From positions 1 to 64,000 of the forward strand of contig NZ_FQUU01000007.1 of NCBI RefSeq assembly GCF_900129295.1: a DNA stretch of 64,000 nt, written 5' to 3'. Position 1 is the first letter of the stretch. Each line of letters begins with the position of its first letter. Both the position numbers and the translations under genes were made by a program. Below, piece by piece: positions 1 to 64,000 of this stretch. The notes beneath the pieces were generated by a model, which ran no database searches, was not told where the DNA came from, and worked only from the letters and a program-made list of their open reading frames with translations. This DNA comes from Flavisolibacter ginsengisoli DSM 18119. GTDB taxonomy: Bacteria > Bacteroidota > Bacteroidia > Chitinophagales > Chitinophagaceae.

Positions 1-274
1 GCTCGAAGGTGGAATTACGGTCGCGGGGCGAAAAAATATCAAAGCCGCCTAACGAGCTTTGAATATTTTTTTGTGCGTGGCCATTACGCCGGTTCTTTTC
101 TGTTTTGCGTGTTTCACTTAGGTGAGCGTCCAGTTCCCCTTCCAACGAAGCTTCTAAAATGTGCTTTAAAAGCGGGGTAAATACTCCATCTGATCCGGTA
201 AAAGGCTTTCCTGAACGAAGCTGCTCACCAGCCTGGTGAACAAAAGCTTCAAAATCAAACTTCTTTTCTTCCAT
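1..274 (-). CDS. IS256-family (Mutator-like) transposase, N-terminal part
   Basis: The minus-strand frame starts at the ATG at 274 and runs off the window edge, giving about 91 residues. The N-terminus MEEKKFDFEAF is followed by a segment with LLKHILEASLEGELDAHL and a later NRRNG motif, the typical N-terminal region of IS256-family DDE transposases (the 'EGELDAHLGY' type motif just before the catalytic domain). The DDE catalytic residues would lie beyond the left edge and cannot be checked. Intactness is therefore unknown. The enzyme would catalyse cut-and-paste or copy-out transposition of its own element. Confidence 0.85.
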   Translation of the reverse strand, partial: MEEKKFDFEAFVHQAGEQLRSGKPFTGSDGVFTPLLKHILEASLEGELDAHLSETRKTEKNRRNGHAQKNIQSSLGGFDIFSPRDRNSTFE

Positions 275-335
275 GGCAATATCAATTTAAGAAATTATAA
301 ATTGACACACTTGGATGAGCATACTCTTTAGGACC
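1..335 (-). mobile_element. Partial IS256-family insertion sequence (one end)
   Basis: The element enters from the left edge and carries a transposase read on the minus strand. The sequence beyond the transposase start, about 300-335, reads outward-in as GGTCCTAAAGAGTATG followed by CTCATCCAAGTGTGTC, which resembles the terminal inverted repeats of IS256-type elements (GTGTCAATTT-like inner part). The exact terminus and the target duplication cannot be fixed because the other end is outside the window. Confidence 0.55.
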
Positions 336-380
336 GATAGATTTCATTACAGCAGTCTTTCTAAGGTCATTAAAATAATC

Positions 381-404
381 AATGAACAACGAACAATGTT
401 CATT
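381..404. promoter_or_regulatory. 8-bp inverted repeat upstream of the ftsB-like gene
   Basis: AATGAACA at 381-388 and TGTTCATT at 397-404 form a perfect inverted repeat with an 8-base spacer. It lies between the insertion sequence end and the ftsB-like gene, about 170 bases before its start. It could be an operator or simply a short hairpin; there is no evidence of function. Confidence 0.25.
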
Positions 405-575
405 TTTAAGGATGAGACCTAATATAACCTGAATTGGACTGAACTATTGAGGAGTAACTGGTATTCCATTCCAATTAACCTTTCAACTTTTAAACTTTTC
501 AACTTCTTTTCACTATTTACATTTTTCCACTATTTTAGCAAAAGACACTTATCTTCTTATCATTACCTCAATCAA

Positions 576-884
576 ATGAAGTTTCTCTCAAACATCCCTG
601 GCTGGTTAAAAAACAAGTATATCCTTAGTGTGATAGCATTTGTAGTATGGATGATTTTTTTTGATGCAAAAGATATTCTAACTCAACGAGAAAGGACGAG
701 GGAACTGAGGCAACTCCAGGATAGCAAGGCTTATTTTGCTTCTGAAATAGCAAAAGAACAAAAGGCATTAGAGGAACTTAAATCAAACCCAGCTGCCATT
801 GAAAAATACGCTCGTGAGAAATATATGATGAAAAAAGACAATGAAGATCTGTACATTGTGGAACCTGCCACACCAAAAGAATAA
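576..884 (+). CDS. FtsB/DivIC-family septum formation initiator
   Basis: A 102-residue protein with a short cytoplasmic N-terminus, one membrane segment (about residues 14-30, YILSVIAFVVWMIFF) and a following coiled coil (about 35-75) that ends in AIEKYAREKYMMKK. This order and the terminal REKYxM motif are those of FtsB/DivIC proteins, which link FtsL and FtsQ/DivIB in the divisome. The internal ATG at 576 is chosen because the longer frame from 447 adds 43 residues of low-complexity Phe/Ser-rich sequence that no family member has. It stands alone in front of two other plus-strand genes. Confidence 0.82.
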   Translation: MKFLSNIPGWLKNKYILSVIAFVVWMIFFDAKDILTQRERTRELRQLQDSKAYFASEIAKEQKALEELKSNPAAIEKYAREKYMMKKDNEDLYIVEPATPKE

Positions 885-977
885 GCATATCTGCACAATA
901 AGGATTTCTACTTCTCGTTTATAGTATCGAATATCGAAATACTGGACCCTTTTATTTTTTACGATTTATTGGACACT

Positions 978-1217
978 ATGCACAATTACTCACCTGAGGA
1001 TCTGATTCTTTATTTATATAAAGAAACCAGTCCGGAAGCTACCGCAGCGATAGAAGAGGCAATAAAAACTGATTGGACCTTAAGAGAGAAACTGGAAGTA
1101 CTGAAAACTTCTATGAAAAGACTTGATTCCATTGTTACTTCTCCCCGCACTGAATTAATTCTCAATGTTATGAAGTATGCATCTAAAGAGTCTGAAGTTT
1201 CAAAGGTTAAAAGCTAA
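978..1217 (+). CDS. Small conserved-looking protein, unknown function
   Basis: A 79-residue soluble, acidic and largely helical protein beginning MHNYSPEDLILYLYKETSP. The N-terminal part (a short segment that reads like 'YSPEDLILYLYKETSPEATAAIEEAI') resembles the short helical anti-sigma-like N-termini seen in Bacteroidota, but there is no cysteine/histidine zinc motif and no membrane segment, so I do not assign it. The ATG at 978 is preferred over an upstream TTG at 969. It lies just before nth with a 48-base gap and may be co-transcribed. Confidence 0.6.
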   Translation: MHNYSPEDLILYLYKETSPEATAAIEEAIKTDWTLREKLEVLKTSMKRLDSIVTSPRTELILNVMKYASKESEVSKVKS

Positions 1218-1265
1218 GACATTCCGGTCTTCTTTTGATCTCTTGTACCTGTAACTTTGAGGCCC

Positions 1266-1931
1266 ATGACAAGGCCTGAACGTTTTCAAGCAGTTATTGA
1301 TTATTTTAAGATCACCCGCCCAGAAGCCGAAACAGAACTTGTTTTCGGTAATCCATACGAATTATTAGTAGCCGTCATTTTATCCGCGCAATGTACGGAT
1401 AAGCGGGTCAATATGACCACACCGGGATTATTTGCCATGTATCCCTCTGTCGCCAAATTAGCTAAGGCTGATTATGATGACCTTTTTGCCATAATCAAAA
1501 GCATTTCTTTTCCCGGCAATAAGACCAGGCATTTAATGGGCATGGCTAAAATGGTCATGGAGCAATTTGGTGGTGAAATACCCATGACAGTAGAAGAACT
1601 GGTTCAATTGCCAGGTGTTGGAAGAAAAACCGCGAATGTTATTACTTCAGTTATTGATAAACAGCCTAATATGGCAGTCGATACCCACGTCTTCAGAGTA
1701 TCTGCCAGGATAGGACTTACCCTGAATGCAAAAAACCCTTTACAGACCGAGCAACAACTAATAAAATACATTCCAACAGAACTGGTTCATAAGTTTCATC
1801 ATTGGCTGATTCTCCATGGTAGATATATTTGTGTTGCCCGAAATCCCAAATGTGCTGAATGTGGGCTTAAGTCAGTGTGTAAATATTACCACACTGTAAT
1901 TAAGAAGCAGGTAATTCGTGAAAAGAAGTGA
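1266..1931 (+). CDS. nth: Endonuclease III (bifunctional DNA glycosylase/AP lyase)
   Basis: A 221-residue base-excision repair enzyme that removes oxidised pyrimidines and cleaves the abasic strand. The helix-hairpin-helix LPGVGRKTANVI is present with the catalytic lysine at about residue 121, the catalytic aspartate at about 139 (AVDTHVFRV), and a C-terminal [4Fe-4S] cluster motif with cysteines at about 189, 196, 199 and 205 (C-x6-C-x2-C-x5-C). Length equals that of the family. The start is the ATG at 1266; an upstream in-frame TTG at 1257 adds only three residues. A TAACTTTG box sits at 1252-1259 and could be a -7 element, but its spacing to the ATG is very short. Confidence 0.95.
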   Translation: MTRPERFQAVIDYFKITRPEAETELVFGNPYELLVAVILSAQCTDKRVNMTTPGLFAMYPSVAKLAKADYDDLFAIIKSISFPGNKTRHLMGMAKMVMEQFGGEIPMTVEELVQLPGVGRKTANVITSVIDKQPNMAVDTHVFRVSARIGLTLNAKNPLQTEQQLIKYIPTELVHKFHHWLILHGRYICVARNPKCAECGLKSVCKYYHTVIKKQVIREKK

Positions 1932-2112
1932 TCCTACGGCTTCCTATTTACTTTCTAAACGCTCCACTTATTTAAATTTTTATCCTAATATCAAAGAGAT
2001 CCCATTACATGAGCTTAATTTAATGATTTGGCGTAGAGCTTGCTTTAATTATTTGCAGCTTCTTATCATTTTTGAAGTAAGGCAGCTCAATTTTTGATAG
2101 TAAATAACCAAC

Positions 2113-4491
2113 ATGTCAACAGTTTCAAACTTATATGAAGGATTTAATGGAGAACTATCTCTTGAACCATTAATAATGGTTTTAAAGAAAATGATAGCTG
2201 AGGGTAAACCAGGAGCTAAACACCTGTACCAGGGTATGATCAATGAAATTGAAGCTATCCCGGAATTATTGCAACCAATTACAGATCCCTCGATTTTAAA
2301 AACGCATGAGGTTTTGGTGACTACATTGTTATCAACCATTTTCCCTCCTTCCACACTTAGAGATGAGGGAATTTATGCTGTATGTTATCCATTCCGGCCT
2401 GAAACGGCTTATGCGTCCCCACCATTTACCAAACTGTTTATAAAAGATAATAATATCATAAACATCCCAGACCCTAAAACAAATATCAAAATTGCAAGGG
2501 CAAACCTGTCTTTAGCCTACAACCTTATTCTGCAAAAATTCTATTCGCACGATGTGCCCCTTACAGCTACATCAGTTCATCCCTTCAGTGATGAAGAAAC
2601 ACACCTGACACGTTACTACGAACTTAGAATGAATGCACAGTTTGTGGAAGTAAAATGTATAAACAATGATTTCGCAATGCCGGTGGCATTTGCACCACAC
2701 AGGACCATTGAAATTGAAGAACTACAGGAATTATTCCCATTGGAAAATTTCCGTTTTGAGGGATTGGTGGTTATGGAAGTGATGGACGTTACATCAGAGC
2801 AGGTCATAGCTGAAATCAAGAATGCTTTATTAAATATCAATGCATTTTCAGATGTAGAAGTGTATAATGATCTTCAACAGCACGTTCAAAGCCTTATAGG
2901 TTTGAAGAATGTTCACATTGGCATCACACCCTTTTTTAAAAAGAATGAATATTATCTATATACTGAAGCTCATTATCAAAACAGCCTGTTGTTCAAGAAT
3001 GCAGAAGTCATCAATAATAAAGACATTATTAGTGAACAATGCAGGGATGTGTTCAGAAATTCCAATCAATCAATCTTATACGAGATCTTAAATGAAAGCA
3101 GCAGCCGCTTTAACCAGCTACTAAAATATTATTATGAGCAGGGAATTAAAAGCCTCATCCTTTGTCCTTTAAAACGTGATGATGGAGAATTGATAGGCTT
3201 ATTGGAAATAGCCAGTGAAACCAAGGCCAGGTTACAATTTAACCAGTTGTCAAAAATTCAACCCGCTATCCAACTCTTTGCCCTGGCGCTTGAAAAAACA
3301 GCCGAAAGCCTTGACATGCAAATAGACAAAACGATCAAGGAACATTTCACGGCTATACAGCCTGCCGTAGAATGGAAATTCACTGAAGCAGCATTCAACT
3401 ACCTGCAACACCAGCAGGTAAGCGACCTGGCCCGCATGCCTGCTATTGCCTTTGAAGATGTTTATCCATTATATGGATCTATTGATGTGCGTAATTCTTC
3501 TACAGAAAGAAGCCTGTCCATTCAAAAAGACCTGATGGAACAGTTACAAATAGCGAACGAGGTTTTAGGCAAGGTAGATACTATGATTGAATTTCCCTTA
3601 TTGAAAGAATACCAGTTTCGAATTGAAAAATACATAGCTTCTATAACAGAAGCTTTGCTTCCTGATGATGAAATGATGATCTATGATTTCCTGCAAAATG
3701 ATGTAGATGCACTATTTAAAAACCTGGTCAACAATAAGCCTGCGATAAAAAAAATAGTTAATAAATACTTTGATGCACTTGACCCTCAGCGTAAGGTGGT
3801 TTACCACCAGCGCATGGCTTACGAGGAAAGCATTACAAGGATCAATGATGTTTTGGATAGGTTTATGGATGCAGAACAGCATGCTGCCCAGGAAGTATAT
3901 CCGCACTATTTTGAACGGTACATTACGGATGGCATTGAGTTTAATATTTATGTGGGGCAGTCCATATCGCCTCAAAAGCCTTTTAATGAAATGTATGTAA
4001 GCAATTTGAAGCTCTGGCAATTAACGTTGCTGGCCAAGGCTGCACGGGTCACCAACGCCTTGGAGAAACGCCTGTCGCTGCCTTTACAAACAACACAATT
4101 GATATTGGCGCATTCTATTCCATTAACTATAAGCTTCCGCAGAAAGGAAAGAAAATTTGATGTTGATGGCGCTTATAACATCCGTTATGAGATTGTGAAG
4201 AAAAGAATAGATAAAGTGCATTTAAGGGATAGTGATGAGCGATTGACACAGCCAGGCAAGATCGGTATTGTTTATTCACAGCAAAAAGAGCTGAATGAAT
4301 ACCTTGAATATATGGAGTTTCTGCAAAAGGAAGGATTACTCACTGATAATGTGGAACACCTGGAACTGGAAGATACACAGGGAATCAGCGGGTTAAAAGC
4401 CATACGCGTGGAAGTTAATCTTAACACAGAGCCAGCACCGGGACAGGAGCCATTAAAATCTTCTGCCGTTGATAAGGTACTCAGTAAATAA
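2113..4491 (+). CDS. Large GAF-domain-like protein of unknown function
   Basis: A 792-residue protein with no signal peptide or membrane segment. The N-terminal 230 residues are unrecognised. Residues about 260-400 (from LIGLKNVHIGITPFF through SLILCPLKRDDGELIGLLEIASETKARL) read as a GAF-like sensory domain, with the characteristic 'CPL...GELIGLLEI' strand pattern. The C-terminal 380 residues are helical, acidic and unassigned. GAF domains bind small ligands or mediate dimerisation, but no kinase, cyclase or HTH output domain is visible. It is convergent with the outer-membrane protein gene downstream. It is probably a lineage-specific protein; function is unknown. Confidence 0.6.
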   Translation: MSTVSNLYEGFNGELSLEPLIMVLKKMIAEGKPGAKHLYQGMINEIEAIPELLQPITDPSILKTHEVLVTTLLSTIFPPSTLRDEGIYAVCYPFRPETAYASPPFTKLFIKDNNIINIPDPKTNIKIARANLSLAYNLILQKFYSHDVPLTATSVHPFSDEETHLTRYYELRMNAQFVEVKCINNDFAMPVAFAPHRTIEIEELQELFPLENFRFEGLVVMEVMDVTSEQVIAEIKNALLNINAFSDVEVYNDLQQHVQSLIGLKNVHIGITPFFKKNEYYLYTEAHYQNSLLFKNAEVINNKDIISEQCRDVFRNSNQSILYEILNESSSRFNQLLKYYYEQGIKSLILCPLKRDDGELIGLLEIASETKARLQFNQLSKIQPAIQLFALALEKTAESLDMQIDKTIKEHFTAIQPAVEWKFTEAAFNYLQHQQVSDLARMPAIAFEDVYPLYGSIDVRNSSTERSLSIQKDLMEQLQIANEVLGKVDTMIEFPLLKEYQFRIEKYIASITEALLPDDEMMIYDFLQNDVDALFKNLVNNKPAIKKIVNKYFDALDPQRKVVYHQRMAYEESITRINDVLDRFMDAEQHAAQEVYPHYFERYITDGIEFNIYVGQSISPQKPFNEMYVSNLKLWQLTLLAKAARVTNALEKRLSLPLQTTQLILAHSIPLTISFRRKERKFDVDGAYNIRYEIVKKRIDKVHLRDSDERLTQPGKIGIVYSQQKELNEYLEYMEFLQKEGLLTDNVEHLELEDTQGISGLKAIRVEVNLNTEPAPGQEPLKSSAVDKVLSK

Positions 4492-4526
4492 ATGCATCGA
4501 AATAAAGCTCTCTAAAGCATTTATTT
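4486..4526. terminator. Weak AT-rich hairpin between convergent genes
   Basis: AAATAAATGC (4486-4495) pairs perfectly with GCATTTATTT (4517-4526) across a 21-base loop. The arms overlap the stop regions of the two convergent genes. The stem is AT-rich and the loop long, so terminator function is only possible. Confidence 0.3.
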
Positions 4527-7122
4527 AAAAACTCAATCCTAATGATACATACGGTTGTATGCCCTCTTTGGAATTGGCAATGGAAGCTTGTATCAATACC
4601 AGGTCAGCAGGAATAATAAACAGGCCTCCACCATAGCCATGATGCCATTGTTGCGAATGCTCTCCCGGGACCCAAACCCTGCCCTCATCATTGAATGCCA
4701 TAATACCTACACTTCCTGGAAATAGATAGGAAGTGAAATCAAATAATTTGGCACGCAACTCAAGGTTATGATAAAACATGCTTCTTCCTGTAAACCTGTT
4801 TACATAAAAGCCTCTCAGGTTGTTGTATCCTCCTAATTGAAGTTGCTGGTAGTAGGCGGGTTGACCAATTGATGTTCCCGCTCCTACACGGTTGGCAAGC
4901 ACGATATTATCAGAAATTATGGGCAAATACAATATAGCCTCGGAAACTACCTGTCCATACCATTTATGATCTCCACCTAACTGTTTCATTGCTTTCCAAT
5001 CCATGTTCCAGAAAAAGCCCTTACTGGGAATCAATGTTTCTTTTTTGGAATTGATACGGGCGCCTCCTACTAAACCTGCAAAAAATTGCCTGGAGAAAAC
5101 CTGCTGAGAGGGGTTTAACTCACTAAACTCCGAAAGAAATTGGGTAAGGTTGTTTTTTTGTTCACTGTTATAATATTGAAATCCAAATCCTGCATTGTAC
5201 TCAAAAATCTTTGCAGGACTTCGATGTATCCGCACATCCCCGGAAGCAACATCATACCTGTTCCTGTAATAAAGAATGGATTGGCCGTCTTTATTTACAA
5301 AAGGCGACTCATTCCCTATTCCAAAAAATGTAGCGATGTTATGAGGCCCCCTGGTTTGTAGGTTAATAGATAAGTCGTTTTTGCCAAACAGCTTCTTATA
5401 ATCTCCATTGTATTGGACCATGAATGATTGCCGGGCCGGCGCATAATTAACAAAGAAGGAATGCCTTTTTGCATAAAAAACTTTTCTAAAGCCCTGCCGC
5501 TCATATACCATTCCCGCTTTAAAAATAAACCCAAGGTCAAGATCATATTGAGCAGAAATAACAGGCCCGGTATGATCATATAAAAAACTCTTGCGGTCAA
5601 ATTCATTAATCGTCGAATCAGTAGAAGTTCGTAGCCTGGCAAATTTGGAAGAAGGCAATTTATTGGGCTGGTCTGCCCTGTCATAAATATACATCCTTCG
5701 CCTGTTGTGCAACAGAGGATCAATAAAAAAGCTGTCAACCCCATCACCACCAATCATATGAATCCGGATGGATGTTTTTGTGGATCCATGAACCTGGTAC
5801 ACATCATCGCCACCCAATCCAAACAGCCTGATCTCATCTGTCTCTGAGGGTAAAAAAACACGGTGGAACAATAGATCACCCCTGGATACCTCACCTGGGT
5901 TTTTGTATATACTTAGATCCACTTTTCCGGTTTCCCCAACCTGCAGGTCGAACAATTCAGCCTTATCCGAAGCCGGTATATCTACCGTTCTTGCTAAAAA
6001 ATGATAATAGTCAAGGGCAGTTTCTTTCAGTGTTGCCCTTCTTGCTATCAATGTTTGAATTATTTTATTAGCAGATAAAGCATAAATCGTATCGGGTAAC
6101 ATTGATACTGCATATCGTATAAGGCTGTCCGTTAAAGTATTTTGAACGAATGAAACCTGCTCCCTCCAGTCTTCTTCACTCAAATCATTTAAAAAGTAAC
6201 GATCGAAGAAGCGGTTGTTATAATTATAGCTCCCTATTTTTTTAATGTGATCTCCAAAGGGCTGAAGGTTAGCCTTTCCAGGTTGTGTGGACAGCAATCC
6301 TGGCAAGAGCCCGGAAGTAGTATAATATACTTTGTCCCTATCCCTGGGAATAGGCTCATATAAAACCTCTTCCCCTGTTTTATTCTTCTCCCATCTCCAT
6401 TGATCTTCATGCCTGTCCCAATCTCCGAGAAAATGATCCAATAGCCTGGCCCTTAATAATTTTTTCTGGTCAAACTTCACATCATTGTCTTCTTCTGCTT
6501 TTCCTTGTGCCTTGTCCGTATTGTCTGTGTCAGGCACTCCATCAGGCTCTCTTTCCTCAAACAGCAAAACAGTATTGGCAAAATCCTTCCTGTATTGCCC
6601 CAGTGCCGGATCGTCCGGTACAAAAACAATTTGAGGATTCGTATGTAAAATTCCCAATGCCTCCGCAAAAGGAGGTACCGTTAAAGCTGCATAGGGATGG
6701 CTGGTAACTACCTGGTCTTGTAAGATATCCTTTGCAATAGTGGCCCTTAACTTTTTGGGAAGTGCCCTTTCTGGATATTTTTGTACACTTCTCAACACCC
6801 ATTCCCTTCCTGTATTATCTACCAGTCTAAGCGACTTGGTTTGAAGCCCTCCACCCTTACCTGTTATCCTGAGCCCACCCTTTTCCTTTCCCAGGTAAAA
6901 AACCTTCAGCGTTACAGGTGCCGCCCAAAGCTTACGGTAGCTTTCTCCAAACAAAAAGCGGTGAGCCCCTGAGACATCATCATATTCAGGAGCAATGGCA
7001 ACTTTAATTTTTTCTTTGCTTTGGGAAAAGGCCTGAAAAGAGATTAGGGAGACAGTTAACAAGAGAATGAACTGGCTCAAAAATTTTACTCTACATCCTA
7101 TCCAAAAGCTGCATTGATTCAT
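4525..7122 (-). CDS. Outer-membrane BamA-like barrel with kinase-like N-terminal domain
   Basis: An 865-residue exported protein (signal peptide about 1-34, ending AFSQ). The C-terminal half (about 520-865) is an Omp85/BamA-type beta-barrel, with QLGGYNNLRGFYVNRFTG in place of the family LRGY/RGF loop and a C-terminal LSF strand. The region 60-270 contains a conserved lysine in GREWVLRSVQK (K115), GDWDRHEDQW (233-242) and PIPRDRDKVYY (257-267), an order and spacing that resemble HipA/Fam20/PI3K-type atypical kinases. Between them and the barrel are two short RTX-like segments (GLGGDDVYQV, IGGDGVDSFF; about 436-465). It is a paralog of residues 400-1210 of the protein at 8788-12420. The barrel call is firm; kinase activity is inference. 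Confidence 0.75.
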   Translation of the reverse strand: MNQCSFWIGCRVKFLSQFILLLTVSLISFQAFSQSKEKIKVAIAPEYDDVSGAHRFLFGESYRKLWAAPVTLKVFYLGKEKGGLRITGKGGGLQTKSLRLVDNTGREWVLRSVQKYPERALPKKLRATIAKDILQDQVVTSHPYAALTVPPFAEALGILHTNPQIVFVPDDPALGQYRKDFANTVLLFEEREPDGVPDTDNTDKAQGKAEEDNDVKFDQKKLLRARLLDHFLGDWDRHEDQWRWEKNKTGEEVLYEPIPRDRDKVYYTTSGLLPGLLSTQPGKANLQPFGDHIKKIGSYNYNNRFFDRYFLNDLSEEDWREQVSFVQNTLTDSLIRYAVSMLPDTIYALSANKIIQTLIARRATLKETALDYYHFLARTVDIPASDKAELFDLQVGETGKVDLSIYKNPGEVSRGDLLFHRVFLPSETDEIRLFGLGGDDVYQVHGSTKTSIRIHMIGGDGVDSFFIDPLLHNRRRMYIYDRADQPNKLPSSKFARLRTSTDSTINEFDRKSFLYDHTGPVISAQYDLDLGFIFKAGMVYERQGFRKVFYAKRHSFFVNYAPARQSFMVQYNGDYKKLFGKNDLSINLQTRGPHNIATFFGIGNESPFVNKDGQSILYYRNRYDVASGDVRIHRSPAKIFEYNAGFGFQYYNSEQKNNLTQFLSEFSELNPSQQVFSRQFFAGLVGGARINSKKETLIPSKGFFWNMDWKAMKQLGGDHKWYGQVVSEAILYLPIISDNIVLANRVGAGTSIGQPAYYQQLQLGGYNNLRGFYVNRFTGRSMFYHNLELRAKLFDFTSYLFPGSVGIMAFNDEGRVWVPGEHSQQWHHGYGGGLFIIPADLVLIQASIANSKEGIQPYVSLGLSF

Positions 7123-7203
7123 TTAGCATTATTGTAGAGGTAGTTATAAAAATATCAAGCCATATTCTAGCTAGGGTGCCCAATTAAAAAAGTTTTAAAT
7201 GTA

Positions 7204-8724
7204 TTAGCCTCTTGCGATTCTTTTTAGCTTGTTTGCCTTTCTTTTTTCCACCCAAACTGAAACTGAACCCGGGGAACAATGAAATTCACCAGCGCCATTT
7301 TCGTCCAAAACAATCTCCTGTGGGAGATGGCCCAGGAGGTCAATAAATTTTTTGCCCTTATGGGCCTCACCCATGATCATAAATTTATTACCCGCTTCAC
7401 CGTTTGATAGCACAACGGCACAGCCGCTTCCTTTATGTTTCTTATCCCCCTGTCTTACCCACCCTATACAATTGGGATGATCAAAATAATCGACCTGGGG
7501 GCCATAGGCCTGTTCATTTCTTGCAAGTAATAATAATGGAAGGCATTCCACTTTAGCCAGGACTATGTAATGATCCTGCCCATCCCTCCCCTTATCAGTA
7601 TAATCTGCACCATACAGATCGGGGTAAAATATGCAGGGATAACCTTCATTTCTTAACAATATCAGCGCATAGGCCAGTGGCTTGAACCAGGCTTCTACCG
7701 GGGCTTCCAATGCCTGTAAAGGTTGGGTGTCATGATTATCAACCACTGTTACTGCAAGCAATGGATGAACTGATACAAGGGAATGGTTGAATATTCCTGA
7801 AAGGTCATAATCATTACCGGAATTGGAAGCAATATGGAAGGTATGGTGCAATGCAGCATCAAACAGGGAAAGTTTCCCTTCTGTTGCATCTATATATTTC
7901 AATAATTGGGGCAATTCTCCCGGTGCCCAGTATTCACCAACAGCAAAGAAATCTTTCCCGGTAACAGCCCTCATATGGGCCAGCCATTCATTATAAAATT
8001 GGGGAGCAATATGCTTTATAGCGTCCAGTCGAAAACCATCAAACCCTACAGTTTCATAATACCATTCACCCCATCTTTTTAATTCTTCCCTGACTGCAGG
8101 ATTCCTGAATTCAATATCGTTATACATCAGGTAATCATAGTTACCTTTTTCATCTGACACCATATCTTCCCAATCACTGCCATGTTCATTAAGGATATTG
8201 TATATGGCTGTTTCACCGCTGATGTCGTCAAAATCCACCCCTGTAAAACAGGTATGATTCCATTCAAATGAAGAGTACTTTCCGTGCCGGCCAGGGTAGG
8301 TAAACTTTGTATACGCTTCTATGTCAAAAGGTTCACTAAGCGGCTTATTGCGATCTTCCGGATCCACCTTTACTACCTGGATCAATTCCTTTTCATCGCC
8401 CCCACCAAGGTGATTCAATACAATATCAACATACACCTGCACACCATTGGCCTGGGCTGTTTTTACGGCATCTATATATTGTTCCTTGGTTCCATATTTT
8501 GTTGGTATGGTTCCCTTCTGGTCAAATTCACCAAGGTCGTAAAGATCATATACATCATACCCTACCGAATAGCCACCGCCCGTAGCCTTAAAAGCTGGTG
8601 GCAGCCAGGCAGCATTGATGCCCAGTTTTGCCAGGTAAGATGACTGTTCTTTAAAATGATTCCAAAAAACCCCTCCAGGGATTGAATACCAGTGAAAGAA
8701 CTGGATAAGTGTTCCATTTAGCAT
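7204..8724 (-). CDS. Cytoplasmic alpha-amylase, GH13 (GH13_5-like)
   Basis: A 506-residue alpha-1,4-glucan hydrolase without a signal peptide, so intracellular. The (beta/alpha)8 barrel motifs are clear: DIVLNHLGGG (region I), GFRLDAIKH with nucleophile D234 (region II), AVGEYW with acid/base E264 (region III), and VVDNHDTQP with D332 (region IV). A C-terminal beta domain follows. This pattern, beginning MLNGTLIQFFHWY, matches the liquefying alpha-amylase group of Bacillus and Bacteroidota. It lies between the two kinase-like barrel genes on the same strand, with gaps of 81 and 63 bases, and may share their transcript. It probably degrades storage glycogen or imported maltodextrin. Confidence 0.93.
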   Translation of the reverse strand: MLNGTLIQFFHWYSIPGGVFWNHFKEQSSYLAKLGINAAWLPPAFKATGGGYSVGYDVYDLYDLGEFDQKGTIPTKYGTKEQYIDAVKTAQANGVQVYVDIVLNHLGGGDEKELIQVVKVDPEDRNKPLSEPFDIEAYTKFTYPGRHGKYSSFEWNHTCFTGVDFDDISGETAIYNILNEHGSDWEDMVSDEKGNYDYLMYNDIEFRNPAVREELKRWGEWYYETVGFDGFRLDAIKHIAPQFYNEWLAHMRAVTGKDFFAVGEYWAPGELPQLLKYIDATEGKLSLFDAALHHTFHIASNSGNDYDLSGIFNHSLVSVHPLLAVTVVDNHDTQPLQALEAPVEAWFKPLAYALILLRNEGYPCIFYPDLYGADYTDKGRDGQDHYIVLAKVECLPLLLLARNEQAYGPQVDYFDHPNCIGWVRQGDKKHKGSGCAVVLSNGEAGNKFMIMGEAHKGKKFIDLLGHLPQEIVLDENGAGEFHCSPGSVSVWVEKRKANKLKRIARG

Positions 8725-8787
8725 ACACTACCCGGCTACCTGCCGGAAGGTTAATTATTGAACTTTAATTCATAGGCTCCTGGTCAA

Positions 8788-11700
8788 TTAAAACTGGAAA
8801 CCAAAGGTTACATAAGGCAATATTTTTTCTTCTTTTGAATGGGCTACAGTTGCAGTTATTACAAATCTTTGTATAGGTGATATCCATACGCCACCTCCGT
8901 AACCATTGTGCCAGGTTGTAGATTTTTGTTCGTCTGCCCACACCCGTCCAATATCATGAAAAACAAGCACGCCAAAAGAACCGGGAAAAAGATACGTGTT
9001 GAAGTTGCTGATCTTAAACCTCAGTTCAGTATTATTAAATGCTGTTGTACGTCCGGCAAAACGATTTCGCCTAAAGCCTCGCAGGTTATCTGTACCTCCA
9101 AGGTAATTAGCCTGTGGAAATTCAAACTGTCCAAAGTTCCGGTAATATCCAAATCGGGTAGCAAAGACATAAAAAGACTGCGGAACGAAAGAAGCAAAAA
9201 TGCTCATATCCCAATGCACCTGGGTTAGCGTGTGACTTTGATTATTGAGGCCAAACAATTGCTTAACACCTGCATCCAGTAAAAATCCTCTTGTTGGCAA
9301 CACCTGGTTGTTTTTGGAATTTATATCAAGCAAGGCTTCTGCTCCTGCATATGTTTTAGGAAGGTACAAGGTGGCAGGGTCTAATCCATTCAGGTTGGTA
9401 TTGTTAACGAATTTTCCAAAGTTTTCCTTGCCAGGCAATTTAAAATATTGAAAAGTAGGACCACCAAGTACCCGCATCCAGGATTGCAATTGCCTTCTGA
9501 ATAAGGCTGAAGCATTAACAAGGTTATACCTGCTACGGAAGTACAATACTTCATCTGTATTCAATACCGTGTTATTACCGTATCCAAAGAAATTGGTAAC
9601 GTTGATAGGTGCCCGAATATCAGCTCTTAACAAGAGGTCTGTGTATCCAATAGCTCTTATGATATCTGCCTGGTATTTAAAGAACCAGGAAGAAGTCCTT
9701 AAAGAATGTCCCACTGCCAGGTTATGCTGTTGGGCATAAGGCTCTCTTCTAAAACCATGGGTCGTATACCTGAATTTCGCACCCAGGAACAGGCCATCAT
9801 CTACATTATAAGCTAACACAAGACCCGGGTCAAACACATTATATTTATAAAATATCCGGCTATACTCATTGTTCCTGGGATCAGCACTTAACAGCTTTCT
9901 TAATCCATCGACATTACCAGAGAAAGTATTTTCTTCAAAGCTCACATCATATACCCTGAGGTTTCCCCCGGTTCCTTCATTTACAAAGTTGTCTTTTCCT
10001 GATCCTCCTATGATACGAATACGAATGGGAGAATTTCCACCTTTGATAACAAAACTGTCATCGTCTTCAAGGCCATAGATGCGAAGTTCTTTAGTAATAC
10101 CCGGGTCAAATTCCCTATCGTAGATTGTGGAACTTACTTCCCCGTGCTTATTGATCTTATTGATTATAACATGAGTACTACCGCCCTCTTTTTTATCAAT
10201 GGTAAATAGTTCCTTTTGGTTGGTTCCTACTATGTTCACTTCCTTTGAGAGGAAATCATAATACTTCAGCATTTCATCCTTGTAATACTTCTTTCTTTCT
10301 TTCAGGGTGCTAATGATATGATCTGTTGTTTTTCCCTGGAGTTCACTCGGTTGTTTGGACAGGGCTGTTTCAATAACCGAGTCGGACATATAAGTAAGGA
10401 ATGTATCAATTTCTTTGCTCCAGGTATCCCTTCCTAATTCATTTAAGAAAAAGCGGTCAAAGTTGCGGGCTGGCTTGTTAAATGTGTTGATATTCTTTGC
10501 TTTTGCCCGGAATCCCTGCAGTTCGGGTACAAGACTGGGCTGTTTTACAAACCAGGGGATAATGCCCTGGTTGGTATAAAATGCCTGGTCCTGGTCTTTA
10601 GGTATGGGGTAATAGATCTTACCCTTACCAGTATCCCTGGTTGCCCAGTTCCATTGACCTTCATGACGGTCAAAGTCCATGTAGAAATTATCAAGCAACC
10701 TTGCTTTCAATACCTGCAACTGGTCTACATGGTCGTCATTATCCTTTGCTAATCTTAGCACCAGTTCATCTGTGTTGTAATCTTTTCCTATACTATCAGG
10801 CTTCTTTTGCTCCAGTATGGCTAAGGTGTTCTTAAATGTGGAACGAAATCTTCCCAGCCTTGGATCGTCAGGAATATATACCAGTTTTCTTTTCAGGTTG
10901 GGCACGTGAGCCGCATCAGCAAATATCCCCGTCGATAAGGATCCATAAGGATAAGATGCTGATATTCCATCTTCCACCACATCAATGGCAAAAGGGCTGC
11001 GCAGATCCGGAGGAATGGCAGCCTCAGGAAACTTTTGTATGGAACGCAGGGACCATTCTTCACCTTTACTGTCTTCTACCTTTAAAGATTTAGTTTGCTT
11101 GCCTCCACCCTGCTTTTGTGGTTTTAATCCTCCCTCTTCCTTCCCCAGGTCTAAAACAGGCACTGAAACTTCAGTAGTCCATTCCTTACGGTAATTTTTA
11201 CCCATGAAAAGGTTCTTTAAACCATTTCCTTTCAATTTATTGTTGGCCACCACCCGTATAGAATCCGGCCAGTTAGGAATACTGTCTTTGGATATCTTTT
11301 CAGGAACTACTTTTATGGAATCCAGGGCATGGGTAAACTTTGGATCATCCAAACCTTTACTGCTAACCGTATAGAACTTTGCTTCCACAGCCCCGCTTTT
11401 CCTGACCTCGAGCAGAGAAAACCCATTTTCAGTGACGTTGGAATACAACAATTTGCCTTTCCTGTTTTCCTTTACCCTGCTTAGATTGATTCCAGAGCCA
11501 CTTATGATAAATGGAAGCGTATCATTGATTATCATTTGAAGGCTGTGCTCATGACCAGCTACATGTACCACGTTATGGTGACCCTGCATTGCCTTAGTAA
11601 CTATGTCTACAAGGTTCCTGTAAAGCGGATGGCGGATATCCTGCAAACTACCAAAAACGCCTCTTGAAATGGGATAAATAGATCCAATTACCGGCAAGGG

Positions 11701-12420
11701 GATCCATAAATTTGGATTAACTGCCGTTAAAGGAAAAAGATGCTCCTTCCAGCCATAATCACCACCATGTATGCCAAAGGAATACATGGGATGGTGCATG
11801 GCTAAAATGATCAGCTGGTTAGGATGCATGGCAATGATTTCCCTGAGTTCAGTAGCAAACTCTTCTGTTGTTTTTGAATCACACATCGAACCGGGCCCCG
11901 GTTTTTCATGAACAAATAAAAACCATTGGCTGTCAATAAAAACAGTCACTACCTTATCGCTGATCTCCACGGCTGTAGGCCCGGGACAACCATCCTGGGG
12001 CCAAGCCTGAATATTCTTTTGCTCCAGGCCATTAATATAATTTTCCTGGTTCATGGCTTGCTGCCATCCTCCCAATTTGCCGTTTTTCCAGTCATGGTTG
12101 CCCATGACAAAGAATTCCTTTGACTTTTTACCCTTTGCAAGATTCAATTGAGCGTCAAGGATCTTTTTGGAGTCCTGGTAGGTAGGTTCACCTTCCATAG
12201 GCAACCCTAAAGGATATATATTGTCTCCCAGGTATAAAAATGTGGTTTTGGGGTCATTCAAATCAACATGGTGGCTAAGCCACTCTACGACTGGTTGTTT
12301 ATTGCCAACCAGTTCACCAGCATCTCCAATCAGGAAAATGCGCTCGTTGATGCTATCTGTCTGTGCTATAGCTAAATAAGAAAGTAATAGGGTAAATAAA
12401 GTGGTCATGCTTCGTTTCAT
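8788..12420 (-). CDS. Calcineurin-like phosphatase fused to kinase-like domain and outer-membrane barrel
   Basis: A 1210-residue exported protein (signal peptide about 1-20, LAIAQ). Residues 25-350 are a metallophosphoesterase: FLIGDAGE, LGDN (65-67), GNHDW (107-111), MHHP (208-211) and GHEH (289-292) are the five metal-binding motifs of calcineurin/purple acid phosphatase type enzymes. Residues 400-620 repeat the kinase-like motif set of the paralog at 4525-7122: EEWSLRSIQK (K463), DFDRHEGQW (582-590) and PIPKDQDQAF (605-614). RTX-like IIGGSGKDNF follows near 820, and then a BamA-like barrel with LGGTDNLRGFRRNRFAG and a C-terminal FQF. It starts 6 bases after the beta-propeller lipoprotein gene, so the two are probably one operon. 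The phosphatase and barrel calls are firm; the kinase reading is inference. Confidence 0.8.
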   Translation of the reverse strand: MKRSMTTLFTLLLSYLAIAQTDSINERIFLIGDAGELVGNKQPVVEWLSHHVDLNDPKTTFLYLGDNIYPLGLPMEGEPTYQDSKKILDAQLNLAKGKKSKEFFVMGNHDWKNGKLGGWQQAMNQENYINGLEQKNIQAWPQDGCPGPTAVEISDKVVTVFIDSQWFLFVHEKPGPGSMCDSKTTEEFATELREIIAMHPNQLIILAMHHPMYSFGIHGGDYGWKEHLFPLTAVNPNLWIPLPVIGSIYPISRGVFGSLQDIRHPLYRNLVDIVTKAMQGHHNVVHVAGHEHSLQMIINDTLPFIISGSGINLSRVKENRKGKLLYSNVTENGFSLLEVRKSGAVEAKFYTVSSKGLDDPKFTHALDSIKVVPEKISKDSIPNWPDSIRVVANNKLKGNGLKNLFMGKNYRKEWTTEVSVPVLDLGKEEGGLKPQKQGGGKQTKSLKVEDSKGEEWSLRSIQKFPEAAIPPDLRSPFAIDVVEDGISASYPYGSLSTGIFADAAHVPNLKRKLVYIPDDPRLGRFRSTFKNTLAILEQKKPDSIGKDYNTDELVLRLAKDNDDHVDQLQVLKARLLDNFYMDFDRHEGQWNWATRDTGKGKIYYPIPKDQDQAFYTNQGIIPWFVKQPSLVPELQGFRAKAKNINTFNKPARNFDRFFLNELGRDTWSKEIDTFLTYMSDSVIETALSKQPSELQGKTTDHIISTLKERKKYYKDEMLKYYDFLSKEVNIVGTNQKELFTIDKKEGGSTHVIINKINKHGEVSSTIYDREFDPGITKELRIYGLEDDDSFVIKGGNSPIRIRIIGGSGKDNFVNEGTGGNLRVYDVSFEENTFSGNVDGLRKLLSADPRNNEYSRIFYKYNVFDPGLVLAYNVDDGLFLGAKFRYTTHGFRREPYAQQHNLAVGHSLRTSSWFFKYQADIIRAIGYTDLLLRADIRAPINVTNFFGYGNNTVLNTDEVLYFRSRYNLVNASALFRRQLQSWMRVLGGPTFQYFKLPGKENFGKFVNNTNLNGLDPATLYLPKTYAGAEALLDINSKNNQVLPTRGFLLDAGVKQLFGLNNQSHTLTQVHWDMSIFASFVPQSFYVFATRFGYYRNFGQFEFPQANYLGGTDNLRGFRRNRFAGRTTAFNNTELRFKISNFNTYLFPGSFGVLVFHDIGRVWADEQKSTTWHNGYGGGVWISPIQRFVITATVAHSKEEKILPYVTFGFQF

Positions 12421-12426
12421 ACCAGG

Positions 12427-13311
12427 CTATTTGTTTTTTTTGCTTTCATGGTAAGGGAATAATAATAAGGTGGGTTTTCCTTCCTTCCCCTCATTAGAAA
12501 TATACATATCGCCATTGGGTGCAAAAGCAATGCCTTCTGCCTGAGGAAACTTGTCAGGATTCAATTTGTATCCTTCAATCACCTTTCCCCGGGTATCAGT
12601 GATAACAAGAAGATTACCGGCAGAGGATAATATATATAATCGTTTGCTAATAGGATGTATAGCCGCACCGGAAGGATCGAACTTTATATCATTATCCTTG
12701 AGTACATCCTCAATAGAAGATTTAGCAATAGTATATAAAGCAGTTGTATCGAACTGCCTGGTTTTCAGGTCAAAACGATACGCTGTCCTGATATGGTGTC
12801 CTTTTTCATGACTGCAGGTTTTGCACATCATCACCAATCCATCCACTGTAGGATCATAATAAAGCGATTCAAAATCATTCTGTCCCGATAAACCAATGGT
12901 ATATTTCTGAAGACCCGTTGTATCCTGGGCGCCAGGAGAAACAGCCGTAATGATTCCTTTACTTCCTAACAAGTAGACCGTATTCTCCACTTTCACAAGG
13001 TCTTCGAGGTCACTACCCGATGGAACTACCTTTCCTGTAAGGTCCTTTAACTTATTAGATTTAAGCTTTATCTCAAATACTTTTTCCTTACTATCTGAGA
13101 TCGCAAGCAGGTCACCTGAGGAGGCATCATAAGATAATCCGGAAATTTCGTTGAGAACTTTTCCCAATTGCATGACCTTAGGTTTCTCCAGGTTATATCC
13201 ATCAGGACTACCATAACCCTTCTGTTTACAGCTACACAGTAACGTTGCAGCATATACGATGAAGGGTATAGCAAGGGTTGGGCACTTAGTTTGAATTAAC
13301 TCTTTTATCAT
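12427..13311 (-). CDS. SdiA-regulated (YjiK-like) beta-propeller lipoprotein
   Basis: A 294-residue protein with an N-terminal hydrophobic segment ending in a lipobox-like LCSC (Cys about 28), so probably an envelope lipoprotein. The remainder shows beta-propeller repeats including ISGLSYDASSGDLLAISDSKEKVFEI, SGSDLEDLV, NDFESLYYDP, and PQAEGIAFAPNGDMYISNEG near the C-terminus. These are the signature strings of the SdiA-regulated/YjiK family, whose biochemical role is not settled (distant similarity to esterase-like phytases). It precedes the phosphatase/kinase-like barrel gene by 6 bases and should be translated from the same mRNA, suggesting a shared envelope function. Confidence 0.8.
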   Translation of the reverse strand: MIKELIQTKCPTLAIPFIVYAATLLCSCKQKGYGSPDGYNLEKPKVMQLGKVLNEISGLSYDASSGDLLAISDSKEKVFEIKLKSNKLKDLTGKVVPSGSDLEDLVKVENTVYLLGSKGIITAVSPGAQDTTGLQKYTIGLSGQNDFESLYYDPTVDGLVMMCKTCSHEKGHHIRTAYRFDLKTRQFDTTALYTIAKSSIEDVLKDNDIKFDPSGAAIHPISKRLYILSSAGNLLVITDTRGKVIEGYKLNPDKFPQAEGIAFAPNGDMYISNEGKEGKPTLLLFPYHESKKNK

Positions 13312-13343
13312 TTAATACCTTTAATACAAACAATGCACCAACC

Positions 13344-14600
13344 ATGACGGAAACTCAGGAGCAAAATTTAGCAGCAGCACGCCATTATGTTACAGATCTG
13401 TATAAAAACAACCTCGATCCTAAGTTTGTATTCCATAACCTTGATCATACTGAGGATGTTGCAGATGCCTGCAGCATGATGGCCGAACAATACCAGCTAA
13501 GTGATGACGATCGGTATGTGCTTTCACTGGCAGCATGGTTTCATGATACAGGGTATACTGAAGGCCATGCGGAGGGCCATGAAGATGTTTCAGTACAATT
13601 AGCCACCTCCTTTTTAAAACAAAGAGGCGTAGAAGAAACTGTTATTCAAAGAGTAACGTCTGCCATACTGGCAACACGCATGCCTCAATCCCCTCTTAGC
13701 CAGCTTGAAAAAATATTATGCGATGCGGACCTTATGCACCTGTCCACGGATGATTTCAAAGCCCGCAACCAACTATTAAAACAGGAAAGAGAGAACCTGC
13801 TTGGTCAAAAAATATCCAGGAAAGAATGGCGCAAAGGGAATATTCAGTTCCTGGAAAGCCATAAATATTTCACAGACTTTGGACAACAAAAACTGGAGGT
13901 CCGCAAACTGGATAACCTGAATGAAATGCGGAAAAAGAAGGACCGCAAGGAACTTGAAAAGGAAATAGAAACCGAAGCATTTCCCTATGTATATGAAGCT
14001 GAATCCCAAAAAAGCAGTGCAGCCGACATAAAAAATACAGAACGGGGTGTCCAGACCATGTTCCGTACCACATCTCACAATCACCTGCAGCTTAGTGCCA
14101 TGGCAGACAGCAAGTCGCACATACTGATCTCCGTTAGTTCTATCATTCTGTCTGTGACCTTATCTTTCCTTATCTCCAGGCTGAATTATTATCCTCAATA
14201 CATTATTCCAACAGGTATTTTAGTGGCCGCCTGCGCCGGTGCAGCCACCTTTGCCATATTATCAACCAGGCCATCCATATCAAAAGGCCGTTTTACCGAG
14301 GAGGACATCAGGAATAAAAAGACCAACCTCCTTTTCTTTGGAAACTTCCACCGTATGGAACTGGAAGATTATCAATGGGGAATGAACCAGATGATAAAAG
14401 ACAAAGAGTATTTATACAATACCATGATGATGGACATCTATTACCTGGGTGTAGTGCTGGCAAAGAAGTATAAATACCTGAGGATAGCCTATACCATATT
14501 TATGTGGGGATTAATACTGGCAGTAATTGCATTTGGCATTGCTGCTATTACCACAGCTGGTTCAGATACAACAGCAGTGACGCCGGTAATTGATTATTAA
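13344..14600 (+). CDS. HD phosphohydrolase fused to Pycsar effector (PycTM) domain
   Basis: A 418-residue fusion. Residues 1-180 are an HD-domain phosphohydrolase: HNLDHTEDV (H31/H35), AAWFHDTGY (H67-D68) and CDADLMHL (D127/D129) give the H...HD...D metal site. After a charged linker, residues 232-404 match the DUF5706 family now called Pycsar effector PycTM: TERGVQTMFRTTSHNHLQLSAMADSKSH, two membrane segments (about 258-278 and 286-306), the LLFFGNF...LEDY segment and a third membrane helix (382-404). PycTM proteins bind cyclic UMP/CMP and damage the inner membrane during phage defence; whether this fusion does so is unknown. No pyrimidine cyclase gene is adjacent. HD-PycTM fusions of this kind occur in Bacteroidota. 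Confidence 0.85.
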   Translation: MTETQEQNLAAARHYVTDLYKNNLDPKFVFHNLDHTEDVADACSMMAEQYQLSDDDRYVLSLAAWFHDTGYTEGHAEGHEDVSVQLATSFLKQRGVEETVIQRVTSAILATRMPQSPLSQLEKILCDADLMHLSTDDFKARNQLLKQERENLLGQKISRKEWRKGNIQFLESHKYFTDFGQQKLEVRKLDNLNEMRKKKDRKELEKEIETEAFPYVYEAESQKSSAADIKNTERGVQTMFRTTSHNHLQLSAMADSKSHILISVSSIILSVTLSFLISRLNYYPQYIIPTGILVAACAGAATFAILSTRPSISKGRFTEEDIRNKKTNLLFFGNFHRMELEDYQWGMNQMIKDKEYLYNTMMMDIYYLGVVLAKKYKYLRIAYTIFMWGLILAVIAFGIAAITTAGSDTTAVTPVIDY

Positions 14601-14620
14601 TACTCATATATCATTATCAA

Positions 14621-14644
14621 AAAAGCTCCCACAAGGGAGCTTTT
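14621..14644. terminator. Bidirectional intrinsic terminator
   Basis: AAAAGCTCCC (14621-14630) pairs with GGGAGCTTTT (14635-14644) around a 4-base loop, followed by TT-rich sequence on the plus strand and preceded by A-rich sequence, so it can stop transcription from both convergent genes. Confidence 0.85.
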
Positions 14645-14673
14645 TTATTATTCTATTTCCATAGAAGTATATC

Positions 14674-16545
14674 TTAAATCGATGCTGTTGCAGTGCGGCT
14701 GGATGTTAACTGTTTGATCTCTTCCACCAATTCTGTTTTTGTAATGGGTATGCCCATGATCTTATTATATCCTTTGGCATCTACCAGGTATTGATCCCTG
14801 ATGATCTTAATTAACTGACCGTTATTGATCTCTGGTATTAATACAGTTTTATAATTACGCAAGATCTCTCCAAGGTTGCGAGGAAAAGGCCTGAGGTAAC
14901 GCAAATGAGCGTGTGCAACACTGTAGCCTTCTTTTAATAAAGACTCTACTGCTGTTTTAATAACTCCATAAGTTGATCCCCAGCCTAAGACAAGTACATC
15001 TCCCTTTTCAGGACCATTGTCTAATGTTTGTTCAGGTATATTCAGTGCTATCTTATCCACTTTCTCCTGCCTGATCTTCACCATTAACTGGTGGTTTTCC
15101 GGGTCGTAGCTTACATTACCTGTTATATTTTCTTTTTCCAGGCCTCCGATCCTGTGCTCCAAACCGGCCGTTCCTGGAATAGCCCATGGACGCACCAGGT
15201 TCTCATCACGTTGATAGGGCTGAAATTTGGTTTCACCATGACCCAATTCGGTTTTATAACTGACGTGTATAGTCCTCAGGTCATTTGAAGAGGGGTATTT
15301 CCATGGTTCTGCACCATTTGCTATATATCCATCACTAAGGAAAATTACGGGTGTCATATGTTCCACTGCAATGCGTACAGCTTCATATACTGCTTCAAAG
15401 CAATCACTTGGCGTGGAAGCTGAGATCACAGGTATTGGCGATTCACCATTTCTTCCATAATAGGCTTGCAAAAGGTCGCTTTGTTCGGTCTTTGTTGGTA
15501 AACCGGTCGATGGTCCTCCCCGCTGCACATCAACAATAACCAGGGGGATCTCAAGCATCATGGCCAATCCCATAGCTTCGCTTTTTAAGGCAATACCAGG
15601 CCCGGAAGTGGTAGTTACCCCAAGATGGCCGCCATAACTGGCTCCTATTGCAGCACTTATCCCTGCTATTTCATCTTCTGCCTGGAAGGTTTTAATGCCA
15701 AAATTCTTTTGCTTGCTTAATTCGTGTAAAATATCCGAGGCAGGCGTAATAGGATACGTGCCCAGGAAAATAGTGAGGCCACTTTTAACCGAAGCTGCAA
15801 TCAGGCCATAGGCCAGGGCCTGGTTACCCATGATGCTGCGATAACTGCCTGCCTCTATCTTTGCCTTTTCTACCTTGTATTGCGTGGTGAATGTTTCTGT
15901 AGTATCGCCATAGTTATAGCCTGCACGCAAAGCCTTTAGGTTACTTTCCAGTATGTCTGGTTTGCGGCCAAACTTTTCTTCCAGGAATTTCTCCGTATTG
16001 TTCATATCCCTGCCATACATCCAATAAAGGAATCCCAACACAAACATATTCTTGGCCCTGTCCTTTTCCTTGGTGCCCATCTGGTAATCCTTCAGTGCTT
16101 CCCTGGTCATTTTGGTGATATCCATACCGATCACTTCATAGCCCTGTAAGCTTTCGTCTTCTATCGGGTTCACACCATCGGGGTAATTGGCCAGGCGAAG
16201 ATTTTTGGTATCAAAACCATCAGTATTCACAATGATCTTTCCGCCCTTTTTCAGGTTCTTGAGATTTGTTTTCAGTGCTGCTGCGTTCATGGCCACAAGC
16301 ACATCCAGGCTGTCTCCCGGGGTATAAATACTATCGCTGGAAAATCGCAACTGGTAACCACTCACTCCCGGTAAAGTGCCCTGTGGAGCCCTTATTTCGG
16401 CCGGGAAATCGGGGAATGTTGAAAGGTCAGATCCTAGTAAAGCAGTGTTATTGGTAAATTGGGTGCCGGTCAGCTGCATTCCATCTCCACTATCCCCGGC
16501 AAATTTGATGACTACATCCTGTAGTACTTCCTGTTTGCGTTCCAT
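14674..16545 (-). CDS. korA: 2-oxoacid:acceptor oxidoreductase, alpha subunit (KorA-like)
   Basis: A 623-residue fused gamma-alpha chain. The N-terminal about 190 residues form the gamma domain (VIKFAGDSGDGMQLTGTQFT) and the remainder the pyrimidine-binding/transketolase-like alpha domain (GNQALAYGLIAASVKSGLTIFLGTYPITPAS, FQAEDEIAGISAAIGASYGG, TTTSGPGIALKSEAMGLAMMLEIPLVIVDVQRGGPSTGLPTKTEQSDL). This arrangement is typical of 2-oxoglutarate:ferredoxin oxidoreductase, which forms succinyl-CoA and reduced ferredoxin with a TPP-binding beta subunit. No korB gene is adjacent here: the next gene downstream is convergent and the upstream genes are regulators. The substrate cannot be read from the sequence alone. 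Confidence 0.88.
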   Translation of the reverse strand: MERKQEVLQDVVIKFAGDSGDGMQLTGTQFTNNTALLGSDLSTFPDFPAEIRAPQGTLPGVSGYQLRFSSDSIYTPGDSLDVLVAMNAAALKTNLKNLKKGGKIIVNTDGFDTKNLRLANYPDGVNPIEDESLQGYEVIGMDITKMTREALKDYQMGTKEKDRAKNMFVLGFLYWMYGRDMNNTEKFLEEKFGRKPDILESNLKALRAGYNYGDTTETFTTQYKVEKAKIEAGSYRSIMGNQALAYGLIAASVKSGLTIFLGTYPITPASDILHELSKQKNFGIKTFQAEDEIAGISAAIGASYGGHLGVTTTSGPGIALKSEAMGLAMMLEIPLVIVDVQRGGPSTGLPTKTEQSDLLQAYYGRNGESPIPVISASTPSDCFEAVYEAVRIAVEHMTPVIFLSDGYIANGAEPWKYPSSNDLRTIHVSYKTELGHGETKFQPYQRDENLVRPWAIPGTAGLEHRIGGLEKENITGNVSYDPENHQLMVKIRQEKVDKIALNIPEQTLDNGPEKGDVLVLGWGSTYGVIKTAVESLLKEGYSVAHAHLRYLRPFPRNLGEILRNYKTVLIPEINNGQLIKIIRDQYLVDAKGYNKIMGIPITKTELVEEIKQLTSSRTATASI

Positions 16546-16676
16546 GTTGGCAAAATTACTATTAGTTTCTTCTACTGTGGCGGTTTTTAGAAGAGTTTAA
16601 AGGTTAAACAGTCCGGCAAATCCAATTTTTAATAAATGTTTCCCTGGAAGAACTGCGATGGTCACCACCAAGATCA

Positions 16677-17330
16677 TTATACTATCACCAGCCCGTTCTT
16701 GATGGCAAACAATACCAACCCTACCCTGCTTTTACATTCCAGCTTTTCCAGCAAGCTATCCCTGTAGCCATCAACGGTGCGTGGGCTCACATTCATCTGC
16801 TCGGCAATTTCCTTGTAGGTTAGTTCTGAGCACATGAACTTCAGCATTTCTATTTCCCTTTCATTCAACTTATAACCTTCCTTTATGGAGGCGTTTTCCG
16901 GGTCATCCAGGTGATTAAGTGTATGTATCAGGGTTCCTGTAACAAGGTCGGAATGATAAAAACCTTTTGTAGACAGGTCCCTGATGGCAGCTTTTAATTC
17001 CGAGGGATCACTATCCTTCAGGATGTAACCTTTTGCACCATTCTTGAGCATGCGGATAATGGCATTTTCATCATCATACATGGACAGCGCCAACACTTTG
17101 ATCTCAGGGTGATTGTTCTTTAAATACAGCGTCGTATCATATCCATCCATAACAGGCATATTGATATCCATAAGCGCTATCAAAGGAGCAGGATGGGTCT
17201 TTAATTTTTCAATGAACTGCTTGCCATTATCTGCCTCAAACACGATCTCGTAATCAAGTTCTTTCAATAGGTTGGCAAGCCCATTGCGCAATAAAACATG
17301 ATCATCAGCTAATGCTATCGTGATACTCAT
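16677..17330 (-). CDS. NarL/LuxR-type response regulator
   Basis: A 217-residue two-component regulator. The receiver domain has the acidic pair in LADDH, the phospho-acceptor D55 in MDINMPVMDG, and the conserved lysine in GYILKDSDP. A C-terminal LuxR-type helix-turn-helix begins LNEREIEMLKFMCSELTYKEIAEQMNVS. Its start overlaps the stop of the kinase gene by 4 bases, so the pair is translationally coupled and almost certainly cognate. Target genes are not evident. Confidence 0.93.
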   Translation of the reverse strand: MSITIALADDHVLLRNGLANLLKELDYEIVFEADNGKQFIEKLKTHPAPLIALMDINMPVMDGYDTTLYLKNNHPEIKVLALSMYDDENAIIRMLKNGAKGYILKDSDPSELKAAIRDLSTKGFYHSDLVTGTLIHTLNHLDDPENASIKEGYKLNEREIEMLKFMCSELTYKEIAEQMNVSPRTVDGYRDSLLEKLECKSRVGLVLFAIKNGLVIV

Positions 17331-18103
17331 ATTGGAACTGAAATTTGTATTTGTGTGCCTTTTGCAGGGGCTGTTTCTATAGCAAATTGGCCATTCAGCA
17401 ATTTCACCCGGTTTTCCATACTACGCAAACCAATACCACGGTTTATATCGCCTTGTTCAAGAGGTAACTTAAAACCATTGCCATTGTCATCTATTAAAAG
17501 TTGCAAATGGTTATGAGCGAAATTTGCACTGATGGCAATCGTGCTTGCATGCGCATGCTTGATGATGTTATTCATCGCTTCCTGCACAATGCGGAACAAG
17601 ATTAATTCTTTTTGGGCATCAAGTATTACAGGGTCGCCATTTATTTTAAAAGATGTCTGGAACACTCCTGATTTTTCCACCAGCCCCAGTTCAAACTCTA
17701 TTGCTTTTAATAACCCTGCCGCCAATATAGAATCAGAATGCAGCTTTTTAGACAGACTTCGCAGATCCGTAATTGCTTTCCCTACCAGTTGTTTGGAGTT
17801 GTCTACCTTTTGAGGTATTACGGCAGGCTTTTCCATGTCAATGGTATTCAGGTTGAGCTTTACCAGGCTCAATGTCTGCCCTATATTATCATGGATCTCC
17901 TGCGATATATTCTTCAGTGTTTGTTCCTGTATCTCCAACTGGGACAATAGGATCTCTTGCTGGAACTTGGTCTCCATCAGCTTTTTTTCAGAAGTAAATG
18001 CAATGGATTTCTTTTGATATAAGAGAATAAAACGGAAAAGGAAAGTAATCACCAGTAAGGCGAAAACGGCTGCGCCGATCACGATGATGATTTTAGTATC
18101 CAT
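17327..18103 (-). CDS. HisKA_3-type sensor histidine kinase
   Basis: A 258-residue kinase with one N-terminal membrane helix (about 4-28), a short coiled linker, the HisKA_3 phospho-acceptor H71 in ISQEIHDNIGQTLSLVKLNL, and a HATPase_c domain (N-box VQEAMNNIIKHAHAS, DDNGNGFKLP, GIGLRSMENRVKLL). It has no recognisable extracytoplasmic sensing domain, so it probably takes its signal from the multi-TM protein encoded immediately upstream. It overlaps that gene by 25 bases and the response regulator gene by 4 bases. Confidence 0.92.
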   Translation of the reverse strand: MDTKIIIVIGAAVFALLVITFLFRFILLYQKKSIAFTSEKKLMETKFQQEILLSQLEIQEQTLKNISQEIHDNIGQTLSLVKLNLNTIDMEKPAVIPQKVDNSKQLVGKAITDLRSLSKKLHSDSILAAGLLKAIEFELGLVEKSGVFQTSFKINGDPVILDAQKELILFRIVQEAMNNIIKHAHASTIAISANFAHNHLQLLIDDNGNGFKLPLEQGDINRGIGLRSMENRVKLLNGQFAIETAPAKGTQIQISVPI

Positions 18104-18750
18104 TGTTTTGAAAAAATAGCCTTTAAAAAGATAAAGCAGCCCAATGTTAGAAAAACATTATGGAGCTTCCATAAAATTCCTACGTTTTTTGCCGATACCT
18201 CCGACAGGTATTCATAGCTGATAAAAATAAAGAATGAACTGCCGAAATAGAAAAGTATTCCGGCTGCACCCCAAAACTCTTTTAATTGCAAAATATTGGT
18301 CGCTGGCAAACCTTCCATCCAACCATAAAAACTCATGAGGGCAAAAGCAACAAAAAGAAAGGCACCCATTGCATAGGAGTAACTATTGAAGGTGTAGTAG
18401 GGTTGTATAAAAACAATGTTAAGCACATAAAACAATATGAAGATCAAGCTTCCATAAAGCAGAATCTTCTTCCTGGCAACATCAGTAAAAAGGAAAAAGA
18501 AATAAACTGAAAAAATAACCTGGGTGGTTATGCAATTCAAATGATATACCCAATGGTTATTTGTCTTGTGGTATTGTAAAAAGTTAGCAAGGGAATTTAA
18601 CAGTATCTGGGCCAATAAAAAGGAAATAAGGATGCGGTCAAAAGGCCTCAAATGCAATCCCCTGTATAATACAGCAAAGAGCACCACCAGGAATACCACT
18701 AATGGGGCTGTTATATCGAGATAAATAAAAAACAGATTGACTTTATCCAA
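18079..18750 (-). CDS. Multi-TM membrane protein, probable sensor partner of the kinase
   Basis: A 223-residue integral membrane protein with about seven hydrophobic segments (for example TAPLVVFLVVLFAVLY, FDRILISFLLAQILL, IFSVYFFFLF, KILLYGSLIFILFYVLNIVF). No domain is recognised. The first ATG in the frame is far downstream and an upstream stop closely precedes, so translation must start at the TTG at 18750, which is supported by a strong GGAGG 8 bases ahead. It overlaps the histidine kinase gene by 25 bases, which argues for a sensor or regulator role for the same two-component system. Confidence 0.75.
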   Translation of the reverse strand: MDKVNLFFIYLDITAPLVVFLVVLFAVLYRGLHLRPFDRILISFLLAQILLNSLANFLQYHKTNNHWVYHLNCITTQVIFSVYFFFLFTDVARKKILLYGSLIFILFYVLNIVFIQPYYTFNSYSYAMGAFLFVAFALMSFYGWMEGLPATNILQLKEFWGAAGILFYFGSSFFIFISYEYLSEVSAKNVGILWKLHNVFLTLGCFIFLKAIFSKQWILKSSS

Positions 18751-18758
18751 ACTTTAAT

Positions 18759-18763
18759 CCTCC
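18759..18763 (-). promoter_or_regulatory. Shine-Dalgarno GGAGG that fixes a TTG start
   Basis: On the minus strand GGAGG lies 8 bases before the TTG at 18750. This is unusual for this lineage, where most genes lack a clear Shine-Dalgarno site, and it supports the TTG start of the multi-TM protein. Confidence 0.6.
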
Positions 18764-18768
18764 GGTTA

Positions 18769-19035
18769 TCAAAGACATGGTGGTGGGTAAGGGCATCCGG
18801 TAGTTGTTGGATCTGTATTCTGATAAATAATATTGTCTCCCTGCGTTATAGGATCTGCCAATGAATAAACGGGGAAGGCATAGGAGCAGGGTTTACCGTC
18901 TTCAGTACGACCAGCTGTAAAAACAAATCCCTTTAATTCTTTTGCCCCCAGCCTTGTCCTGGTTTCTTCTGCCTCAAACTTTCGGAGCAGCTCTTTTAAT
19001 TTTTCTTTACTGAAATAATGTTGGCCCGTATGCAT
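18769..19035 (-). CDS. Small protein, unknown function
   Basis: An 88-residue hypothetical protein beginning MHTGQHYFSKEKLKELLRKF. The N-terminal half is a charged helix with KLKELLRKFEAEETRTRLGAKELKGFVFTAGRTEDGKP, and the C-terminus is Pro/Cys-rich ending GCPYPPPCL. I do not recognise a family. The C-terminal CPYPPPC arrangement could be a metal-binding or peptide-like tail, but this is speculation. The ATG at 19035 is preferred over a TTG at 19068. It lies 18 bases upstream of the multi-TM protein gene and could be the first gene of that operon. Confidence 0.5.
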   Translation of the reverse strand: MHTGQHYFSKEKLKELLRKFEAEETRTRLGAKELKGFVFTAGRTEDGKPCSYAFPVYSLADPITQGDNIIYQNTDPTTTGCPYPPPCL

Positions 19036-19216
19036 AAGCTTTGGTTTAGAAATGAAACATTTTGTCAAAGATGGTCATACCCCAATTACCCCACAAGCTA
19101 TTTTTAACGGAAAACAAAAGGTGTTTTCACGTTATTGCCTTTAATCTTCCCGATAAATAAGATCAATCAATGAATAAAATAAAGGCCTGCCATACTTATA
19201 GACCTTACTTCCGGAC

Positions 19217-19573
19217 TTACATCGGTGCAGTGGTTTGTTCTTCAGCCAGCAATTCTTCCAATAGATCACCGCGTCCTTTTGGGTCTGCTCCATATTCATT
19301 GGTTTCCGGCTCTCCATCGGCAAACAACAGCCACAGGGCATAAAATGGTATCAATTGCCAGCCACCATTATTTCCCCGGTCATGACAGCGCTTGGTACCC
19401 TGGGCCAGCATAAACCATAGCATTGGAATAATAGCAATGAAGATCAACCCTTCAGAATGGACTGATGTATCAATTATTTCCAAAATAAAATAAGCAGCAT
19501 AATAAATCAGCATGGACAACCCATATTCAGTACGGCGAATGCGACCCTCGAAAGAGAAGGGATGACGAAACAT
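19217..19573 (-). CDS. DUF805 inner-membrane protein
   Basis: A 118-residue protein with three membrane segments and the DUF805 hallmarks: FSFEGRIRRTEYGLSMLIYY near the N-terminus and RCHDRGNNGGWQLIPF in the loop, followed by GADPKG near the C-terminus. The function of the family is unknown. The ATG at 19573 gives the family-length start MFRHPFSFEGR; a TTG at 19597 would add eight residues. Confidence 0.9.
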   Translation of the reverse strand: MFRHPFSFEGRIRRTEYGLSMLIYYAAYFILEIIDTSVHSEGLIFIAIIPMLWFMLAQGTKRCHDRGNNGGWQLIPFYALWLLFADGEPETNEYGADPKGRGDLLEELLAEEQTTAPM

Positions 19574-19732
19574 ACATTTAGTTTTGGTTAGCGCCAATAT
19601 AAATACATATTCTTAATTTTTAATATTGTTCTCCCAGTAACAGTAATAATTAAGGGCTAACACTTATAGGCTTCATTCCAGGCAGTGGCATAAATTTTAT
19701 TGTTATCAATAATAACAATTATAAAAGATACT

Positions 19733-19948
19733 ATGGCAAATATTGATGTACAAAGAAAAAAGAGCTCGCCTTTACCCTGGATTATATTGGTAGTGATCAT
19801 TTTAGCAATTCTGGCATTCTTTCTATGGAACAGGTCCCGTAATGCAGCTACCACCTCTACTGTAACAGATTCAACCTCTACTGTAACGGACTCAACAAGG
19901 ATGCATGACACCACCAAAACCTATCCTCTTGACACATCAAGACATTAA
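19733..19948 (+). CDS. Small single-TM membrane protein
   Basis: A 71-residue protein with a short basic N-terminus (MANIDVQRKKSS), one membrane helix (about 14-32, PWIILVVIILAILAFFLWN) and a Ser/Thr/Asp-rich outward tail containing a STVTDST direct repeat. The orientation is inside-N by the positive-inside rule. I do not recognise a family. It precedes the PRC-barrel gene by 46 bases on the same strand, so it is probably part of an envelope or stress-linked operon. Confidence 0.6.
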   Translation: MANIDVQRKKSSPLPWIILVVIILAILAFFLWNRSRNAATTSTVTDSTSTVTDSTRMHDTTKTYPLDTSRH

Positions 19949-19994
19949 AAAACTGAATTCATAACCGGAGTGATTGCTCCCAAAACAATACATT

Positions 19995-20714
19995 ATGTCA
20001 GATAAAAAAAATAAAAGGCTACAGGAGCTAAAAGGCTCTGATTTTGAAATTGCAAAAGGACAGCCCGATATACGTGGGTGGGAAGTACGTGATGCTGAAG
20101 GACGCCTGATGGGCAAAGTTAGAGAACTCATTTTTGATGCCCGCGATCATAAGGTCAGGTATATGGTGGTGGATGTAAAAGACAGTAAGGAACTGGAGTT
20201 AGAGAACAGGACAGTATTGGTTCCTATTGGGCTTGCAGAACTGGAGCCAAGGCATGATGACGTGCTACTTCCAAAAGTGACACCTTTCCAGCTAAGGGCA
20301 CTTCCCAAATACAACAGGGATGACCTGGGCACGAGAGCTGAAAAGGCTGTAAGTACGGTCTTTGGCCGCAATACGGATAAATATGCAGATGATGCCGACC
20401 TCAATTCATCCTTCTATGACAATGAGGATTTCAATGAGGATAATATGTATCGTCAACGTAAGAACGTCGCCGACAGATACACTTCCGAACAAAAAGAGCG
20501 TGATCTTAAAAAGGAAGAAGAAAGAAGACTGAAATCAGAGCGTCACCTAAGCGAGGAAGAAATTGGTACACCTATCTCCTATGTTGACCCGGTAGAAGCC
20601 GAACGACTCCATGCCGCACGATTAAAGGAAGCACGTAATGCCGAGGAGGCTGAGGAGATACGCCGGGAAAGGCAAAGAAGGGATGGCCTTAGCCGGGGAA
20701 ACTTTGAAGATTAA
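19995..20714 (+). CDS. PRC-barrel domain protein
   Basis: A 239-residue soluble protein. Residues 12-90 form a PRC-barrel (FEIAKGQPDIRGWEVRDAEGRLMGKVRELIFDARDHKVRYMVVDV), as in photosynthetic reaction centre H subunits and RimM. The rest is strongly charged and predicted disordered or helical, with long Arg/Glu-rich stretches toward the C-terminus. PRC-barrel proteins are small-molecule or RNA/protein interaction modules; no catalytic role is visible. The ATG at 19995 is chosen over a TTG at 19974. A terminator follows at 20741. Confidence 0.88.
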   Translation: MSDKKNKRLQELKGSDFEIAKGQPDIRGWEVRDAEGRLMGKVRELIFDARDHKVRYMVVDVKDSKELELENRTVLVPIGLAELEPRHDDVLLPKVTPFQLRALPKYNRDDLGTRAEKAVSTVFGRNTDKYADDADLNSSFYDNEDFNEDNMYRQRKNVADRYTSEQKERDLKKEEERRLKSERHLSEEEIGTPISYVDPVEAERLHAARLKEARNAEEAEEIRRERQRRDGLSRGNFED

Positions 20715-20740
20715 TAAATTATAGGAATATTCTAATGTAC

Positions 20741-20768
20741 AAATCAGCAGCCATCGGGCTGCTGATTT
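20741..20768. terminator. Bidirectional intrinsic terminator
   Basis: AAATCAGCAGCC (20741-20752) and GGCTGCTGATTT (20757-20768) form a perfect 12-bp stem with a 4-base loop, followed by TATTA, between the convergent PRC-barrel and lipoprotein genes. Confidence 0.85.
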
Positions 20769-20808
20769 TATTATGCAGGTATCGATAGGGATCAAAATAT
20801 TCCAGGAT

Positions 20809-21258
20809 TTATTGCCTGGTAAAGACCAACACCTCCTTATCTGCAGGCTCTGGATTTACCAACGAGATATTTGAAGTACTTATTGAACTGATATTCCAGG
20901 TACGGTTCAGTCGTATCAAAGGGTCCATAGCACCAGCATTAAGATTGAGTGCTGCACTGGTTCCTCCCGATCCGTAATATCCAACTGATGCTGGTATATA
21001 AGACCATGTTCCATTAACGTCTGCTGCATTATGCGCAATTTTTAAAACACCCCCTGCAAAAAAAGTAAAAGTATAATCCTTGAACAATGAGGTTTTATCT
21101 TCTGTACGCTGCGAATAGGAAGATATTGTCCAGTTACCAATCACTGATTGAGTAGGGTCAGGATTATTATTTGAAGTGGTATCGCTGGAACCGGATTTTG
21201 AACATCCTGTTAGAATTGTAAACCATACAGCCACCAGCATATAAAAAGAGCTTTTCAT
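20809..21258 (-). CDS. Secreted lipocalin-like lipoprotein
   Basis: A 149-residue lipoprotein with a signal peptide and lipobox LTGC (Cys about 19; MKSSFYMLVAVWFTILTGCSKSG). The mature part starts with a Ser/Asn/Asp-rich linker and then IGNWTISSYSQRTEDKT, the lipocalin-like 'GxW' start common in Bacteroidota lipoproteins, and continues with beta-strand-like segments (TFTFFAGGVLKI, VNGTWSYIP). No partner gene is adjacent. Function is unknown. The ATG at 21258 is chosen because the longer frame would place a non-signal-like segment before the signal peptide. Confidence 0.7.
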   Translation of the reverse strand: MKSSFYMLVAVWFTILTGCSKSGSSDTTSNNNPDPTQSVIGNWTISSYSQRTEDKTSLFKDYTFTFFAGGVLKIAHNAADVNGTWSYIPASVGYYGSGGTSAALNLNAGAMDPLIRLNRTWNISSISTSNISLVNPEPADKEVLVFTRQ

Positions 21259-21412
21259 ACCATTATATTTAAAATATGAAGTAGGAAATACAATATATAC
21301 ATACGCATTTATTAAGGGAGAGTTGCCCAATGCGCTCTTAAATTCTGTTACCAGCGAAAGAATTTGCTGGATCTGCCGGAGTTACCTGCAACTAAAAATC
21401 TTTGTACAATTC

Positions 21413-22126
21413 TCAGTTGTCAAAAGTGATAATAACAGGAACGTGATCACTATGTATTATCCATTTGTCAAAGTCGCCAACTTCAACAGAACTTACTTTG
21501 TTCAATAAGTCTTTTGAAGCAAAGCAATAGTCAATATGATAAGGTTTGTCCCTGTGCCTGTACATATATAGCGTTGGATGCACTTCAGTTCCTTGTGTCT
21601 GCTTATGATATATATGATATGTACTGAAAATTCCCCTGCCTTCTAAAAGTTTTACAAGATTAGAGTGATTGCCTTCCCTATGCTTTTTGTCCCAAATGGT
21701 GTTGCTGTTAAAGTCCCCAACAAGAATGGTTTTTGTATCTTTAAGTAAGGCGCTATAATACTGGACTGCCTTCCAAACTTGTTCAATATATTGTCCATCT
21801 CTGTCTGTAGGGTTGTTAGCCCAAATTGCGAATAAATTAAAATCAAATTGTCCATCAGTTACAGCAACTGGAATAATCATTTGTAAATCCTGGTTGTGAT
21901 TTTCAAGAAGTGTAAGTCGAAAATTACTATAAGAAAATATTGCAAGTCCTTTGCTATTATTTTTACCAAACCATAACACGTCTGTTGGTTTTGGCGTGTT
22001 AATTGAAAATAATAATTTGTCAGGATTTTCACACTCAGGAACAATTAAAATGTCAGGATTGTATGTTAGAATAAAGTCAGCCTTTTTTCTAAACGCCATA
22101 TTACAGTTCCACGTAATTATTCTCAT
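21413..22126 (-). CDS. Endonuclease/exonuclease/phosphatase-family protein
   Basis: A 237-residue EEP-superfamily hydrolase. The family motifs are MRIITWNCNMA (start strand with catalytic Asn), PECE (metal-binding Glu), GDFNSN (Asp/Asn pair), HIDYCFAS and SDHVPVI (catalytic Asp-His). No signal peptide is present. The substrate could be DNA, a phospholipid or another phosphodiester; it cannot be told from the sequence. Its base composition looks more AT-rich than the flanking genes and an attC-like hairpin begins 17 bases upstream of its start, so it may be an acquired single-gene cassette. Confidence 0.8.
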   Translation of the reverse strand: MRIITWNCNMAFRKKADFILTYNPDILIVPECENPDKLLFSINTPKPTDVLWFGKNNSKGLAIFSYSNFRLTLLENHNQDLQMIIPVAVTDGQFDFNLFAIWANNPTDRDGQYIEQVWKAVQYYSALLKDTKTILVGDFNSNTIWDKKHREGNHSNLVKLLEGRGIFSTYHIYHKQTQGTEVHPTLYMYRHRDKPYHIDYCFASKDLLNKVSSVEVGDFDKWIIHSDHVPVIITFDN

Positions 22127-22142
22127 TTATCGGAATGTCGTT

Positions 22143-22187
22143 TTAGCCTGGCCGCTAACACCTGACTGTATTGGCGAAGGCGTTAGC
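22143..22187. repeat. attC-like nested inverted repeats upstream of the EEP gene
   Basis: GCTAACACC (22154-22162) pairs with GGCGTTAGC (22179-22187), eight of nine bases matching, around a 16-base loop; TTAGC (22143-22147) also pairs with GCTAA (22154-22158) as a competing small hairpin. The GTTAGC/GCTAAC core recalls integron attC recombination sites, but the strict R-box pattern GTTRRRY is not met. It may equally be a regulatory or repetitive hairpin. Confidence 0.4.
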
Positions 22188-22462
22188 TAAGATAACTCTT
22201 TGCCTTTGTAAATTACTCTTGCCATTTCCTGTTGGACGATGTCCTTTGTACGAAGCATGTTCTAAATATTTAAAAATGTCATCACCATTTTGTCCATTTC
22301 CCATGTTGACATGATGTATATAATAAGGCTTCATGATCGTTAACTATATTGATACATTTCCATTAATAAAGTTGTGCCTGGTAAAATGAAAACCTATTTT
22401 GGAACAACATTAAAAAGTGACAACTTATTTTGGAATTACACGGGAATTACACAACGCTATTT

Positions 22463-22547
22463 ATGCAACGCCTTTGTACCGCCTATGTGCCGCCTATGTG
22501 CCGCCTTTGTAACGGCTCTTTAAAGAGGCGTTATAAACACGTTGCAT
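22463..22547. repeat. Four 11-bp direct repeats enclosed by inverted repeats
   Basis: Four 11-bp units of consensus MCGCCTWTGTR lie head to tail at 22468-22511. The outer arms ATGCAACG (22463-22470) and CGTTGCAT (22540-22547) are perfect inverted repeats, and CTCTTTAAAGAG (22516-22527) is a perfect palindrome between them. The block looks like a complex hairpin or a helically phased protein-binding array. Confidence 0.5.
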
Positions 22548-22649
22548 AGTCATAAAAAACAGCTTTCCTGGTTAATATAAAATCCAGGGACCATTGGTAG
22601 TGTTATAATTTTATTCTTATTCCACCCCTACTCCTCCGGGTAATCCTTC

Positions 22650-22698
22650 CGGACAAAAGCGGACAAAAACGGTCAAATCGGCCAAAAGCGGCCAAAAT
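22650..22698. repeat. Five degenerate 10-bp repeats (CGGNCAAAAN)
   Basis: Five consecutive units with consensus CGGNCAAAAN occupy 22650-22698 (the middle one is 9 bases). The A-runs are therefore phased at one helical turn, as in bent DNA. The array lies 156 bases upstream of the MFS exporter start. No function is known. Confidence 0.5.
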
Positions 22699-22800
22699 GG
22701 TATTGGTGGTTTGGTGGTGCTAACTATTAACGCAATATTGCAAACCAAAAGCAATATCATTTAGCTAAGCTCTAAGCGTAGTAGGCCAGGAGAAGTAAAA

Positions 22801-22884
22801 ATGAAAAGGAAAAGGATATTTGCTTTTGAGACAGTAAAAGAATTTGTTGAAACATGGAACAAAGATCAGCGCAGCAGGCACTAA
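22801..22884 (+). CDS. Possible 27-codon leader peptide overlapping the MFS gene start
   Basis: A frame of 27 codons starts at the ATG at 22801, which has AGGAG nine bases upstream, and ends at a TAA at 22882. It begins MKRKRIFAFETVKEF. The exporter ATG at 22854 lies inside it in another frame, so ribosomes finishing the leader would pass over the exporter start. This geometry suggests translational coupling or leader-based control, but it could be chance. Confidence 0.3.
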   Translation: MKRKRIFAFETVKEFVETWNKDQRSRH

Positions 22885-24092
22885 ATCCTATACAGTCAAT
22901 AGCCGGGGCAACTGTATTCCCTGTACTATTGAGCATTAGCTTTTCGCATTTATTGAATGATACCATACAATCACTCATACCTTCCATTTACCCACTTGTA
23001 AAAGCTTCCTTTCATTTAAGCTTCAGCCAGGTGGGCCTGATCACGCTGACATTTCAACTGGCAGCATCACTGCTGCAACCTTTTGTGGGGTATTATACTG
23101 ATAAAAGACCACAACCTTTTTCCCTTGCCACAGGTATGGGCTTTACACTGGCAGGCCTGATACTGTTATCATTTGCACCAAGCTTTCATTGGCTATTGCT
23201 ATCTGTTGCCATGATCGGTATTGGATCATCTGTATTTCACCCGGAAGCCTCCAAGGTGGCCTATATGGCATCCGGTGGACGGCGTGGATTGGCACAATCC
23301 ATTTTCCAGGTGGGCGGCAATGCAGGCAGTTCTATGGGTCCTCTGCTGGCTGCACTGGTTGTGGTGCGGTATGGCCAATCGCATATAGCCTGGTTTTCCA
23401 TACTTGCACTCACTGCCATTGTTGTTTTGATAAGGATAGGTAAATGGTACCAGCAGAATATACACCGCATCAGGCCAAAATCAAAAGGGACTGTCATCAA
23501 TTTTCACCCTGAAATACCACGCAGGACTGTTGGTATTTCTATAGCCATACTGTTGGTCCTTATTTTTTCCAAATACTTCTACCTCGCGTGTATGAGTTCT
23601 TACTTTACCTTTTTCCTTATCGATAAATTTAAACTCTCCATTCAAAGTTCACAGGTGCATCTTTTCCTTTTCTTATTTTCCACTGCGGCAGGTACTTTCC
23701 TGGGCGGCCCTTTGGGTGACCGCTTTGGACGCAAGTATGTGATCTGGTTTTCCATTCTCGGCGTGGCACCCTTTACTATCCTGCTTCCTTTTATGGATCT
23801 TTTCTGGACCACAGTATTTTCCATATGCATCGGGTTCATTCTGTCTTCGGCCTTTTCAGCGATCCTTGTGTATGCGCAGGAATTATTGCCTGGAAAGATT
23901 GGTATGGTGTCCGGGCTATTTTTTGGCTTTGCCTTTGGAATGGGCGGGCTGGGATCTGCAGTCCTGGGTGCCCTGGCGGATCATACCAGCATACATTATA
24001 TTTTCCAACTTTGCGGATTTCTCCCCTTAATAGGGTTGTTGACAAGCTTTTTGCCCGATCTTAAAAAGAAGCATCCTCAAATCGTTACATAG
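22854..24092 (+). CDS. fsr: MFS exporter of the fosmidomycin-resistance (Fsr) type
   Basis: A 412-residue major facilitator with about twelve hydrophobic segments. The N-terminal part matches Fsr proteins: SFSHLLNDTIQSLIPSIYPLVK, FSQVGLITLTFQLAASLLQPFVGYYTDKRPQP, GIGSSVFHPEASKVAYMASGGRRGLAQSIFQVGGNAGSSMGPLLAA. The mid-protein loop GDRFGRKYVIW is the MFS signature repeat. Fsr proteins export fosmidomycin in Escherichia coli; the true substrate here may be a different small compound. The start lacks a Shine-Dalgarno site but overlaps the leader frame at 22801-22884. Confidence 0.85.
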   Translation: MEQRSAQQALNPIQSIAGATVFPVLLSISFSHLLNDTIQSLIPSIYPLVKASFHLSFSQVGLITLTFQLAASLLQPFVGYYTDKRPQPFSLATGMGFTLAGLILLSFAPSFHWLLLSVAMIGIGSSVFHPEASKVAYMASGGRRGLAQSIFQVGGNAGSSMGPLLAALVVVRYGQSHIAWFSILALTAIVVLIRIGKWYQQNIHRIRPKSKGTVINFHPEIPRRTVGISIAILLVLIFSKYFYLACMSSYFTFFLIDKFKLSIQSSQVHLFLFLFSTAAGTFLGGPLGDRFGRKYVIWFSILGVAPFTILLPFMDLFWTTVFSICIGFILSSAFSAILVYAQELLPGKIGMVSGLFFGFAFGMGGLGSAVLGALADHTSIHYIFQLCGFLPLIGLLTSFLPDLKKKHPQIVT

Positions 24093-24138
24093 CATAAAAA
24101 TGATTGCCCTTACTTTTACGGCTCCTTAATAAAACCTT

Positions 24139-26442
24139 ATGCGTAAAACCATTATTGTACTCTTGTTGTTGACAAGCCGTGCCTGGGCGCAGCAGCCCGA
24201 TCTTTCCCAATATGTGAATCCTTTGATAGGCACACAAAAGATGGGACATACCTATCCGGGTGCTACAGTTCCTTTTGGTTCGGTGCAATTGAGCCCGGAC
24301 ACTGATACTATTGCCATGTTCACCAATGGCAAGTACAACCCCGACATGTATAAATATTGTGCAGGCTACAATTATGATGATAAAACAATAGTAGGCTTTT
24401 CGCATACCCATTTCAGTGGCACAGGCCACTCCGACCTTGGCGATTTTCTTATTATGCCAACGACAGGTGCCCTGCAACTTAATCCAGGCACAAAAGATCA
24501 TCCTGAAAATGGATTCCGCTCTGTTTTTTCACACAGCACCGAGGTGGCAAAACCTGATTACTACAAGGTGCGCCTGGAAGATGATAATATCCTTGCCGAA
24601 CTGACCACTACCACCAGGGTGGGATTTCACAAATACACTTTTCCAAAATCGGACAGTGCGCATATCATCCTTGACCTGATGCATGGCATATATAACTATG
24701 ATGATAAGAACACATGGACCTTCCTGAGAATAGAGAACGATACATTGGTTACCGGTTACAGGCAAACTGCCGGTTGGGCCAGGACCCGTACTGTATATTT
24801 TGCACTGAGCTTTTCCAAACCATTTACAAGTTATGGTAATAAGAACTTTAAGAATCCGCAATACAGTGGCTTCTGGAGACGCTTTAACCAGTCACGCAAT
24901 TTCCCCGAGATAGCTGGCGAGCAGATAAGAGCCTATTTTGATTTTAAAACAAATGAAGGCGAAGCCATCATGCTGAAGTTTGCATTGTCACCTGTGAGCA
25001 CTGCCAATGCCCTTGAAAATTTAAGGACTGAAACGCCCGGATGGAATTTCGAAGAAGTTTATCAAAAAGGAAAAGCGCAATGGAACAGTGAGCTGAGTAA
25101 GATCGCCATCACTACCAAAGACCCAAATGAAAAGATAAATTTTTATACTGCCATGTACCATGCCTTTATCAGTCCTACAGTTTATATGGATGTGAACGGC
25201 AGTTATAAAGGCCTGGATCAGAATGTGCACCAGGCAGACGGCTTTACCAATTACACCACTTTTTCCCTTTGGGATACGTACAGGGCGCTGCACCCATTGT
25301 TTACCATTGTGCAGCCAAAGCGCAATAATGATATGATACGTTCCATGCTCGCACATTATGACCAGAGCGCTGAGGGTATGTTGCCGATATGGAGCCATTA
25401 TGCCAATGAGAACTGGTGTATGAGCGGGTATCATAGCGTGGCTGTTATTGCAGATGCTATTATTAAGGGCGACACTGGTATCAATGCCCGGAAAGCCCTG
25501 GATGCATGTGTGCAAACTGCGCATAAAGGCTTTTATGATGGACTGGATTATTATATGAAACTGGGCTATGTACCTGAAGATAAAAAAGGCGGGACCTCTG
25601 TTTCCACTACTCTTGAATTTGCATTTGATGACTGGTGCATTGCCCAACTGGCAAAGAAACTGGGAGATGAAAAAGTTTATGAAGAATTCAATAAGAGATC
25701 GCAGAACTGGCGTAATGTGTATGACAATTCCATTGGTTTTATGCGGCCACGGTTAAGCGATGGCAGTTTCCGCAAGAACTTTGATGTGCTGTCTACCAAT
25801 AACCAGGGATTCATTGAAGGCAATGCCTGGAACTTCAGTTTGTTTGTGCCCCAGGATCCCAAGGGACTTATTCAAAGCATGGGTGGTAACAGGCGATTTG
25901 TACCGCATCTTGATTCATTATTTACCATGCACCTGCCAGATCATTTCTTTGAAGAAACTGAAGACATTACCAGAGAGGGCATCATTGGTGGATATGTTCA
26001 TGGCAATGAACCTTCTCACCATGTAGCCTATTTATACAACTATACTGACCAGCCCTGGAAGACTCAGGAAAGGATACGTATGATATTGAAAAAGCAATAC
26101 GGTGCTACACCCGATGGGTTGGGAGGCAATGATGATTGCGGGCAAATGAGCGCCTGGTATATCTTTTCTTCCATTGGGTTTTACCCTGTCACGCCTGGCT
26201 CAGGTGAATACCAACTTGGCAGCCCTGCCGTAGACAAAGCAGTCATACAATTGGAGAATGGAAAAAGCTTTACAATAGAAGCAAGAAACCAGTCTGATAA
26301 AAATGTGTATGTGCAAAAAGTTGTTCTAAATGGAGTTGAGTTGAACAGGCTGTACATCACCCAGCAAGATATTTTGAAAGGCGGCACACTGCAGTTTTTC
26401 ATGGGATCCAAGCCCAACAAAAAACGGTTACCAAATTCTTAA
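24139..26442 (+). CDS. GH92 alpha-mannosidase
   Basis: A 767-residue exported exo-alpha-mannosidase. A signal peptide (MRKTIIVLLLLTSRAWAQQ) precedes the GH92 N-terminal beta domain with VNPLIGTQKMGHTYPGATVPFG and GFSHTHFSGTGHSDLGD. The catalytic (alpha/alpha)6 domain has FSLWDTYRALHPL, MLPIWSHYANENWCMSGYHSV, the general acid Glu about residue 624 in HGNEPSHH, and LGGNDDCGQMSAWY. GH92 enzymes are Ca2+-dependent and trim alpha-1,2/1,3/1,6-mannosides from N-glycans or mannan. No SusC/SusD genes or other glycosidases flank it, so it is a stand-alone enzyme. Confidence 0.95.
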   Translation: MRKTIIVLLLLTSRAWAQQPDLSQYVNPLIGTQKMGHTYPGATVPFGSVQLSPDTDTIAMFTNGKYNPDMYKYCAGYNYDDKTIVGFSHTHFSGTGHSDLGDFLIMPTTGALQLNPGTKDHPENGFRSVFSHSTEVAKPDYYKVRLEDDNILAELTTTTRVGFHKYTFPKSDSAHIILDLMHGIYNYDDKNTWTFLRIENDTLVTGYRQTAGWARTRTVYFALSFSKPFTSYGNKNFKNPQYSGFWRRFNQSRNFPEIAGEQIRAYFDFKTNEGEAIMLKFALSPVSTANALENLRTETPGWNFEEVYQKGKAQWNSELSKIAITTKDPNEKINFYTAMYHAFISPTVYMDVNGSYKGLDQNVHQADGFTNYTTFSLWDTYRALHPLFTIVQPKRNNDMIRSMLAHYDQSAEGMLPIWSHYANENWCMSGYHSVAVIADAIIKGDTGINARKALDACVQTAHKGFYDGLDYYMKLGYVPEDKKGGTSVSTTLEFAFDDWCIAQLAKKLGDEKVYEEFNKRSQNWRNVYDNSIGFMRPRLSDGSFRKNFDVLSTNNQGFIEGNAWNFSLFVPQDPKGLIQSMGGNRRFVPHLDSLFTMHLPDHFFEETEDITREGIIGGYVHGNEPSHHVAYLYNYTDQPWKTQERIRMILKKQYGATPDGLGGNDDCGQMSAWYIFSSIGFYPVTPGSGEYQLGSPAVDKAVIQLENGKSFTIEARNQSDKNVYVQKVVLNGVELNRLYITQQDILKGGTLQFFMGSKPNKKRLPNS

Positions 26443-26487
26443 GAAAGTGCTGACATTCTTATTATTCCCCGCCCGGATTATTGCATG

Positions 26488-26531
26488 AAGTTTGCGTATC
26501 ATAAAAATAAAAACTTATGATACGCAAGCTT
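26488..26531. promoter_or_regulatory. 17-bp hairpin covering the start codon of the next small gene
   Basis: The 13-mer TTGCGTATCATAA at 26492-26504 is the exact reverse complement of TTATGATACGCAA at 26515-26527. With one G-U pair the RNA stem extends to 17 bp (26488-26504 with 26515-26531), leaving a 10-base A-rich loop. The ATG at 26517 lies inside the right arm. It may be an autoregulatory operator or a translation-blocking hairpin. Confidence 0.6.
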
Positions 26532-26666
26532 AAATCCGGTGAATACAGGCTATACTCACGTAAGGTAAATCCAAAGACACATAAACGTAGAAACCTCGGC
26601 ACTTTTGATACGCTGGAGGCTGCTAAAAAACACGAAAGAGAAGTTCAGTACTTCAAGAGACATTAA
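26517..26666 (+). CDS. 49-aa AP2-like/integrase-arm-like DNA-binding protein
   Basis: A 49-residue basic protein with two clear segments: GEYRLYSRKVNPKTHKRRNLGTF (three beta-strands) and DTLEAAKKHEREVQYFKR (a helix). This beta-beta-beta-helix layout resembles the AP2-like arm domain of tyrosine recombinases, and stand-alone proteins of this sort are common in bacteria with unknown function. It starts at ATG 26517, inside a long hairpin, and is convergent with the cupin gene 5 bases away. It is too short for long-frame gene finders but has a good coding appearance. Function beyond nucleic-acid binding is unknown. Confidence 0.65.
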   Translation: MIRKLKSGEYRLYSRKVNPKTHKRRNLGTFDTLEAAKKHEREVQYFKRH

Positions 26667-26671
26667 ACGGC

Positions 26672-27073
26672 CTATACAGTTTCATGGTAAAGTTTCAGCT
26701 CTGTACTGATGATGTGTAAGGGAGCGGTACCCACATTCCTTAACCTGTGAGGGTCTATGGCAGACGTCCATAATGCAGTGTTGGGTTCCGGGGTTTTTGA
26801 AAGCGACCTGGAATCGAGTATCACATTTCCTTTCTCATCATACCGTATGAAGTCTGACCAGCTAACAACGTACAAAGCTGCGGCAAAACAGTGTGTGTGA
26901 AGCTCTGTAATATCTCCAGGTTGTATTAGGGTATCCAACACCCTTACAATTTCATTTTCAAATAACAGCCTGTGATGACGGGGGTCTGCACGCAAGGCAT
27001 CAAGTTCAGCCGGCCATGTTACTGCATTACCTGACAGGTGCTCATGACTTGTATTAGCATCCATTGGTTCCAT
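26672..27073 (-). CDS. Cupin-like single-domain protein
   Basis: A 133-residue protein beginning MEPMDANTSHEHLSG. It has a cupin-type beta pattern: NEIVRVLDTLIQPGDITELHTHCFAAALYVV, with a His-x-His metal-binding strand, and a later strand RNVGTAPLHIISTELK. Cupins of this size bind a metal and act as small dioxygenases, isomerases or ligand-binding proteins; the substrate is not evident. It sits 33 bases after the PLP decarboxylase gene on the same strand and is likely co-transcribed with it. Confidence 0.75.
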   Translation of the reverse strand: MEPMDANTSHEHLSGNAVTWPAELDALRADPRHHRLLFENEIVRVLDTLIQPGDITELHTHCFAAALYVVSWSDFIRYDEKGNVILDSRSLSKTPEPNTALWTSAIDPHRLRNVGTAPLHIISTELKLYHETV

Positions 27074-27106
27074 ATGTAATAAGGTTCATTAGAGAATAAA
27101 TAGGAA

Positions 27107-28612
27107 TTAAGCGCCTTGACTATTTATAGCAGGTTTTTCCATTAATGCCTTGTGAACTTTTTTGCCGGCAGCCACGATAATTTGTACTACCTGCTCAATA
27201 TCTTCCCTTGAAGTTCTGAAATTGACAATGCAGGCACGCAGGCAGTACTTTTCTCCTATCACCGCATTTGATAAAAACACCTGGCCTCCCTGCTGCAATT
27301 CATTTAGCAAGGATTCATTTAGACGATTTAAATAATCTTCTTTGTTATCTATTGTTTTGACATTCGCCGGCACATACCTGAATGTAGCAATACTTAAGCT
27401 TTGTGTCATTGCCTCCAGTTCGGCATGTGCATCAACCAGGGCATACATCAATTTTGATAATTCAATATCCTCCCGGATCATTTGTTCGTAACCATTTCGT
27501 CCTACCTGCAGCAATGACATCCACACTTTGAGCGCCCTGAAACCCCTGGAGTTCTGGAATCCATATTCATAGAAATTGTGTGTACGCTCCACGGTAGAAG
27601 AAAAGTTGTAATACACAGGATGTGAACTATATGTTTCTATGAGGTGATTGGGATCTTTTACCAGGGTGCACCCCGCTTCTAATGGACTATACAACCATTT
27701 GTGCGGATCAAGGGCTATAGAGTCAGCACCATCAACCCCTGCAAACATGTCCTTTAATTCTGGTAATACAGCTGCGGGAATACCATAGGCACCATCAATA
27801 TGAAACCATAGTTCATATTTTTTGCAGATGGCAGACAGGTCCTGCAAATCATCAACAGCACCTGTGCTAACATCACCTGCATTGCCAATCACCATAATGG
27901 GTCTGCAACCATCCTGCAGGTCTTTTTGTATCATCCGCTCCAATGCCTCTACTTTCATTTTATTATCAGCACTAGTTTCCACCCAGTGAATGGCATTGGA
28001 ACCAAGACCAAACAATACAGCCGCTTTTTCAATCCAGGTATGCGTAGCTTTTGAACAATAGACAACCAGTTTATCCTCTTCAGCAATACCTCCTGATTTA
28101 ATCTTCTTTGGAGCCTTTATAGTTCTGGCAGTAACGAATGCAGTGAAATTAGCCATGTTGCCGCCACTTACCAGGATACCGCCATAGGTGGAGGGAACAC
28201 CAATAAATTCTGACAGCCATTGAATGGTTTGCAATTCAATTTGTGTAGCCATAGGGCTTAACACCTGTGCTCCAACGTTTGGATTGACAATAGCTGCAAG
28301 GAGGTCCGCCAGGGCTCCAATAGGCGCAGGCGATGAAGTGATATAGCCAAAGAATTTTGGATGTCCATTGAACAGGGAATGATCCAGTAATAATGCAGAT
28401 GCTTTGTCAATAATATGCTCCGGGGAAGTTCCATCAGCCGGCAGTGAGGCCATACCCAGCAACGCCTGTAATGCTTTGGATGTTTCGCCTGTTGTTACCG
28501 GCTTTTGCTGTATGGTACCGAGGAAATCCGCGATGGTATCAATTAACTTATGCCCGGCTTTTCTGAATTCTTCATTGTCAATTTCTATGGGAGCATGGCG
28601 CTTATTGGTCAT
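27107..28612 (-). CDS. Group II PLP-dependent amino-acid decarboxylase
   Basis: A 501-residue pyridoxal-phosphate enzyme of the aromatic-L-amino-acid/glutamate decarboxylase family. It has the cofactor-stacking His191 (KATHTW), Asp273 in HIDGAYG (salt bridge to the pyridine nitrogen) and Lys305 in DPHKWLYSP (Schiff base), and the N-terminal helix FRKAGHKLIDTIADFLGTI. The substrate cannot be assigned; the family acts on tryptophan, tyrosine, DOPA or glutamate. The flanking cupin gene downstream on the same strand may act in the same short pathway. It starts at the ATG at 28612. Confidence 0.9.
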   Translation of the reverse strand: MTNKRHAPIEIDNEEFRKAGHKLIDTIADFLGTIQQKPVTTGETSKALQALLGMASLPADGTSPEHIIDKASALLLDHSLFNGHPKFFGYITSSPAPIGALADLLAAIVNPNVGAQVLSPMATQIELQTIQWLSEFIGVPSTYGGILVSGGNMANFTAFVTARTIKAPKKIKSGGIAEEDKLVVYCSKATHTWIEKAAVLFGLGSNAIHWVETSADNKMKVEALERMIQKDLQDGCRPIMVIGNAGDVSTGAVDDLQDLSAICKKYELWFHIDGAYGIPAAVLPELKDMFAGVDGADSIALDPHKWLYSPLEAGCTLVKDPNHLIETYSSHPVYYNFSSTVERTHNFYEYGFQNSRGFRALKVWMSLLQVGRNGYEQMIREDIELSKLMYALVDAHAELEAMTQSLSIATFRYVPANVKTIDNKEDYLNRLNESLLNELQQGGQVFLSNAVIGEKYCLRACIVNFRTSREDIEQVVQIIVAAGKKVHKALMEKPAINSQGA

Positions 28613-28745
28613 AATGAAAATTTAATGCTTAATAAAAAGGGTACATTAACTATTGTTTATAGAGTTTTTAACCCAATCTTGTTTTACCTGGAACCCCGAT
28701 ACTGCAAACGCATGAGTGCATAAATAACAAGGACCAGGTATAACC

Positions 28746-29606
28746 CTAATTAAACCGTCCTTCCTTTTCTATAACCCGGTAGGGCTTTTTAAAAAACTCT
28801 GCTACGGTTGCATTGAACTGGTCTTTATAATATATAGGTGTGGAGTGCCCGGAGTTGGGCAGTATCCATAAATAAGATTTAGGTATTGATTCTGCTATGA
28901 GCAAGGTGTGCCTGGGCAGCAATACATCATGGTCACCACCAATAACAAGCGTAGGGCATTGGATAGTATGCAATTGTTCCAAACTGATATGTGGTTCATA
29001 GGATAATAAATGCGCGAGCTTTCGGGCATTTTTTATCTGTGGGGTTTGTTCCATTTTAGTCAATGTATCATTGTAATGCATGGCCCAATTATAAACAAAT
29101 GGGTCAACAGCCGTTGTATCAGGCCATAGATTGGCACCCGTTACGGCAAGCTTTTTTACTTTATCGGGATGACGTATGGCAAGCAATAAACCATTGATAC
29201 CTCCATCACTCCAGCCAATGACGTAACAGGAATCGAGGCGCAGGTTATCCAGCAAGGCGTTAAGGTCATCAGCCATCATTTCATAGCTCAGTGAATCACC
29301 AGAATCAACCGACTTTCCCTGTGCCCTGCTATCTGCCAGTATCACCTTATAATTTTTTGAAAAATAGGGTACCTGGTATAGGAAGTTGTTGATAGATCCT
29401 CCATTACCATGAATGATAAGCAAAGGCTCACCCTTGCCATATGTCTCGTAGTACATGTTGATGCCACGGATCTTTGCATACTTGCCCACCTTTGTATTCT
29501 TCCCATATATAGTAGTGTCAAAAGGAGACACTCCTGAAGATTGACCTGCAGCACATATTCCAAAGGAAATAATAACCGCTAACAGCAGAATTGGTTTTGC
29601 GTTCAT
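28746..29606 (-). CDS. Secreted alpha/beta hydrolase
   Basis: A 286-residue exported hydrolase with a signal peptide (about 1-22, ICAAGQSSG). The fold motifs are IHGNGGSI (oxyanion loop), the nucleophile elbow GWSDGG with the catalytic Ser, VIGGDHDVLLPR (acid Asp) and LPNSGHSTP (catalytic His). The best match is to the esterase/proline iminopeptidase-like group. The substrate is unknown. It lies between two unrelated minus-strand genes with no operon partner that I can name. Confidence 0.85.
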   Translation of the reverse strand: MNAKPILLLAVIISFGICAAGQSSGVSPFDTTIYGKNTKVGKYAKIRGINMYYETYGKGEPLLIIHGNGGSINNFLYQVPYFSKNYKVILADSRAQGKSVDSGDSLSYEMMADDLNALLDNLRLDSCYVIGWSDGGINGLLLAIRHPDKVKKLAVTGANLWPDTTAVDPFVYNWAMHYNDTLTKMEQTPQIKNARKLAHLLSYEPHISLEQLHTIQCPTLVIGGDHDVLLPRHTLLIAESIPKSYLWILPNSGHSTPIYYKDQFNATVAEFFKKPYRVIEKEGRFN

Positions 29607-29635
29607 TCTTTTAAGTTACTCCAATTCTTAAAAAG

Positions 29636-29658
29636 AAGAGCCGGAAATTCCGGCTCTT
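29636..29658 (-). terminator. Intrinsic terminator
   Basis: AAGAGCCGG (29636-29644) and CCGGCTCTT (29650-29658) form a 9-bp GC-rich stem with a 5-base loop. On the minus strand the stem is followed by CTTTTTAAG, so it ends the transcript of the gene at 29676-30422. Confidence 0.8.
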
Positions 29659-29675
29659 CACTAAGTGTCTAATCA

Positions 29676-30422
29676 TCAATACAGTTTTACTTTGTACCTG
29701 TACCGGCCCTTGTAATACTCTTGCATTTTAACAACCTCTCTTGTCTGATCGGTGATCCAGAATGTAGCATAGCTGCCAGGAGCATAATCAATACGCAACA
29801 ACCAGCAAGTCAACTTTGATCCCCCCGGCAATGAAAGTTTGTCCTTTCCTGTTACTGTCAGTTTATAATAATCTGATTTCTTTGTCCCCGGTTCATAAAA
29901 AGCGATGGCGAATTGCTGCCCTGGCTTTTTGAAAGGAAGCAGTGGAAATATCTCCAGGTCCATTGGAAATTCAAATGCCGGGTTACCAAGCGGCACATTG
30001 AAGGCACTATCAGCAGTTGTGCGCCTGTCACCTGCTGGCACTGTAACTACCCCATTGGCAAAAGCAAAGCTCAGTGGTGGTCTTCTTACATATTCAGCCT
30101 TATGGGTGAAAGGCGTTAAACTGGTTCGGTCACCAGTGGCTACAATATGTGCTATCATAGTGTCCTTTTTAAACCAATTCCATTCAAACTGGTAAATAGC
30201 CATTCCTTCCGCGTTGGTAGTAAAATGAATGGTCCTATCCCAGATGTCGGCGCTGGAAATACGGTTGCCAAGACTATCTTCAAAGTATACAGCATAGGAT
30301 GATTTTCCTTCCTTTAAGGCCGAAACATTTAATTTATGATTGCCGGTATTGATAGTATCTACCTGTGCATTAATATTAACTTGTATGAACAAACCAAAAA
30401 CAACTAAAACCAGGAACTTCAT
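29676..30422 (-). CDS. Secreted protein resembling DUF3108-type
   Basis: A 248-residue exported protein with a signal peptide (MKFLVLVVFGLFIQVNINAQ). The mature chain is beta-rich with repeated segments such as KLNVSALKEGKSSYAVYFEDSLGNRISSADIWDRTIHF and LTVTGKDKLSLPGGSKLTCWLLRIDYAPGSYATFWI; this latter 'T.TG.++L..pgG......l+++' pattern resembles DUF3108-like periplasmic proteins. No catalytic motif is seen. Start is the ATG at 30422, since the upstream extension is not signal-like. Function is unknown. Confidence 0.6.
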   Translation of the reverse strand: MKFLVLVVFGLFIQVNINAQVDTINTGNHKLNVSALKEGKSSYAVYFEDSLGNRISSADIWDRTIHFTTNAEGMAIYQFEWNWFKKDTMIAHIVATGDRTSLTPFTHKAEYVRRPPLSFAFANGVVTVPAGDRRTTADSAFNVPLGNPAFEFPMDLEIFPLLPFKKPGQQFAIAFYEPGTKKSDYYKLTVTGKDKLSLPGGSKLTCWLLRIDYAPGSYATFWITDQTREVVKMQEYYKGRYRYKVKLY

Positions 30423-30754
30423 CTTATTATTTTTCCGCAAAACTATGCGCAGGTCAATAGCAGCCACTACCGTTTATGTAATTATGCAAGACTTGTATAA
30501 CAACGTTGGTTATGCGCTTATATAATATTACGTTTAGCATTTACCAAGGTCAGGCAGCCTACTATTTTCGATTGCAGCTTAAAAAGTTATCACAGATGCC
30601 TCGTACCTCGGGATGACAGTATATATGGGTAACTGATGGCAGACTGAACTATAATCGAATATCCAAACCCGAAAAATAATCACTGCTACAACCAATACGA
30701 CCGATCTAAGCTTTTTTACTTTTTAATTTTGCCTTTTGACTTTCCCCATAAAAA
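30423..30754. other. Intergenic region, nothing recognised
   Basis: About 330 bases between the secreted protein gene and the terminator of the aminopeptidase gene. I see no gene, RNA or clear regulatory motif. Confidence 0.5.
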
Positions 30755-30778
30755 AAGCCACCTCCTAAGAGATGGCTT
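30755..30778 (-). terminator. Intrinsic terminator of the M1 aminopeptidase gene
   Basis: AAGCCACCTC (30755-30764) pairs with GAGATGGCTT (30769-30778), one mismatch, with a short loop. On the minus strand it is followed by a T-run, which suits termination of the gene at 30799-33270. Confidence 0.7.
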
Positions 30779-30798
30779 GTTACTATATAACCAAATGA

Positions 30799-33270
30799 TC
30801 AGAATGCCTTTTTTGATAAACTACTTTCAATGTATTCTGCCAGCTCAGATTGGCCGTTGGCAGTTTTTTGTTTTTGAACATTGCGCAGTAATCCTTCCAC
30901 AAAACCAGCTACCTGGTCACGGAATGATTCCGGAACCTGGGCTACTAAGTTAAGGATATCATCAACACCTCTTTTAAAAGTAGACGGAGATTTTACTTTG
31001 CCAAGGAAATCAACCAGTGGCCTGATGGCTTCAAACTTACCCTGGCTCAATGGCATATCTTCAAAATTCTTCAGTATCACCTCAGCAGAACTTTCATCAC
31101 CATATTTGATCAATATTTTAGTGATGGCACTTCCCAGTTTCCCTTTAGCAGGTTGTGACATCAGGCGTTTGGCTTCAGAGAAAGCAGCCACGCTGTCGAT
31201 CTTTGCAAGGGCTTCCAGGCTATTGCCCGAAACAGTATAGGAAGAATCATTTACAGATGCCTGGAATAGACTTTTATACTTAGCTGATTTCAGATCTCCT
31301 AATTTGGAGATGGCTGCAGCCTTTACCGGACGGCTTTTATCTTTCTGTACAATTTCAAACAGTAATGGTTCAGCCATTGACCGTACCTGCTCTTTCTGCA
31401 TTTCCAGCTTGCTGATGGCATAGCTGCGCAAACCTGCAAAAGGATCCTTCATACCCATTTCCAGGATTTGCGCTGCAGTTCTTTCGGCTTGATTTTTAGC
31501 TGCCACATCAATTGCCTCTCTCCTGTCAATATAATTCTTTGCGTGAGCATACTGGAAAGCATATTCATCCAGCGATTTATTCTCCGTACGTTGTGCTACC
31601 AGGATCTTATCGGCATCAAAACTAACCCACTGGGGCTGGGTGGCAGCAGGAAAGGCAAAAGTATCAGCCTTGTCTTTTACCCACACTGTATAACGGGTAG
31701 GCTTATTTCCTGTCCACACATCCACACTTACGGGTATTGTAAATAAATTATTGCTATCCTGTGTTTGCTCCACTACCATATTTACCTGCCTGGCGGCCGC
31801 ATCGTAATTGCTTGATACATTAAGTTTGGGATGGCCATTGCCATAGTACCATTGGTTAAAGAACCAATTCAAATCCTTACCGGTTACTTCTTCAAAAGCC
31901 AAACGCAGTTGCTGCGCTTCACCATTCTTGTATTTATTGGTGTTCAGGTAAAGATTCAAAGATTTAAAGAACGCACTATCACCTACATAGTTGCGCAACA
32001 TTTGCAATATGCCTCCGCCTTTATTATAGCTCACCCCATCAAATACATCTTCCTGGCTATTGTAATGAAAACGGACCAGGTTCTTCTTTTCACTATTGCT
32101 GTTGTAATATCCCTGCAGCGAACCATAGCGTTCTGCATAAGCTTCATCTTTACCATACTTAAATTCATTCCACAACTGTGATCCCAGGGTGGCAAAAGAT
32201 TCATTCATTGTAATGTTGCTCCAGCTTTCTGCAGTTACATAGTCACCAAACCATTGGTGAAACAGTTCATGGGCAATGACTTCTTCCCAGCGGTTGCCAT
32301 CTGTCAATTCCCTGGCATCCTGTTGTGCAGATTCCTGGTGTAGCGTAGCTGTTGTATTTTCCATTGCACCACTCACATAGTCCCGGCCAACGATCTGGGA
32401 ATATTTAACCCAGGGAAAATCAACACCGGTTAGACGGGAGAACAAGGCGATCATTTGAGGAGTCAATCCAAATATCTTGCGGGCAACCGGAGCATACTCC
32501 TTTTCCACGTAATAGTTTACTTCCTTGTCTTTGTATTTATCTTTTATCACTGCATAATCACCTACACCCATAAAAAACAGGTAAGGGGAATGAGGCTGGT
32601 CCATTTTCCAGTCATCAGTGCGGGTGCCATCTTTATTAATTTTCTGGCTAACAAGTTTACCATTACTGAGTGTAACGTATTTTGCCGGCACGGTCATGAT
32701 GATCTCGTCAGTCGTTTTTTGATTAGGCTTGTCAATGGTGGGCACCCAAACTGAGGTTGCTTCTGTTTCGCCCTGTGTCCATATCTGTGTGGGTTTATTC
32801 TTGTCTTTACCCAGCGGGTTGATAAAGTACAGGCCCTTGGCATCGGTAATAGCCGAACTGCCTTTGCCTGTAAATTCATTAGGCTTGGCGGTGTAGTCAA
32901 TATAAATTGTGTACTGCTCTCCGCCCTTATACATTTTATCGAGCCTGATATTCAGCACCCAGCCATTGTAGGTGTATTTTAAGGGACTGTTCTTTGTTCC
33001 TTTTACAAGCGACACAGATTTAATATCCATTGCCTTTGCATCAAGGGCTAGAGAATCGGTGGGATAAAAATGAGGTTTCAGGGTGATCCAGACCTTACCG
33101 TTCAACTGGGATTTGGAGTAATCAAAATGAGCATCCAGTTTAGTATGAACCAGGTCATTGATCTTCTCAGGGGTGGCACGGTATTCCTTCGAAACTTCTT
33201 TTGGAGCCTCTTGTGAAAAGGCAATTGATAGACTTAAAAGGCAAAAACTTAGCAGGGCATATCGTTTCAT
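30799..33270 (-). CDS. M1-family aminopeptidase, exported
   Basis: An 823-residue zinc aminopeptidase with a signal peptide (about 1-20). It has the substrate N-terminus motif GAMEN (301-305), the zinc site HELFH (334-338) with the third ligand Glu357 in NESFA, and the usual N-terminal saddle domain. The C-terminal 270 residues contain alpha-helical HEAT-like repeats (DPFAGLRSYAISKLEMQKEQVRSMAEPLLFEI; SLEALAKIDSVAAFSEAKRL), which replace the classic M1 C-terminal domain. It likely acts in the periplasm on peptides. On the minus strand a TAGATTTG (33289-33296) lies just upstream of the ATG and could be a -7 element. Confidence 0.93.
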   Translation of the reverse strand: MKRYALLSFCLLSLSIAFSQEAPKEVSKEYRATPEKINDLVHTKLDAHFDYSKSQLNGKVWITLKPHFYPTDSLALDAKAMDIKSVSLVKGTKNSPLKYTYNGWVLNIRLDKMYKGGEQYTIYIDYTAKPNEFTGKGSSAITDAKGLYFINPLGKDKNKPTQIWTQGETEATSVWVPTIDKPNQKTTDEIIMTVPAKYVTLSNGKLVSQKINKDGTRTDDWKMDQPHSPYLFFMGVGDYAVIKDKYKDKEVNYYVEKEYAPVARKIFGLTPQMIALFSRLTGVDFPWVKYSQIVGRDYVSGAMENTTATLHQESAQQDARELTDGNRWEEVIAHELFHQWFGDYVTAESWSNITMNESFATLGSQLWNEFKYGKDEAYAERYGSLQGYYNSNSEKKNLVRFHYNSQEDVFDGVSYNKGGGILQMLRNYVGDSAFFKSLNLYLNTNKYKNGEAQQLRLAFEEVTGKDLNWFFNQWYYGNGHPKLNVSSNYDAAARQVNMVVEQTQDSNNLFTIPVSVDVWTGNKPTRYTVWVKDKADTFAFPAATQPQWVSFDADKILVAQRTENKSLDEYAFQYAHAKNYIDRREAIDVAAKNQAERTAAQILEMGMKDPFAGLRSYAISKLEMQKEQVRSMAEPLLFEIVQKDKSRPVKAAAISKLGDLKSAKYKSLFQASVNDSSYTVSGNSLEALAKIDSVAAFSEAKRLMSQPAKGKLGSAITKILIKYGDESSAEVILKNFEDMPLSQGKFEAIRPLVDFLGKVKSPSTFKRGVDDILNLVAQVPESFRDQVAGFVEGLLRNVQKQKTANGQSELAEYIESSLSKKAF

Positions 33271-33389
33271 GATACATTTTTAGTGTGGCAAATCTAAGGT
33301 TTATGGATGGGCATCCCCATATTTTTGACAAAAGGTGAAACCTGTATATGGAAGGTTTTCATATATACAGATTTCCTTACACCCCTGTT

Positions 33390-33812
33390 TTAAGAAGTGG
33401 TCTTACTCCTTTCGCCCAGGGAGAACCAGTTGCCTGAGTCGTCAAGGAACAATGCCTCATATCCATAGAATTCTTTGGTGGGAGGCTTTTTAAATTCCAC
33501 ACCTTTGGCCTTAAGTTCCTCATAAGTGGCCTTCAGGTCATCACATTCAAAAACTCCAAAGCCAAATGTTCCCTTCTTTACCAAGTCCCTCATTTGAGCT
33601 GCTGCTTCCCCCTTGAACATCATGCCTTCATCAATAGCCATAAGCGTAATCTCCAGTTCGGGTTGGCCAGGAGGACAGACAGTCAGCCAACGCATTCCCG
33701 GACCCATGGCTGCATCTGTATGCACTTTGAAACCAAGCTTATTTACATAAAAATCATAAGCGCTATCCTGGTTCAATACAAAAATGCTGACGTGATTCAT
33801 TTTCGTGATCAT
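33390..33812 (-). CDS. VOC-family (glyoxalase-like) protein
   Basis: A 140-residue single-chain vicinal oxygen chelate protein with the two beta-alpha-beta-beta-beta modules: MITKMNHVSIFVLNQDSAYDFYVNKLGFKV (first module, His) and GTFGFGVFECDDLKATYEELKAKGVEFKK followed by ALFLDDSGNWFSL (second, ending in the usual acidic/aromatic strand). These proteins are often annotated as glyoxalase or antibiotic-resistance-like, but the substrate is unknown. The start is ATG at 33812. It lies 38 bases downstream of an AraC-type regulator gene on the same strand, an arrangement common in Bacteroidota. Confidence 0.85.
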   Translation of the reverse strand: MITKMNHVSIFVLNQDSAYDFYVNKLGFKVHTDAAMGPGMRWLTVCPPGQPELEITLMAIDEGMMFKGEAAAQMRDLVKKGTFGFGVFECDDLKATYEELKAKGVEFKKPPTKEFYGYEALFLDDSGNWFSLGERSKTTS

Positions 33813-33850
33813 AATAATTGATTTAAAGTTGAAACTGCAAATTGGGAAAC

Positions 33851-34294
33851 TTAACAAGCTTTCATTTCTTCAAAATTGCTATTCTTCCAACCTTTTTGTT
33901 CAGCAAAACAACCTGGAATAAAATGCAATGGGTTCTGTTTGATCGTGTCTTCCCTTTCCATCATTTGCCTGCGATATAAGGAAGGGTTTTGACCGGTGCG
34001 TCTTTTGAAAAGGGAAGTAAATGATCCCAGGCTTTCAAAGCCAACAGCAAAACATGTGCTGCTAACGGATTCACCAGCACGCAACAGTTCCTTTGATTTT
34101 TCAATCCGCAGGCTGGTCAGGTATTGGTGCGGTGTCTGGCCAAAAATAGAACTGAAAAGCCGGATAAAGTGAAACCTGGAAAATAAGGCTTCATCGGCAA
34201 TATTATCCAGGTCAATAGCCTCAGCATAATGGCTGTCAATAAAAAGCCTGGACTGAACGATCCTTTTGTATAGATACATTTTCGGATACATCAC
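33851..34294 (-). CDS. AraC-family transcriptional regulator
   Basis: A 147-residue stand-alone AraC-type DNA-binding domain with the two helix-turn-helix units: AIDLDNIADEALFSRFHFIRLFSSIFGQTPHQYLTSLRIEKSKELL and VSSTCFAVGFESLGSFTSLFKRRTGQNPSLYRR. There is no N-terminal sensing domain. It is immediately upstream of a VOC-family gene with a 38-base gap, so it probably regulates and is co-transcribed with it. Confidence 0.9.
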   Translation of the reverse strand: MMYPKMYLYKRIVQSRLFIDSHYAEAIDLDNIADEALFSRFHFIRLFSSIFGQTPHQYLTSLRIEKSKELLRAGESVSSTCFAVGFESLGSFTSLFKRRTGQNPSLYRRQMMEREDTIKQNPLHFIPGCFAEQKGWKNSNFEEMKAC

Positions 34295-34386
34295 CTGGAA
34301 ATTAATAATGTAATAAATGTAGTTTATGAAGTTACAATATTCAGGGAAGGATTGTTTCCGTATGATCTATAAACGAATGGCAGGGT

Positions 34387-35454
34387 TCACCTGGTGAAGT
34401 ACCACAGGTCAACAGTTTTATCAGCACTGGCTGTGGCAATGTATCGACCATTATGACTAAAGGCTACATCATTTACATCATTGGCATGATGAGCAAATGT
34501 TTGAAGTAATGCCCCATCATTAACCTTCCAGATCCTTGCAGAAACACCTTTATTGATTCTTGAATCGCCCAGGAAATTTTGCAATAATTCTCCGATCATG
34601 GGTTTATCCCTTCCACCTGTCAACAGCAACTGGTCGTCAGGGCTAAAAGCTACAGCCTGCACATGTTCCGCCACCATCATAGTCCTGGCCAAACTCCAGC
34701 CGCTGGTATTCCAAAGCTTTATGGTTTTATCATCACTGGTACTGGCAAGCATCTTTCCATCATGACTGAAACTTACGTCCACCACAGTTTCGGAATGTGA
34801 AGTATTATTCAATATCAATTTCCCATCTGCCACATTCCAGATCTTAAAGGTTTTGTCAAAGCTGCAGGATGCCAGTTTGGTGGCATCAGGACTAAACCTC
34901 ACTGACCAGATGATTCTTTGATGCCCCGGCAACTGGTGTAGTAACCGGCCTGTATTTACATCCCATATCCTGACGACAAGGTCATCGCCCGCACTGGCTA
35001 TCTTCTTACCATCAGGGCTGAATGCCACAGTCCATACTGTTCCCTTGTGCCCGGCAAACTCCTTAATAAATGCACCATCCTGTAATCTAAATATTCTGAC
35101 TTTTGAATCATAGCTACCTGTTACCACGTATTGGCCATCCTCGCTCAGATCCATATAGGCAATGCCAGATGGCTGACTAATTTTATGTACAATGCTACCG
35201 GTTATCCGGCTCCACAATTGTATGGTGCTGTCTACACTGGCACTGACAAGAAAGGAATCATTGGGGATAAACCTGACAGCAGTTACTACATGCCTATGCC
35301 CCGTGAATGAAAGACCTGGCTTCAATAACCCATTATCTACCCGGGGCGATCTGTAAAAGAACTGGTAATAGGTCAGGACCAATAGTATCGCTGCCAAAGG
35401 CAATAAAAGATATGGCAGCCATCTCTTCTTCTTATTGTTTGATTTTTTAATCAT
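34387..35454 (-). CDS. Membrane-anchored WD40-repeat protein
   Basis: A 355-residue protein with a basic N-terminus and one membrane helix (about 12-31, WLPYLLLPLAAILLVLTYYQFF). The rest is a seven-bladed WD40 propeller; clear repeats include FTGHRHVVTAVRFIPNDSFLVSASVDSTIQLW, FAGHKGTVWTVAFSPDGKKIASAGDDLVVRIWD, LPGHQRIIWSVRFSPDATKLASCSFDKTFKIW, TSHSETVVDVSFSHDGKMLASTSDDKTIKLW and FAHHANDVNDVAFSHNGRYIATASADKTVDLW. It is likely a periplasm-facing scaffold. No enzymatic domain or partner gene is seen. Confidence 0.9.
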   Translation of the reverse strand: MIKKSNNKKKRWLPYLLLPLAAILLVLTYYQFFYRSPRVDNGLLKPGLSFTGHRHVVTAVRFIPNDSFLVSASVDSTIQLWSRITGSIVHKISQPSGIAYMDLSEDGQYVVTGSYDSKVRIFRLQDGAFIKEFAGHKGTVWTVAFSPDGKKIASAGDDLVVRIWDVNTGRLLHQLPGHQRIIWSVRFSPDATKLASCSFDKTFKIWNVADGKLILNNTSHSETVVDVSFSHDGKMLASTSDDKTIKLWNTSGWSLARTMMVAEHVQAVAFSPDDQLLLTGGRDKPMIGELLQNFLGDSRINKGVSARIWKVNDGALLQTFAHHANDVNDVAFSHNGRYIATASADKTVDLWYFTR

Positions 35455-35500
35455 GATAAGTTGTTTACCTGGTAAGGATTGAATTGATCTGGTTGATATT

Positions 35501-36355
35501 TTATGGTTTGGAGTTGCAGTTCTGCATCCGCATCTTCATTTCGTATAGACTCAAAAATTTTGTAAACCCAAGGGCTTCCAGGAAATGAATCCCTTGTGTA
35601 TATCCTTCGTCAATATTGGTAAATACCAATTCCCCCTTTTCACTCTGTTCCATCATGTGACTGATCAGTGACCTGCCCAAACCCTTTTGTCTCCATTGCG
35701 GATGAACAGCGCATTGCTTCACCCTGCCTGTGGATGGAACAAAAACAGCATAGGCTACAAGTTGACCATCCATATAGATACCGGGGAAACTGTGTCCTTC
35801 CCTGCACCTGCGGATACTGGCTAAAGAATTCTGCCAGGCCGGAATGCAATCAGAAAATTCCATTGTTATATAATCCACATTCACCTGGCTGATTGTGTAC
35901 AATACATTTCCAGGCACAGTAGCAGATGTCCTGAAAGCACCCAGTTTTCTGGAAATAGAAAACCCCATTTTAAAATATTGTTTCATCGCAGCCAGGTTAG
36001 TATCGATCACTTCCAGCACATGTGAGTAAATACCCTCCTTTTGCAAATGAATGAGCGCATAATGGTACATATCCATAGTCAGATCCTTTCCCCTGAAAGC
36101 AGGAATGACACCTGTCCCGGCATTATATATGGTTCTCTCTTCATTAATCTTGTCATAGCCATGCAGGATGAAGCCAACCAGCCGGTCACCCTCAAAAGCT
36201 CCAACAGAATAACGCATAAGTATATTTTCGGCCTTCATCTTGGCCTTCATTGTTTCTGATGTGAATTGAAGTGGAATAAAATAATCACTGAAAGCTTCAT
36301 TAAATGCAGCCGTTATATCCTCCACGGAACAATTATCCAGATTCCTTATGATCAT
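35501..36355 (-). CDS. Tandem GNAT acetyltransferase-like protein
   Basis: A 284-residue protein with two GNAT-like halves. The first contains YNAGTGVIPAFRGKDLTMDMYHYALIHL and the second VKQCAVHPQWRQKGLGRSLISHMMEQ, whose RQKGLGRSL is the acetyl-CoA pyrophosphate loop. The first half lacks a clear R/QxxGxG/A loop, suggesting one active and one degenerate domain, as in mycothiol synthase-like proteins. Substrate is unknown. The ATG at 36355 is preferred over an earlier in-frame start because the extension has no GNAT character. It is divergent from the M23 gene. Confidence 0.85.
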   Translation of the reverse strand: MIIRNLDNCSVEDITAAFNEAFSDYFIPLQFTSETMKAKMKAENILMRYSVGAFEGDRLVGFILHGYDKINEERTIYNAGTGVIPAFRGKDLTMDMYHYALIHLQKEGIYSHVLEVIDTNLAAMKQYFKMGFSISRKLGAFRTSATVPGNVLYTISQVNVDYITMEFSDCIPAWQNSLASIRRCREGHSFPGIYMDGQLVAYAVFVPSTGRVKQCAVHPQWRQKGLGRSLISHMMEQSEKGELVFTNIDEGYTQGIHFLEALGFTKFLSLYEMKMRMQNCNSKP

Positions 36356-36511
36356 ACCCACAAAATAAACCGCATGGCGATCCGGAAAGAACCTGCATGG
36401 AAGGATGGTTGTTATCAGGGATAGCGAGCCTTTTAAGCCTGTCAAGTGTTAATCCTTAATAATTCCTTCACTATTTCCGGCTTCAGCTTTGCTGAAGAGG
36501 GCGCACTGACT

Positions 36512-37669
36512 ATGAAAAATACATCCACCTTATTTCTGTTCATAGCTGTAATGGCTATCGCCTGTAGTTCACCGATCAAGGGCATTTTTGGAAAAAAGAC
36601 ACCCCACGAACAATATGCAGATAAACTGGATGACAGGGACCTGGACAAAACGCCTGAAGGCAGGCAATGGCTGGCAGCTTCTCAAAAAGCCCTTATCAAT
36701 CCAATTGCTATTGACCTTCCCTACCGGCAACAAGGATATTTTCATGCAGATAAAGCCCGTGCTTTAGGTTTGGAGTTTAATGCCCAGGCTGGAGAGCGGA
36801 TCAGCTTTTCATTAAATCGCAAAAATGATCCGGCACTAATGCTCTATACCGACCTGTTTAAGTCCGGCAGTTCCAAAGATCCTGTACTTTCTATAGATAC
36901 CAGCAGCACCCAATTCAGCTTTGACATTGCGGAAACCGGTAAATATATTTTAAGGCTGCAACCTGAATTGTTCCGCACAGGGGAATACAGTCTTACCATT
37001 TCCATTAACCCTTCGCTTGGATTTCCAGTTACGGATCCCAAAGCCCGGGTTGAAAGCATCTGGGGTGACAGGCGTGATGGAGGAAAAAGAAAGCATGAAG
37101 GCATTGATATTTTCGCCAAAAAAGGCTCACCAGCTATTGCAGCTACTGATGGAGTCGTGACAGGAGTAAAAGAAGGAGGATTAGGCGGTAAGTCCGTATG
37201 GATGAAGGTCAATGATAAGGATATTTATCTCTATTATGCCCACCTTGACAAACAACTGGTGGAACAGGGACAGACAGTTAAAAAAGGTGACGTGCTTGGA
37301 CTGGTAGGGAACACCGGCAATGCCAGGCATACGCCTTCGCACCTCCATTTTGGGGTTTACACTTCCAATGGTCCAATTAATCCTTTGCCTTTTGTAAACA
37401 AAGAGATGCAGTCAGCACCCGACCTGGCTTACAGATCTTTGTCCGGTTATTTAAAGGTGATTAAAAAAGATAAAGCCAGTGATGGAAGCATTTTAATTGC
37501 CAATACACTATTAGTACCCTTAGCACTTCAAACGAAGGGATATATTGCTGAACTTCCGGATGGGCAACAGGTGATCGTGCCGTTGAATGCAGTGCAACTC
37601 ATTAAAGGTCCTGTAAGATCTAATAATGCTATTGCAAGTTCCAAAGATGTCGGATCAAAAAGATCCTGA
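36512..37669 (+). CDS. M23-family peptidase lipoprotein
   Basis: A 385-residue envelope lipoprotein (MKNTSTLFLFIAVMAIACSSP; lipobox AIAC). A middle domain of about 200 residues, reminiscent of a beta-sandwich with FSFDIAETGKYILRLQPEL, is followed by an M23/LytM peptidase domain: HEGIDIFAKKGSPAIAATDGVVTGVKEGG (first zinc-binding His/Asp), YYAHLDKQL, VKKGDVLGLVGNTGN and the HLHFG motif with the other zinc ligand. The C-terminal part may be an SH3-like cell-wall-binding segment. The enzyme probably cuts peptidoglycan cross-links. The ATG at 36512 gives a proper lipoprotein signal. Confidence 0.88.
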   Translation: MKNTSTLFLFIAVMAIACSSPIKGIFGKKTPHEQYADKLDDRDLDKTPEGRQWLAASQKALINPIAIDLPYRQQGYFHADKARALGLEFNAQAGERISFSLNRKNDPALMLYTDLFKSGSSKDPVLSIDTSSTQFSFDIAETGKYILRLQPELFRTGEYSLTISINPSLGFPVTDPKARVESIWGDRRDGGKRKHEGIDIFAKKGSPAIAATDGVVTGVKEGGLGGKSVWMKVNDKDIYLYYAHLDKQLVEQGQTVKKGDVLGLVGNTGNARHTPSHLHFGVYTSNGPINPLPFVNKEMQSAPDLAYRSLSGYLKVIKKDKASDGSILIANTLLVPLALQTKGYIAELPDGQQVIVPLNAVQLIKGPVRSNNAIASSKDVGSKRS

Positions 37670-37765
37670 CGATTGTCGCTACCATCTAAAGCTACTTTTA
37701 AAGAAATACCTGCTATTAATATTGACCTTTAAAAAGACTGTATATAATTATAGCTCTTATGCCTA

Positions 37766-37800
37766 AAGAACAAGAAACCAAAATCAAAAAACCAGAAACC
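37766..37800. repeat. Five degenerate 7-bp repeats (AGAAACC type)
   Basis: Five consecutive heptads with consensus ARAAACC lie at 37766-37800, between the M23 gene and the convergent deacetylase gene. They belong to the dispersed heptad family also seen at 39547-39581 and, reversed, at 57613-57647. Confidence 0.55.
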
Positions 37801-37822
37801 ACGCATATTGCCAGTATGCCTG

Positions 37823-38680
37823 TTACTTGTTTTTAATTGGCAGATCTCTGTACCCTATCAGCACAATGTTCTTCTTTTTGATATAAGCTTTCACCTTGTC
37901 GCTGGTAAACAGGTTAGTAACTCCCTGGCGGTCTTTAGCCACTTTTTCATAGCCTATATGATACACTGCCTTTAATTCCTCGTTATCAAATCCTGGATGG
38001 TCTATGAACCAATAGGTTTTACCGGGCTTCAACTTTTCTAATCCTTTAAGGAAGCTTGTTATCTTTTCTTCACTGGTGCCCGAAGGACCATCATACCCTG
38101 TATAAATGACTCCATTTTCATCAAGGTCAATATCGATCTTATATTCTTTTGCCAGGCGTCTGGTCATAGTTGCCACTTCAGGCGACAGTTCTGTGCACCA
38201 CATATGAGAAGATACATGGCTGATGCGCGGGATAAGTTTGAGTGCCAACTCTATCTGGGCCTTAAACTCCTTCTCAATATCAGATATGTTCCAATGGTTT
38301 TCCTTTAATGACTGGCCAGGGTAGTTCTTGTTTGGTTGCACCATAGGAAAGAAATAGCCATTACTATCTTTAATTGAGGCAGCAACTGTCAATGGCCGCC
38401 ATTTAATATTCTCCCATTCGCTGGTGATGGCCAGGTGCACACCCACATCAACACCCGGGTTTTCCTTTAATAGTTTCACTGCCTCAGGAAACCAGGGCGA
38501 GGGGACAATCACTTCTATAGATCTTTCTATTCCTTGGTTATAGGATTTGATCAACGCTTCATTACCGGAATGGGTATAACCCATATCATCACCCCTAACC
38601 AACAAACGAATTTTATTTGGTTGCGTATTACCCATTATCGCTATTGATAAAAAAACTGCAGCAAATAATAATCTCTTCAT
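37823..38680 (-). CDS. Exported ChbG/YdjC-like carbohydrate deacetylase
   Basis: A 285-residue YdjC/ChbG-family protein with a signal peptide (MKRLLFAAVFLSIAIMGNTQ). The metal-site motifs are LLVRGDDMGYTHS (Asp pair) and VGVHLAITSEW (His), with a later HVSSHMWCTELSPEV segment and GKTYWFIDHPGFDNEEL near the C-terminus. Family members remove acetyl groups from N-acetylated oligosaccharides such as chitobiose or from related sugars. The export signal suggests an envelope substrate, unlike the cytoplasmic Escherichia coli ChbG. No chitin or GlcNAc operon is nearby. Confidence 0.85.
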   Translation of the reverse strand: MKRLLFAAVFLSIAIMGNTQPNKIRLLVRGDDMGYTHSGNEALIKSYNQGIERSIEVIVPSPWFPEAVKLLKENPGVDVGVHLAITSEWENIKWRPLTVAASIKDSNGYFFPMVQPNKNYPGQSLKENHWNISDIEKEFKAQIELALKLIPRISHVSSHMWCTELSPEVATMTRRLAKEYKIDIDLDENGVIYTGYDGPSGTSEEKITSFLKGLEKLKPGKTYWFIDHPGFDNEELKAVYHIGYEKVAKDRQGVTNLFTSDKVKAYIKKKNIVLIGYRDLPIKNK

Positions 38681-38825
38681 GAAAATATATTAACCGGGAT
38701 CAAATATGTTATTACCGGGGCATGCCAACTTAAAGAAGACTCGAAATACTGCCCATAGCAAGATACGGGATCTATAAGTCACTAAGGATGATCTTAATAA
38801 AGACTTCAGTAAGTAATAATCGAAT

Positions 38826-38833
38826 TAAATTTG
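38826..38833 (+). promoter_or_regulatory. Possible Bacteroidota -7 promoter element
   Basis: TAAATTTG at 38826-38833 matches the TAnnTTTG consensus and lies 19 bases before the methyltransferase ATG. No good -33 TTTG is found at the usual spacing, so support is partial. Confidence 0.3.
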
Positions 38834-38852
38834 ATGACCACAAACCAGGAAA

Positions 38853-39476
38853 ATGGCAGAAAACTGGACAAGCAAATGGAATGATAGATATAGAGATAAA
38901 GAATTTGCTTATGGCGAACAACCTAACGCTTTTTTGAAAGAGCAATTGGAAAGACTAGTTCCGGGAAAGATTCTTTTCCCAGCAGAAGGAGAAGGACGAA
39001 ATGCCGTGTATGCGGCACAACTTGGCTGGTCTGTATCAGCATATGACATTAGCAGGGAAGGGCAAAAGAAAGCACTGCAACTCGCCCAAAAAAACAATGT
39101 ATTAATTGATTACCAAATTGGAGAATTAGAAACTTTAAATTATCAAGACGAACAATTTGACGCCATTGCCTTGATCTATGCACATTTTCCACCTGCAATC
39201 AAATCAGCCATTCACATGGCGCTTGATAAATATTTGCGCAAAGGCGGAACAGTAATTTTCGAGGCGTTCAGTAAAACTCATATAGACTACATAGCGAAAA
39301 ATGAAAATGTTGGAGGACCAAGAGACATAGAATCTTTATTTTCTGTTGAAGAGATCAAATCTGATTTTATGAACTATAATATTATAGAACTAAAGGAATC
39401 TGAGATTTTGCTCCATGAAGGAATTTACCATAACGGGCTTGGTTCTGTGATCAGGTTCCTGGGCCGGAAGCAATAA
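38853..39476 (+). CDS. Class I SAM-dependent methyltransferase (TehB-like)
   Basis: A 207-residue cytoplasmic methyltransferase. The beginning [28 protein letters not shown] is typical of the tellurite-resistance/thiopurine methyltransferase-like branch. The SAM-binding loop reads [27 protein letters not shown] (an acidic-Gly-rich motif I), and motif II-III include [13 protein letters not shown] and [14 protein letters not shown]. The methyl acceptor is unknown. It is unaccompanied by other tellurite genes. A possible -7 promoter element lies upstream at 38826. Confidence 0.87.
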
Positions 39477-39546
39477 GCGGTAAACTTCAGGTTTACGCAA
39501 TTCGAAATAAAAGTTTGACTGCTGAGAAAAAGAATAATTCCACCTA

Positions 39547-39581
39547 AAGAACAAGGAACAATAAACCATAAACAAGAAACG
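39547..39581. repeat. Five degenerate 7-bp repeats (ARGAACA/ATAAACC type)
   Basis: Five consecutive heptads at 39547-39581 of consensus ANRAACM. They share units with the array at 37766-37800 and, in reverse orientation, with 57613-57647. They fall between the methyltransferase and the DUF155 gene. Confidence 0.55.
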
Positions 39582-39583
39582 GT

Positions 39584-40363
39584 CTAAAATAGTTTTTCTA
39601 TCACAAGGTTCACCACTTCAAACAAGATCAGTATGATCACTATCCATTCCAGCATGCTGCTATAACGATGCTGCATTAAGGTCCTGAAAAGTTCAAGGTT
39701 GTCTTTGATAATGTTTAATCCTTCATGAATGGTTCTCACCCGTACCTGGAGGTCGAAGGTCCGTTTCAACTCTCCATCTATCCTGTTCAGGGTTTCGTTC
39801 TCCCAGGTCTCCGGCGGAGAATCAAACACATAGATGTTCTCCGCAATACGGTTGCGCAATAGTAGCGTCTTGCCGATAAACACTTTTAAATATTTACCTG
39901 AAAGTCCCAACCTTCCCTTGTTTACCAACGTTTGTGTATGAGTATTGGTTTCTTCCAGCAGTTTACTTGTTTGTTCTTCATAATAATCAAGGGCTACGGA
40001 TTGTGATACATTCATCATTACAAGCCGCAGTACCTCAATATTAGCTGAAGGGATCTCTATCTGGTTAAAACCCACTTTGACCTCCTTTGCTTCTGTCTGC
40101 ACAAGGAATTCATCTGTCAGGCTGTTTTCGAAAAGATTTTTGCAATAAGGATAGATGAGTTGAAGAAATGATTCGATCTCCTTGATTCCATAGTTTAAAA
40201 AACAAACAGCTCCATACTTAAAAACGTATACATACTGCTCCATCCCTGTCTTGTAAAACAGTTCCGATTGATCGTGGTACACCAACTCTCCAGAGAATCC
40301 CGAACTGAACCGTTTTACATCGATTGAATCAGCAACCTGGTATGAAACCACTTTCTGTAACAT
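39584..40363 (-). CDS. DUF155 (RMND1/Sif2-like) membrane protein
   Basis: A 259-residue protein with the DUF155 profile: QYVYVFKYGAVCFLNYGIKEIESFLQLI at the N-terminal half, EILRLVMMNVSQSVALDYYEEQTSKLLEE and GKTLLLRNRIAENIYVFDSPPETWENE in the middle, and a C-terminal membrane helix (MLEWIVIILILFEVVNLVI). The family includes yeast Sif2/Rmd1 and human RMND1, whose bacterial members have no known biochemical role. The ATG at 40363 is chosen; the longer frame begins with TTG. It is independent of its neighbours. Confidence 0.85.
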   Translation of the reverse strand: MLQKVVSYQVADSIDVKRFSSGFSGELVYHDQSELFYKTGMEQYVYVFKYGAVCFLNYGIKEIESFLQLIYPYCKNLFENSLTDEFLVQTEAKEVKVGFNQIEIPSANIEVLRLVMMNVSQSVALDYYEEQTSKLLEETNTHTQTLVNKGRLGLSGKYLKVFIGKTLLLRNRIAENIYVFDSPPETWENETLNRIDGELKRTFDLQVRVRTIHEGLNIIKDNLELFRTLMQHRYSSMLEWIVIILILFEVVNLVIEKLF

Positions 40364-40440
40364 GACCCGTGTTTCCCTACCTAAAATTAAACAATCTAAA
40401 TCAGCCGGATCCAAACGGCCATGTATAACTGCAAGAGTGC

Positions 40441-41202
40441 TTATCGATTTGCACCATTTTTATTCACACCTATTTTAAGCACCAGGTCCCATGAGACTTC
40501 CTTCACTGATAAAGGATCACCCCAAGCCGGTAAAAGCTTTGAGATAAAGGCTTCAGTTGGATCATAATGGTTGGTATTCATAAACCTTTGAACAGCAGAC
40601 CAGGTACAGAGGTATTCCCTGAAATCAAATAGGGTCATTTCTTTTTTAGATTGAAATGCTGGTGCCTGTATTTCCGGGAAAGGAAAGGGAATTGTTTTGT
40701 ATCCAGCTTCAGCATACCGGTTTTCAGCGATCCAGTAATCATCCAGTTCCACATCATGAAAATGATGAATGAACGGGTCGATCTCCGGAGATATAGTTGG
40801 CGGCACATAGGCCCAAGCCGCGATGACACCACCTGGTTTCAATATTCTTTTCACTTCAGGGTAGAATTGATCAAAATCGAACCAGTGCAATGCATTGGCT
40901 ATAGTCACCAGGTCTGCTGAAGAGTCGGGCAGGGAAGTTTGCTCAGCTTTCTCCACCCTGTATTCTACATTCTCTTTTATAAAGGCATAGTTGATTTGCT
41001 CGCTACTTGGATCTGTGCCAATTACTTTTTTGAAATGCGATGCCAAGCCGATCGCAGCCTGGCCGTTTCCTGTGCCGCAATCCCAGGCCAATTCATGGCT
41101 TGCTGATAGTGATGACAAATAACTATACAGCTCCTCAGGATACCCCGGTCGGTATTTAGAATAAATGCCTGCCTGCTTTGAAAAATGATCTTTGAACTGC
41201 AT
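40441..41202 (-). CDS. Class I SAM-dependent methyltransferase
   Basis: A 253-residue methyltransferase beginning MQFKDHFSKQAGIYSKYRPGYPEELYSYLSSL. Motif I is LAWDCGTGNGQAAIGLASHFKKVIGTDPS, the acidic motif II follows, and ALHWFDFDQFYPEVKRILKPGGVIAAW is the typical motif III-post segment. It resembles the trans-aconitate/ubiquinone-type Methyltransf_11 group. The substrate is unknown. Confidence 0.88.
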   Translation of the reverse strand: MQFKDHFSKQAGIYSKYRPGYPEELYSYLSSLSASHELAWDCGTGNGQAAIGLASHFKKVIGTDPSSEQINYAFIKENVEYRVEKAEQTSLPDSSADLVTIANALHWFDFDQFYPEVKRILKPGGVIAAWAYVPPTISPEIDPFIHHFHDVELDDYWIAENRYAEAGYKTIPFPFPEIQAPAFQSKKEMTLFDFREYLCTWSAVQRFMNTNHYDPTEAFISKLLPAWGDPLSVKEVSWDLVLKIGVNKNGANR

Positions 41203-41279
41203 AAAATTTACTTTCGTTTAGGAGTATACTGGTTGACAACTATTCCACAAGGAAATGAAGCCCAATGCGCCCTTGATGA

Positions 41280-41780
41280 CTATTTATTTAGTTCATTCAA
41301 TAGATCCTTAAGGTCCAATGGTTTGGTGTACATATCCAAAGAACCATCTGGTTTGGCGGGCCATTGTTCCTTTGGCCTGTCCCAATACAATTCCACCCCG
41401 TTCTTATCCGGGTCATCCAGGTACAATGCTTCCGAAACCCCATGATCAGAAGCACCTATCAGTGGATAGTGATGCTGGTGCAAGCGCTGTAATATAGCGG
41501 CAAGGTCTTTCCTGGTAGGATACAAAATGGCAGTATGAAACAAGCCCGGTGACCTTCCTGGTGCAGGGGGTGCATCCTTACTGTACCAGGTATTCAGGCC
41601 AATATGGTGATGGTAACCTCCCGCCGATATAAAGGCTGCATCTTTGCCATATGTAGTAGTGATTTGAAACCCTAGCAAACCGCAATAAAAGTCAAGGGAC
41701 CGTTGCAGGTTTGATACTTTCAGGTGCACATGCCCGATACGGGTTTGCCCCGGAATGGTATAATCTGGATGTAGGTCCAT
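41280..41780 (-). CDS. VOC-family protein (catechol dioxygenase-like)
   Basis: A 166-residue VOC protein with the metal-ligand pattern of extradiol dioxygenases: GHVHLKVSNLQRSLDFYCGLLGFQI (first His), GLFHTAILYPTRKDLAAILQRL (second His) and DPDKNGVELYWDRP (Glu). The His-His-Glu set and the two-module layout match type I extradiol dioxygenase-like glyoxalase-fold proteins. Whether it cleaves an aromatic ring cannot be told; the neighbouring genes include no aromatic pathway. It sits 27 bases downstream of the DUF4256 gene on the same strand. Confidence 0.82.
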   Translation of the reverse strand: MDLHPDYTIPGQTRIGHVHLKVSNLQRSLDFYCGLLGFQITTTYGKDAAFISAGGYHHHIGLNTWYSKDAPPAPGRSPGLFHTAILYPTRKDLAAILQRLHQHHYPLIGASDHGVSEALYLDDPDKNGVELYWDRPKEQWPAKPDGSLDMYTKPLDLKDLLNELNK

Positions 41781-41807
41781 ATGATAAAGGTAAGACCTGA
41801 AAAAAAA

Positions 41808-42371
41808 TTACACTCTCAGTGCCCCGCGAAATCCCCTGGCTGCATAATAAGACGATGCTCCATTATGGTAAATAAAGACATGGTCATACCGGAAATCAGC
41901 AAAGATGGCACCACCGAGCTTTCTGATGGGAGCAGGAGTTAGTATCCAACTGGAGGTTTTCAAATCAAATTTTCCGAATTCCTGTAACATCCGATACTGT
42001 TCCTCTGTTAACAGTTCAATACCCATGGCTGCCGCCCTATCTACTGCATTATTTGCGGGTTTAAATTCTTTTCTTGAATCCAGTGCTTCCCTGTCGTAAC
42101 ACAAGCTTCTGCGGCCCTTAGGACTTTCCACTGAACAGTCATAAAACAGGTATTCGCCGGTCTTTTTATCCTGTCCTACCACATCCGGTTCACCACCCGT
42201 TGCTTCCATTTGCTGGAGCGACCATAGCTTTTCCCTGTTAGCTTCCAGCCTGGCCTGAACGGCGGACCATTCAATACCATTATGCCGGTTCCTGTGTTTC
42301 TCAAAACGGCTTTTCAATACCTTCAAAATCTGAGCGCCTTCTTTTTCAGATATCATCTTTTTACTGGCCAT
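41808..42371 (-). CDS. DUF4256-family protein
   Basis: A 187-residue cytoplasmic protein matching the DUF4256 pattern: SRFEKHRNRHNGIEWSAVQARLEANREKLWSLQQMEATGGEPDVVG, followed by YLFYDCSVESPKGRRSLCYDREALDSRK and a C-terminal ADFRYDHVFIYHNGASSYYAARGFRGALRV. The family is widely distributed and of unknown function. It probably forms a short operon with the VOC gene downstream (27-base gap). Confidence 0.9.
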   Translation of the reverse strand: MASKKMISEKEGAQILKVLKSRFEKHRNRHNGIEWSAVQARLEANREKLWSLQQMEATGGEPDVVGQDKKTGEYLFYDCSVESPKGRRSLCYDREALDSRKEFKPANNAVDRAAAMGIELLTEEQYRMLQEFGKFDLKTSSWILTPAPIRKLGGAIFADFRYDHVFIYHNGASSYYAARGFRGALRV

Positions 42372-42568
42372 GACAAAATTCTTTTACCCGATTTGCTTAT
42401 TCACTTGCCATCACCTGTTCTAAAACTACATCGTAGTTGACAGGTATCTTCAGTTGAAATTATGTAATGAAATTTAGCAATAATGAAGCATAGTAAAGTT
42501 AATCCGGTCACTTATTTTAAAAACCATGCTGACATAAACCCCCATTCAGCAAGTACCTTTTTAGTTGT

Positions 42569-44986
42569 CTATTCCGTTCGCAAACTTTTTACCGGGTTGG
42601 CAATAGCAGCCTTGATAGATTGAAAACTCACAGTCATTAATGAAATGATTATGATGGCGATAAAAGGCAAGGCCAGGTAGGTCCAATGAATGGAAGTACG
42701 GAAAGCATAACCCTGCAACCACTTCGATACACTGATCAGTGCAATAGGAGTTGCTAACAGGAAGGCAATCAGCACCAGCAGTGCAAACTCTCGGTACAAC
42801 AACCTGAGTATATCAGTTACAGAAGCTCCCAATACCTTCCTGATTCCTATTTCCTTGGTTCGTTGCAAGGTGGTAAAAGAGGCCAATCCAAATAAACCCA
42901 TACATGCCACTAAAATGGCCAGCAAGGTAAATAGCAGGAAGGTCTGGCCAAAACGTTGATCTGCCTTATACTGCTGATCAAAATGATCGTCCAGGAAGAA
43001 ATAGTCAAAGGTATTGCCGGGGAAAAATTCCTGCCACAGGGATTTAATTGTTGCAATGGTTTGTGAAGAACTCTGCGCAGTAGTTTTTATGGAAGTATAC
43101 CCCGAGACATCTGGTATAAGCCGTAGGATCAGCGGTTCATACGCTTCACGTAAAGATTGCTGGTGAAAGTCTTCCACTACCCCACTGATAGTATATTGTT
43201 CCCCCCAAAAATCTATTCTTTTACCTATGGCTTCCTCAGGTTGATGAAAGCCTAATAATTCCACGGCACTCCTGTTGTAGATCACATTATGAGCATCATC
43301 ACCATAGTCTTTTGAAAAAGCACGGCCTGCGATCAGCTTCAATCCATAGATCTTTAAAAAATCATAATCCACCCCTATCACCCTGTATTGCTTTTGTGTT
43401 GATTCATCGGCACCCACCAGTTTGATACCTCCTGCATTCCAATCCACCGGTTCCCCGGGAATACTTGTCGATACCGTTGCATTCGTAATTCCTGTTTGAC
43501 TAACCAGTCGCTGTTTAAAGGCCTTCATTCGCTGCATATAGGTAGAATCCCGCCCCACCAATGGTTTATTGATAACAAGCGTTTGGTCAATATTGATACC
43601 GAGGGATTGCTTACGCATGAACTGGATCTGCTTATATACCACCAGGGTACCTATCAATAAAAAAAGCGAAGCGGCGAATTGGAATACTACCAGGGATTTG
43701 CGCAATACATTACCTGATGTGGTGCTCACCATTTTACCTTTTAATACCAGGATAGGTTTAAAACCAGATAAAACAAATGCCGGGTACAAACCTGAAAGGA
43801 AAACACCAATGCAGTATAGACCAATTAATCCCAGCCAAAAATCCCCTTTGAGAAATAAGGAGAAAGAAAGGTCCTGTCCCGATAATGCATTAAACCCTGG
43901 AATGCTTACTAAAACTATAATTATTGATAGTATAACTGCAGCGACATTCAGTAAAGCAGATTCAGACAGGAACTGAAAGATCAGTTGCTTCCTGCTGGAG
44001 CCAATAGCCTTACGTATCCCCACTTCCTTAGCCCGGTTGATGGCCCTGGCAGTGGCCAGGTTAATGTAATTGACCCAGGCAATGATGACAATAAAAAAAG
44101 CAATTGCCAATAAAAGGTACACCGTTTTACCATCCCCATTGGGCGCGGGCTCTCCCATGTAATTGGAATAAAGGTGAATGTCCTTTAATGGTTGCAAAGT
44201 GTAAGTAACAGAAGCATTATATTTCTTTAGGTCAGCACCTACAGCCTTTTCTACAATCTGCGGAAACTTTGACTGTACCACCGAGGGATCAGCACCATGA
44301 CGTAGCAATAAATAGGTCAGGCATCCATCCCATAACCAGGCGGTCTCCGGGTTGTTTTCAGGCCCCATCATTTTAATATAGCTGGAATAGGAAAGCAATA
44401 TGTCAGGGCGTACCTGTGTATTCACAGGCGCATCTTTATACACTGCAGTAACGGTATAATTTTGCTCCTTATTTACACGGAACGTTTTGCCAATGACATC
44501 CGTAGTTCCGAAAATATTTCTTGCTGTCGTTTCTGAAAGGGCTGCAGTAAAAGGTTCCTGCAAAGCTGTTGCTGCCTGGCCTGATATAAGTGGAAATGTA
44601 AAAACTTTAAAAAAAGAAGCACTGGCGAAAAATGGCTTTTCAATTTTTAATGGCTGGTTACCCAGTTCTGTCAGTAGCGGACCGCGGCCAACCAGTTTTA
44701 CATAATCTTCAATTTCAGGAATGGCATCCTTAAAAGAATTTCCGGCAGCATAGGCACCAGCTGCCCAGCGGGTACTTAAAATACCTTTATCATAGCGATC
44801 CTGTTGCACCCTGTAGATGCGGTCTTTGTTCACCTGGAAATTTTCAAAGCTTAGTTCGAAGGAAACATATTGCAATATCAACAGGCAGGATGCCATGCCA
44901 ATAGCCAGGCCAAGTATGTTAATTCCTGCATATCCCCTCTGGCGAATTGCATTCCGCCATGCCATTTTAAAATAGTTCTGAAGCAT
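42569..44986 (-). CDS. MacB/FtsX-like ABC transporter permease
   Basis: An 805-residue permease with two FtsX-like halves, each with a large extracytoplasmic MacB-core domain. The start MLQNYFKMAWRNAIRQRGYAGINILGLAIGMASCLLI and the two NRAKEVGIRKAIGSSRKQLIFQFLSES-type transmission loops (the second TKEIGIRKVLGASVTDILRLL) are the standard Bacteroidota 'antimicrobial-peptide transport permease' pattern. No ATP-binding partner gene is adjacent, so its ATPase must be encoded elsewhere. It may work in envelope stress, lipoprotein or antimicrobial export. Confidence 0.9.
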   Translation of the reverse strand: MLQNYFKMAWRNAIRQRGYAGINILGLAIGMASCLLILQYVSFELSFENFQVNKDRIYRVQQDRYDKGILSTRWAAGAYAAGNSFKDAIPEIEDYVKLVGRGPLLTELGNQPLKIEKPFFASASFFKVFTFPLISGQAATALQEPFTAALSETTARNIFGTTDVIGKTFRVNKEQNYTVTAVYKDAPVNTQVRPDILLSYSSYIKMMGPENNPETAWLWDGCLTYLLLRHGADPSVVQSKFPQIVEKAVGADLKKYNASVTYTLQPLKDIHLYSNYMGEPAPNGDGKTVYLLLAIAFFIVIIAWVNYINLATARAINRAKEVGIRKAIGSSRKQLIFQFLSESALLNVAAVILSIIIVLVSIPGFNALSGQDLSFSLFLKGDFWLGLIGLYCIGVFLSGLYPAFVLSGFKPILVLKGKMVSTTSGNVLRKSLVVFQFAASLFLLIGTLVVYKQIQFMRKQSLGINIDQTLVINKPLVGRDSTYMQRMKAFKQRLVSQTGITNATVSTSIPGEPVDWNAGGIKLVGADESTQKQYRVIGVDYDFLKIYGLKLIAGRAFSKDYGDDAHNVIYNRSAVELLGFHQPEEAIGKRIDFWGEQYTISGVVEDFHQQSLREAYEPLILRLIPDVSGYTSIKTTAQSSSQTIATIKSLWQEFFPGNTFDYFFLDDHFDQQYKADQRFGQTFLLFTLLAILVACMGLFGLASFTTLQRTKEIGIRKVLGASVTDILRLLYREFALLVLIAFLLATPIALISVSKWLQGYAFRTSIHWTYLALPFIAIIIISLMTVSFQSIKAAIANPVKSLRTE

Positions 44987-45639
44987 AGGAAAGATGTTTC
45001 TTATAAGTAAGATTAACAGCCTTTACCGTCATTGCAACGAATACTTTCGTAATTGGCAAATATTGATGATGACTGGCAAGTATGCCAGGTTTTGTAACCA
45101 TCAAAAACCCTCACATTTATTCCTAAAGCTAAATCCGAAAAATTGTGAAACAGGGTAAAGCCAGACCTGTATCAGTCCCAATCACTGTAAAGTTTTTTCA
45201 GTACAAGACACCCCCAGAAAAGGATGGGATATCCCGAGGATGTCCCGAGGATATCCCAAGGATAAGCCGACGATAAGCCGACACTATAAGAGTCGGGACA
45301 TCCTCGGGATATCTTTGGCTGATGTATGGGACAATGCTGGGAGAAACCAATAGAAAGTCGGGAGTTCACAGCCTGGAGAATAGTACAAGGAATTTCAATG
45401 ATGAAGCAGAATGGTTCGTAGAGGCTTACTTTACACCGGTTATATTTTAGGACGCGGAAAGGGAATGCTTCATTCGTAACGATCAATGGCCAATTTTTTA
45501 ATGTGAAGGAAGATAAAAAGGTTAGAGTAAAGGTGACTGGAATAGTAGACTTATGCTCACTGGTAGAAATCTAAATATTCCAGTTACAGGCATCAAAATC
45601 TAATTAATGAAAAATATATTTGTAATTCAAATCCGGGCT
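44987..45639. other. Noncoding region with phased repeats
   Basis: About 650 bases between the permease and lipoprotein genes. Apart from the repeat block at 45227-45313 I see no gene; a minus-strand frame through the repeats is only a product of the repeat itself. Confidence 0.55.
45227..45313. repeat. 11-bp tandem array enclosed in a perfect 21-bp inverted repeat
   Basis: Five 11-bp units of consensus GGATAWSCCGA stand head to tail at 45227-45281. The 21 bases at 45228-45248 are the exact reverse complement of those at 45293-45313, with arms of the GATATCC...TCCCGA type, so two inverted units follow the direct ones. This is a strong potential cruciform or RNA hairpin of about 85 bases. Confidence 0.65.
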
Positions 45640-46173
45640 ATGCGTAAAAAAGTATTGCTGATTCTTCTTTGCAGTGTTTTGCTTTTTGCCTGTTCAAAAG
45701 ATTCCTCCAACAATCAACAGACCTATGGAAATACTTTGAACACCTGGACATTCAAGGAAGGTAATACTGTTTATAATGGTTCCTTACTATTAGGTGGAGC
45801 TTCTTTAAATACCCAACTGCAGTCCAATAACAGCTATACATTCAGCATGCTTGGCCCTGAAAAAACATCTGGTTTTTTGTTCAACCTCACTCTTTCCCTG
45901 GTTGACCTGAACTTTTCCCAGAAACAATATAAGTCAGGTGTTGATGGTAATGATTACCTGAATGCATTCTACTATATGGAGTCGCCTGCCAGTGCGGACA
46001 ATATTTATAAATCTTCCAACCTTGATCCTGGCCCTGTCATGAACTATACCATCACAGCCTATGATGCCAATAAGGATATAGTTACCATTGAATTCAGCGG
46101 GCAGGCACAACGTGCAAACGGATCGCTGGTTTCTATTACCAATGGAAAAGTAACGGCCCAGGTTGAACGTTGA
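45640..46173 (+). CDS. Secreted lipoprotein, unknown function
   Basis: A 177-residue lipoprotein (MRKKVLLILLCSVLLFACSKDSSN; lipobox LFAC). The mature chain is beta-rich, with GNTLNTWTFKEGNTVYNGSLLLGGASLNTQL at the start and an ending ITNGKVTAQVE. It resembles Bacteroidota lipoproteins with immunoglobulin-like or lipocalin-like folds, but I recognise no family. The ATG at 45640 gives a textbook lipoprotein signal; an upstream ATG at 45607 is possible. It has no operon partner. Confidence 0.65.
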   Translation: MRKKVLLILLCSVLLFACSKDSSNNQQTYGNTLNTWTFKEGNTVYNGSLLLGGASLNTQLQSNNSYTFSMLGPEKTSGFLFNLTLSLVDLNFSQKQYKSGVDGNDYLNAFYYMESPASADNIYKSSNLDPGPVMNYTITAYDANKDIVTIEFSGQAQRANGSLVSITNGKVTAQVER

Positions 46174-46344
46174 TCAACCAGTAGTATAAACTCTGGTTAA
46201 ATACCTTTACCGCTACTGGTTAACAGGCTTTCTTCTTATAATATTTCCCTGTAAAAACAATTAATACGGACCTTTAATGCATTAAAAAAACCGGCATTAA
46301 CCTGCCTGGTTTACGTGTTATTCATCAACCGGGAAATATAGATT

Positions 46345-47409
46345 ATGGTACCGGAACTTAAATTAAAGGTTCAGCACATCCTGCTTATCATAGGCATGGG
46401 ATTGCTATTTGGTCTTTTGTATAACTTCCTGTATTATCCTCACACCTTTACTGAATACGCCGAGGCGGGTAGTATCAGCCTGTTAATTGGATTGATGGTA
46501 GGCATACTGGAGGAGTTTGTTTTTAAAAAATTATTTCAGTCCATCCGATTTCTTTTTGTTTTGCTGATCCGCACGCTTATCTATTCACTGCTGACAAGTG
46601 TGATACTGAGTTTTGTGCTATCCTTTGAAACTGCATCTGTTGAAAACATCAGCTATATGGGGGCAGTAAAAGAATACCTGGCCGGCCCCTTATTTGAAAG
46701 AGATTTTCTTTTCAGCTTTTCCTTTATCCTATTGATGTTATTTATAACGGAGGTCATATTATTGATCGGGAGAGCCAATTTTCTTCGGCTCATACTGGGA
46801 TTATACCACCAGCCCCATGAAATCTCCCGGATATTCATGTTCCTGGACCTGAAAGGTTCTACCACTATCGCAGAAAAGTTGTCCAACAAAACATTCAGCG
46901 CTTTTATCAGGGATTATTTCTTTGATATATCGGATGCCATAATGATGTTCAAGGGAGAGATCTATCAATATGCTGGTGACGGGGTAATTGTGGTATGGCC
47001 ACTGGGAAGTAATAATGACAACTGCATTCGAAGCTTTTATAAAATGGTGGAGATCATAGAAAGGAAAAGAAAAATTTACCTGGTGAAGTATGGAGTGGTA
47101 CCTCAATTTAAAGCGGGCATTCATACTGGTAAGGTAATAGTGACCTCTGTGGGCAAATTAAAAAAGGAGATCGTTTATCATGGTGATGTATTGAACACTA
47201 CCTCCAGGATTGAGGGTAAATGCAGTGAACTGAACCAGGATCTGCTGGTATCAGGTGATATGCTAAGTTGCATTAAGCATGCAGATGACCTGGCAGTGGA
47301 AGAAAAAGGAGAAATAGAATTAAAAGGGAAAAGGAATAAACTGAGATTATACGGGATAAAGTTAGTTAGTCAGCATAGTGCAGCTGTCCTAAGGCCTCAA
47401 CTATATTAA
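46345..47409 (+). CDS. Membrane-bound class III nucleotide cyclase
   Basis: A 354-residue cyclase with four to five N-terminal membrane helices (1-150) and a C-terminal class III catalytic domain. The metal-binding aspartates are D168 in FMFLDLKGST and D212 in QYAGDGVIVVW; the transition-state pair is N284/R288 in GDVLNTTSRIE. The usual purine-selecting residues are not present: Lys at the position four before D212 is Gln (Q208) and the Asp seven before N284 is Val (V277). The domain is therefore a catalytically plausible cyclase of uncertain nucleotide. It has no partner gene beside it. Confidence 0.88.
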   Translation: MVPELKLKVQHILLIIGMGLLFGLLYNFLYYPHTFTEYAEAGSISLLIGLMVGILEEFVFKKLFQSIRFLFVLLIRTLIYSLLTSVILSFVLSFETASVENISYMGAVKEYLAGPLFERDFLFSFSFILLMLFITEVILLIGRANFLRLILGLYHQPHEISRIFMFLDLKGSTTIAEKLSNKTFSAFIRDYFFDISDAIMMFKGEIYQYAGDGVIVVWPLGSNNDNCIRSFYKMVEIIERKRKIYLVKYGVVPQFKAGIHTGKVIVTSVGKLKKEIVYHGDVLNTTSRIEGKCSELNQDLLVSGDMLSCIKHADDLAVEEKGEIELKGKRNKLRLYGIKLVSQHSAAVLRPQLY

Positions 47410-47565
47410 GAGCCCGAATACAACCCGCAATTGGAGTAATAATGTACATCCACAAAGACTCCGGAACTTTTATAAAAACCGTTAGCTTTAGAATTATGAA
47501 GGATTATCAATTGTATAAACCCATTGCCGGGTTCATTGGCTCCTTTTTAATTTATTGATTCAGTT

Positions 47566-49686
47566 ATGAAGCGACGTGATTTTTTAAATGTTACTGTTGG
47601 TGCTGCTATCCTTTCACCACTGGTGAGTTCTTCCACCGGACATGCGGCTGCACCTATAGATCCGCCTCCGGGACTTATACCGACGCCGGTAGGTGAAGCA
47701 GGCAAATGGTTCATGAATGAACCTACCAGGATCGGATGGTTCACCCTACGATATAGCGATGCATTAAAGCCTGCAGGCATGTTTGTGCAGGAAGTTGCAG
47801 ATGCCAAAATGAACCTGCTTTGCCTGACAGTGGGCGGAAGTTTTGCTTTTTATCCATCTGCTATTCCTTTTCATGAATGGGCTCCCGGCATTTCACAATC
47901 AAACGATTTTTTAGGAAAGATTGCCAGCGCATCAAAATCGAGAAACATACGATTGGGTGCCCGCTTTGATTTTAGCAAGCAATCTGCTGAATCCGTAAAG
48001 GCCAATCCTGGCTGGTTCTTTACACTGGCGGATGGCACTCACCCAGTAGATGCATCCGGGCGAACACCACCTTGCATCAACGGTGATTTTTTTCGCAAGC
48101 AGGCAGTGTTGATCATGAAGGAAGTTGTAAGCCGTTACGATCCTGCATTAGTATACCTGAACAATTTTGGGAATAACCTCGGAGGTCAAAATCTCCCCGA
48201 TCCCTGCCAGTGTGCCAACTGCAGGAAAAAGTTTTTCCAGAAAACCGGCAAAGCACTTCCTCAATCCATGACCGATGAAGTGCGGATATTTCTCAGGCAT
48301 TGTACTTATGAAACTGGCCGCATCTTCTTTGATGAATTAATGAAACTATCGCCAAAAACAATTCTAATCAATGCTGACACCACACCCACACACGGGTGGC
48401 ATAGCGAGACAAGGATGGTGATAGCACCCTCACGCCTGTGGCTGTATATTACCAGCGAAGCGGTGAACAGGCAGCGAACTTCTTACCCTGCATCAGTAAC
48501 CTGTAATAATGTAACAAGCTACTCTTCAAATTCCTCCAGACTGGTATTAATGCCGGGTCAGGAAACCCGCATGCGGTTGTTCCAGGCAATGGCGCATGGC
48601 TCCCCTCCAACTTATGTAGCCACAGGCACCATGCAACAGGATGATCAGCGGGACCTCCTGGCAGCAAAAGAAGTGTTTCAATGGCATGCGCGCAATGAAG
48701 ATATTTTTGGCAACACCATTAACCCGGCGAAGGTGTTGATACTTACCAAACCTGAATCTGCTCCAAGAGGACGAGACATTGTAATTCAACAATCACTACG
48801 AGGCATTTACCGCATACTCACTGAAAACCATATACCCCTTATGGTTTCAGAAACTATGGAAACCATCACCCAACAGCCAGGTCGGTTCGACCTTGTAATT
48901 GTAACACCAGGGGCACCTATACTAGGGCTCGAAAAATTTGTTAGTAATGGAGGCAGGGTATTATATATAGGAGAAGAACCAGCATTTGCTATTCCTGCTG
49001 CTGTTCGGGTACATGATCTTACTAATGTGTCGTATGTAGAAGTAAAAGACCAGCATTTATTTCCTTCATTGAAAGGTCTGACCTATTTGATGGCAACATC
49101 CATGTGCCCTTACACGGTGATTGATATATTCAGTAAAGCAGAAGTGAAAACGATGCGTTTCACTGAATACCCGGAAGAAAAAGGAACAAGCCTAAGCTTT
49201 GTACCGCCTATGATTGAAAACCCGGCTGAGGTTTCTCAAACTGATTTGAAGCACACGGAAATCCCGGCAGTGCTTCTCCGCGATCATGGCAGTGGGCGCA
49301 TTGCCTACCTACCCTGGGACCTGGGTGCATTGTATGACCGCATGGCAATACCTTCTCATGCAAATTTATTGACTGACCTGGTTGACCATTTATTACCAAA
49401 AGGCAGGCAACTGGAAAGCGATGCACACAGTTCTATTGAAATGGTTCTTGCCTACCAGCAAAATACAGGAAGACATTTATTGCACCTGATCAACCTTTCC
49501 GGCCAGACACAGAATAATTATATGGATGCTATTGCAATGGGGCCTATCCGTATTTCAATCATTGGAAAATTCAAATCGGCAAGAACAAGGGAAGGCAATA
49601 CAGGATTACCTGTATCATATAATAATGGCCGTTCAGAATTCACACTACCTCTTTTAAAGGAATATGAAGTGATCGTACTGGAATAA
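47566..49686 (+). CDS. Tat-exported glycosidase-like protein (GHL6/beta-galactosidase-trimerisation type)
   Basis: A 706-residue exported protein. The N-terminus MKRRDFLNVTVGAAILSPLVSSSTGHAA carries a Tat twin-arginine signal. A TIM-barrel-like region includes RIGWFTLRYSDALKPAGMFVQEVADAKMNLLCLTVGG, and the CQCANCRKKF motif is typical of hypothetical glycosyl hydrolases of the GHL6 type. The C-terminal half (KVLILTKPESAPRGRDIVIQQSLRGIYRIL, GGRVLYIGEEPAF, GRIAYLPWDLGALYDR) resembles the beta-galactosidase trimerisation (Rossmann-like) domain. A glycan substrate is probable but unknown. No SusCD pair is near. Confidence 0.7.
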   Translation: MKRRDFLNVTVGAAILSPLVSSSTGHAAAPIDPPPGLIPTPVGEAGKWFMNEPTRIGWFTLRYSDALKPAGMFVQEVADAKMNLLCLTVGGSFAFYPSAIPFHEWAPGISQSNDFLGKIASASKSRNIRLGARFDFSKQSAESVKANPGWFFTLADGTHPVDASGRTPPCINGDFFRKQAVLIMKEVVSRYDPALVYLNNFGNNLGGQNLPDPCQCANCRKKFFQKTGKALPQSMTDEVRIFLRHCTYETGRIFFDELMKLSPKTILINADTTPTHGWHSETRMVIAPSRLWLYITSEAVNRQRTSYPASVTCNNVTSYSSNSSRLVLMPGQETRMRLFQAMAHGSPPTYVATGTMQQDDQRDLLAAKEVFQWHARNEDIFGNTINPAKVLILTKPESAPRGRDIVIQQSLRGIYRILTENHIPLMVSETMETITQQPGRFDLVIVTPGAPILGLEKFVSNGGRVLYIGEEPAFAIPAAVRVHDLTNVSYVEVKDQHLFPSLKGLTYLMATSMCPYTVIDIFSKAEVKTMRFTEYPEEKGTSLSFVPPMIENPAEVSQTDLKHTEIPAVLLRDHGSGRIAYLPWDLGALYDRMAIPSHANLLTDLVDHLLPKGRQLESDAHSSIEMVLAYQQNTGRHLLHLINLSGQTQNNYMDAIAMGPIRISIIGKFKSARTREGNTGLPVSYNNGRSEFTLPLLKEYEVIVLE

Positions 49687-49731
49687 TTTGCTTTGGTAGG
49701 TTTCTCAATAGATGTTATAGGTCATTTACAA

Positions 49732-51162
49732 TTAAACCACATTTGCTTTTGCTATCTGGTTGATCATGCCCTTGAATATAAAACCATGGAAGGGCCATAC
49801 GGCATACCAATACAGCCTTCCCCAAAGGCCCAGTGGTCTGAAGGTCGCTATCTGCTCCAGGGTATTATCATTTATACGGAATTCCAGCCAGGCTTCTCCG
49901 GGCAGCTTCATCTCTGCATACAGCAACAAACGCTTTTGCTCCTTACTGGCCAGCAGCACCCGCCAGAAATCCAATGAGTCTCCTGCCCTGATCAAGGTAG
50001 GACTTCTTCTCCCCCTTCTTAAGCCCACACCGCCAACCATTTTATCCAGCAGCCCGCGTATGCCCCATAGCCAATTGCCATAGTACCAGCCGGTACTTCC
50101 TCCTATAGCCCATATCTTATTAAGGGCACTGTCAGGATTTGTAAGGGATACCTTTCGAACATCTTTAAAACAACCATTCACAGGCACCTCAATATATTGT
50201 GCGAGGCCTTTGTTGAGAACATTGCTGCTTAGGGCATCCTTCCAGCTTGACACCACTTCATTCTGTTCTATCTTATCAAATGCCATCGCAATGGCTTTTT
50301 TATAAGGGATCAACTCTATGCCCAATATTTCAGCAAGATTATTAGGCCTGCATACCACTTCCACCTTCATGCTATCCACCAGGTTCTTGGCCAACACATA
50401 AGAAGTGGATGTAACAAAATATAACCAGTACGAGGAAAGCCGGGGTGTCATTACAGGAACTACATATACCCTGCGCTTCAGCCTCCTCACCTCCGCAAAC
50501 TGCAACAGCATTTGTTTATAGGAAAGTATGTCTGGTCCTCCAATGTCAAAACTTTGGTTATAGGTTTCTTCCCTGGACAATACACGCGCCAGGAACTCTA
50601 TCACGTTTCGGATGGCTATGGGTTGGCATTTTGTATTCAGCCAACGCGGGGCGATCATGATGGGAAGCTTTTCAACCAGGTCCCTGATGATCTCGAAAGA
50701 AGCGCTGCCTGATCCCACTATTATACCTGCCCTCAGCGTAGTGAGAGGTATTTGCCCGTTAGAGAGGATATTTTCTACATTCTGCCTGGAGCGCAGGTGT
50801 TTGGACAACTGCTTTTCGTTGACAATACCGCTCAGGTAAATGATCTGCTTTGCATTGGTACACCCTATGCCTTGCATAAAGTTTTCCGCAGCCTTTGCTT
50901 CCATAGTGGTAAAATCGCCGGTGGTTGTTGACATGGAATGTATCAGGTAATATGCCACATCTATATCCCGTGGAATATTTGCCAGCGTTTCAGGCTTTAG
51001 GAAATCTACTTCAATGACGGAAAGTTTAGAGGAAGGATAAGAATCCATGTTAAAACGGCTCTTATCCCTTAAGCAACAGACTACCTCATGCTCCTGCTCC
51101 AGCAATACCGGCAGCAAACGTTGCGCTATATAACCTGTTGCCCCTGTTAAAAGAATCCTCAT
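49732..51162 (-). CDS. SDR-like NAD(P)-binding protein fused to DUF2867
   Basis: A 476-residue protein. Residues 1-290 are an extended short-chain dehydrogenase with the N-terminal glycine motif ILLTGATGYIAQRLL, AYYLIHSM (near the catalytic region) and LRAGIIVGSGSASFEIIRDL. Residues about 310-476 are a DUF2867 domain ending PLGLWGRLYWYAVWPFHGFIFKGMINQIAK. The same layout occurs in YbjT-like proteins. The reaction is unknown; the active-site YxxxK motif is not obvious. Its promoter region contains a possible 31-aa membrane peptide gene. Confidence 0.88.
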   Translation of the reverse strand: MRILLTGATGYIAQRLLPVLLEQEHEVVCCLRDKSRFNMDSYPSSKLSVIEVDFLKPETLANIPRDIDVAYYLIHSMSTTTGDFTTMEAKAAENFMQGIGCTNAKQIIYLSGIVNEKQLSKHLRSRQNVENILSNGQIPLTTLRAGIIVGSGSASFEIIRDLVEKLPIMIAPRWLNTKCQPIAIRNVIEFLARVLSREETYNQSFDIGGPDILSYKQMLLQFAEVRRLKRRVYVVPVMTPRLSSYWLYFVTSTSYVLAKNLVDSMKVEVVCRPNNLAEILGIELIPYKKAIAMAFDKIEQNEVVSSWKDALSSNVLNKGLAQYIEVPVNGCFKDVRKVSLTNPDSALNKIWAIGGSTGWYYGNWLWGIRGLLDKMVGGVGLRRGRRSPTLIRAGDSLDFWRVLLASKEQKRLLLYAEMKLPGEAWLEFRINDNTLEQIATFRPLGLWGRLYWYAVWPFHGFIFKGMINQIAKANVV

Positions 51163-51234
51163 GATCTAAACTGTTTTTCTTAGCTAATAAAGCCGGGCGA
51201 AGCTTGTATAGCCCGCCAGTTATAAGTTAAACAA

Positions 51235-51330
51235 TTAATCCATAGCATTGGTTGATTCCTTTGAATCTTCAAATAGGAAACTCACCAATATGTAGCAAAA
51301 CCAGGCAATCAAAAAGGGAATGAAAAGCAT
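51235..51330 (-). CDS. Possible 31-aa single-TM peptide
   Basis: A 31-residue frame starting at ATG 51330: a hydrophobic segment MLFIPFLIAWFCYILVSFLF followed by an acidic tail EDSKESTNAMD. It lies just upstream of the SDR/DUF2867 gene on the same strand and may share its transcript. It reads as a single-span membrane peptide, but no homologue is known to me and short frames can arise by chance. Confidence 0.35.
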   Translation of the reverse strand: MLFIPFLIAWFCYILVSFLFEDSKESTNAMD

Positions 51331-51538
51331 AAGAAAATAAACCAGTACTATTTATCTTTAGTTCACCGGTAAGCTTTTCATATATAACTAACTAAAATGG
51401 GTATACGAAACAGCTTACAGTGTCCTGGACAGAAGTAAGATGGGTAATCAATGGATAATTTAAATATTAATCAAAGAGATCTACACTAAATTGGCAATAG
51501 CCCTGAGGTTAGATCCATAAAATATATTAAGCCCAAAC

Positions 51539-52948
51539 ATGAAACTGTTATTTAGCATCAGCTTGCTGCTTACATTTCAAAATATGATGATGGCACAGGA
51601 TTGCAGTTGTGCCGCTCAATTTAACTTCGTGACTAATTATTTTGAACAAAACAATCCTGCTTTCCAGAAGATCAAAAATGACCCTGCAGGTTATACCATT
51701 TATAAAGCCGACCTAAAAAAGTTGCGAACTGAGGCCAATAAGAAAAAGGATACAGATCTCTGCATCCGCCTATTGGACAAATATGTGACTTTATTAAAAG
51801 ACCACCACAGCGGCATTGGGTTCAACCTGAACCGAAAGGACCTTGGAGATTCTACCAAGGTGGCGGTCTTTAAAAGTTCTGCTGCCTACCGCCAGTTCAA
51901 AAAAATCCAGGTGGATACTTCAGAATTATATACAAGACTCAACACAAAAGACATTGCTGATATTGAAGGTATTTACAGTGATGGGCGATCAATAGTTTTT
52001 GGCATAGTACAAAAAGAAAACAAGCCTAACCAATATATTGGGGTGGTATTAAAAACCAATAAGCTGTTGGATGCTGGTCATATATTGCTGGAGTTAACGA
52101 GGCAACAGGACAGTAGTTTTGATGTGTCCTATAACATCGGTCTGTTAGGGTTTAATTTTCAACGGATTATTAAAAACACGACCATTGAGCATGGACAAAT
52201 ACCTTTCCTTGGCTTTTCAAAAGGATCTGTCCCCTCATCACAGGGCAAAAATTATGAGTTTAAAGAATTGAATGACAGTACCAATTATCTTCGGTTATTA
52301 TCATTTGATGCACGCCTCACCCGGGAACTGGATTCCTTTTATCTTACTATTGACCAGGCCATTAAAAGCAAACCCTTCCTGATCATTGACATCAGGAATA
52401 ATGGGGGTGGAAGTGAATCGTCTTATTTTAAACTTTTACCCTATGCTTATACAAAACCTCTGCAAATTGATTCAGCATCGGTATGGGTATCTCCAGAAAA
52501 CATTAAACGATACGAAGAATCCACAACTGGTGATTATAAAGATTTGGTTGCCCGGATGAAAAAGGCAAAACCTTATTCTTTTATTCCCCAAAGTGAACAG
52601 GCAGTTACTACCTGGTCAATGGATAGTGGAACTGTATATCCTAAAAAAATAGCCTTACTATTCAACAGGGGTACAGCAAGTGCAGGGGAAGGTATGATCC
52701 AGTATTTTATTCAAAGTGATAAAGTGATCACCATTGGTGAAAATTCAGGTGGTTATATTGGGTATGGTAATGTTATGAATGCGCCTGTTCCCTGCGGAAA
52801 ATTTACAGTACAATCTACAACAACGCGCTACCTGCAAAAGTCAAAGTATGAATTTGTGGGCATTGCACCTATGTTTAGGGTGAAGAAAACAGATGACTGG
52901 ATACGATTTGCTCAAGAAGTATTGAGTCGGGAGAAAAGAAGTTTGTAG
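51539..52948 (+). CDS. S41-family peptidase, exported
   Basis: A 469-residue protein with a signal peptide (MKLLFSISLLLTFQNMMMAQDCSC). An N-terminal helical part is followed by a C-terminal S41/tail-specific protease-like domain: LIIDIRNNGGGSESSYFKLLPYAY and LLFNRGTASAGEGMIQYFIQSDKVITIGENSGGYIGYGN, where TASAGE holds the candidate catalytic serine and GENSGG the C-terminal loop. No PDZ domain is obvious. The enzyme probably cleaves envelope proteins. It ends with GTTTGTA heptads that overlap its stop codon. Confidence 0.82.
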   Translation: MKLLFSISLLLTFQNMMMAQDCSCAAQFNFVTNYFEQNNPAFQKIKNDPAGYTIYKADLKKLRTEANKKKDTDLCIRLLDKYVTLLKDHHSGIGFNLNRKDLGDSTKVAVFKSSAAYRQFKKIQVDTSELYTRLNTKDIADIEGIYSDGRSIVFGIVQKENKPNQYIGVVLKTNKLLDAGHILLELTRQQDSSFDVSYNIGLLGFNFQRIIKNTTIEHGQIPFLGFSKGSVPSSQGKNYEFKELNDSTNYLRLLSFDARLTRELDSFYLTIDQAIKSKPFLIIDIRNNGGGSESSYFKLLPYAYTKPLQIDSASVWVSPENIKRYEESTTGDYKDLVARMKKAKPYSFIPQSEQAVTTWSMDSGTVYPKKIALLFNRGTASAGEGMIQYFIQSDKVITIGENSGGYIGYGNVMNAPVPCGKFTVQSTTTRYLQKSKYEFVGIAPMFRVKKTDDWIRFAQEVLSREKRSL

Positions 52949-52957
52949 TTTGTAGTT
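52941..52957. repeat. GTTTGTA heptad repeats overlapping the stop codon
   Basis: GTTTGTA occurs twice in tandem at 52941-52954 and is partly repeated at 52955-52957. It is the reverse complement of the AAACTAC-type heptads at 57700-57734, so the two are one repeat family in opposite orientation. Confidence 0.5.
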
Positions 52958-53182
52958 CTTTGGGCGTAATAAACTTAGATTTTACTATCAGGTTAAAGCG
53001 TAAGTGATGATAATTAAAGGTCAAACAATCTTACACGTATAATTTTATGACAAGCAAAATGGGATCGGTGGCATACAGCCATCAACACACGTTACCTTAT
53101 ATTGCCACACTTTCCGGGAGGTCGCATTTCTATTGTTAATTCACCCATATTCTAAACCCCATTCTGATTATATTTAAGGCAC

Positions 53183-54337
53183 ATGAAGCCGGAACTAACA
53201 AGCACAAAACCACATTACGCCATCCTTGATGGTCTTCGGGGTGTGGCCGCCCTGATGGTAGTGGCCTTTCATATATTTGAAGCCAATGCCACAAGCCACC
53301 TGGACCAGGTCATCAACCATGGTTACCTGGCTGTAGACTTTTTCTTTTTGCTTTCTGGCTTTGTCGTTGGTTATGCTTACGATGACCGCTGGTATAAAAT
53401 GTCTATTAAAGAATTTTTAATGCGCCGCCTTGTGCGGCTGCAGCCTATGGTCATCATGGGAATGATCGTAGGGGCCATAGGCTTTTATTTCCAGGATTCC
53501 ATTTTGTGGCCCAACATTCATGATGTACCTGTATGGAAAACCATATTGGTAATGTTCATTGGCTTCACCATATTACCATTACCCTTATCTATGGATATCA
53601 GGGGATGGACCGAGATGTACCCATTAAACGGACCTGCATGGTCCCTGTTTTATGAATACATTGTCAATATACTATACGGTATCGGCTTAAGAAAGCTATC
53701 TAATAAAGCATTGGGTGTGTTGGTGCTCCTGGCGGCGGCTGCCCTGGTACATTTTGCTGTAACAAGTCCCGGCGGAGATGTGATCGGTGGCTGGTCGCTG
53801 GAGCCTGTTCAGATGCGCACAGGTATTACAAGAGTTCTTTTTCCATTTTTCGCAGGCCTGTTATTATCCCGTACCGTTCAACTTTCAAAGATCAAAAATG
53901 CATTTCTCTTGTGCAGTCTGTCAGTCATTGCTGTACTATCCATACCAAGGATCGGGGGGAGTGAGCATTTATGGATGAACGGCCTGTATGATTCTTTAAG
54001 CATCATTTTGATTTTTCCATTGATTGTGTATTTGGGTGCCAGCGGTGAAGTAAAAGGCAAATACGGCTCCCTGATCTGCAAGTTCTTTGGAGATATATCC
54101 TACCCATTATACATTACGCATTATCCGATCATTTACATCTACACTGCCTGGGTAGCCAGCAATAAAGTTCCATTAAGTGAAGCCTGGCCAACAGGTATAG
54201 TAGTTTTTCTCACCTGCATAACACTTAGTTATGCCTGCCTTAAGCTATACGATGAACCTGTAAGAAAATGGTTGACCAGGAAACTACTGGTAAAAAGCAC
54301 AAAACAGGCAGCAGTACAACTAAAGCCCGGATACTGA
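53183..54337 (+). CDS. Acyltransferase_3-family membrane acyltransferase
   Basis: A 384-residue integral membrane protein with about ten hydrophobic segments. The family hallmarks are YAILDGLRGVAALMVVAFHIFEAN at the N-terminus, VDFFFLLSGFVVGYAY in the first periplasmic loop with the catalytic His in AFHIF, and MRRLVRLQPMVIMG. The C-terminus carries the usual FFGDISYPLYITHYPIIYIYTA. These enzymes O-acylate sugars, lipids or peptidoglycan. No lipopolysaccharide or polysaccharide operon is adjacent, so the substrate is unknown. Confidence 0.92.
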   Translation: MKPELTSTKPHYAILDGLRGVAALMVVAFHIFEANATSHLDQVINHGYLAVDFFFLLSGFVVGYAYDDRWYKMSIKEFLMRRLVRLQPMVIMGMIVGAIGFYFQDSILWPNIHDVPVWKTILVMFIGFTILPLPLSMDIRGWTEMYPLNGPAWSLFYEYIVNILYGIGLRKLSNKALGVLVLLAAAALVHFAVTSPGGDVIGGWSLEPVQMRTGITRVLFPFFAGLLLSRTVQLSKIKNAFLLCSLSVIAVLSIPRIGGSEHLWMNGLYDSLSIILIFPLIVYLGASGEVKGKYGSLICKFFGDISYPLYITHYPIIYIYTAWVASNKVPLSEAWPTGIVVFLTCITLSYACLKLYDEPVRKWLTRKLLVKSTKQAAVQLKPGY

Positions 54338-54460
54338 GCTGTTAATAAAGACTATCGCATGGCGTAAAAGACCTCAAAATTCCTTTGGAACTCTTACCTT
54401 ATGGATAGCTTGACTATCTTGTGTTAGCATTATTAAATTAACCATACAACTGTTTCTACA

Positions 54461-54886
54461 ATGAATAACCCGATCTATCCCTGCCTTTGGTTTGATGGAA
54501 AGGCAAAAGAAGCTGCTGAATTCTATTGTTCAGTTTTTAAAGATTCGAAAATTATAACTGACACCCCAATGGTCGTACAATTTGAATTGAATGGATCACG
54601 GTTTATGGGATTGAACGGTGGCCCTCATTTTAAATTCAATGAAGCGGTTTCACTTGTTGTTAACTGTGAAAACCAGGAAGAGATAGATTACTATTGGGAA
54701 AAACTAACGGGCGAAGGGGGACAGGAAAGCATGTGTGGCTGGCTAAAAGATAAGTATGGCCTTTCCTGGCAGATCGTTCCTTCCAACATGGGTAAACTAA
54801 TGACAGATCCTGCCAGGGCGCAACGCGTGATGCCTGTACTCATGCAAATGAAAAAACTGGATATCCGCAAACTGGAAGAAGCATGA
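54461..54886 (+). CDS. VOC-family PhnB-like protein
   Basis: A 141-residue single-module protein: MNNPIYPCLWFDGKAKEAAEFYCSVFKDSKI, GSRFMGLNGGPHFKFNEAVSLVVNCENQEEIDYYWEKL and GWLKDKYGLSWQIVP, the pattern of PhnB/3-demethylubiquinone-9 3-methyltransferase-like VOC proteins. Despite the annotation names used for the family, no methyltransferase activity should be assumed. It is convergent with the channel gene 5 bases away. Confidence 0.9.
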   Translation: MNNPIYPCLWFDGKAKEAAEFYCSVFKDSKIITDTPMVVQFELNGSRFMGLNGGPHFKFNEAVSLVVNCENQEEIDYYWEKLTGEGGQESMCGWLKDKYGLSWQIVPSNMGKLMTDPARAQRVMPVLMQMKKLDIRKLEEA

Positions 54887-54891
54887 TATTC

Positions 54892-55677
54892 TTAGACCCG
54901 GGCCCTCACCAGTTTCCTGGAATGGGCTTTGAACAAACCCTGGTTTAACAACAGGACAAGGGGAATAAGCAGGTAGCAAATACCGGCCAGCCATTCCAGC
55001 CTGACCCAGGCCAGGACCAGTGCAAGTAACCCGATGCCTGCATTCATCAAAGCACCTCTGGCTTCCTTGCGGGTGAACTCCAGCTCAAACCTGTTAAAGT
55101 TGAATTGCGCTGACAGTTTCAATACATGATAATGCATTAATGCGATGATCAGCCAGATAAGGAAATACCCTATACTGAAAAGGATGATCAGTTGGGGGAA
55201 ATCCTCCTGTGATAGTACAGCTAATCCTTTCTCCGTAGCTGAAGGAAACAGGTCAAGTCCGCTCCAGGAAGCAATGAGCAGGGAGAATAAAAACTTGAGG
55301 GGATAGACATAGAAAAGGATGATGGCCAGGTAAAACAGGTTGAGCAACACCGTAGTAAAATCATGCAAACCATACCTGCGGAAGAATTGATATTGCTGGT
55401 ACCAGAAAAGGAAGATCATGGCCACGGTAGCAAAAAATGGAATGGCCCCTTTGGCAATATTCCTTAATTCGCCGAATGTTTGTGGTACTTCCAGCGATGC
55501 TACTAGCAGGGAAACAGAAAAAGCAAATACGGCATCACTTAACCCTTCCACTCTCTGTATCTCTTTGCCCCGATAGCGGAAGTTGCCGTCAACCAGAGAT
55601 GGGAATAACTTTTTGCGGATCATGCTGCCTTTTTGTTCAAGATAGCCAGGATGAACGTTATGAGAAATGACGGCCAT
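54892..55677 (-). CDS. TMEM175-like (DUF1211) potassium channel
   Basis: A 261-residue integral membrane protein. The conserved RxxxxSD motif in IQRVEGLSDAVFAFSVSLLVASLEVP is the TMEM175/DUF1211 signature (RVEAFSDGVFAI type) and is followed by about five to six further helices. Bacterial TMEM175 proteins are K+-permeable tetrameric channels; this one has a single repeat rather than the two of the human protein. Start choices are ATG 55677 or ATG 55623; the longer N-terminus is not conserved-looking. Confidence 0.85.
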   Translation of the reverse strand: MAVISHNVHPGYLEQKGSMIRKKLFPSLVDGNFRYRGKEIQRVEGLSDAVFAFSVSLLVASLEVPQTFGELRNIAKGAIPFFATVAMIFLFWYQQYQFFRRYGLHDFTTVLLNLFYLAIILFYVYPLKFLFSLLIASWSGLDLFPSATEKGLAVLSQEDFPQLIILFSIGYFLIWLIIALMHYHVLKLSAQFNFNRFELEFTRKEARGALMNAGIGLLALVLAWVRLEWLAGICYLLIPLVLLLNQGLFKAHSRKLVRARV

Positions 55678-55788
55678 CAGTAAATGTCATGAGCGTAGCT
55701 GATCTTTTTGGAGGTAGTTCAAAAAAATATTGCATTTGCTTATGTAATTCCTTTGTCCTGTTCATCCTATAGCCAAACCCCTAAGGCT

Positions 55789-57609
55789 ATGAGACTGCAA
55801 TACATTCTACTTTCAGGATTGATCCTTTTTTCCTTTTTATATAGTACTCAACCAGTGTTATTAAAAGGTCGTGTTACAGACCATGCAGGCAAGGCTGTAA
55901 CAAGCGCAACTATTAAAGTAAAAGGTAGTAAGACTGGAACAACAGCCGATAGTACCGGAAGATTTTCATTAAGTGTTACAAACATTCCGGTTACACTGCA
56001 GGTGACGGCAGTAGGCTATGAAAGCAAAGAGCTTACAATTACTGATAAAATGGCTGGAGATGAATTGAATATCAGCCTGAATCCCAGCAGGGAAGCTCTG
56101 GAAGAGGTGATGATCACAGGCTATGATGTATCAATGACGAAAAAAGAAGTTGCTTTTTCTGCACCAATAGCTGCACATGGACTGTCTGGTCGGGTAGCTG
56201 GTATTAGTGTTTCAAGAGGAAGAAGGGAAATAATGGTGGCAGATAAAGCAATGACCTCGGATAAGGTCATAAAACTTACCGATAGCGGAGATATTGAACC
56301 ACATTCCAATTTATTGACTGCGGGTGAGTTGAGCGATTTTAAAAAATGGAAACTCTGGGGCGACTATTCAGAAAAAGAATTCAAAGAGTATGGCAAGCAT
56401 TGGAAGCTATTCCCCAGGCAACGCTATTGTGTGCAGGTGCAGAATGGGTCAAGACAGGCCATAGCCGGAGAAAAAGTGTACCTGGTGAATGCAGATACAA
56501 AAGATACCGTATGGCAAAGTTTTACCGATAATACTGGCAAGGCAGAATTATGGGCCGCTATGCAGGTAGGGGAAGATCAACAGGGCAGGTACAGCATTCA
56601 CTGCAACAACCAATTGCTTCCTTTGGCGCAGTTGTTCGATAAAGGCATCAACAGAATAACCATCAACCAATCTTGCCATGCATCCAACGATGTAGATATC
56701 GCCTTTGTCGTGGACGCCACTGGTAGTATGGGTGACGAGATCCGTTACCTGCAGGCCGAGTTGGCAGATATCATCAACCATGTGTCGGATAAGTATAAAG
56801 AAGTAAACCTGAGGCTTGGCTCAGTGTTCTACCGTGATCACGGAGATGAATACCTTACCCGTCCATTCGACTTTCAAACAGATCCGGCGGCCTTGCTTCA
56901 GTTCATCAAAAATCAGTCAGCCATGGGTGGAGGTGACACGCCGGAGGCTGTTGATGCAGCATTGACATCAGCACTTAATGACCTTCATTGGAAAGAAGGT
57001 GCCAGGTCAAAGATCCTGTTCCTGGTGTTGGACGCGCCTCCGCATGATGATGCCCGTGACCAGGTAGACAAGCAAATAGTACTGGCAGCACAACAGGGCA
57101 TACGCATTGTTCCCATTGTCTGTAGCGGTATAGACAAATCAACAGAGTACCTGATGCGCAGCATGGCGCTGGCCACCAATGGCAGCTATGTGTTTTTAAC
57201 TGACGATAGTGGCATTGGCAATAAACATATTAAACCAACAACAGATGAATTCAGGGTGGAACTGTTGAATGCCCTCGTGCAAAGATTGATTGGTGAAATG
57301 ATCTACATGCCTGCATGCAATGGAAAAGACAGTAAAGAGCCAGCCAATGACCTGGTGAAAAATACAGGTAAGGTAGTAGTGTTTCCTAATCCTTCCACAG
57401 GAAGGATCAGCATTGAAGCACCGGAGCCAATTAAGGAGATCTATCTAACTGATTTTGCAGGCAAGATGTTGAAGCGCATGGAAGTTTCCAATAAACAAAG
57501 CAAATGGCAACTGGATCTAGGGAACCACCCTGCCGGAACCTATCTGGTAAAATATTATATAGAGGATAAGGGATGGGGAACGGAGAAGGTAGTGTTAGTA
57601 AGAAACTAA
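55789..57609 (+). CDS. Secreted VWA protein with SusC-like N-terminus and T9SS C-terminal domain
   Basis: A 606-residue surface protein with a signal peptide and CarboxypepD_reg-like domain (about 25-97, LLKGRVTDHAGKAVTSATIKVKG). Next follow LEEVMITGYD and HGLSGRVAGISV, which are strings of a SusC-type TonB-dependent receptor plug (about 104-140). A VWA domain begins at about 302 with the MIDAS motif DATGS (309-313; Thr replaces the usual first Ser). The C-terminus (about 520-606) has VVFPNPSTGRISI and GTYLVKYYIEDKGWGTEKVVL, a type A T9SS sorting domain. No receptor barrel is present. The ATG at 55789 is preferred as it precedes the signal peptide. Confidence 0.82.
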   Translation: MRLQYILLSGLILFSFLYSTQPVLLKGRVTDHAGKAVTSATIKVKGSKTGTTADSTGRFSLSVTNIPVTLQVTAVGYESKELTITDKMAGDELNISLNPSREALEEVMITGYDVSMTKKEVAFSAPIAAHGLSGRVAGISVSRGRREIMVADKAMTSDKVIKLTDSGDIEPHSNLLTAGELSDFKKWKLWGDYSEKEFKEYGKHWKLFPRQRYCVQVQNGSRQAIAGEKVYLVNADTKDTVWQSFTDNTGKAELWAAMQVGEDQQGRYSIHCNNQLLPLAQLFDKGINRITINQSCHASNDVDIAFVVDATGSMGDEIRYLQAELADIINHVSDKYKEVNLRLGSVFYRDHGDEYLTRPFDFQTDPAALLQFIKNQSAMGGGDTPEAVDAALTSALNDLHWKEGARSKILFLVLDAPPHDDARDQVDKQIVLAAQQGIRIVPIVCSGIDKSTEYLMRSMALATNGSYVFLTDDSGIGNKHIKPTTDEFRVELLNALVQRLIGEMIYMPACNGKDSKEPANDLVKNTGKVVVFPNPSTGRISIEAPEPIKEIYLTDFAGKMLKRMEVSNKQSKWQLDLGNHPAGTYLVKYYIEDKGWGTEKVVLVRN

Positions 57610-57612
57610 GAG

Positions 57613-57767
57613 CGTTTATGGTTTATGGCTTTTTGTTTCTGTTCGTTAGGTTATACTTAACTGTTATATGCAAGCTTTTTTTAGATCAACTCACCCAAGA
57701 AACTACAAACTACGAACTACAAACTACAAACTGTCGCGGCTCCCGACTCCAGACTCCAGACTCCCGA
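57613..57767. repeat. Three adjacent heptad arrays between genes
   Basis: Five heptads of the GGTTTAT/TGTTTCT type (57613-57647), five of the AAACTAC type (57700-57734) and four of the CTCCCGA/CTCCAGA type (57740-57767) lie within 155 bases. The first array is the reverse complement of the type seen at 37766 and 39547. The helicase gene starts 17 bases downstream. Confidence 0.6.
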
Positions 57768-57784
57768 CTTACTATATTTGCCTG

Positions 57785-59704
57785 ATGGACTATTTTAAAA
57801 GGCTGCTCCATTTATTGAAGATAGAGAAGGAAGAGGATAAGGTTTCTTACCAGCAGTTAATAGAAAATCAATCGGTGAATGACCGTAGGGAGAATGGAAT
57901 GACCTGGTATCCTGTAGCCATAAAAGATACTGAACTGGGTCATGGTGATTACCTGAGCGTGGAAGTGGAGCGGACCACACATACTGATATCATTCACCAG
58001 TTTCGGTTTGGGATGTCAGTGGCCCTGTTTTCCAATCATGATCCACGCCACGACCGCATTGAAGGCACTGTCACCTACATAAGCGGCAACCGAATGAAGT
58101 TCAGCCTGCGCACTGATGAATTGCCGGAATGGTCGCGCAATGGTAAGTTGGGATTGGATGTGGTTTTTGATGCCAACAGTTATTCCGAAATGGAGAATGC
58201 GCTGAAACAGGCACCATTAATTGCTGAAAAGCATGAAGAAGGTTTGTTGGTGCGCATTCTTACCGGCGAGAAAAAGCCTGGGTTCCATCCAAAGTTAGAG
58301 GCGCATGTACTACAACCTTATTTACAGCAATTAAACAGCACGCAACAACTGGCAGTGGAGAAGATCATTGCTGCGAATGAACTGGCTATTGTACACGGAC
58401 CTCCCGGCACCGGGAAGACCACTACGCTGGTGCAGGCCATTAAATGCCTGGTGCAGCAGGAACATGAACAGGTGTTGGTGGTAGCACCCAGCAATGCAGC
58501 TGTTGACCTGCTCACCGAAAAGCTTTCAGATGAAGGCCTGAACGTAGTGCGTGTGGGCAATCCTGCAAGGGTATCAGAACGGCTCATGTCCATGACACTG
58601 GACAATAAAATAGCTTCCCACCCATCTGCCAAAGAGATCAGGCGATTAAAAAAGCAGGCATCGGAGTACAGGGATATGGCGCAAAAGTATAAGCGCAATT
58701 TTGGAAAAGAAGAACGTGAACAGCGCAAAGCATTGTTCAATGAGGCAAGGAACATCAATAAAGAAGTGGAACGCACGGAACAATACATCATTGATGATAC
58801 GCTGGCTAAAGCGCAGGTGATCACCGCTACCCTTGTGGGTGCCAATCATTATACTGTCCGTAACAGGAAATACAAAACCGTGGTGATAGATGAGGCAGGA
58901 CAGGCTTTGGAACCTGCCTGCTGGATACCGATCCTGAAAGCTAAAAAGCTGGTGATGGCAGGGGACCATTTTCAATTGCCTCCTACCATCAAGTCTGATG
59001 AGGCAGCAAAGGAAGGTCTGGCTAATACCCTATTGGAAAAAGCAGTCGCCCTGCATCCTGAAGCCCTGGTGTTGCTGGAAGAGCAATACAGAATGCATGA
59101 GACCATTATGGGCTTCTCTTCCAGGGAGTTTTATGAGGGAAGGTTGCAGGCGCACCCTTCGGTTGCCCGGCGGCTCCTTCTTGAAAATGATCAGCCCCTG
59201 ATATTTATTGATACAGCAGGATGTGGCTTTGAGGAAAAATGGGAAGGGACCAGTATCAGCAATCCTGAAGAAGCAGGGTTTTTATTAAAGCAACTGCTGC
59301 AATTGATGGAAAACCTCCAACAGCAGAACCATTTGAGTAACCACCTTTCTATTGGGGTGATCTCGCCGTATAAGCACCAGGTGGAATTGTTGCGCCATAC
59401 CGTCATGGAAGATTCGGAATGGGAGAACTACCGGGAGTACATAACCGTAAACACCATTGACAGCTTCCAGGGACAGGAAAGGGATGCCATTTTCATCAGT
59501 ATGACAAGGAGCAATGCAGACAACAATATTGGCTTTCTTTCTGAGATCAGGAGGATGAATGTGGCCATGACAAGGGCACGTAAAAAGCTGGTTGTGGTAG
59601 GCGACAGTGCCACCTTATCACAGGCAACTTTTTATGCTGACTTTATTACCTATGCCCAACAAAATAATGCCTATATCAGTGCCTGGGAATTAATGGATTG
59701 GTAA
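57785..59704 (+). CDS. UPF1/IGHMBP2-like superfamily 1 helicase
   Basis: A 639-residue AAA/SF1B-type helicase. An N-terminal domain of about 180 residues precedes Walker A GPPGTGKTT (205-213), motif Ia SNAAVDLLTEKL, motif II VVIDEAGQALEPACWIP, motif III GDHFQLPPT, motif IV region EEQYRMHETIMGF, motif V DSFQGQERDAIFISMTRSN and motif VI NVAMTRARKKLVVVGD. It probably unwinds RNA or DNA, with a role in repair or RNA turnover. The ATG at 57785 is chosen since the upstream frame runs through heptad repeats. Confidence 0.93.
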   Translation: MDYFKRLLHLLKIEKEEDKVSYQQLIENQSVNDRRENGMTWYPVAIKDTELGHGDYLSVEVERTTHTDIIHQFRFGMSVALFSNHDPRHDRIEGTVTYISGNRMKFSLRTDELPEWSRNGKLGLDVVFDANSYSEMENALKQAPLIAEKHEEGLLVRILTGEKKPGFHPKLEAHVLQPYLQQLNSTQQLAVEKIIAANELAIVHGPPGTGKTTTLVQAIKCLVQQEHEQVLVVAPSNAAVDLLTEKLSDEGLNVVRVGNPARVSERLMSMTLDNKIASHPSAKEIRRLKKQASEYRDMAQKYKRNFGKEEREQRKALFNEARNINKEVERTEQYIIDDTLAKAQVITATLVGANHYTVRNRKYKTVVIDEAGQALEPACWIPILKAKKLVMAGDHFQLPPTIKSDEAAKEGLANTLLEKAVALHPEALVLLEEQYRMHETIMGFSSREFYEGRLQAHPSVARRLLLENDQPLIFIDTAGCGFEEKWEGTSISNPEEAGFLLKQLLQLMENLQQQNHLSNHLSIGVISPYKHQVELLRHTVMEDSEWENYREYITVNTIDSFQGQERDAIFISMTRSNADNNIGFLSEIRRMNVAMTRARKKLVVVGDSATLSQATFYADFITYAQQNNAYISAWELMDW

Positions 59705-59804
59705 GTAACAAAGTCCTGATGAATAGTATAAATGACTGCCCTGAAAGATATAGTAGCCTTATTAAAACTGTTTATGTGTTTGGCTTAATAATGTCAATAA
59801 GCAG

Positions 59805-61154
59805 CTATTTAATCTTTTTAATAGGGTTTATTCTCTTTCCCTGGAACAGTTTAGCTCCGGTCACCTTACCTGAAGCATCTTTTTCAAATACCAGTTCTGC
59901 ATCTGCTTCTGCAATATAGAATGTATCCTCAGATTCCGGCTGCAATTCGGTTTTAGGCTGCCCGGTAGGTTCAGCCTGGAGTATACCGTTCACCAAACTT
60001 ATCTTCAACATAAAATTGGGACCTATCTCATATTCGCCTTCATAGGCTTTAAGTTTTTCTACCGGCACCTGCACAAATTTGTGTTCTTTGGGCCATGCTA
60101 CCGGCTGATTAAAAACGATGGCTGAAAGATTATTGGCGATATCCCCGGTGTGCTGGGAGCTGTTGTTACTCAAAACGATTACCACTACATCATCATCAGG
60201 GAAACGCCTGATCATAGAAGTATATCCAAAAATGCCTCCTCCATGCTGTGCCACCAGTTTTCCATATGCACTATCCATACCCCATCCCAGGGCATATTTT
60301 GACTGGAAGGGCGTGTATATCTTTTGCCATGAGGCTGGAGATAATAGTGCATGTTTTTGCAGTGACTGGTGCCATGCATACAGATCCTTTACACTTCCAT
60401 ATAAAGAGCCGGCTGAATAGGCAACAGTTGAATCAACTATGCCTGCTGGTTCAAACTTGTCATCCCTAATGAAATTATACCCAATGGTTCGGTCAGGAGA
60501 AGTATTGTGTGCGTAATCAAAACCTGCTGTTTTTAATCCCAGGGGTTCAAGTATCACCTGTCGCATGAGCTTTTCATAAGGAACCCCGCTGGCTTTTTCT
60601 ATGATATAACCAAGCAGGGAATATCCAGAATTGCTGTAGCTGAATTGAGAACCCGGGGCAAATTCTAATGGCCTGTTATTAAATAGTGCAAATATCTTTT
60701 CCCTGCTTGCTGTCTTGACAGCCTCTGTTTTCATAAAATCACCATTATTGGTATAATTAAAGATCCCGGAGGTATGTGTAAGCAGGTTATAGATGGTCAC
60801 ACTATCTGCAAATGGTAATTCAGGGAAATATTTACTAAGCTTATCATTGATGTTCAGTTTTCTTTTCTCCTGCAAATACATGATTAGGGCTGAAGTAAAT
60901 TGTTTGGTTATGGATCCATATTGAAACAGGCTGTTGGCATCAACCTTTGTTTTTTGCGCCACATTTTTATAACCGTAACCCTTCTCCAGTAATATCTTGC
61001 CCTTTTGGGCTACCAATACAGATCCATTAAAGCCTTTTTTTTGAGCGTAAACATTTACCAGTGAGTCCAGTGAAGGTGTGATAGACTGCGCAAGGCATGA
61101 AAAAGTATAGGAAACAAGTAGCGTGAGCATAAACAGGTGGCGACGCATAAACAT
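59805..61154 (-). CDS. Serine hydrolase of the class C beta-lactamase family
   Basis: A 449-residue exported protein (signal peptide about 1-23). The catalytic SxxK is S81-I-T-K84 in QYGSITKQFT, the YxN motif is SYSNSGYS near residue 179, and HGGGIFGY (about residue 305) takes the place of the KTG box. The C-terminal about 110 residues form a beta-rich extension. These are penicillin-binding-protein-like DD-peptidase/esterase homologues; antibiotic resistance should not be assumed. It is isolated in its orientation. Confidence 0.92.
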   Translation of the reverse strand: MFMRRHLFMLTLLVSYTFSCLAQSITPSLDSLVNVYAQKKGFNGSVLVAQKGKILLEKGYGYKNVAQKTKVDANSLFQYGSITKQFTSALIMYLQEKRKLNINDKLSKYFPELPFADSVTIYNLLTHTSGIFNYTNNGDFMKTEAVKTASREKIFALFNNRPLEFAPGSQFSYSNSGYSLLGYIIEKASGVPYEKLMRQVILEPLGLKTAGFDYAHNTSPDRTIGYNFIRDDKFEPAGIVDSTVAYSAGSLYGSVKDLYAWHQSLQKHALLSPASWQKIYTPFQSKYALGWGMDSAYGKLVAQHGGGIFGYTSMIRRFPDDDVVVIVLSNNSSQHTGDIANNLSAIVFNQPVAWPKEHKFVQVPVEKLKAYEGEYEIGPNFMLKISLVNGILQAEPTGQPKTELQPESEDTFYIAEADAELVFEKDASGKVTGAKLFQGKRINPIKKIK

Positions 61155-61236
61155 ATTTTTATAAATAGATAAGACGTAAGAAAATGAATGAGGTTACCTG
61201 AACCCTAATAAATATAAATATATTCCCGGGATTGAA

Positions 61237-62745
61237 TCAGGCCATTATTTTTTGTTCCGGAGGAGATGCTGCAACATTTGAACTGATGTTATCAGGGAAT
61301 AAGATAGTTATCGTCGATCCCTGGTCAATGCGGGAATTGGCCATTATCACACCTTTATGATTCTCAACGATCTTTTTACAGATAGCAAGCCCAATACCCG
61401 TGCCTGAGAATTTAGGACCCTGGTGAGCCTTTTTAAATACCTTAAATATGTTTTCTCTATGTTCCGGATCAAACCCAATTCCATTATCCTGGAAACTTAT
61501 TTTCCAACAAGTACCATGTAGTCTATGAATACATTTGATTTTTTCGGCACTAATGCTGATGACTGGTTCTATATCCTGTCTGGAAAAACTAAGTGAATTG
61601 TGTAATAAATTGGTAAACAATTGTTCTATTTGATCAGGAATAGCAATGAGTTTTGGCAGCCTTGAATATTCTATCAGTGCGCCTTGTTTCTGAATATCCT
61701 CCTCCAGGTTTTTTAGCACTTTGGTTAAAATCGTATTGAGGTCTACCTCACTGAATTTTTCTTTTATATTCAAAGTAGAATATGCATAAACATCATTGAG
61801 CAAATTCTGCATGCGGACAATAGATTCATTGATCTTTTTAAAATATATCCTTGAAGTAGGTGAGAATTCCTCACCTTCTATTTCTTCTATCCTTTCATAA
61901 AATATACGGATCTTTCTTAGCGGTTCTTTAAGGTCATGGTTTACGATAAAATTGAAGGAGGAGAGCTCATCATTTCTTTTTTCCAATTCTTCATTTTGTT
62001 GAAAAAGTACCATGTTCTTATATTCCACTTCATATGTCCTTTCTTTCACTTTTTCTTCCAGGATCCCGGCAATGCTTTCCGACTTGTGTCTATGGTCACG
62101 TTCTTTTAGCATAGTAATGAATGAGGCAATCAGAATGATAAAGGAAAATAAGGATAAGAAGAAATTGATCTGCGATGCATTGGCTTCCTGTTTCTCCCAA
62201 TTTTTAAATCGCTCTTTTAAAAGCCGGTCCTCGAGCTGCTGCATGTGAAGCACCTGGGCTGTTACTATATCCGAAAGGTATTTACCTCGGATAAGCAATT
62301 CATTGAGTTTCTGCTCCGGTATGGAAGGGAAGCTATTAAAGGCAAGATTTAGTTCATTAATTCTTGTGTGAGTAAGAAGGCGAATGCTCTTAAAATATTC
62401 CTCTTCTCCACCTTGACCAGATACAAGGGAATGCAGTTCTTGAATATATACAGGTATGGCAATGATTGATTTAAGATACTGCCTGGCGAAAGTGGTGTCC
62501 GAAGTAAGAAAATATCCTCTTGCATTTGATTCAGCATCCCTTATCCCGTTAAGCACCTGTTGTAATTTTATTTTAACCTCATAAGTATGAGTTACCCAAT
62601 TAGATGAATTTTTCTGCACCTGGAATCTATTGGAAGAAAGAAGGCTCAATGCCAGCAATAAACTAGCCGTCACAAAAAAGCTTAACAGGGGCCAATTATA
62701 TTTACGCTTTTTTTCTACCAGCATTGATGGTTCATTACGCAGCAC
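61237..62745 (-). CDS. CHASE3-type hybrid-free sensor histidine kinase
   Basis: A 502-residue kinase with two membrane helices (about 19-38 and 194-213) that bracket an extracytoplasmic CHASE3-like domain (RDAESNARGYFLTSDTTFARQYL and LNLAFNSFPSIPEQKLNELLI). A coiled linker is followed by the HisKA phospho-acceptor H270 in FIVNHDLKEPLRKI and a HATPase_c domain (NLLHNSLSFS N-box, DNGIGFDPE, GTGIGLAICKKIVENHKG). No response regulator gene is adjacent. It resembles cyanobacterial phytochrome-like and Bacteroidota sensory kinases that act through a diffusible regulator. Confidence 0.93.
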   Translation of the reverse strand: MLRNEPSMLVEKKRKYNWPLLSFFVTASLLLALSLLSSNRFQVQKNSSNWVTHTYEVKIKLQQVLNGIRDAESNARGYFLTSDTTFARQYLKSIIAIPVYIQELHSLVSGQGGEEEYFKSIRLLTHTRINELNLAFNSFPSIPEQKLNELLIRGKYLSDIVTAQVLHMQQLEDRLLKERFKNWEKQEANASQINFFLSLFSFIILIASFITMLKERDHRHKSESIAGILEEKVKERTYEVEYKNMVLFQQNEELEKRNDELSSFNFIVNHDLKEPLRKIRIFYERIEEIEGEEFSPTSRIYFKKINESIVRMQNLLNDVYAYSTLNIKEKFSEVDLNTILTKVLKNLEEDIQKQGALIEYSRLPKLIAIPDQIEQLFTNLLHNSLSFSRQDIEPVISISAEKIKCIHRLHGTCWKISFQDNGIGFDPEHRENIFKVFKKAHQGPKFSGTGIGLAICKKIVENHKGVIMANSRIDQGSTITILFPDNISSNVAASPPEQKIMA

Positions 62746-62974
62746 AGGGAAAAGTTGCCTGCAAGATCAATATTGGTTGCGACCCCTCTGGTAACATTTA
62801 ATTGCCTTTACTGCAGTTAATAAATAAATTCAAGCTTGATTCACATGTAAGGCGACCCTTCAAAAGGTAAGCAGATAGTATCAGATCAAATTTAGACATG
62901 CTGTATTACCAAACATATGATGGTAGTCAGTAAGTTGCTTTTATAAACATGCCCTTAAGCATATTTAAAGGGGC

Positions 62975-62990
62975 TGTGATCAAAATCATA
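62975..62990. promoter_or_regulatory. CRP/FNR-like palindrome
   Basis: TGTGA at 62975-62979 and TCATA at 62986-62990 are separated by six bases; the right half differs from the CRP consensus TCACA at one base. It lies about 127 bases upstream of the tryptophanase start and just upstream of the candidate promoter. Function is inferred only. Confidence 0.35.
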
Positions 62991-63019
62991 TGCCGGTTCT
63001 GAGAGAATAATTAATTTTG
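62989..63019 (+). promoter_or_regulatory. Candidate Bacteroidota promoter for the tryptophanase gene
   Basis: TATG at 62989-62992 (consensus -33 TTTG) and TAATTTTG at 63012-63019 (consensus -7 TAnnTTTG) are separated by 19 bases, the expected spacing. The predicted start of transcription is at about 63024-63026, which falls at or next to the leader ATG. Confidence 0.45.
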
Positions 63020-63024
63020 TTTAT

Positions 63025-63063
63025 ATGAACATATGGAAAAATATCATTAATAAACCCACCTAG
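63025..63063 (+). CDS. Possible Trp-containing leader peptide (TnaC-like)
   Basis: A 12-codon frame (MNIWKNIINKPT, stop TAG at 63061) ends 53 bases before the tryptophanase ATG. Like TnaC of Escherichia coli it has a single Trp and a Pro near the end, but it is shorter and the W-P spacing is 7 residues rather than 12. It may be a chance frame. If real, it would sense tryptophan by ribosome stalling. Confidence 0.3.
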   Translation: MNIWKNIINKPT

Positions 63064-63116
63064 GCCGCCTTCCTCTTGGTCAGTATTCCACTTTATTTTT
63101 TCATTTAATTTTCTAC

Positions 63117-64000
63117 ATGAGAACCATTATTGAACCGTTCCGGATCAAATCCGTTGAACCTATTTATTTCACGTCCCGGGAAGAAAGGGAACGCATTTTA
63201 GAAAAAGCTTTTTATAATCCTTTCCTGATAAGATCAAAAGATGTGCTGATTGACCTGCTAACAGACAGCGGCACCAGTGCGATGAGCAGCAACCAGTGGG
63301 CAGGCATAATGCAGGGAGATGAGTCCTATGCAGGAAGTCCAAGCTTCTACCGGTTTGAAAAAACAATAAGGGAACTAACGGGCATGCCAATAGTTATTCC
63401 AACTCACCAGGGAAGGGCAGCAGAAAAGATCCTTTTCAGCGTAATGGGCGGAGCTGAAAAATATATTGTTAGCAACACCTTGTTTGATACTACAAGAGCA
63501 AATATTGAATGCTCCGGGGCTACCGGCATAGACCTGCTTTGTGAAGAGGGGAAATATCCTTCGATACCTGCTCCATTCAAGGGTAATATGGACGTTGAAG
63601 CATTAGAGTCATTTATTGATGAAAAAGGTGCCAGTGTCATTTCATTATGTATGCTCACCATTACCAATAATTCTGGGGGAGGACAACCTGTAAGTATGCA
63701 AAATATCAGGGAAGTAAAAGCTATTTGCGAAAAAAATGGGATACCCCTATTTATTGATGCTTGTCGGTTTGCGGAGAATGCTTACTTTATTAAGAGCAGG
63801 GAAAAAGGATATGAGAATAGAAGCATTGAAAGTATTGCCACAGAAATGTTCTCTTTCGCAGATGGTTGCACAATGAGTGCTAAAAAGGATGCCTTTGCCA
63901 ATATTGGCGGCTTCATTGCCATGTATGATGAATCATTAGCGCTTAAATGCAGGAACCTTCTGATCATAACTGAAGGTTTTCCCACTTATGGTGGCCTGGC
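63117..64000 (+). CDS. tnaA: Tryptophanase/tyrosine phenol-lyase family, N-terminal part
   Basis: The frame starts at ATG 63117 and runs off the right edge after about 294 residues. It carries EPFRIKSVEPI, LIDLLTDSGTSAMS, GDESYAGSPSFY, IPTHQGRAAE, GQPVS, FIDACRFAENAYFI, EMFSFADGCTMSAKKD (PLP-lysine region) and EGFPTYGGL. Several strings resemble tyrosine phenol-lyase, but the LFDTT motif has Asp, the residue found in tryptophanase where tyrosine phenol-lyase has Thr, so tryptophanase (Trp to indole, pyruvate and ammonia) is the better call. The C-terminus, with the remaining discriminating residues, is outside the window. Confidence 0.8.
   Translation, partial: MRTIIEPFRIKSVEPIYFTSREERERILEKAFYNPFLIRSKDVLIDLLTDSGTSAMSSNQWAGIMQGDESYAGSPSFYRFEKTIRELTGMPIVIPTHQGRAAEKILFSVMGGAEKYIVSNTLFDTTRANIECSGATGIDLLCEEGKYPSIPAPFKGNMDVEALESFIDEKGASVISLCMLTITNNSGGGQPVSMQNIREVKAICEKNGIPLFIDACRFAENAYFIKSREKGYENRSIESIATEMFSFADGCTMSAKKDAFANIGGFIAMYDESLALKCRNLLIITEGFPTYGGL

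Follow-up and report, generated by a model that had tools for sequence, protein, structure and literature searches.

Does the very short reading frame that precedes a tryptophanase-type gene in Flavisolibacter ginsengisoli DSM 18119 encode a leader peptide that controls this gene, and if so, what would it sense? The frame, MNIWKNIINKPT* (63025-63063, + strand), is found in the window, the whole stretch of 64,000 nucleotides that was analysed, and is read as a leader ORF on the basis of its sequence and its conservation in relatives. The initial annotation had reported 12 codons with one Trp and a Pro near the stop, 53 bases 5' of the gene, and a direct reading confirms this. The codons are ATG AAC ATA TGG AAA AAT ATC ATT AAT AAA CCC ACC TAG, giving a peptide of 12 residues with a single Trp. 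Codon 4 (63034-63036, + strand) is the Trp codon and the presumed sensor position, where an aromatic residue is conserved in the cores of related leaders. The peptide ends in Pro-Thr-stop (63055-63063, + strand), with Pro as codon 11 (63055-63057) and TAG as the stop, and 53 bases lie between this stop and the ATG of the tryptophanase-type gene at 63117. Across both strands of the window, the pattern W-x-N-I-I-x-x-P-[ST]-stop has one match, which is this frame. A comparison of 62700-63400 with Rfam 15 gave no match at the gathering score and two matches far below it. The gene divergent from the leader (61237-62745, - strand) resembles, by eye, a membrane histidine kinase.

The downstream gene occupies 63117-64000 (+ strand) of the window, and its end lies near base 64508 of the contig. 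Its product has 463 residues, and the next listed ORF is on the opposite strand. The assignment as tryptophanase-type rests on alignments and on the NCBIfam subfamily PRK13238 'tryptophanase', whose cut-off the enzyme exceeds; it reaches the cut-off of none of the substrate-specific NCBIfam models. In the alignments, Asp, Ile and His stand where tyrosine phenol-lyase has Thr, Arg and Phe, at positions that we take to be the substrate-deciding ones. Tyrosine phenol-lyase was rejected as the downstream enzyme on these residues and the PRK13238 score. Among the five genomes of the genus (G000; G004, G175, G227, G269), only that of the window has a tryptophanase of this kind. Since it is the sole carrier, gain by transfer or repeated loss within the genus is possible. 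In several genomes of the family, a second lyase lies close behind the leader-tryptophanase pair (for example, L149:1540-2910, with tandem matches). In G163 this second lyase scores above the NCBIfam tyrosine phenol-lyase cut-off, which suggests that arrangements of the G163 type may be leader-tnaA-tpl operons.

Is the frame conserved? Upstream regions of tryptophanase-type genes were drawn from 294 genomes of the same family, a species-level genome collection and 395 genomes of the phylum. They gave 176 loci, of which 164 have distinct last 200 bases; the 12 loci identical there were dropped. The pattern x-N-I-I-x-x-P-x-stop is found in 74 of these 164 distinct regions. A wider pattern, [WFY]-x-x-[IVS]-[ILVMS]-x-x-P-[STG]-stop within 320 bases, widened once degenerate members were seen, is found in 81 of the 164. 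It is matched in 7 of 8200 mononucleotide-shuffled regions and in none of the 164 reverse strands, and a chance frame is ruled out by this comparison. The commonest form is M-x-x-W-K-N-I-I-x-[RK]-P-[ST]-stop, and MNIWKNIIKSPT* is a second leader peptide besides that of the window. ATG or GTG stands exactly three codons ahead of the aromatic residue in 64 of the 81 leaders, while three have no start codon (ATG, GTG or TTG) within eight codons. In the 75 distinct cores, position 4 is W in 69, F in five and Y in one; Pro, which the pattern requires, is present in all 75, and the stop is TGA in 31, TAG in 24 and TAA in 20. Conservation of the Trp and Pro in relatives had been proposed as a check, with non-conservation as grounds for refutation. 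Both residues are kept, together with four further positions, and the refutation fails. The short W-P spacing, seen initially as unlike TnaC, is fixed at 7 in the 81 pattern matches (the pattern requires it). Only the leader of L017 (genome G243), MNPWKIIQKNIIRKPS*, has a spacing of 12, as in TnaC, and it looks like the product of an inserted repeat.

The leader is not found before every gene of this type. Within the family, it precedes 46 of 53 tryptophanase-type genes of at least 70% identity, a figure that includes two exact duplicates and the L017 insertion variant, and is missing from the other seven. It is present at none of 15 loci of a second tryptophanase-like type of 55-63% identity in the same family (L133-L148 except L145); several of these genes are divergent from a lyase paralogue. 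None of 27 outside-family loci carries it, these being the best-scoring of 138 matching phylum genomes, with a further 12 tryptophanase-matching genomes from the order or class of the family lying outside the set; a search of the phylum loci L209-L235 did not find the leader pattern. A quick tree built from 129 proteins requires 11 changes of the leader trait, versus about 43 with shuffled labels, and the large branch with the Ignavibacteriota has no leader. The leader-bearing loci are mostly labelled as Chitinophagaceae or unplaced Bacteroidota, and a few drafts are labelled as Flavobacteriaceae or Sphingobacteria.

What do the genes behind the leader have in common? A sequence-only model was built from 46 leaders, all 5' of tryptophanase-type genes, and run over the 294 family genomes. 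The best 44 matches (E up to 1.2e-4) comprise 39 at tryptophanase genes, four at kynurenine-pathway genes and one partial match, in G173, where there is no leader. The four kynurenine-pathway matches (G291, G229, G177 and G105) come from genomes without a tryptophanase match. Pfam assigns representatives of the non-tryptophanase genes to tryptophan dioxygenase (PF03301) and kynureninase. The model matches in 32 of 79 genomes of the G229 genus (g6) at E up to 0.001, and all 32 matches precede a gene of tryptophan catabolism (17 dioxygenase, 11 kynureninase, three tryptophanase and one dioxygenase-like). Seven of 14 genomes in the genus of G291 also match, four before tryptophanase and three before dioxygenase-like genes. 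Gene names in these two genera rest on blastp against seven references, and the dioxygenase of L299 and the tryptophanase of L321 look cut or broken. Over the order (198 genomes), there are 10 matches at E up to 5e-4, and those outside the family are in G775 (dioxygenase-like), in G903 and G804 (tryptophanase) and in G789, where the match is partial and there is no leader. Over the phylum (395 genomes), there are 28 matches at E up to 0.01, and the three at E <1e-6 are all in the family. Weak partial matches in the family and phylum runs (roughly E 1e-4 to 1e-2) are mostly outside these context counts. The non-tryptophanase contexts total 17 classic tryptophan dioxygenase, 11 kynureninase and five dioxygenase-like genes. 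Because the leader also precedes dioxygenase and kynureninase genes, which are unrelated to tryptophanase, it is not tied to one gene family. As judged from the gene assignments, it is a mark of tryptophan catabolism within one order, and tryptophan would be the substrate common to the leader operons if the dioxygenase-like genes act on tryptophan. A dioxygenase gene is present in 207 of the 294 family genomes. The leader was not found in the stored stretch of the best-scoring 30 dioxygenase loci, and seven of ten divergent dioxygenase loci are without it; the other three are the leader operons of G291, G105 and G177. By this search, most dioxygenase genes of the family show no such leader.

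We consider it probable that the frame is a compact ribosome-arrest leader, which would induce tryptophan catabolism when tryptophan is plentiful through relief from Rho. The identity of the ligand is the point at which this explanation has its strongest rival. In the G229 genus, the aromatic position is W in 20 of 20 leaders before dioxygenase or tryptophanase genes, and it is Y or F in 11 of 11 kynureninase leaders (8 Y, 3 F) and in the dioxygenase-like leader of G105. The Y form of the peptide is MENIYKNIINRPS*, and the kynureninase leader loci are all from species of one genus. The shift from W to Y or F could reflect a switch of ligand, with kynurenine in place of tryptophan. The peptide might then arrest ribosomes in response to kynurenine, indole or another aromatic amino acid, or to a ligand that depends on position 4 and differs between operons. 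The contrast between the Y/F leaders and the 20 of the same genus that keep W speaks for such an effector. However, F or Y is also found in six of the 81 leaders before tryptophanase-type genes, the kynureninase gene is followed by a dioxygenase-like one in all four operons with sufficient sequence (G177, G685, G736 and G693), and the dioxygenase route does not make indole. We regard a different effector as unlikely.

The spacer between leader and gene bears on the mechanism proposed for the tryptophan-responsive leader. In the window, it is C-rich and G-poor (63064-63116, + strand; 14 C and 5 G of 53) and is a candidate Rho loading region. In the 81 loci, the first 45 nucleotides after the leader stop have a mean C content of.249 and G content of.116, with C exceeding G in 71. 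As a control, the remaining ORFs at these loci, whose starts were guessed, have a C/G of.171/.153 before and.163/.166 after them; YC dimers number 7.2 in the 45-nucleotide spacer, compared with 3.8 before and 3.2 after the other ORFs. The 45 nucleotides before tryptophanase genes without a leader have.148 C and.129 G. C also exceeds G in 33 of 33 spacers before non-tryptophanase genes. A C-rich, G-poor spacer fits Rho loading, with C-richness taken as a proxy for a rut site, and the genome of the window encodes Rho. There is no terminator-like site from leader to gene in the window, and a terminator-like hairpin occurs in 13 of the 81 spacers. Intrinsic termination was rejected as the general mechanism on this count. 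Because of these 13 hairpins, Rho need not be universal, and some lineages may differ.

The length of the spacer is pertinent to a second alternative, that the frame senses nothing and feeds reinitiation at the enzyme gene, or that its product is a free-acting micropeptide. Leader ORFs near genes may raise initiation, according to PMC4833913. The model outlined there has gaps of about 10-16 bases, whereas the gap here is 49-228 bases with a median of 79 (81 leaders). This alternative would also leave the recurrence of the same peptide before tryptophan-catabolism genes unexplained, and we find it very unlikely. Classical attenuation, in which a shortage of charged tRNA-Trp would delay the ribosome at the lone Trp codon, is even harder to accept. 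The leader ORF does contain a Trp codon, but only one, which is at times replaced by F or Y, and the conserved residues lie past it. The leader and spacer of the window fold no better than shuffles (z -0.23), and such a switch would turn catabolism on in starvation. We rejected it for the single replaceable codon, the lack of a fold and the wrong direction for a catabolic gene.

Is it the peptide or the nucleic acid that is conserved? In the 75 distinct cores, the third codon positions at N, I, I, P and S/T have an entropy of 0.92-1.59 bits, while at N, I, I and P the first two codon positions hardly vary (0-0.24 bits). Since synonymous codons vary freely and the first and second positions are near-fixed, the leader peptide, not the DNA, is under selection. 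That the block is a DNA or RNA element (a protein site or an RNA structure) to which translation is irrelevant is hardly credible and was rejected on codon-position entropy and the fold null, for although the bases are well conserved at the DNA level too, both serine codon boxes are used, the block ends exactly at any of the three stop codons, and there is no match on the reverse strand.

The region 5' of the leader contains a putative promoter. A Crp/Fnr-type operator, TGATCAAAATCA, with the pattern TGAYN4RTCA, lies at 62977-62988 (a palindrome, with no strand assigned); the type of regulator is suggested by the form of the site. A Bacteroidota -7 box, TAATTTTG, follows 23 nucleotides past the operator (63012-63019, + strand). 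TGAYN4RTCA is present within 120 nucleotides 5' of the leader in 45 of the 81 loci, compared with a mean of 0.67 and a maximum of 4 in shuffles. A TAnnTTTG box (at least 5/6) starts exactly 23 nucleotides past the operator in 39 of these 45 loci and at 22-24 bases in 42, versus a mean of 1.9 and a maximum of 6 in shuffles. In Flavobacterium psychrophilum, the TAnnTTTG consensus is placed at -12 to -5 in PMC9723704. With the box at -12 to -5, the palindrome centre falls at -41.5, where class II activators of the Crp/Fnr type bind. The box position puts the predicted transcription start of the window at 63024-63025 (+ strand); transcription would start one base 5' of the leader ATG, and the leader mRNA would be leaderless or almost so. 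In the largest class (18 of the 45 loci), 35 bases separate the palindrome from the start codon, and the predicted start is the A of the leader ATG. Boxes of at least 5/6 end 4 nucleotides ahead of the start codon in 20 of 63 leaders and 5 nucleotides ahead in two. Leaderless mRNAs account for 5.5% of the mapped ones in F. psychrophilum (PMC9723704), and 5' UTRs under 10 bases for about 3.7% in Bacteroides thetaiotaomicron (PMC7366714). The palindrome is present in none of the 33 non-tryptophanase leaders examined; thus it is the peptide, not this promoter, that is common to the contexts. The kynureninase leaders of L306-L315 apparently have, in place of the palindrome, a different conserved promoter stretch, which reads TTTGGCA...TATTTGCTTTG in the upstream regions inspected. 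At L020, L061, L071, L074 and L076, the -7 box lies, as seen by eye, inside an inverted-repeat loop or on the border of that loop, and T-runs follow the repeat. Thus, the likely terminator of the upstream gene and the promoter of the leader overlap there.

From these elements, we propose the following sequence of events. Transcription of an almost leaderless mRNA would start at the leader ATG, driven by the housekeeping -7 box and an activator of the Crp/Fnr type, and ribosomes would translate the 12-residue peptide on which selection acts. Free L-tryptophan may be held in the exit tunnel with the aid of Trp4 and the N-I-I segment, and the ligand-bound ribosome would arrest at Pro-Ser/Thr-stop. 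In the least certain steps, the stalled ribosome would cover the C-rich spacer and block Rho, so that transcription reaches the tryptophanase gene; when tryptophan is absent, the ribosome would depart and Rho would terminate transcription. The same peptide may serve dioxygenase and kynureninase operons in other species. This relief of termination explains the fixed peptide end at the stop, the internal aromatic residue, the unstructured C-rich spacer and the common tryptophan substrate. Several observations count against it: the Trp is not invariant (F or Y takes its place in six of 81 tryptophanase leaders and in 12 of 12 kynureninase and G105 leaders), uL22 Lys90, a ligand contact in E. coli, is Gln in the genome of the window, and the leader is missing from 7/53 close, 15/15 distant and 27/27 best-scoring outside-family loci, as well as from most dioxygenase genes.

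A more far-reaching version is a possibility to which we give limited credence. Here, a separately evolved family of 12-residue arrest peptides, often leaderless, would act as the sensor for a regulon of tryptophan degradation (tryptophanase, tryptophan dioxygenase and kynureninase) in an order of Bacteroidota. It would switch between W for tryptophan and Y or F for kynurenine, and its pocket would differ from that of TnaC, with no uL22 Lys90, no Asp16 and the Trp nearer the peptidyl transferase centre.

To our knowledge, nascent peptides that sense amino acids have been described for a small number of ligands, the tryptophan case being TnaC of enterobacteria and their kin. If the tryptophan-responsive arrest leader is real, it would be a second, dissimilar tryptophan sensor before unrelated enzymes and would indicate how little sequence such a sensor needs. 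It would also give a separate means of locating the tunnel sites at which free tryptophan can bind, and would bear on the control of indole and kynurenine output by Bacteroidota. The leaders that naturally carry W, F or Y already amount to a set of mutants. Among the matches listed from the open-access literature, with subscription papers and preprints mostly outside, no title or abstract start mentions a TnaC-like leader from Bacteroidota or any leader ahead of genes for dioxygenase or kynureninase.

How close is this leader to known systems? Classical attenuator leaders such as trpL have a leader ORF with codons for the amino acid concerned. Those of the trpL type carry Trp codons in tandem, together with a terminator and competing hairpins, whereas the leader of the window has one Trp codon and no significant fold; moreover, the conserved residues of the Bacteroidota leader follow the Trp, and its genes are catabolic. 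SpeFL and ErmCL (PMC10941005) and ErmBL (PMC4935803), also short peptides, respond to a small molecule within the tunnel. Their ligands and genes are different ones.

TnaC is the closest counterpart. Both are short leader ORFs directly 5' of a tryptophanase gene, in both W-x-N-I opens the conserved part, and both have a basic residue and Pro near the end. In the genome of the window, 23S A752, U2609 and G748 (which we take to be E. coli numbering) are kept, and position 753 differs. The E. coli tna operon is controlled by substrate-induced relief of termination, as set out in PMC10941005; its rut site and catabolite control (same source) have possible counterparts in the C-rich spacer and the Crp/Fnr-type site of the Bacteroidota leader loci. 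The differences are nonetheless many. TnaC of E. coli K-12, MNILHICVTSKWFNIDNKIVDHRP*, has 24 residues, not 12, its W and P are 12 apart, in contrast to 7 in the window and the 81 pattern matches, and 220 bases separate it from its gene, in contrast to 53 in the window. Residues W12, D16, I19 and P24 are described as essential in TnaC (PMC10941005). In the 75 Bacteroidota cores, the position of Asp16 (W+4) is I in 71, L in three and S in one, and that of Ile19 (P-5) is N in 68, K in six and T in one, with Ile at P-3 and P-4. Pro is the last sense codon of TnaC, whereas in the Bacteroidota leaders it is followed by Ser or Thr in 74 of the 75 cores and by Gly in one. The UGA stop of TnaC is read by RF2, while the Bacteroidota leaders use all three stops, with TAG in the window. 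Any change of Trp12 abolishes TnaC stalling (PMC8429421); among the Bacteroidota leaders, F and Y forms occur naturally and may or may not arrest ribosomes. In E. coli, uL22 Lys90 makes a salt bridge to the ligand (same source), whereas Gln is at the aligned position in the one genome compared, that of the window. The Bacteroidota leader is also unlike TnaC in preceding dioxygenase and kynureninase genes and in its predicted nearly leaderless mRNA.

Because of the spacing, Asp16, Ile19, the last Pro, UGA and uL22 Lys90, we do not file the leader as a TnaC. Of the initial description as a possible TnaC-like leader, membership in the TnaC family finds no support. The mode of action stands as probable, in view of the conserved Trp and Pro, the selection on the peptide and the other tryptophan-degrading genes: the leader probably works like TnaC. 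The shared W-x-N-I...[RK]-P could be due to a distant kinship with a loss of five residues, or to convergence. Our comparison suggests that these Bacteroidota may detect tryptophan within the ribosome by a compact device of their own, akin to TnaC of E. coli.
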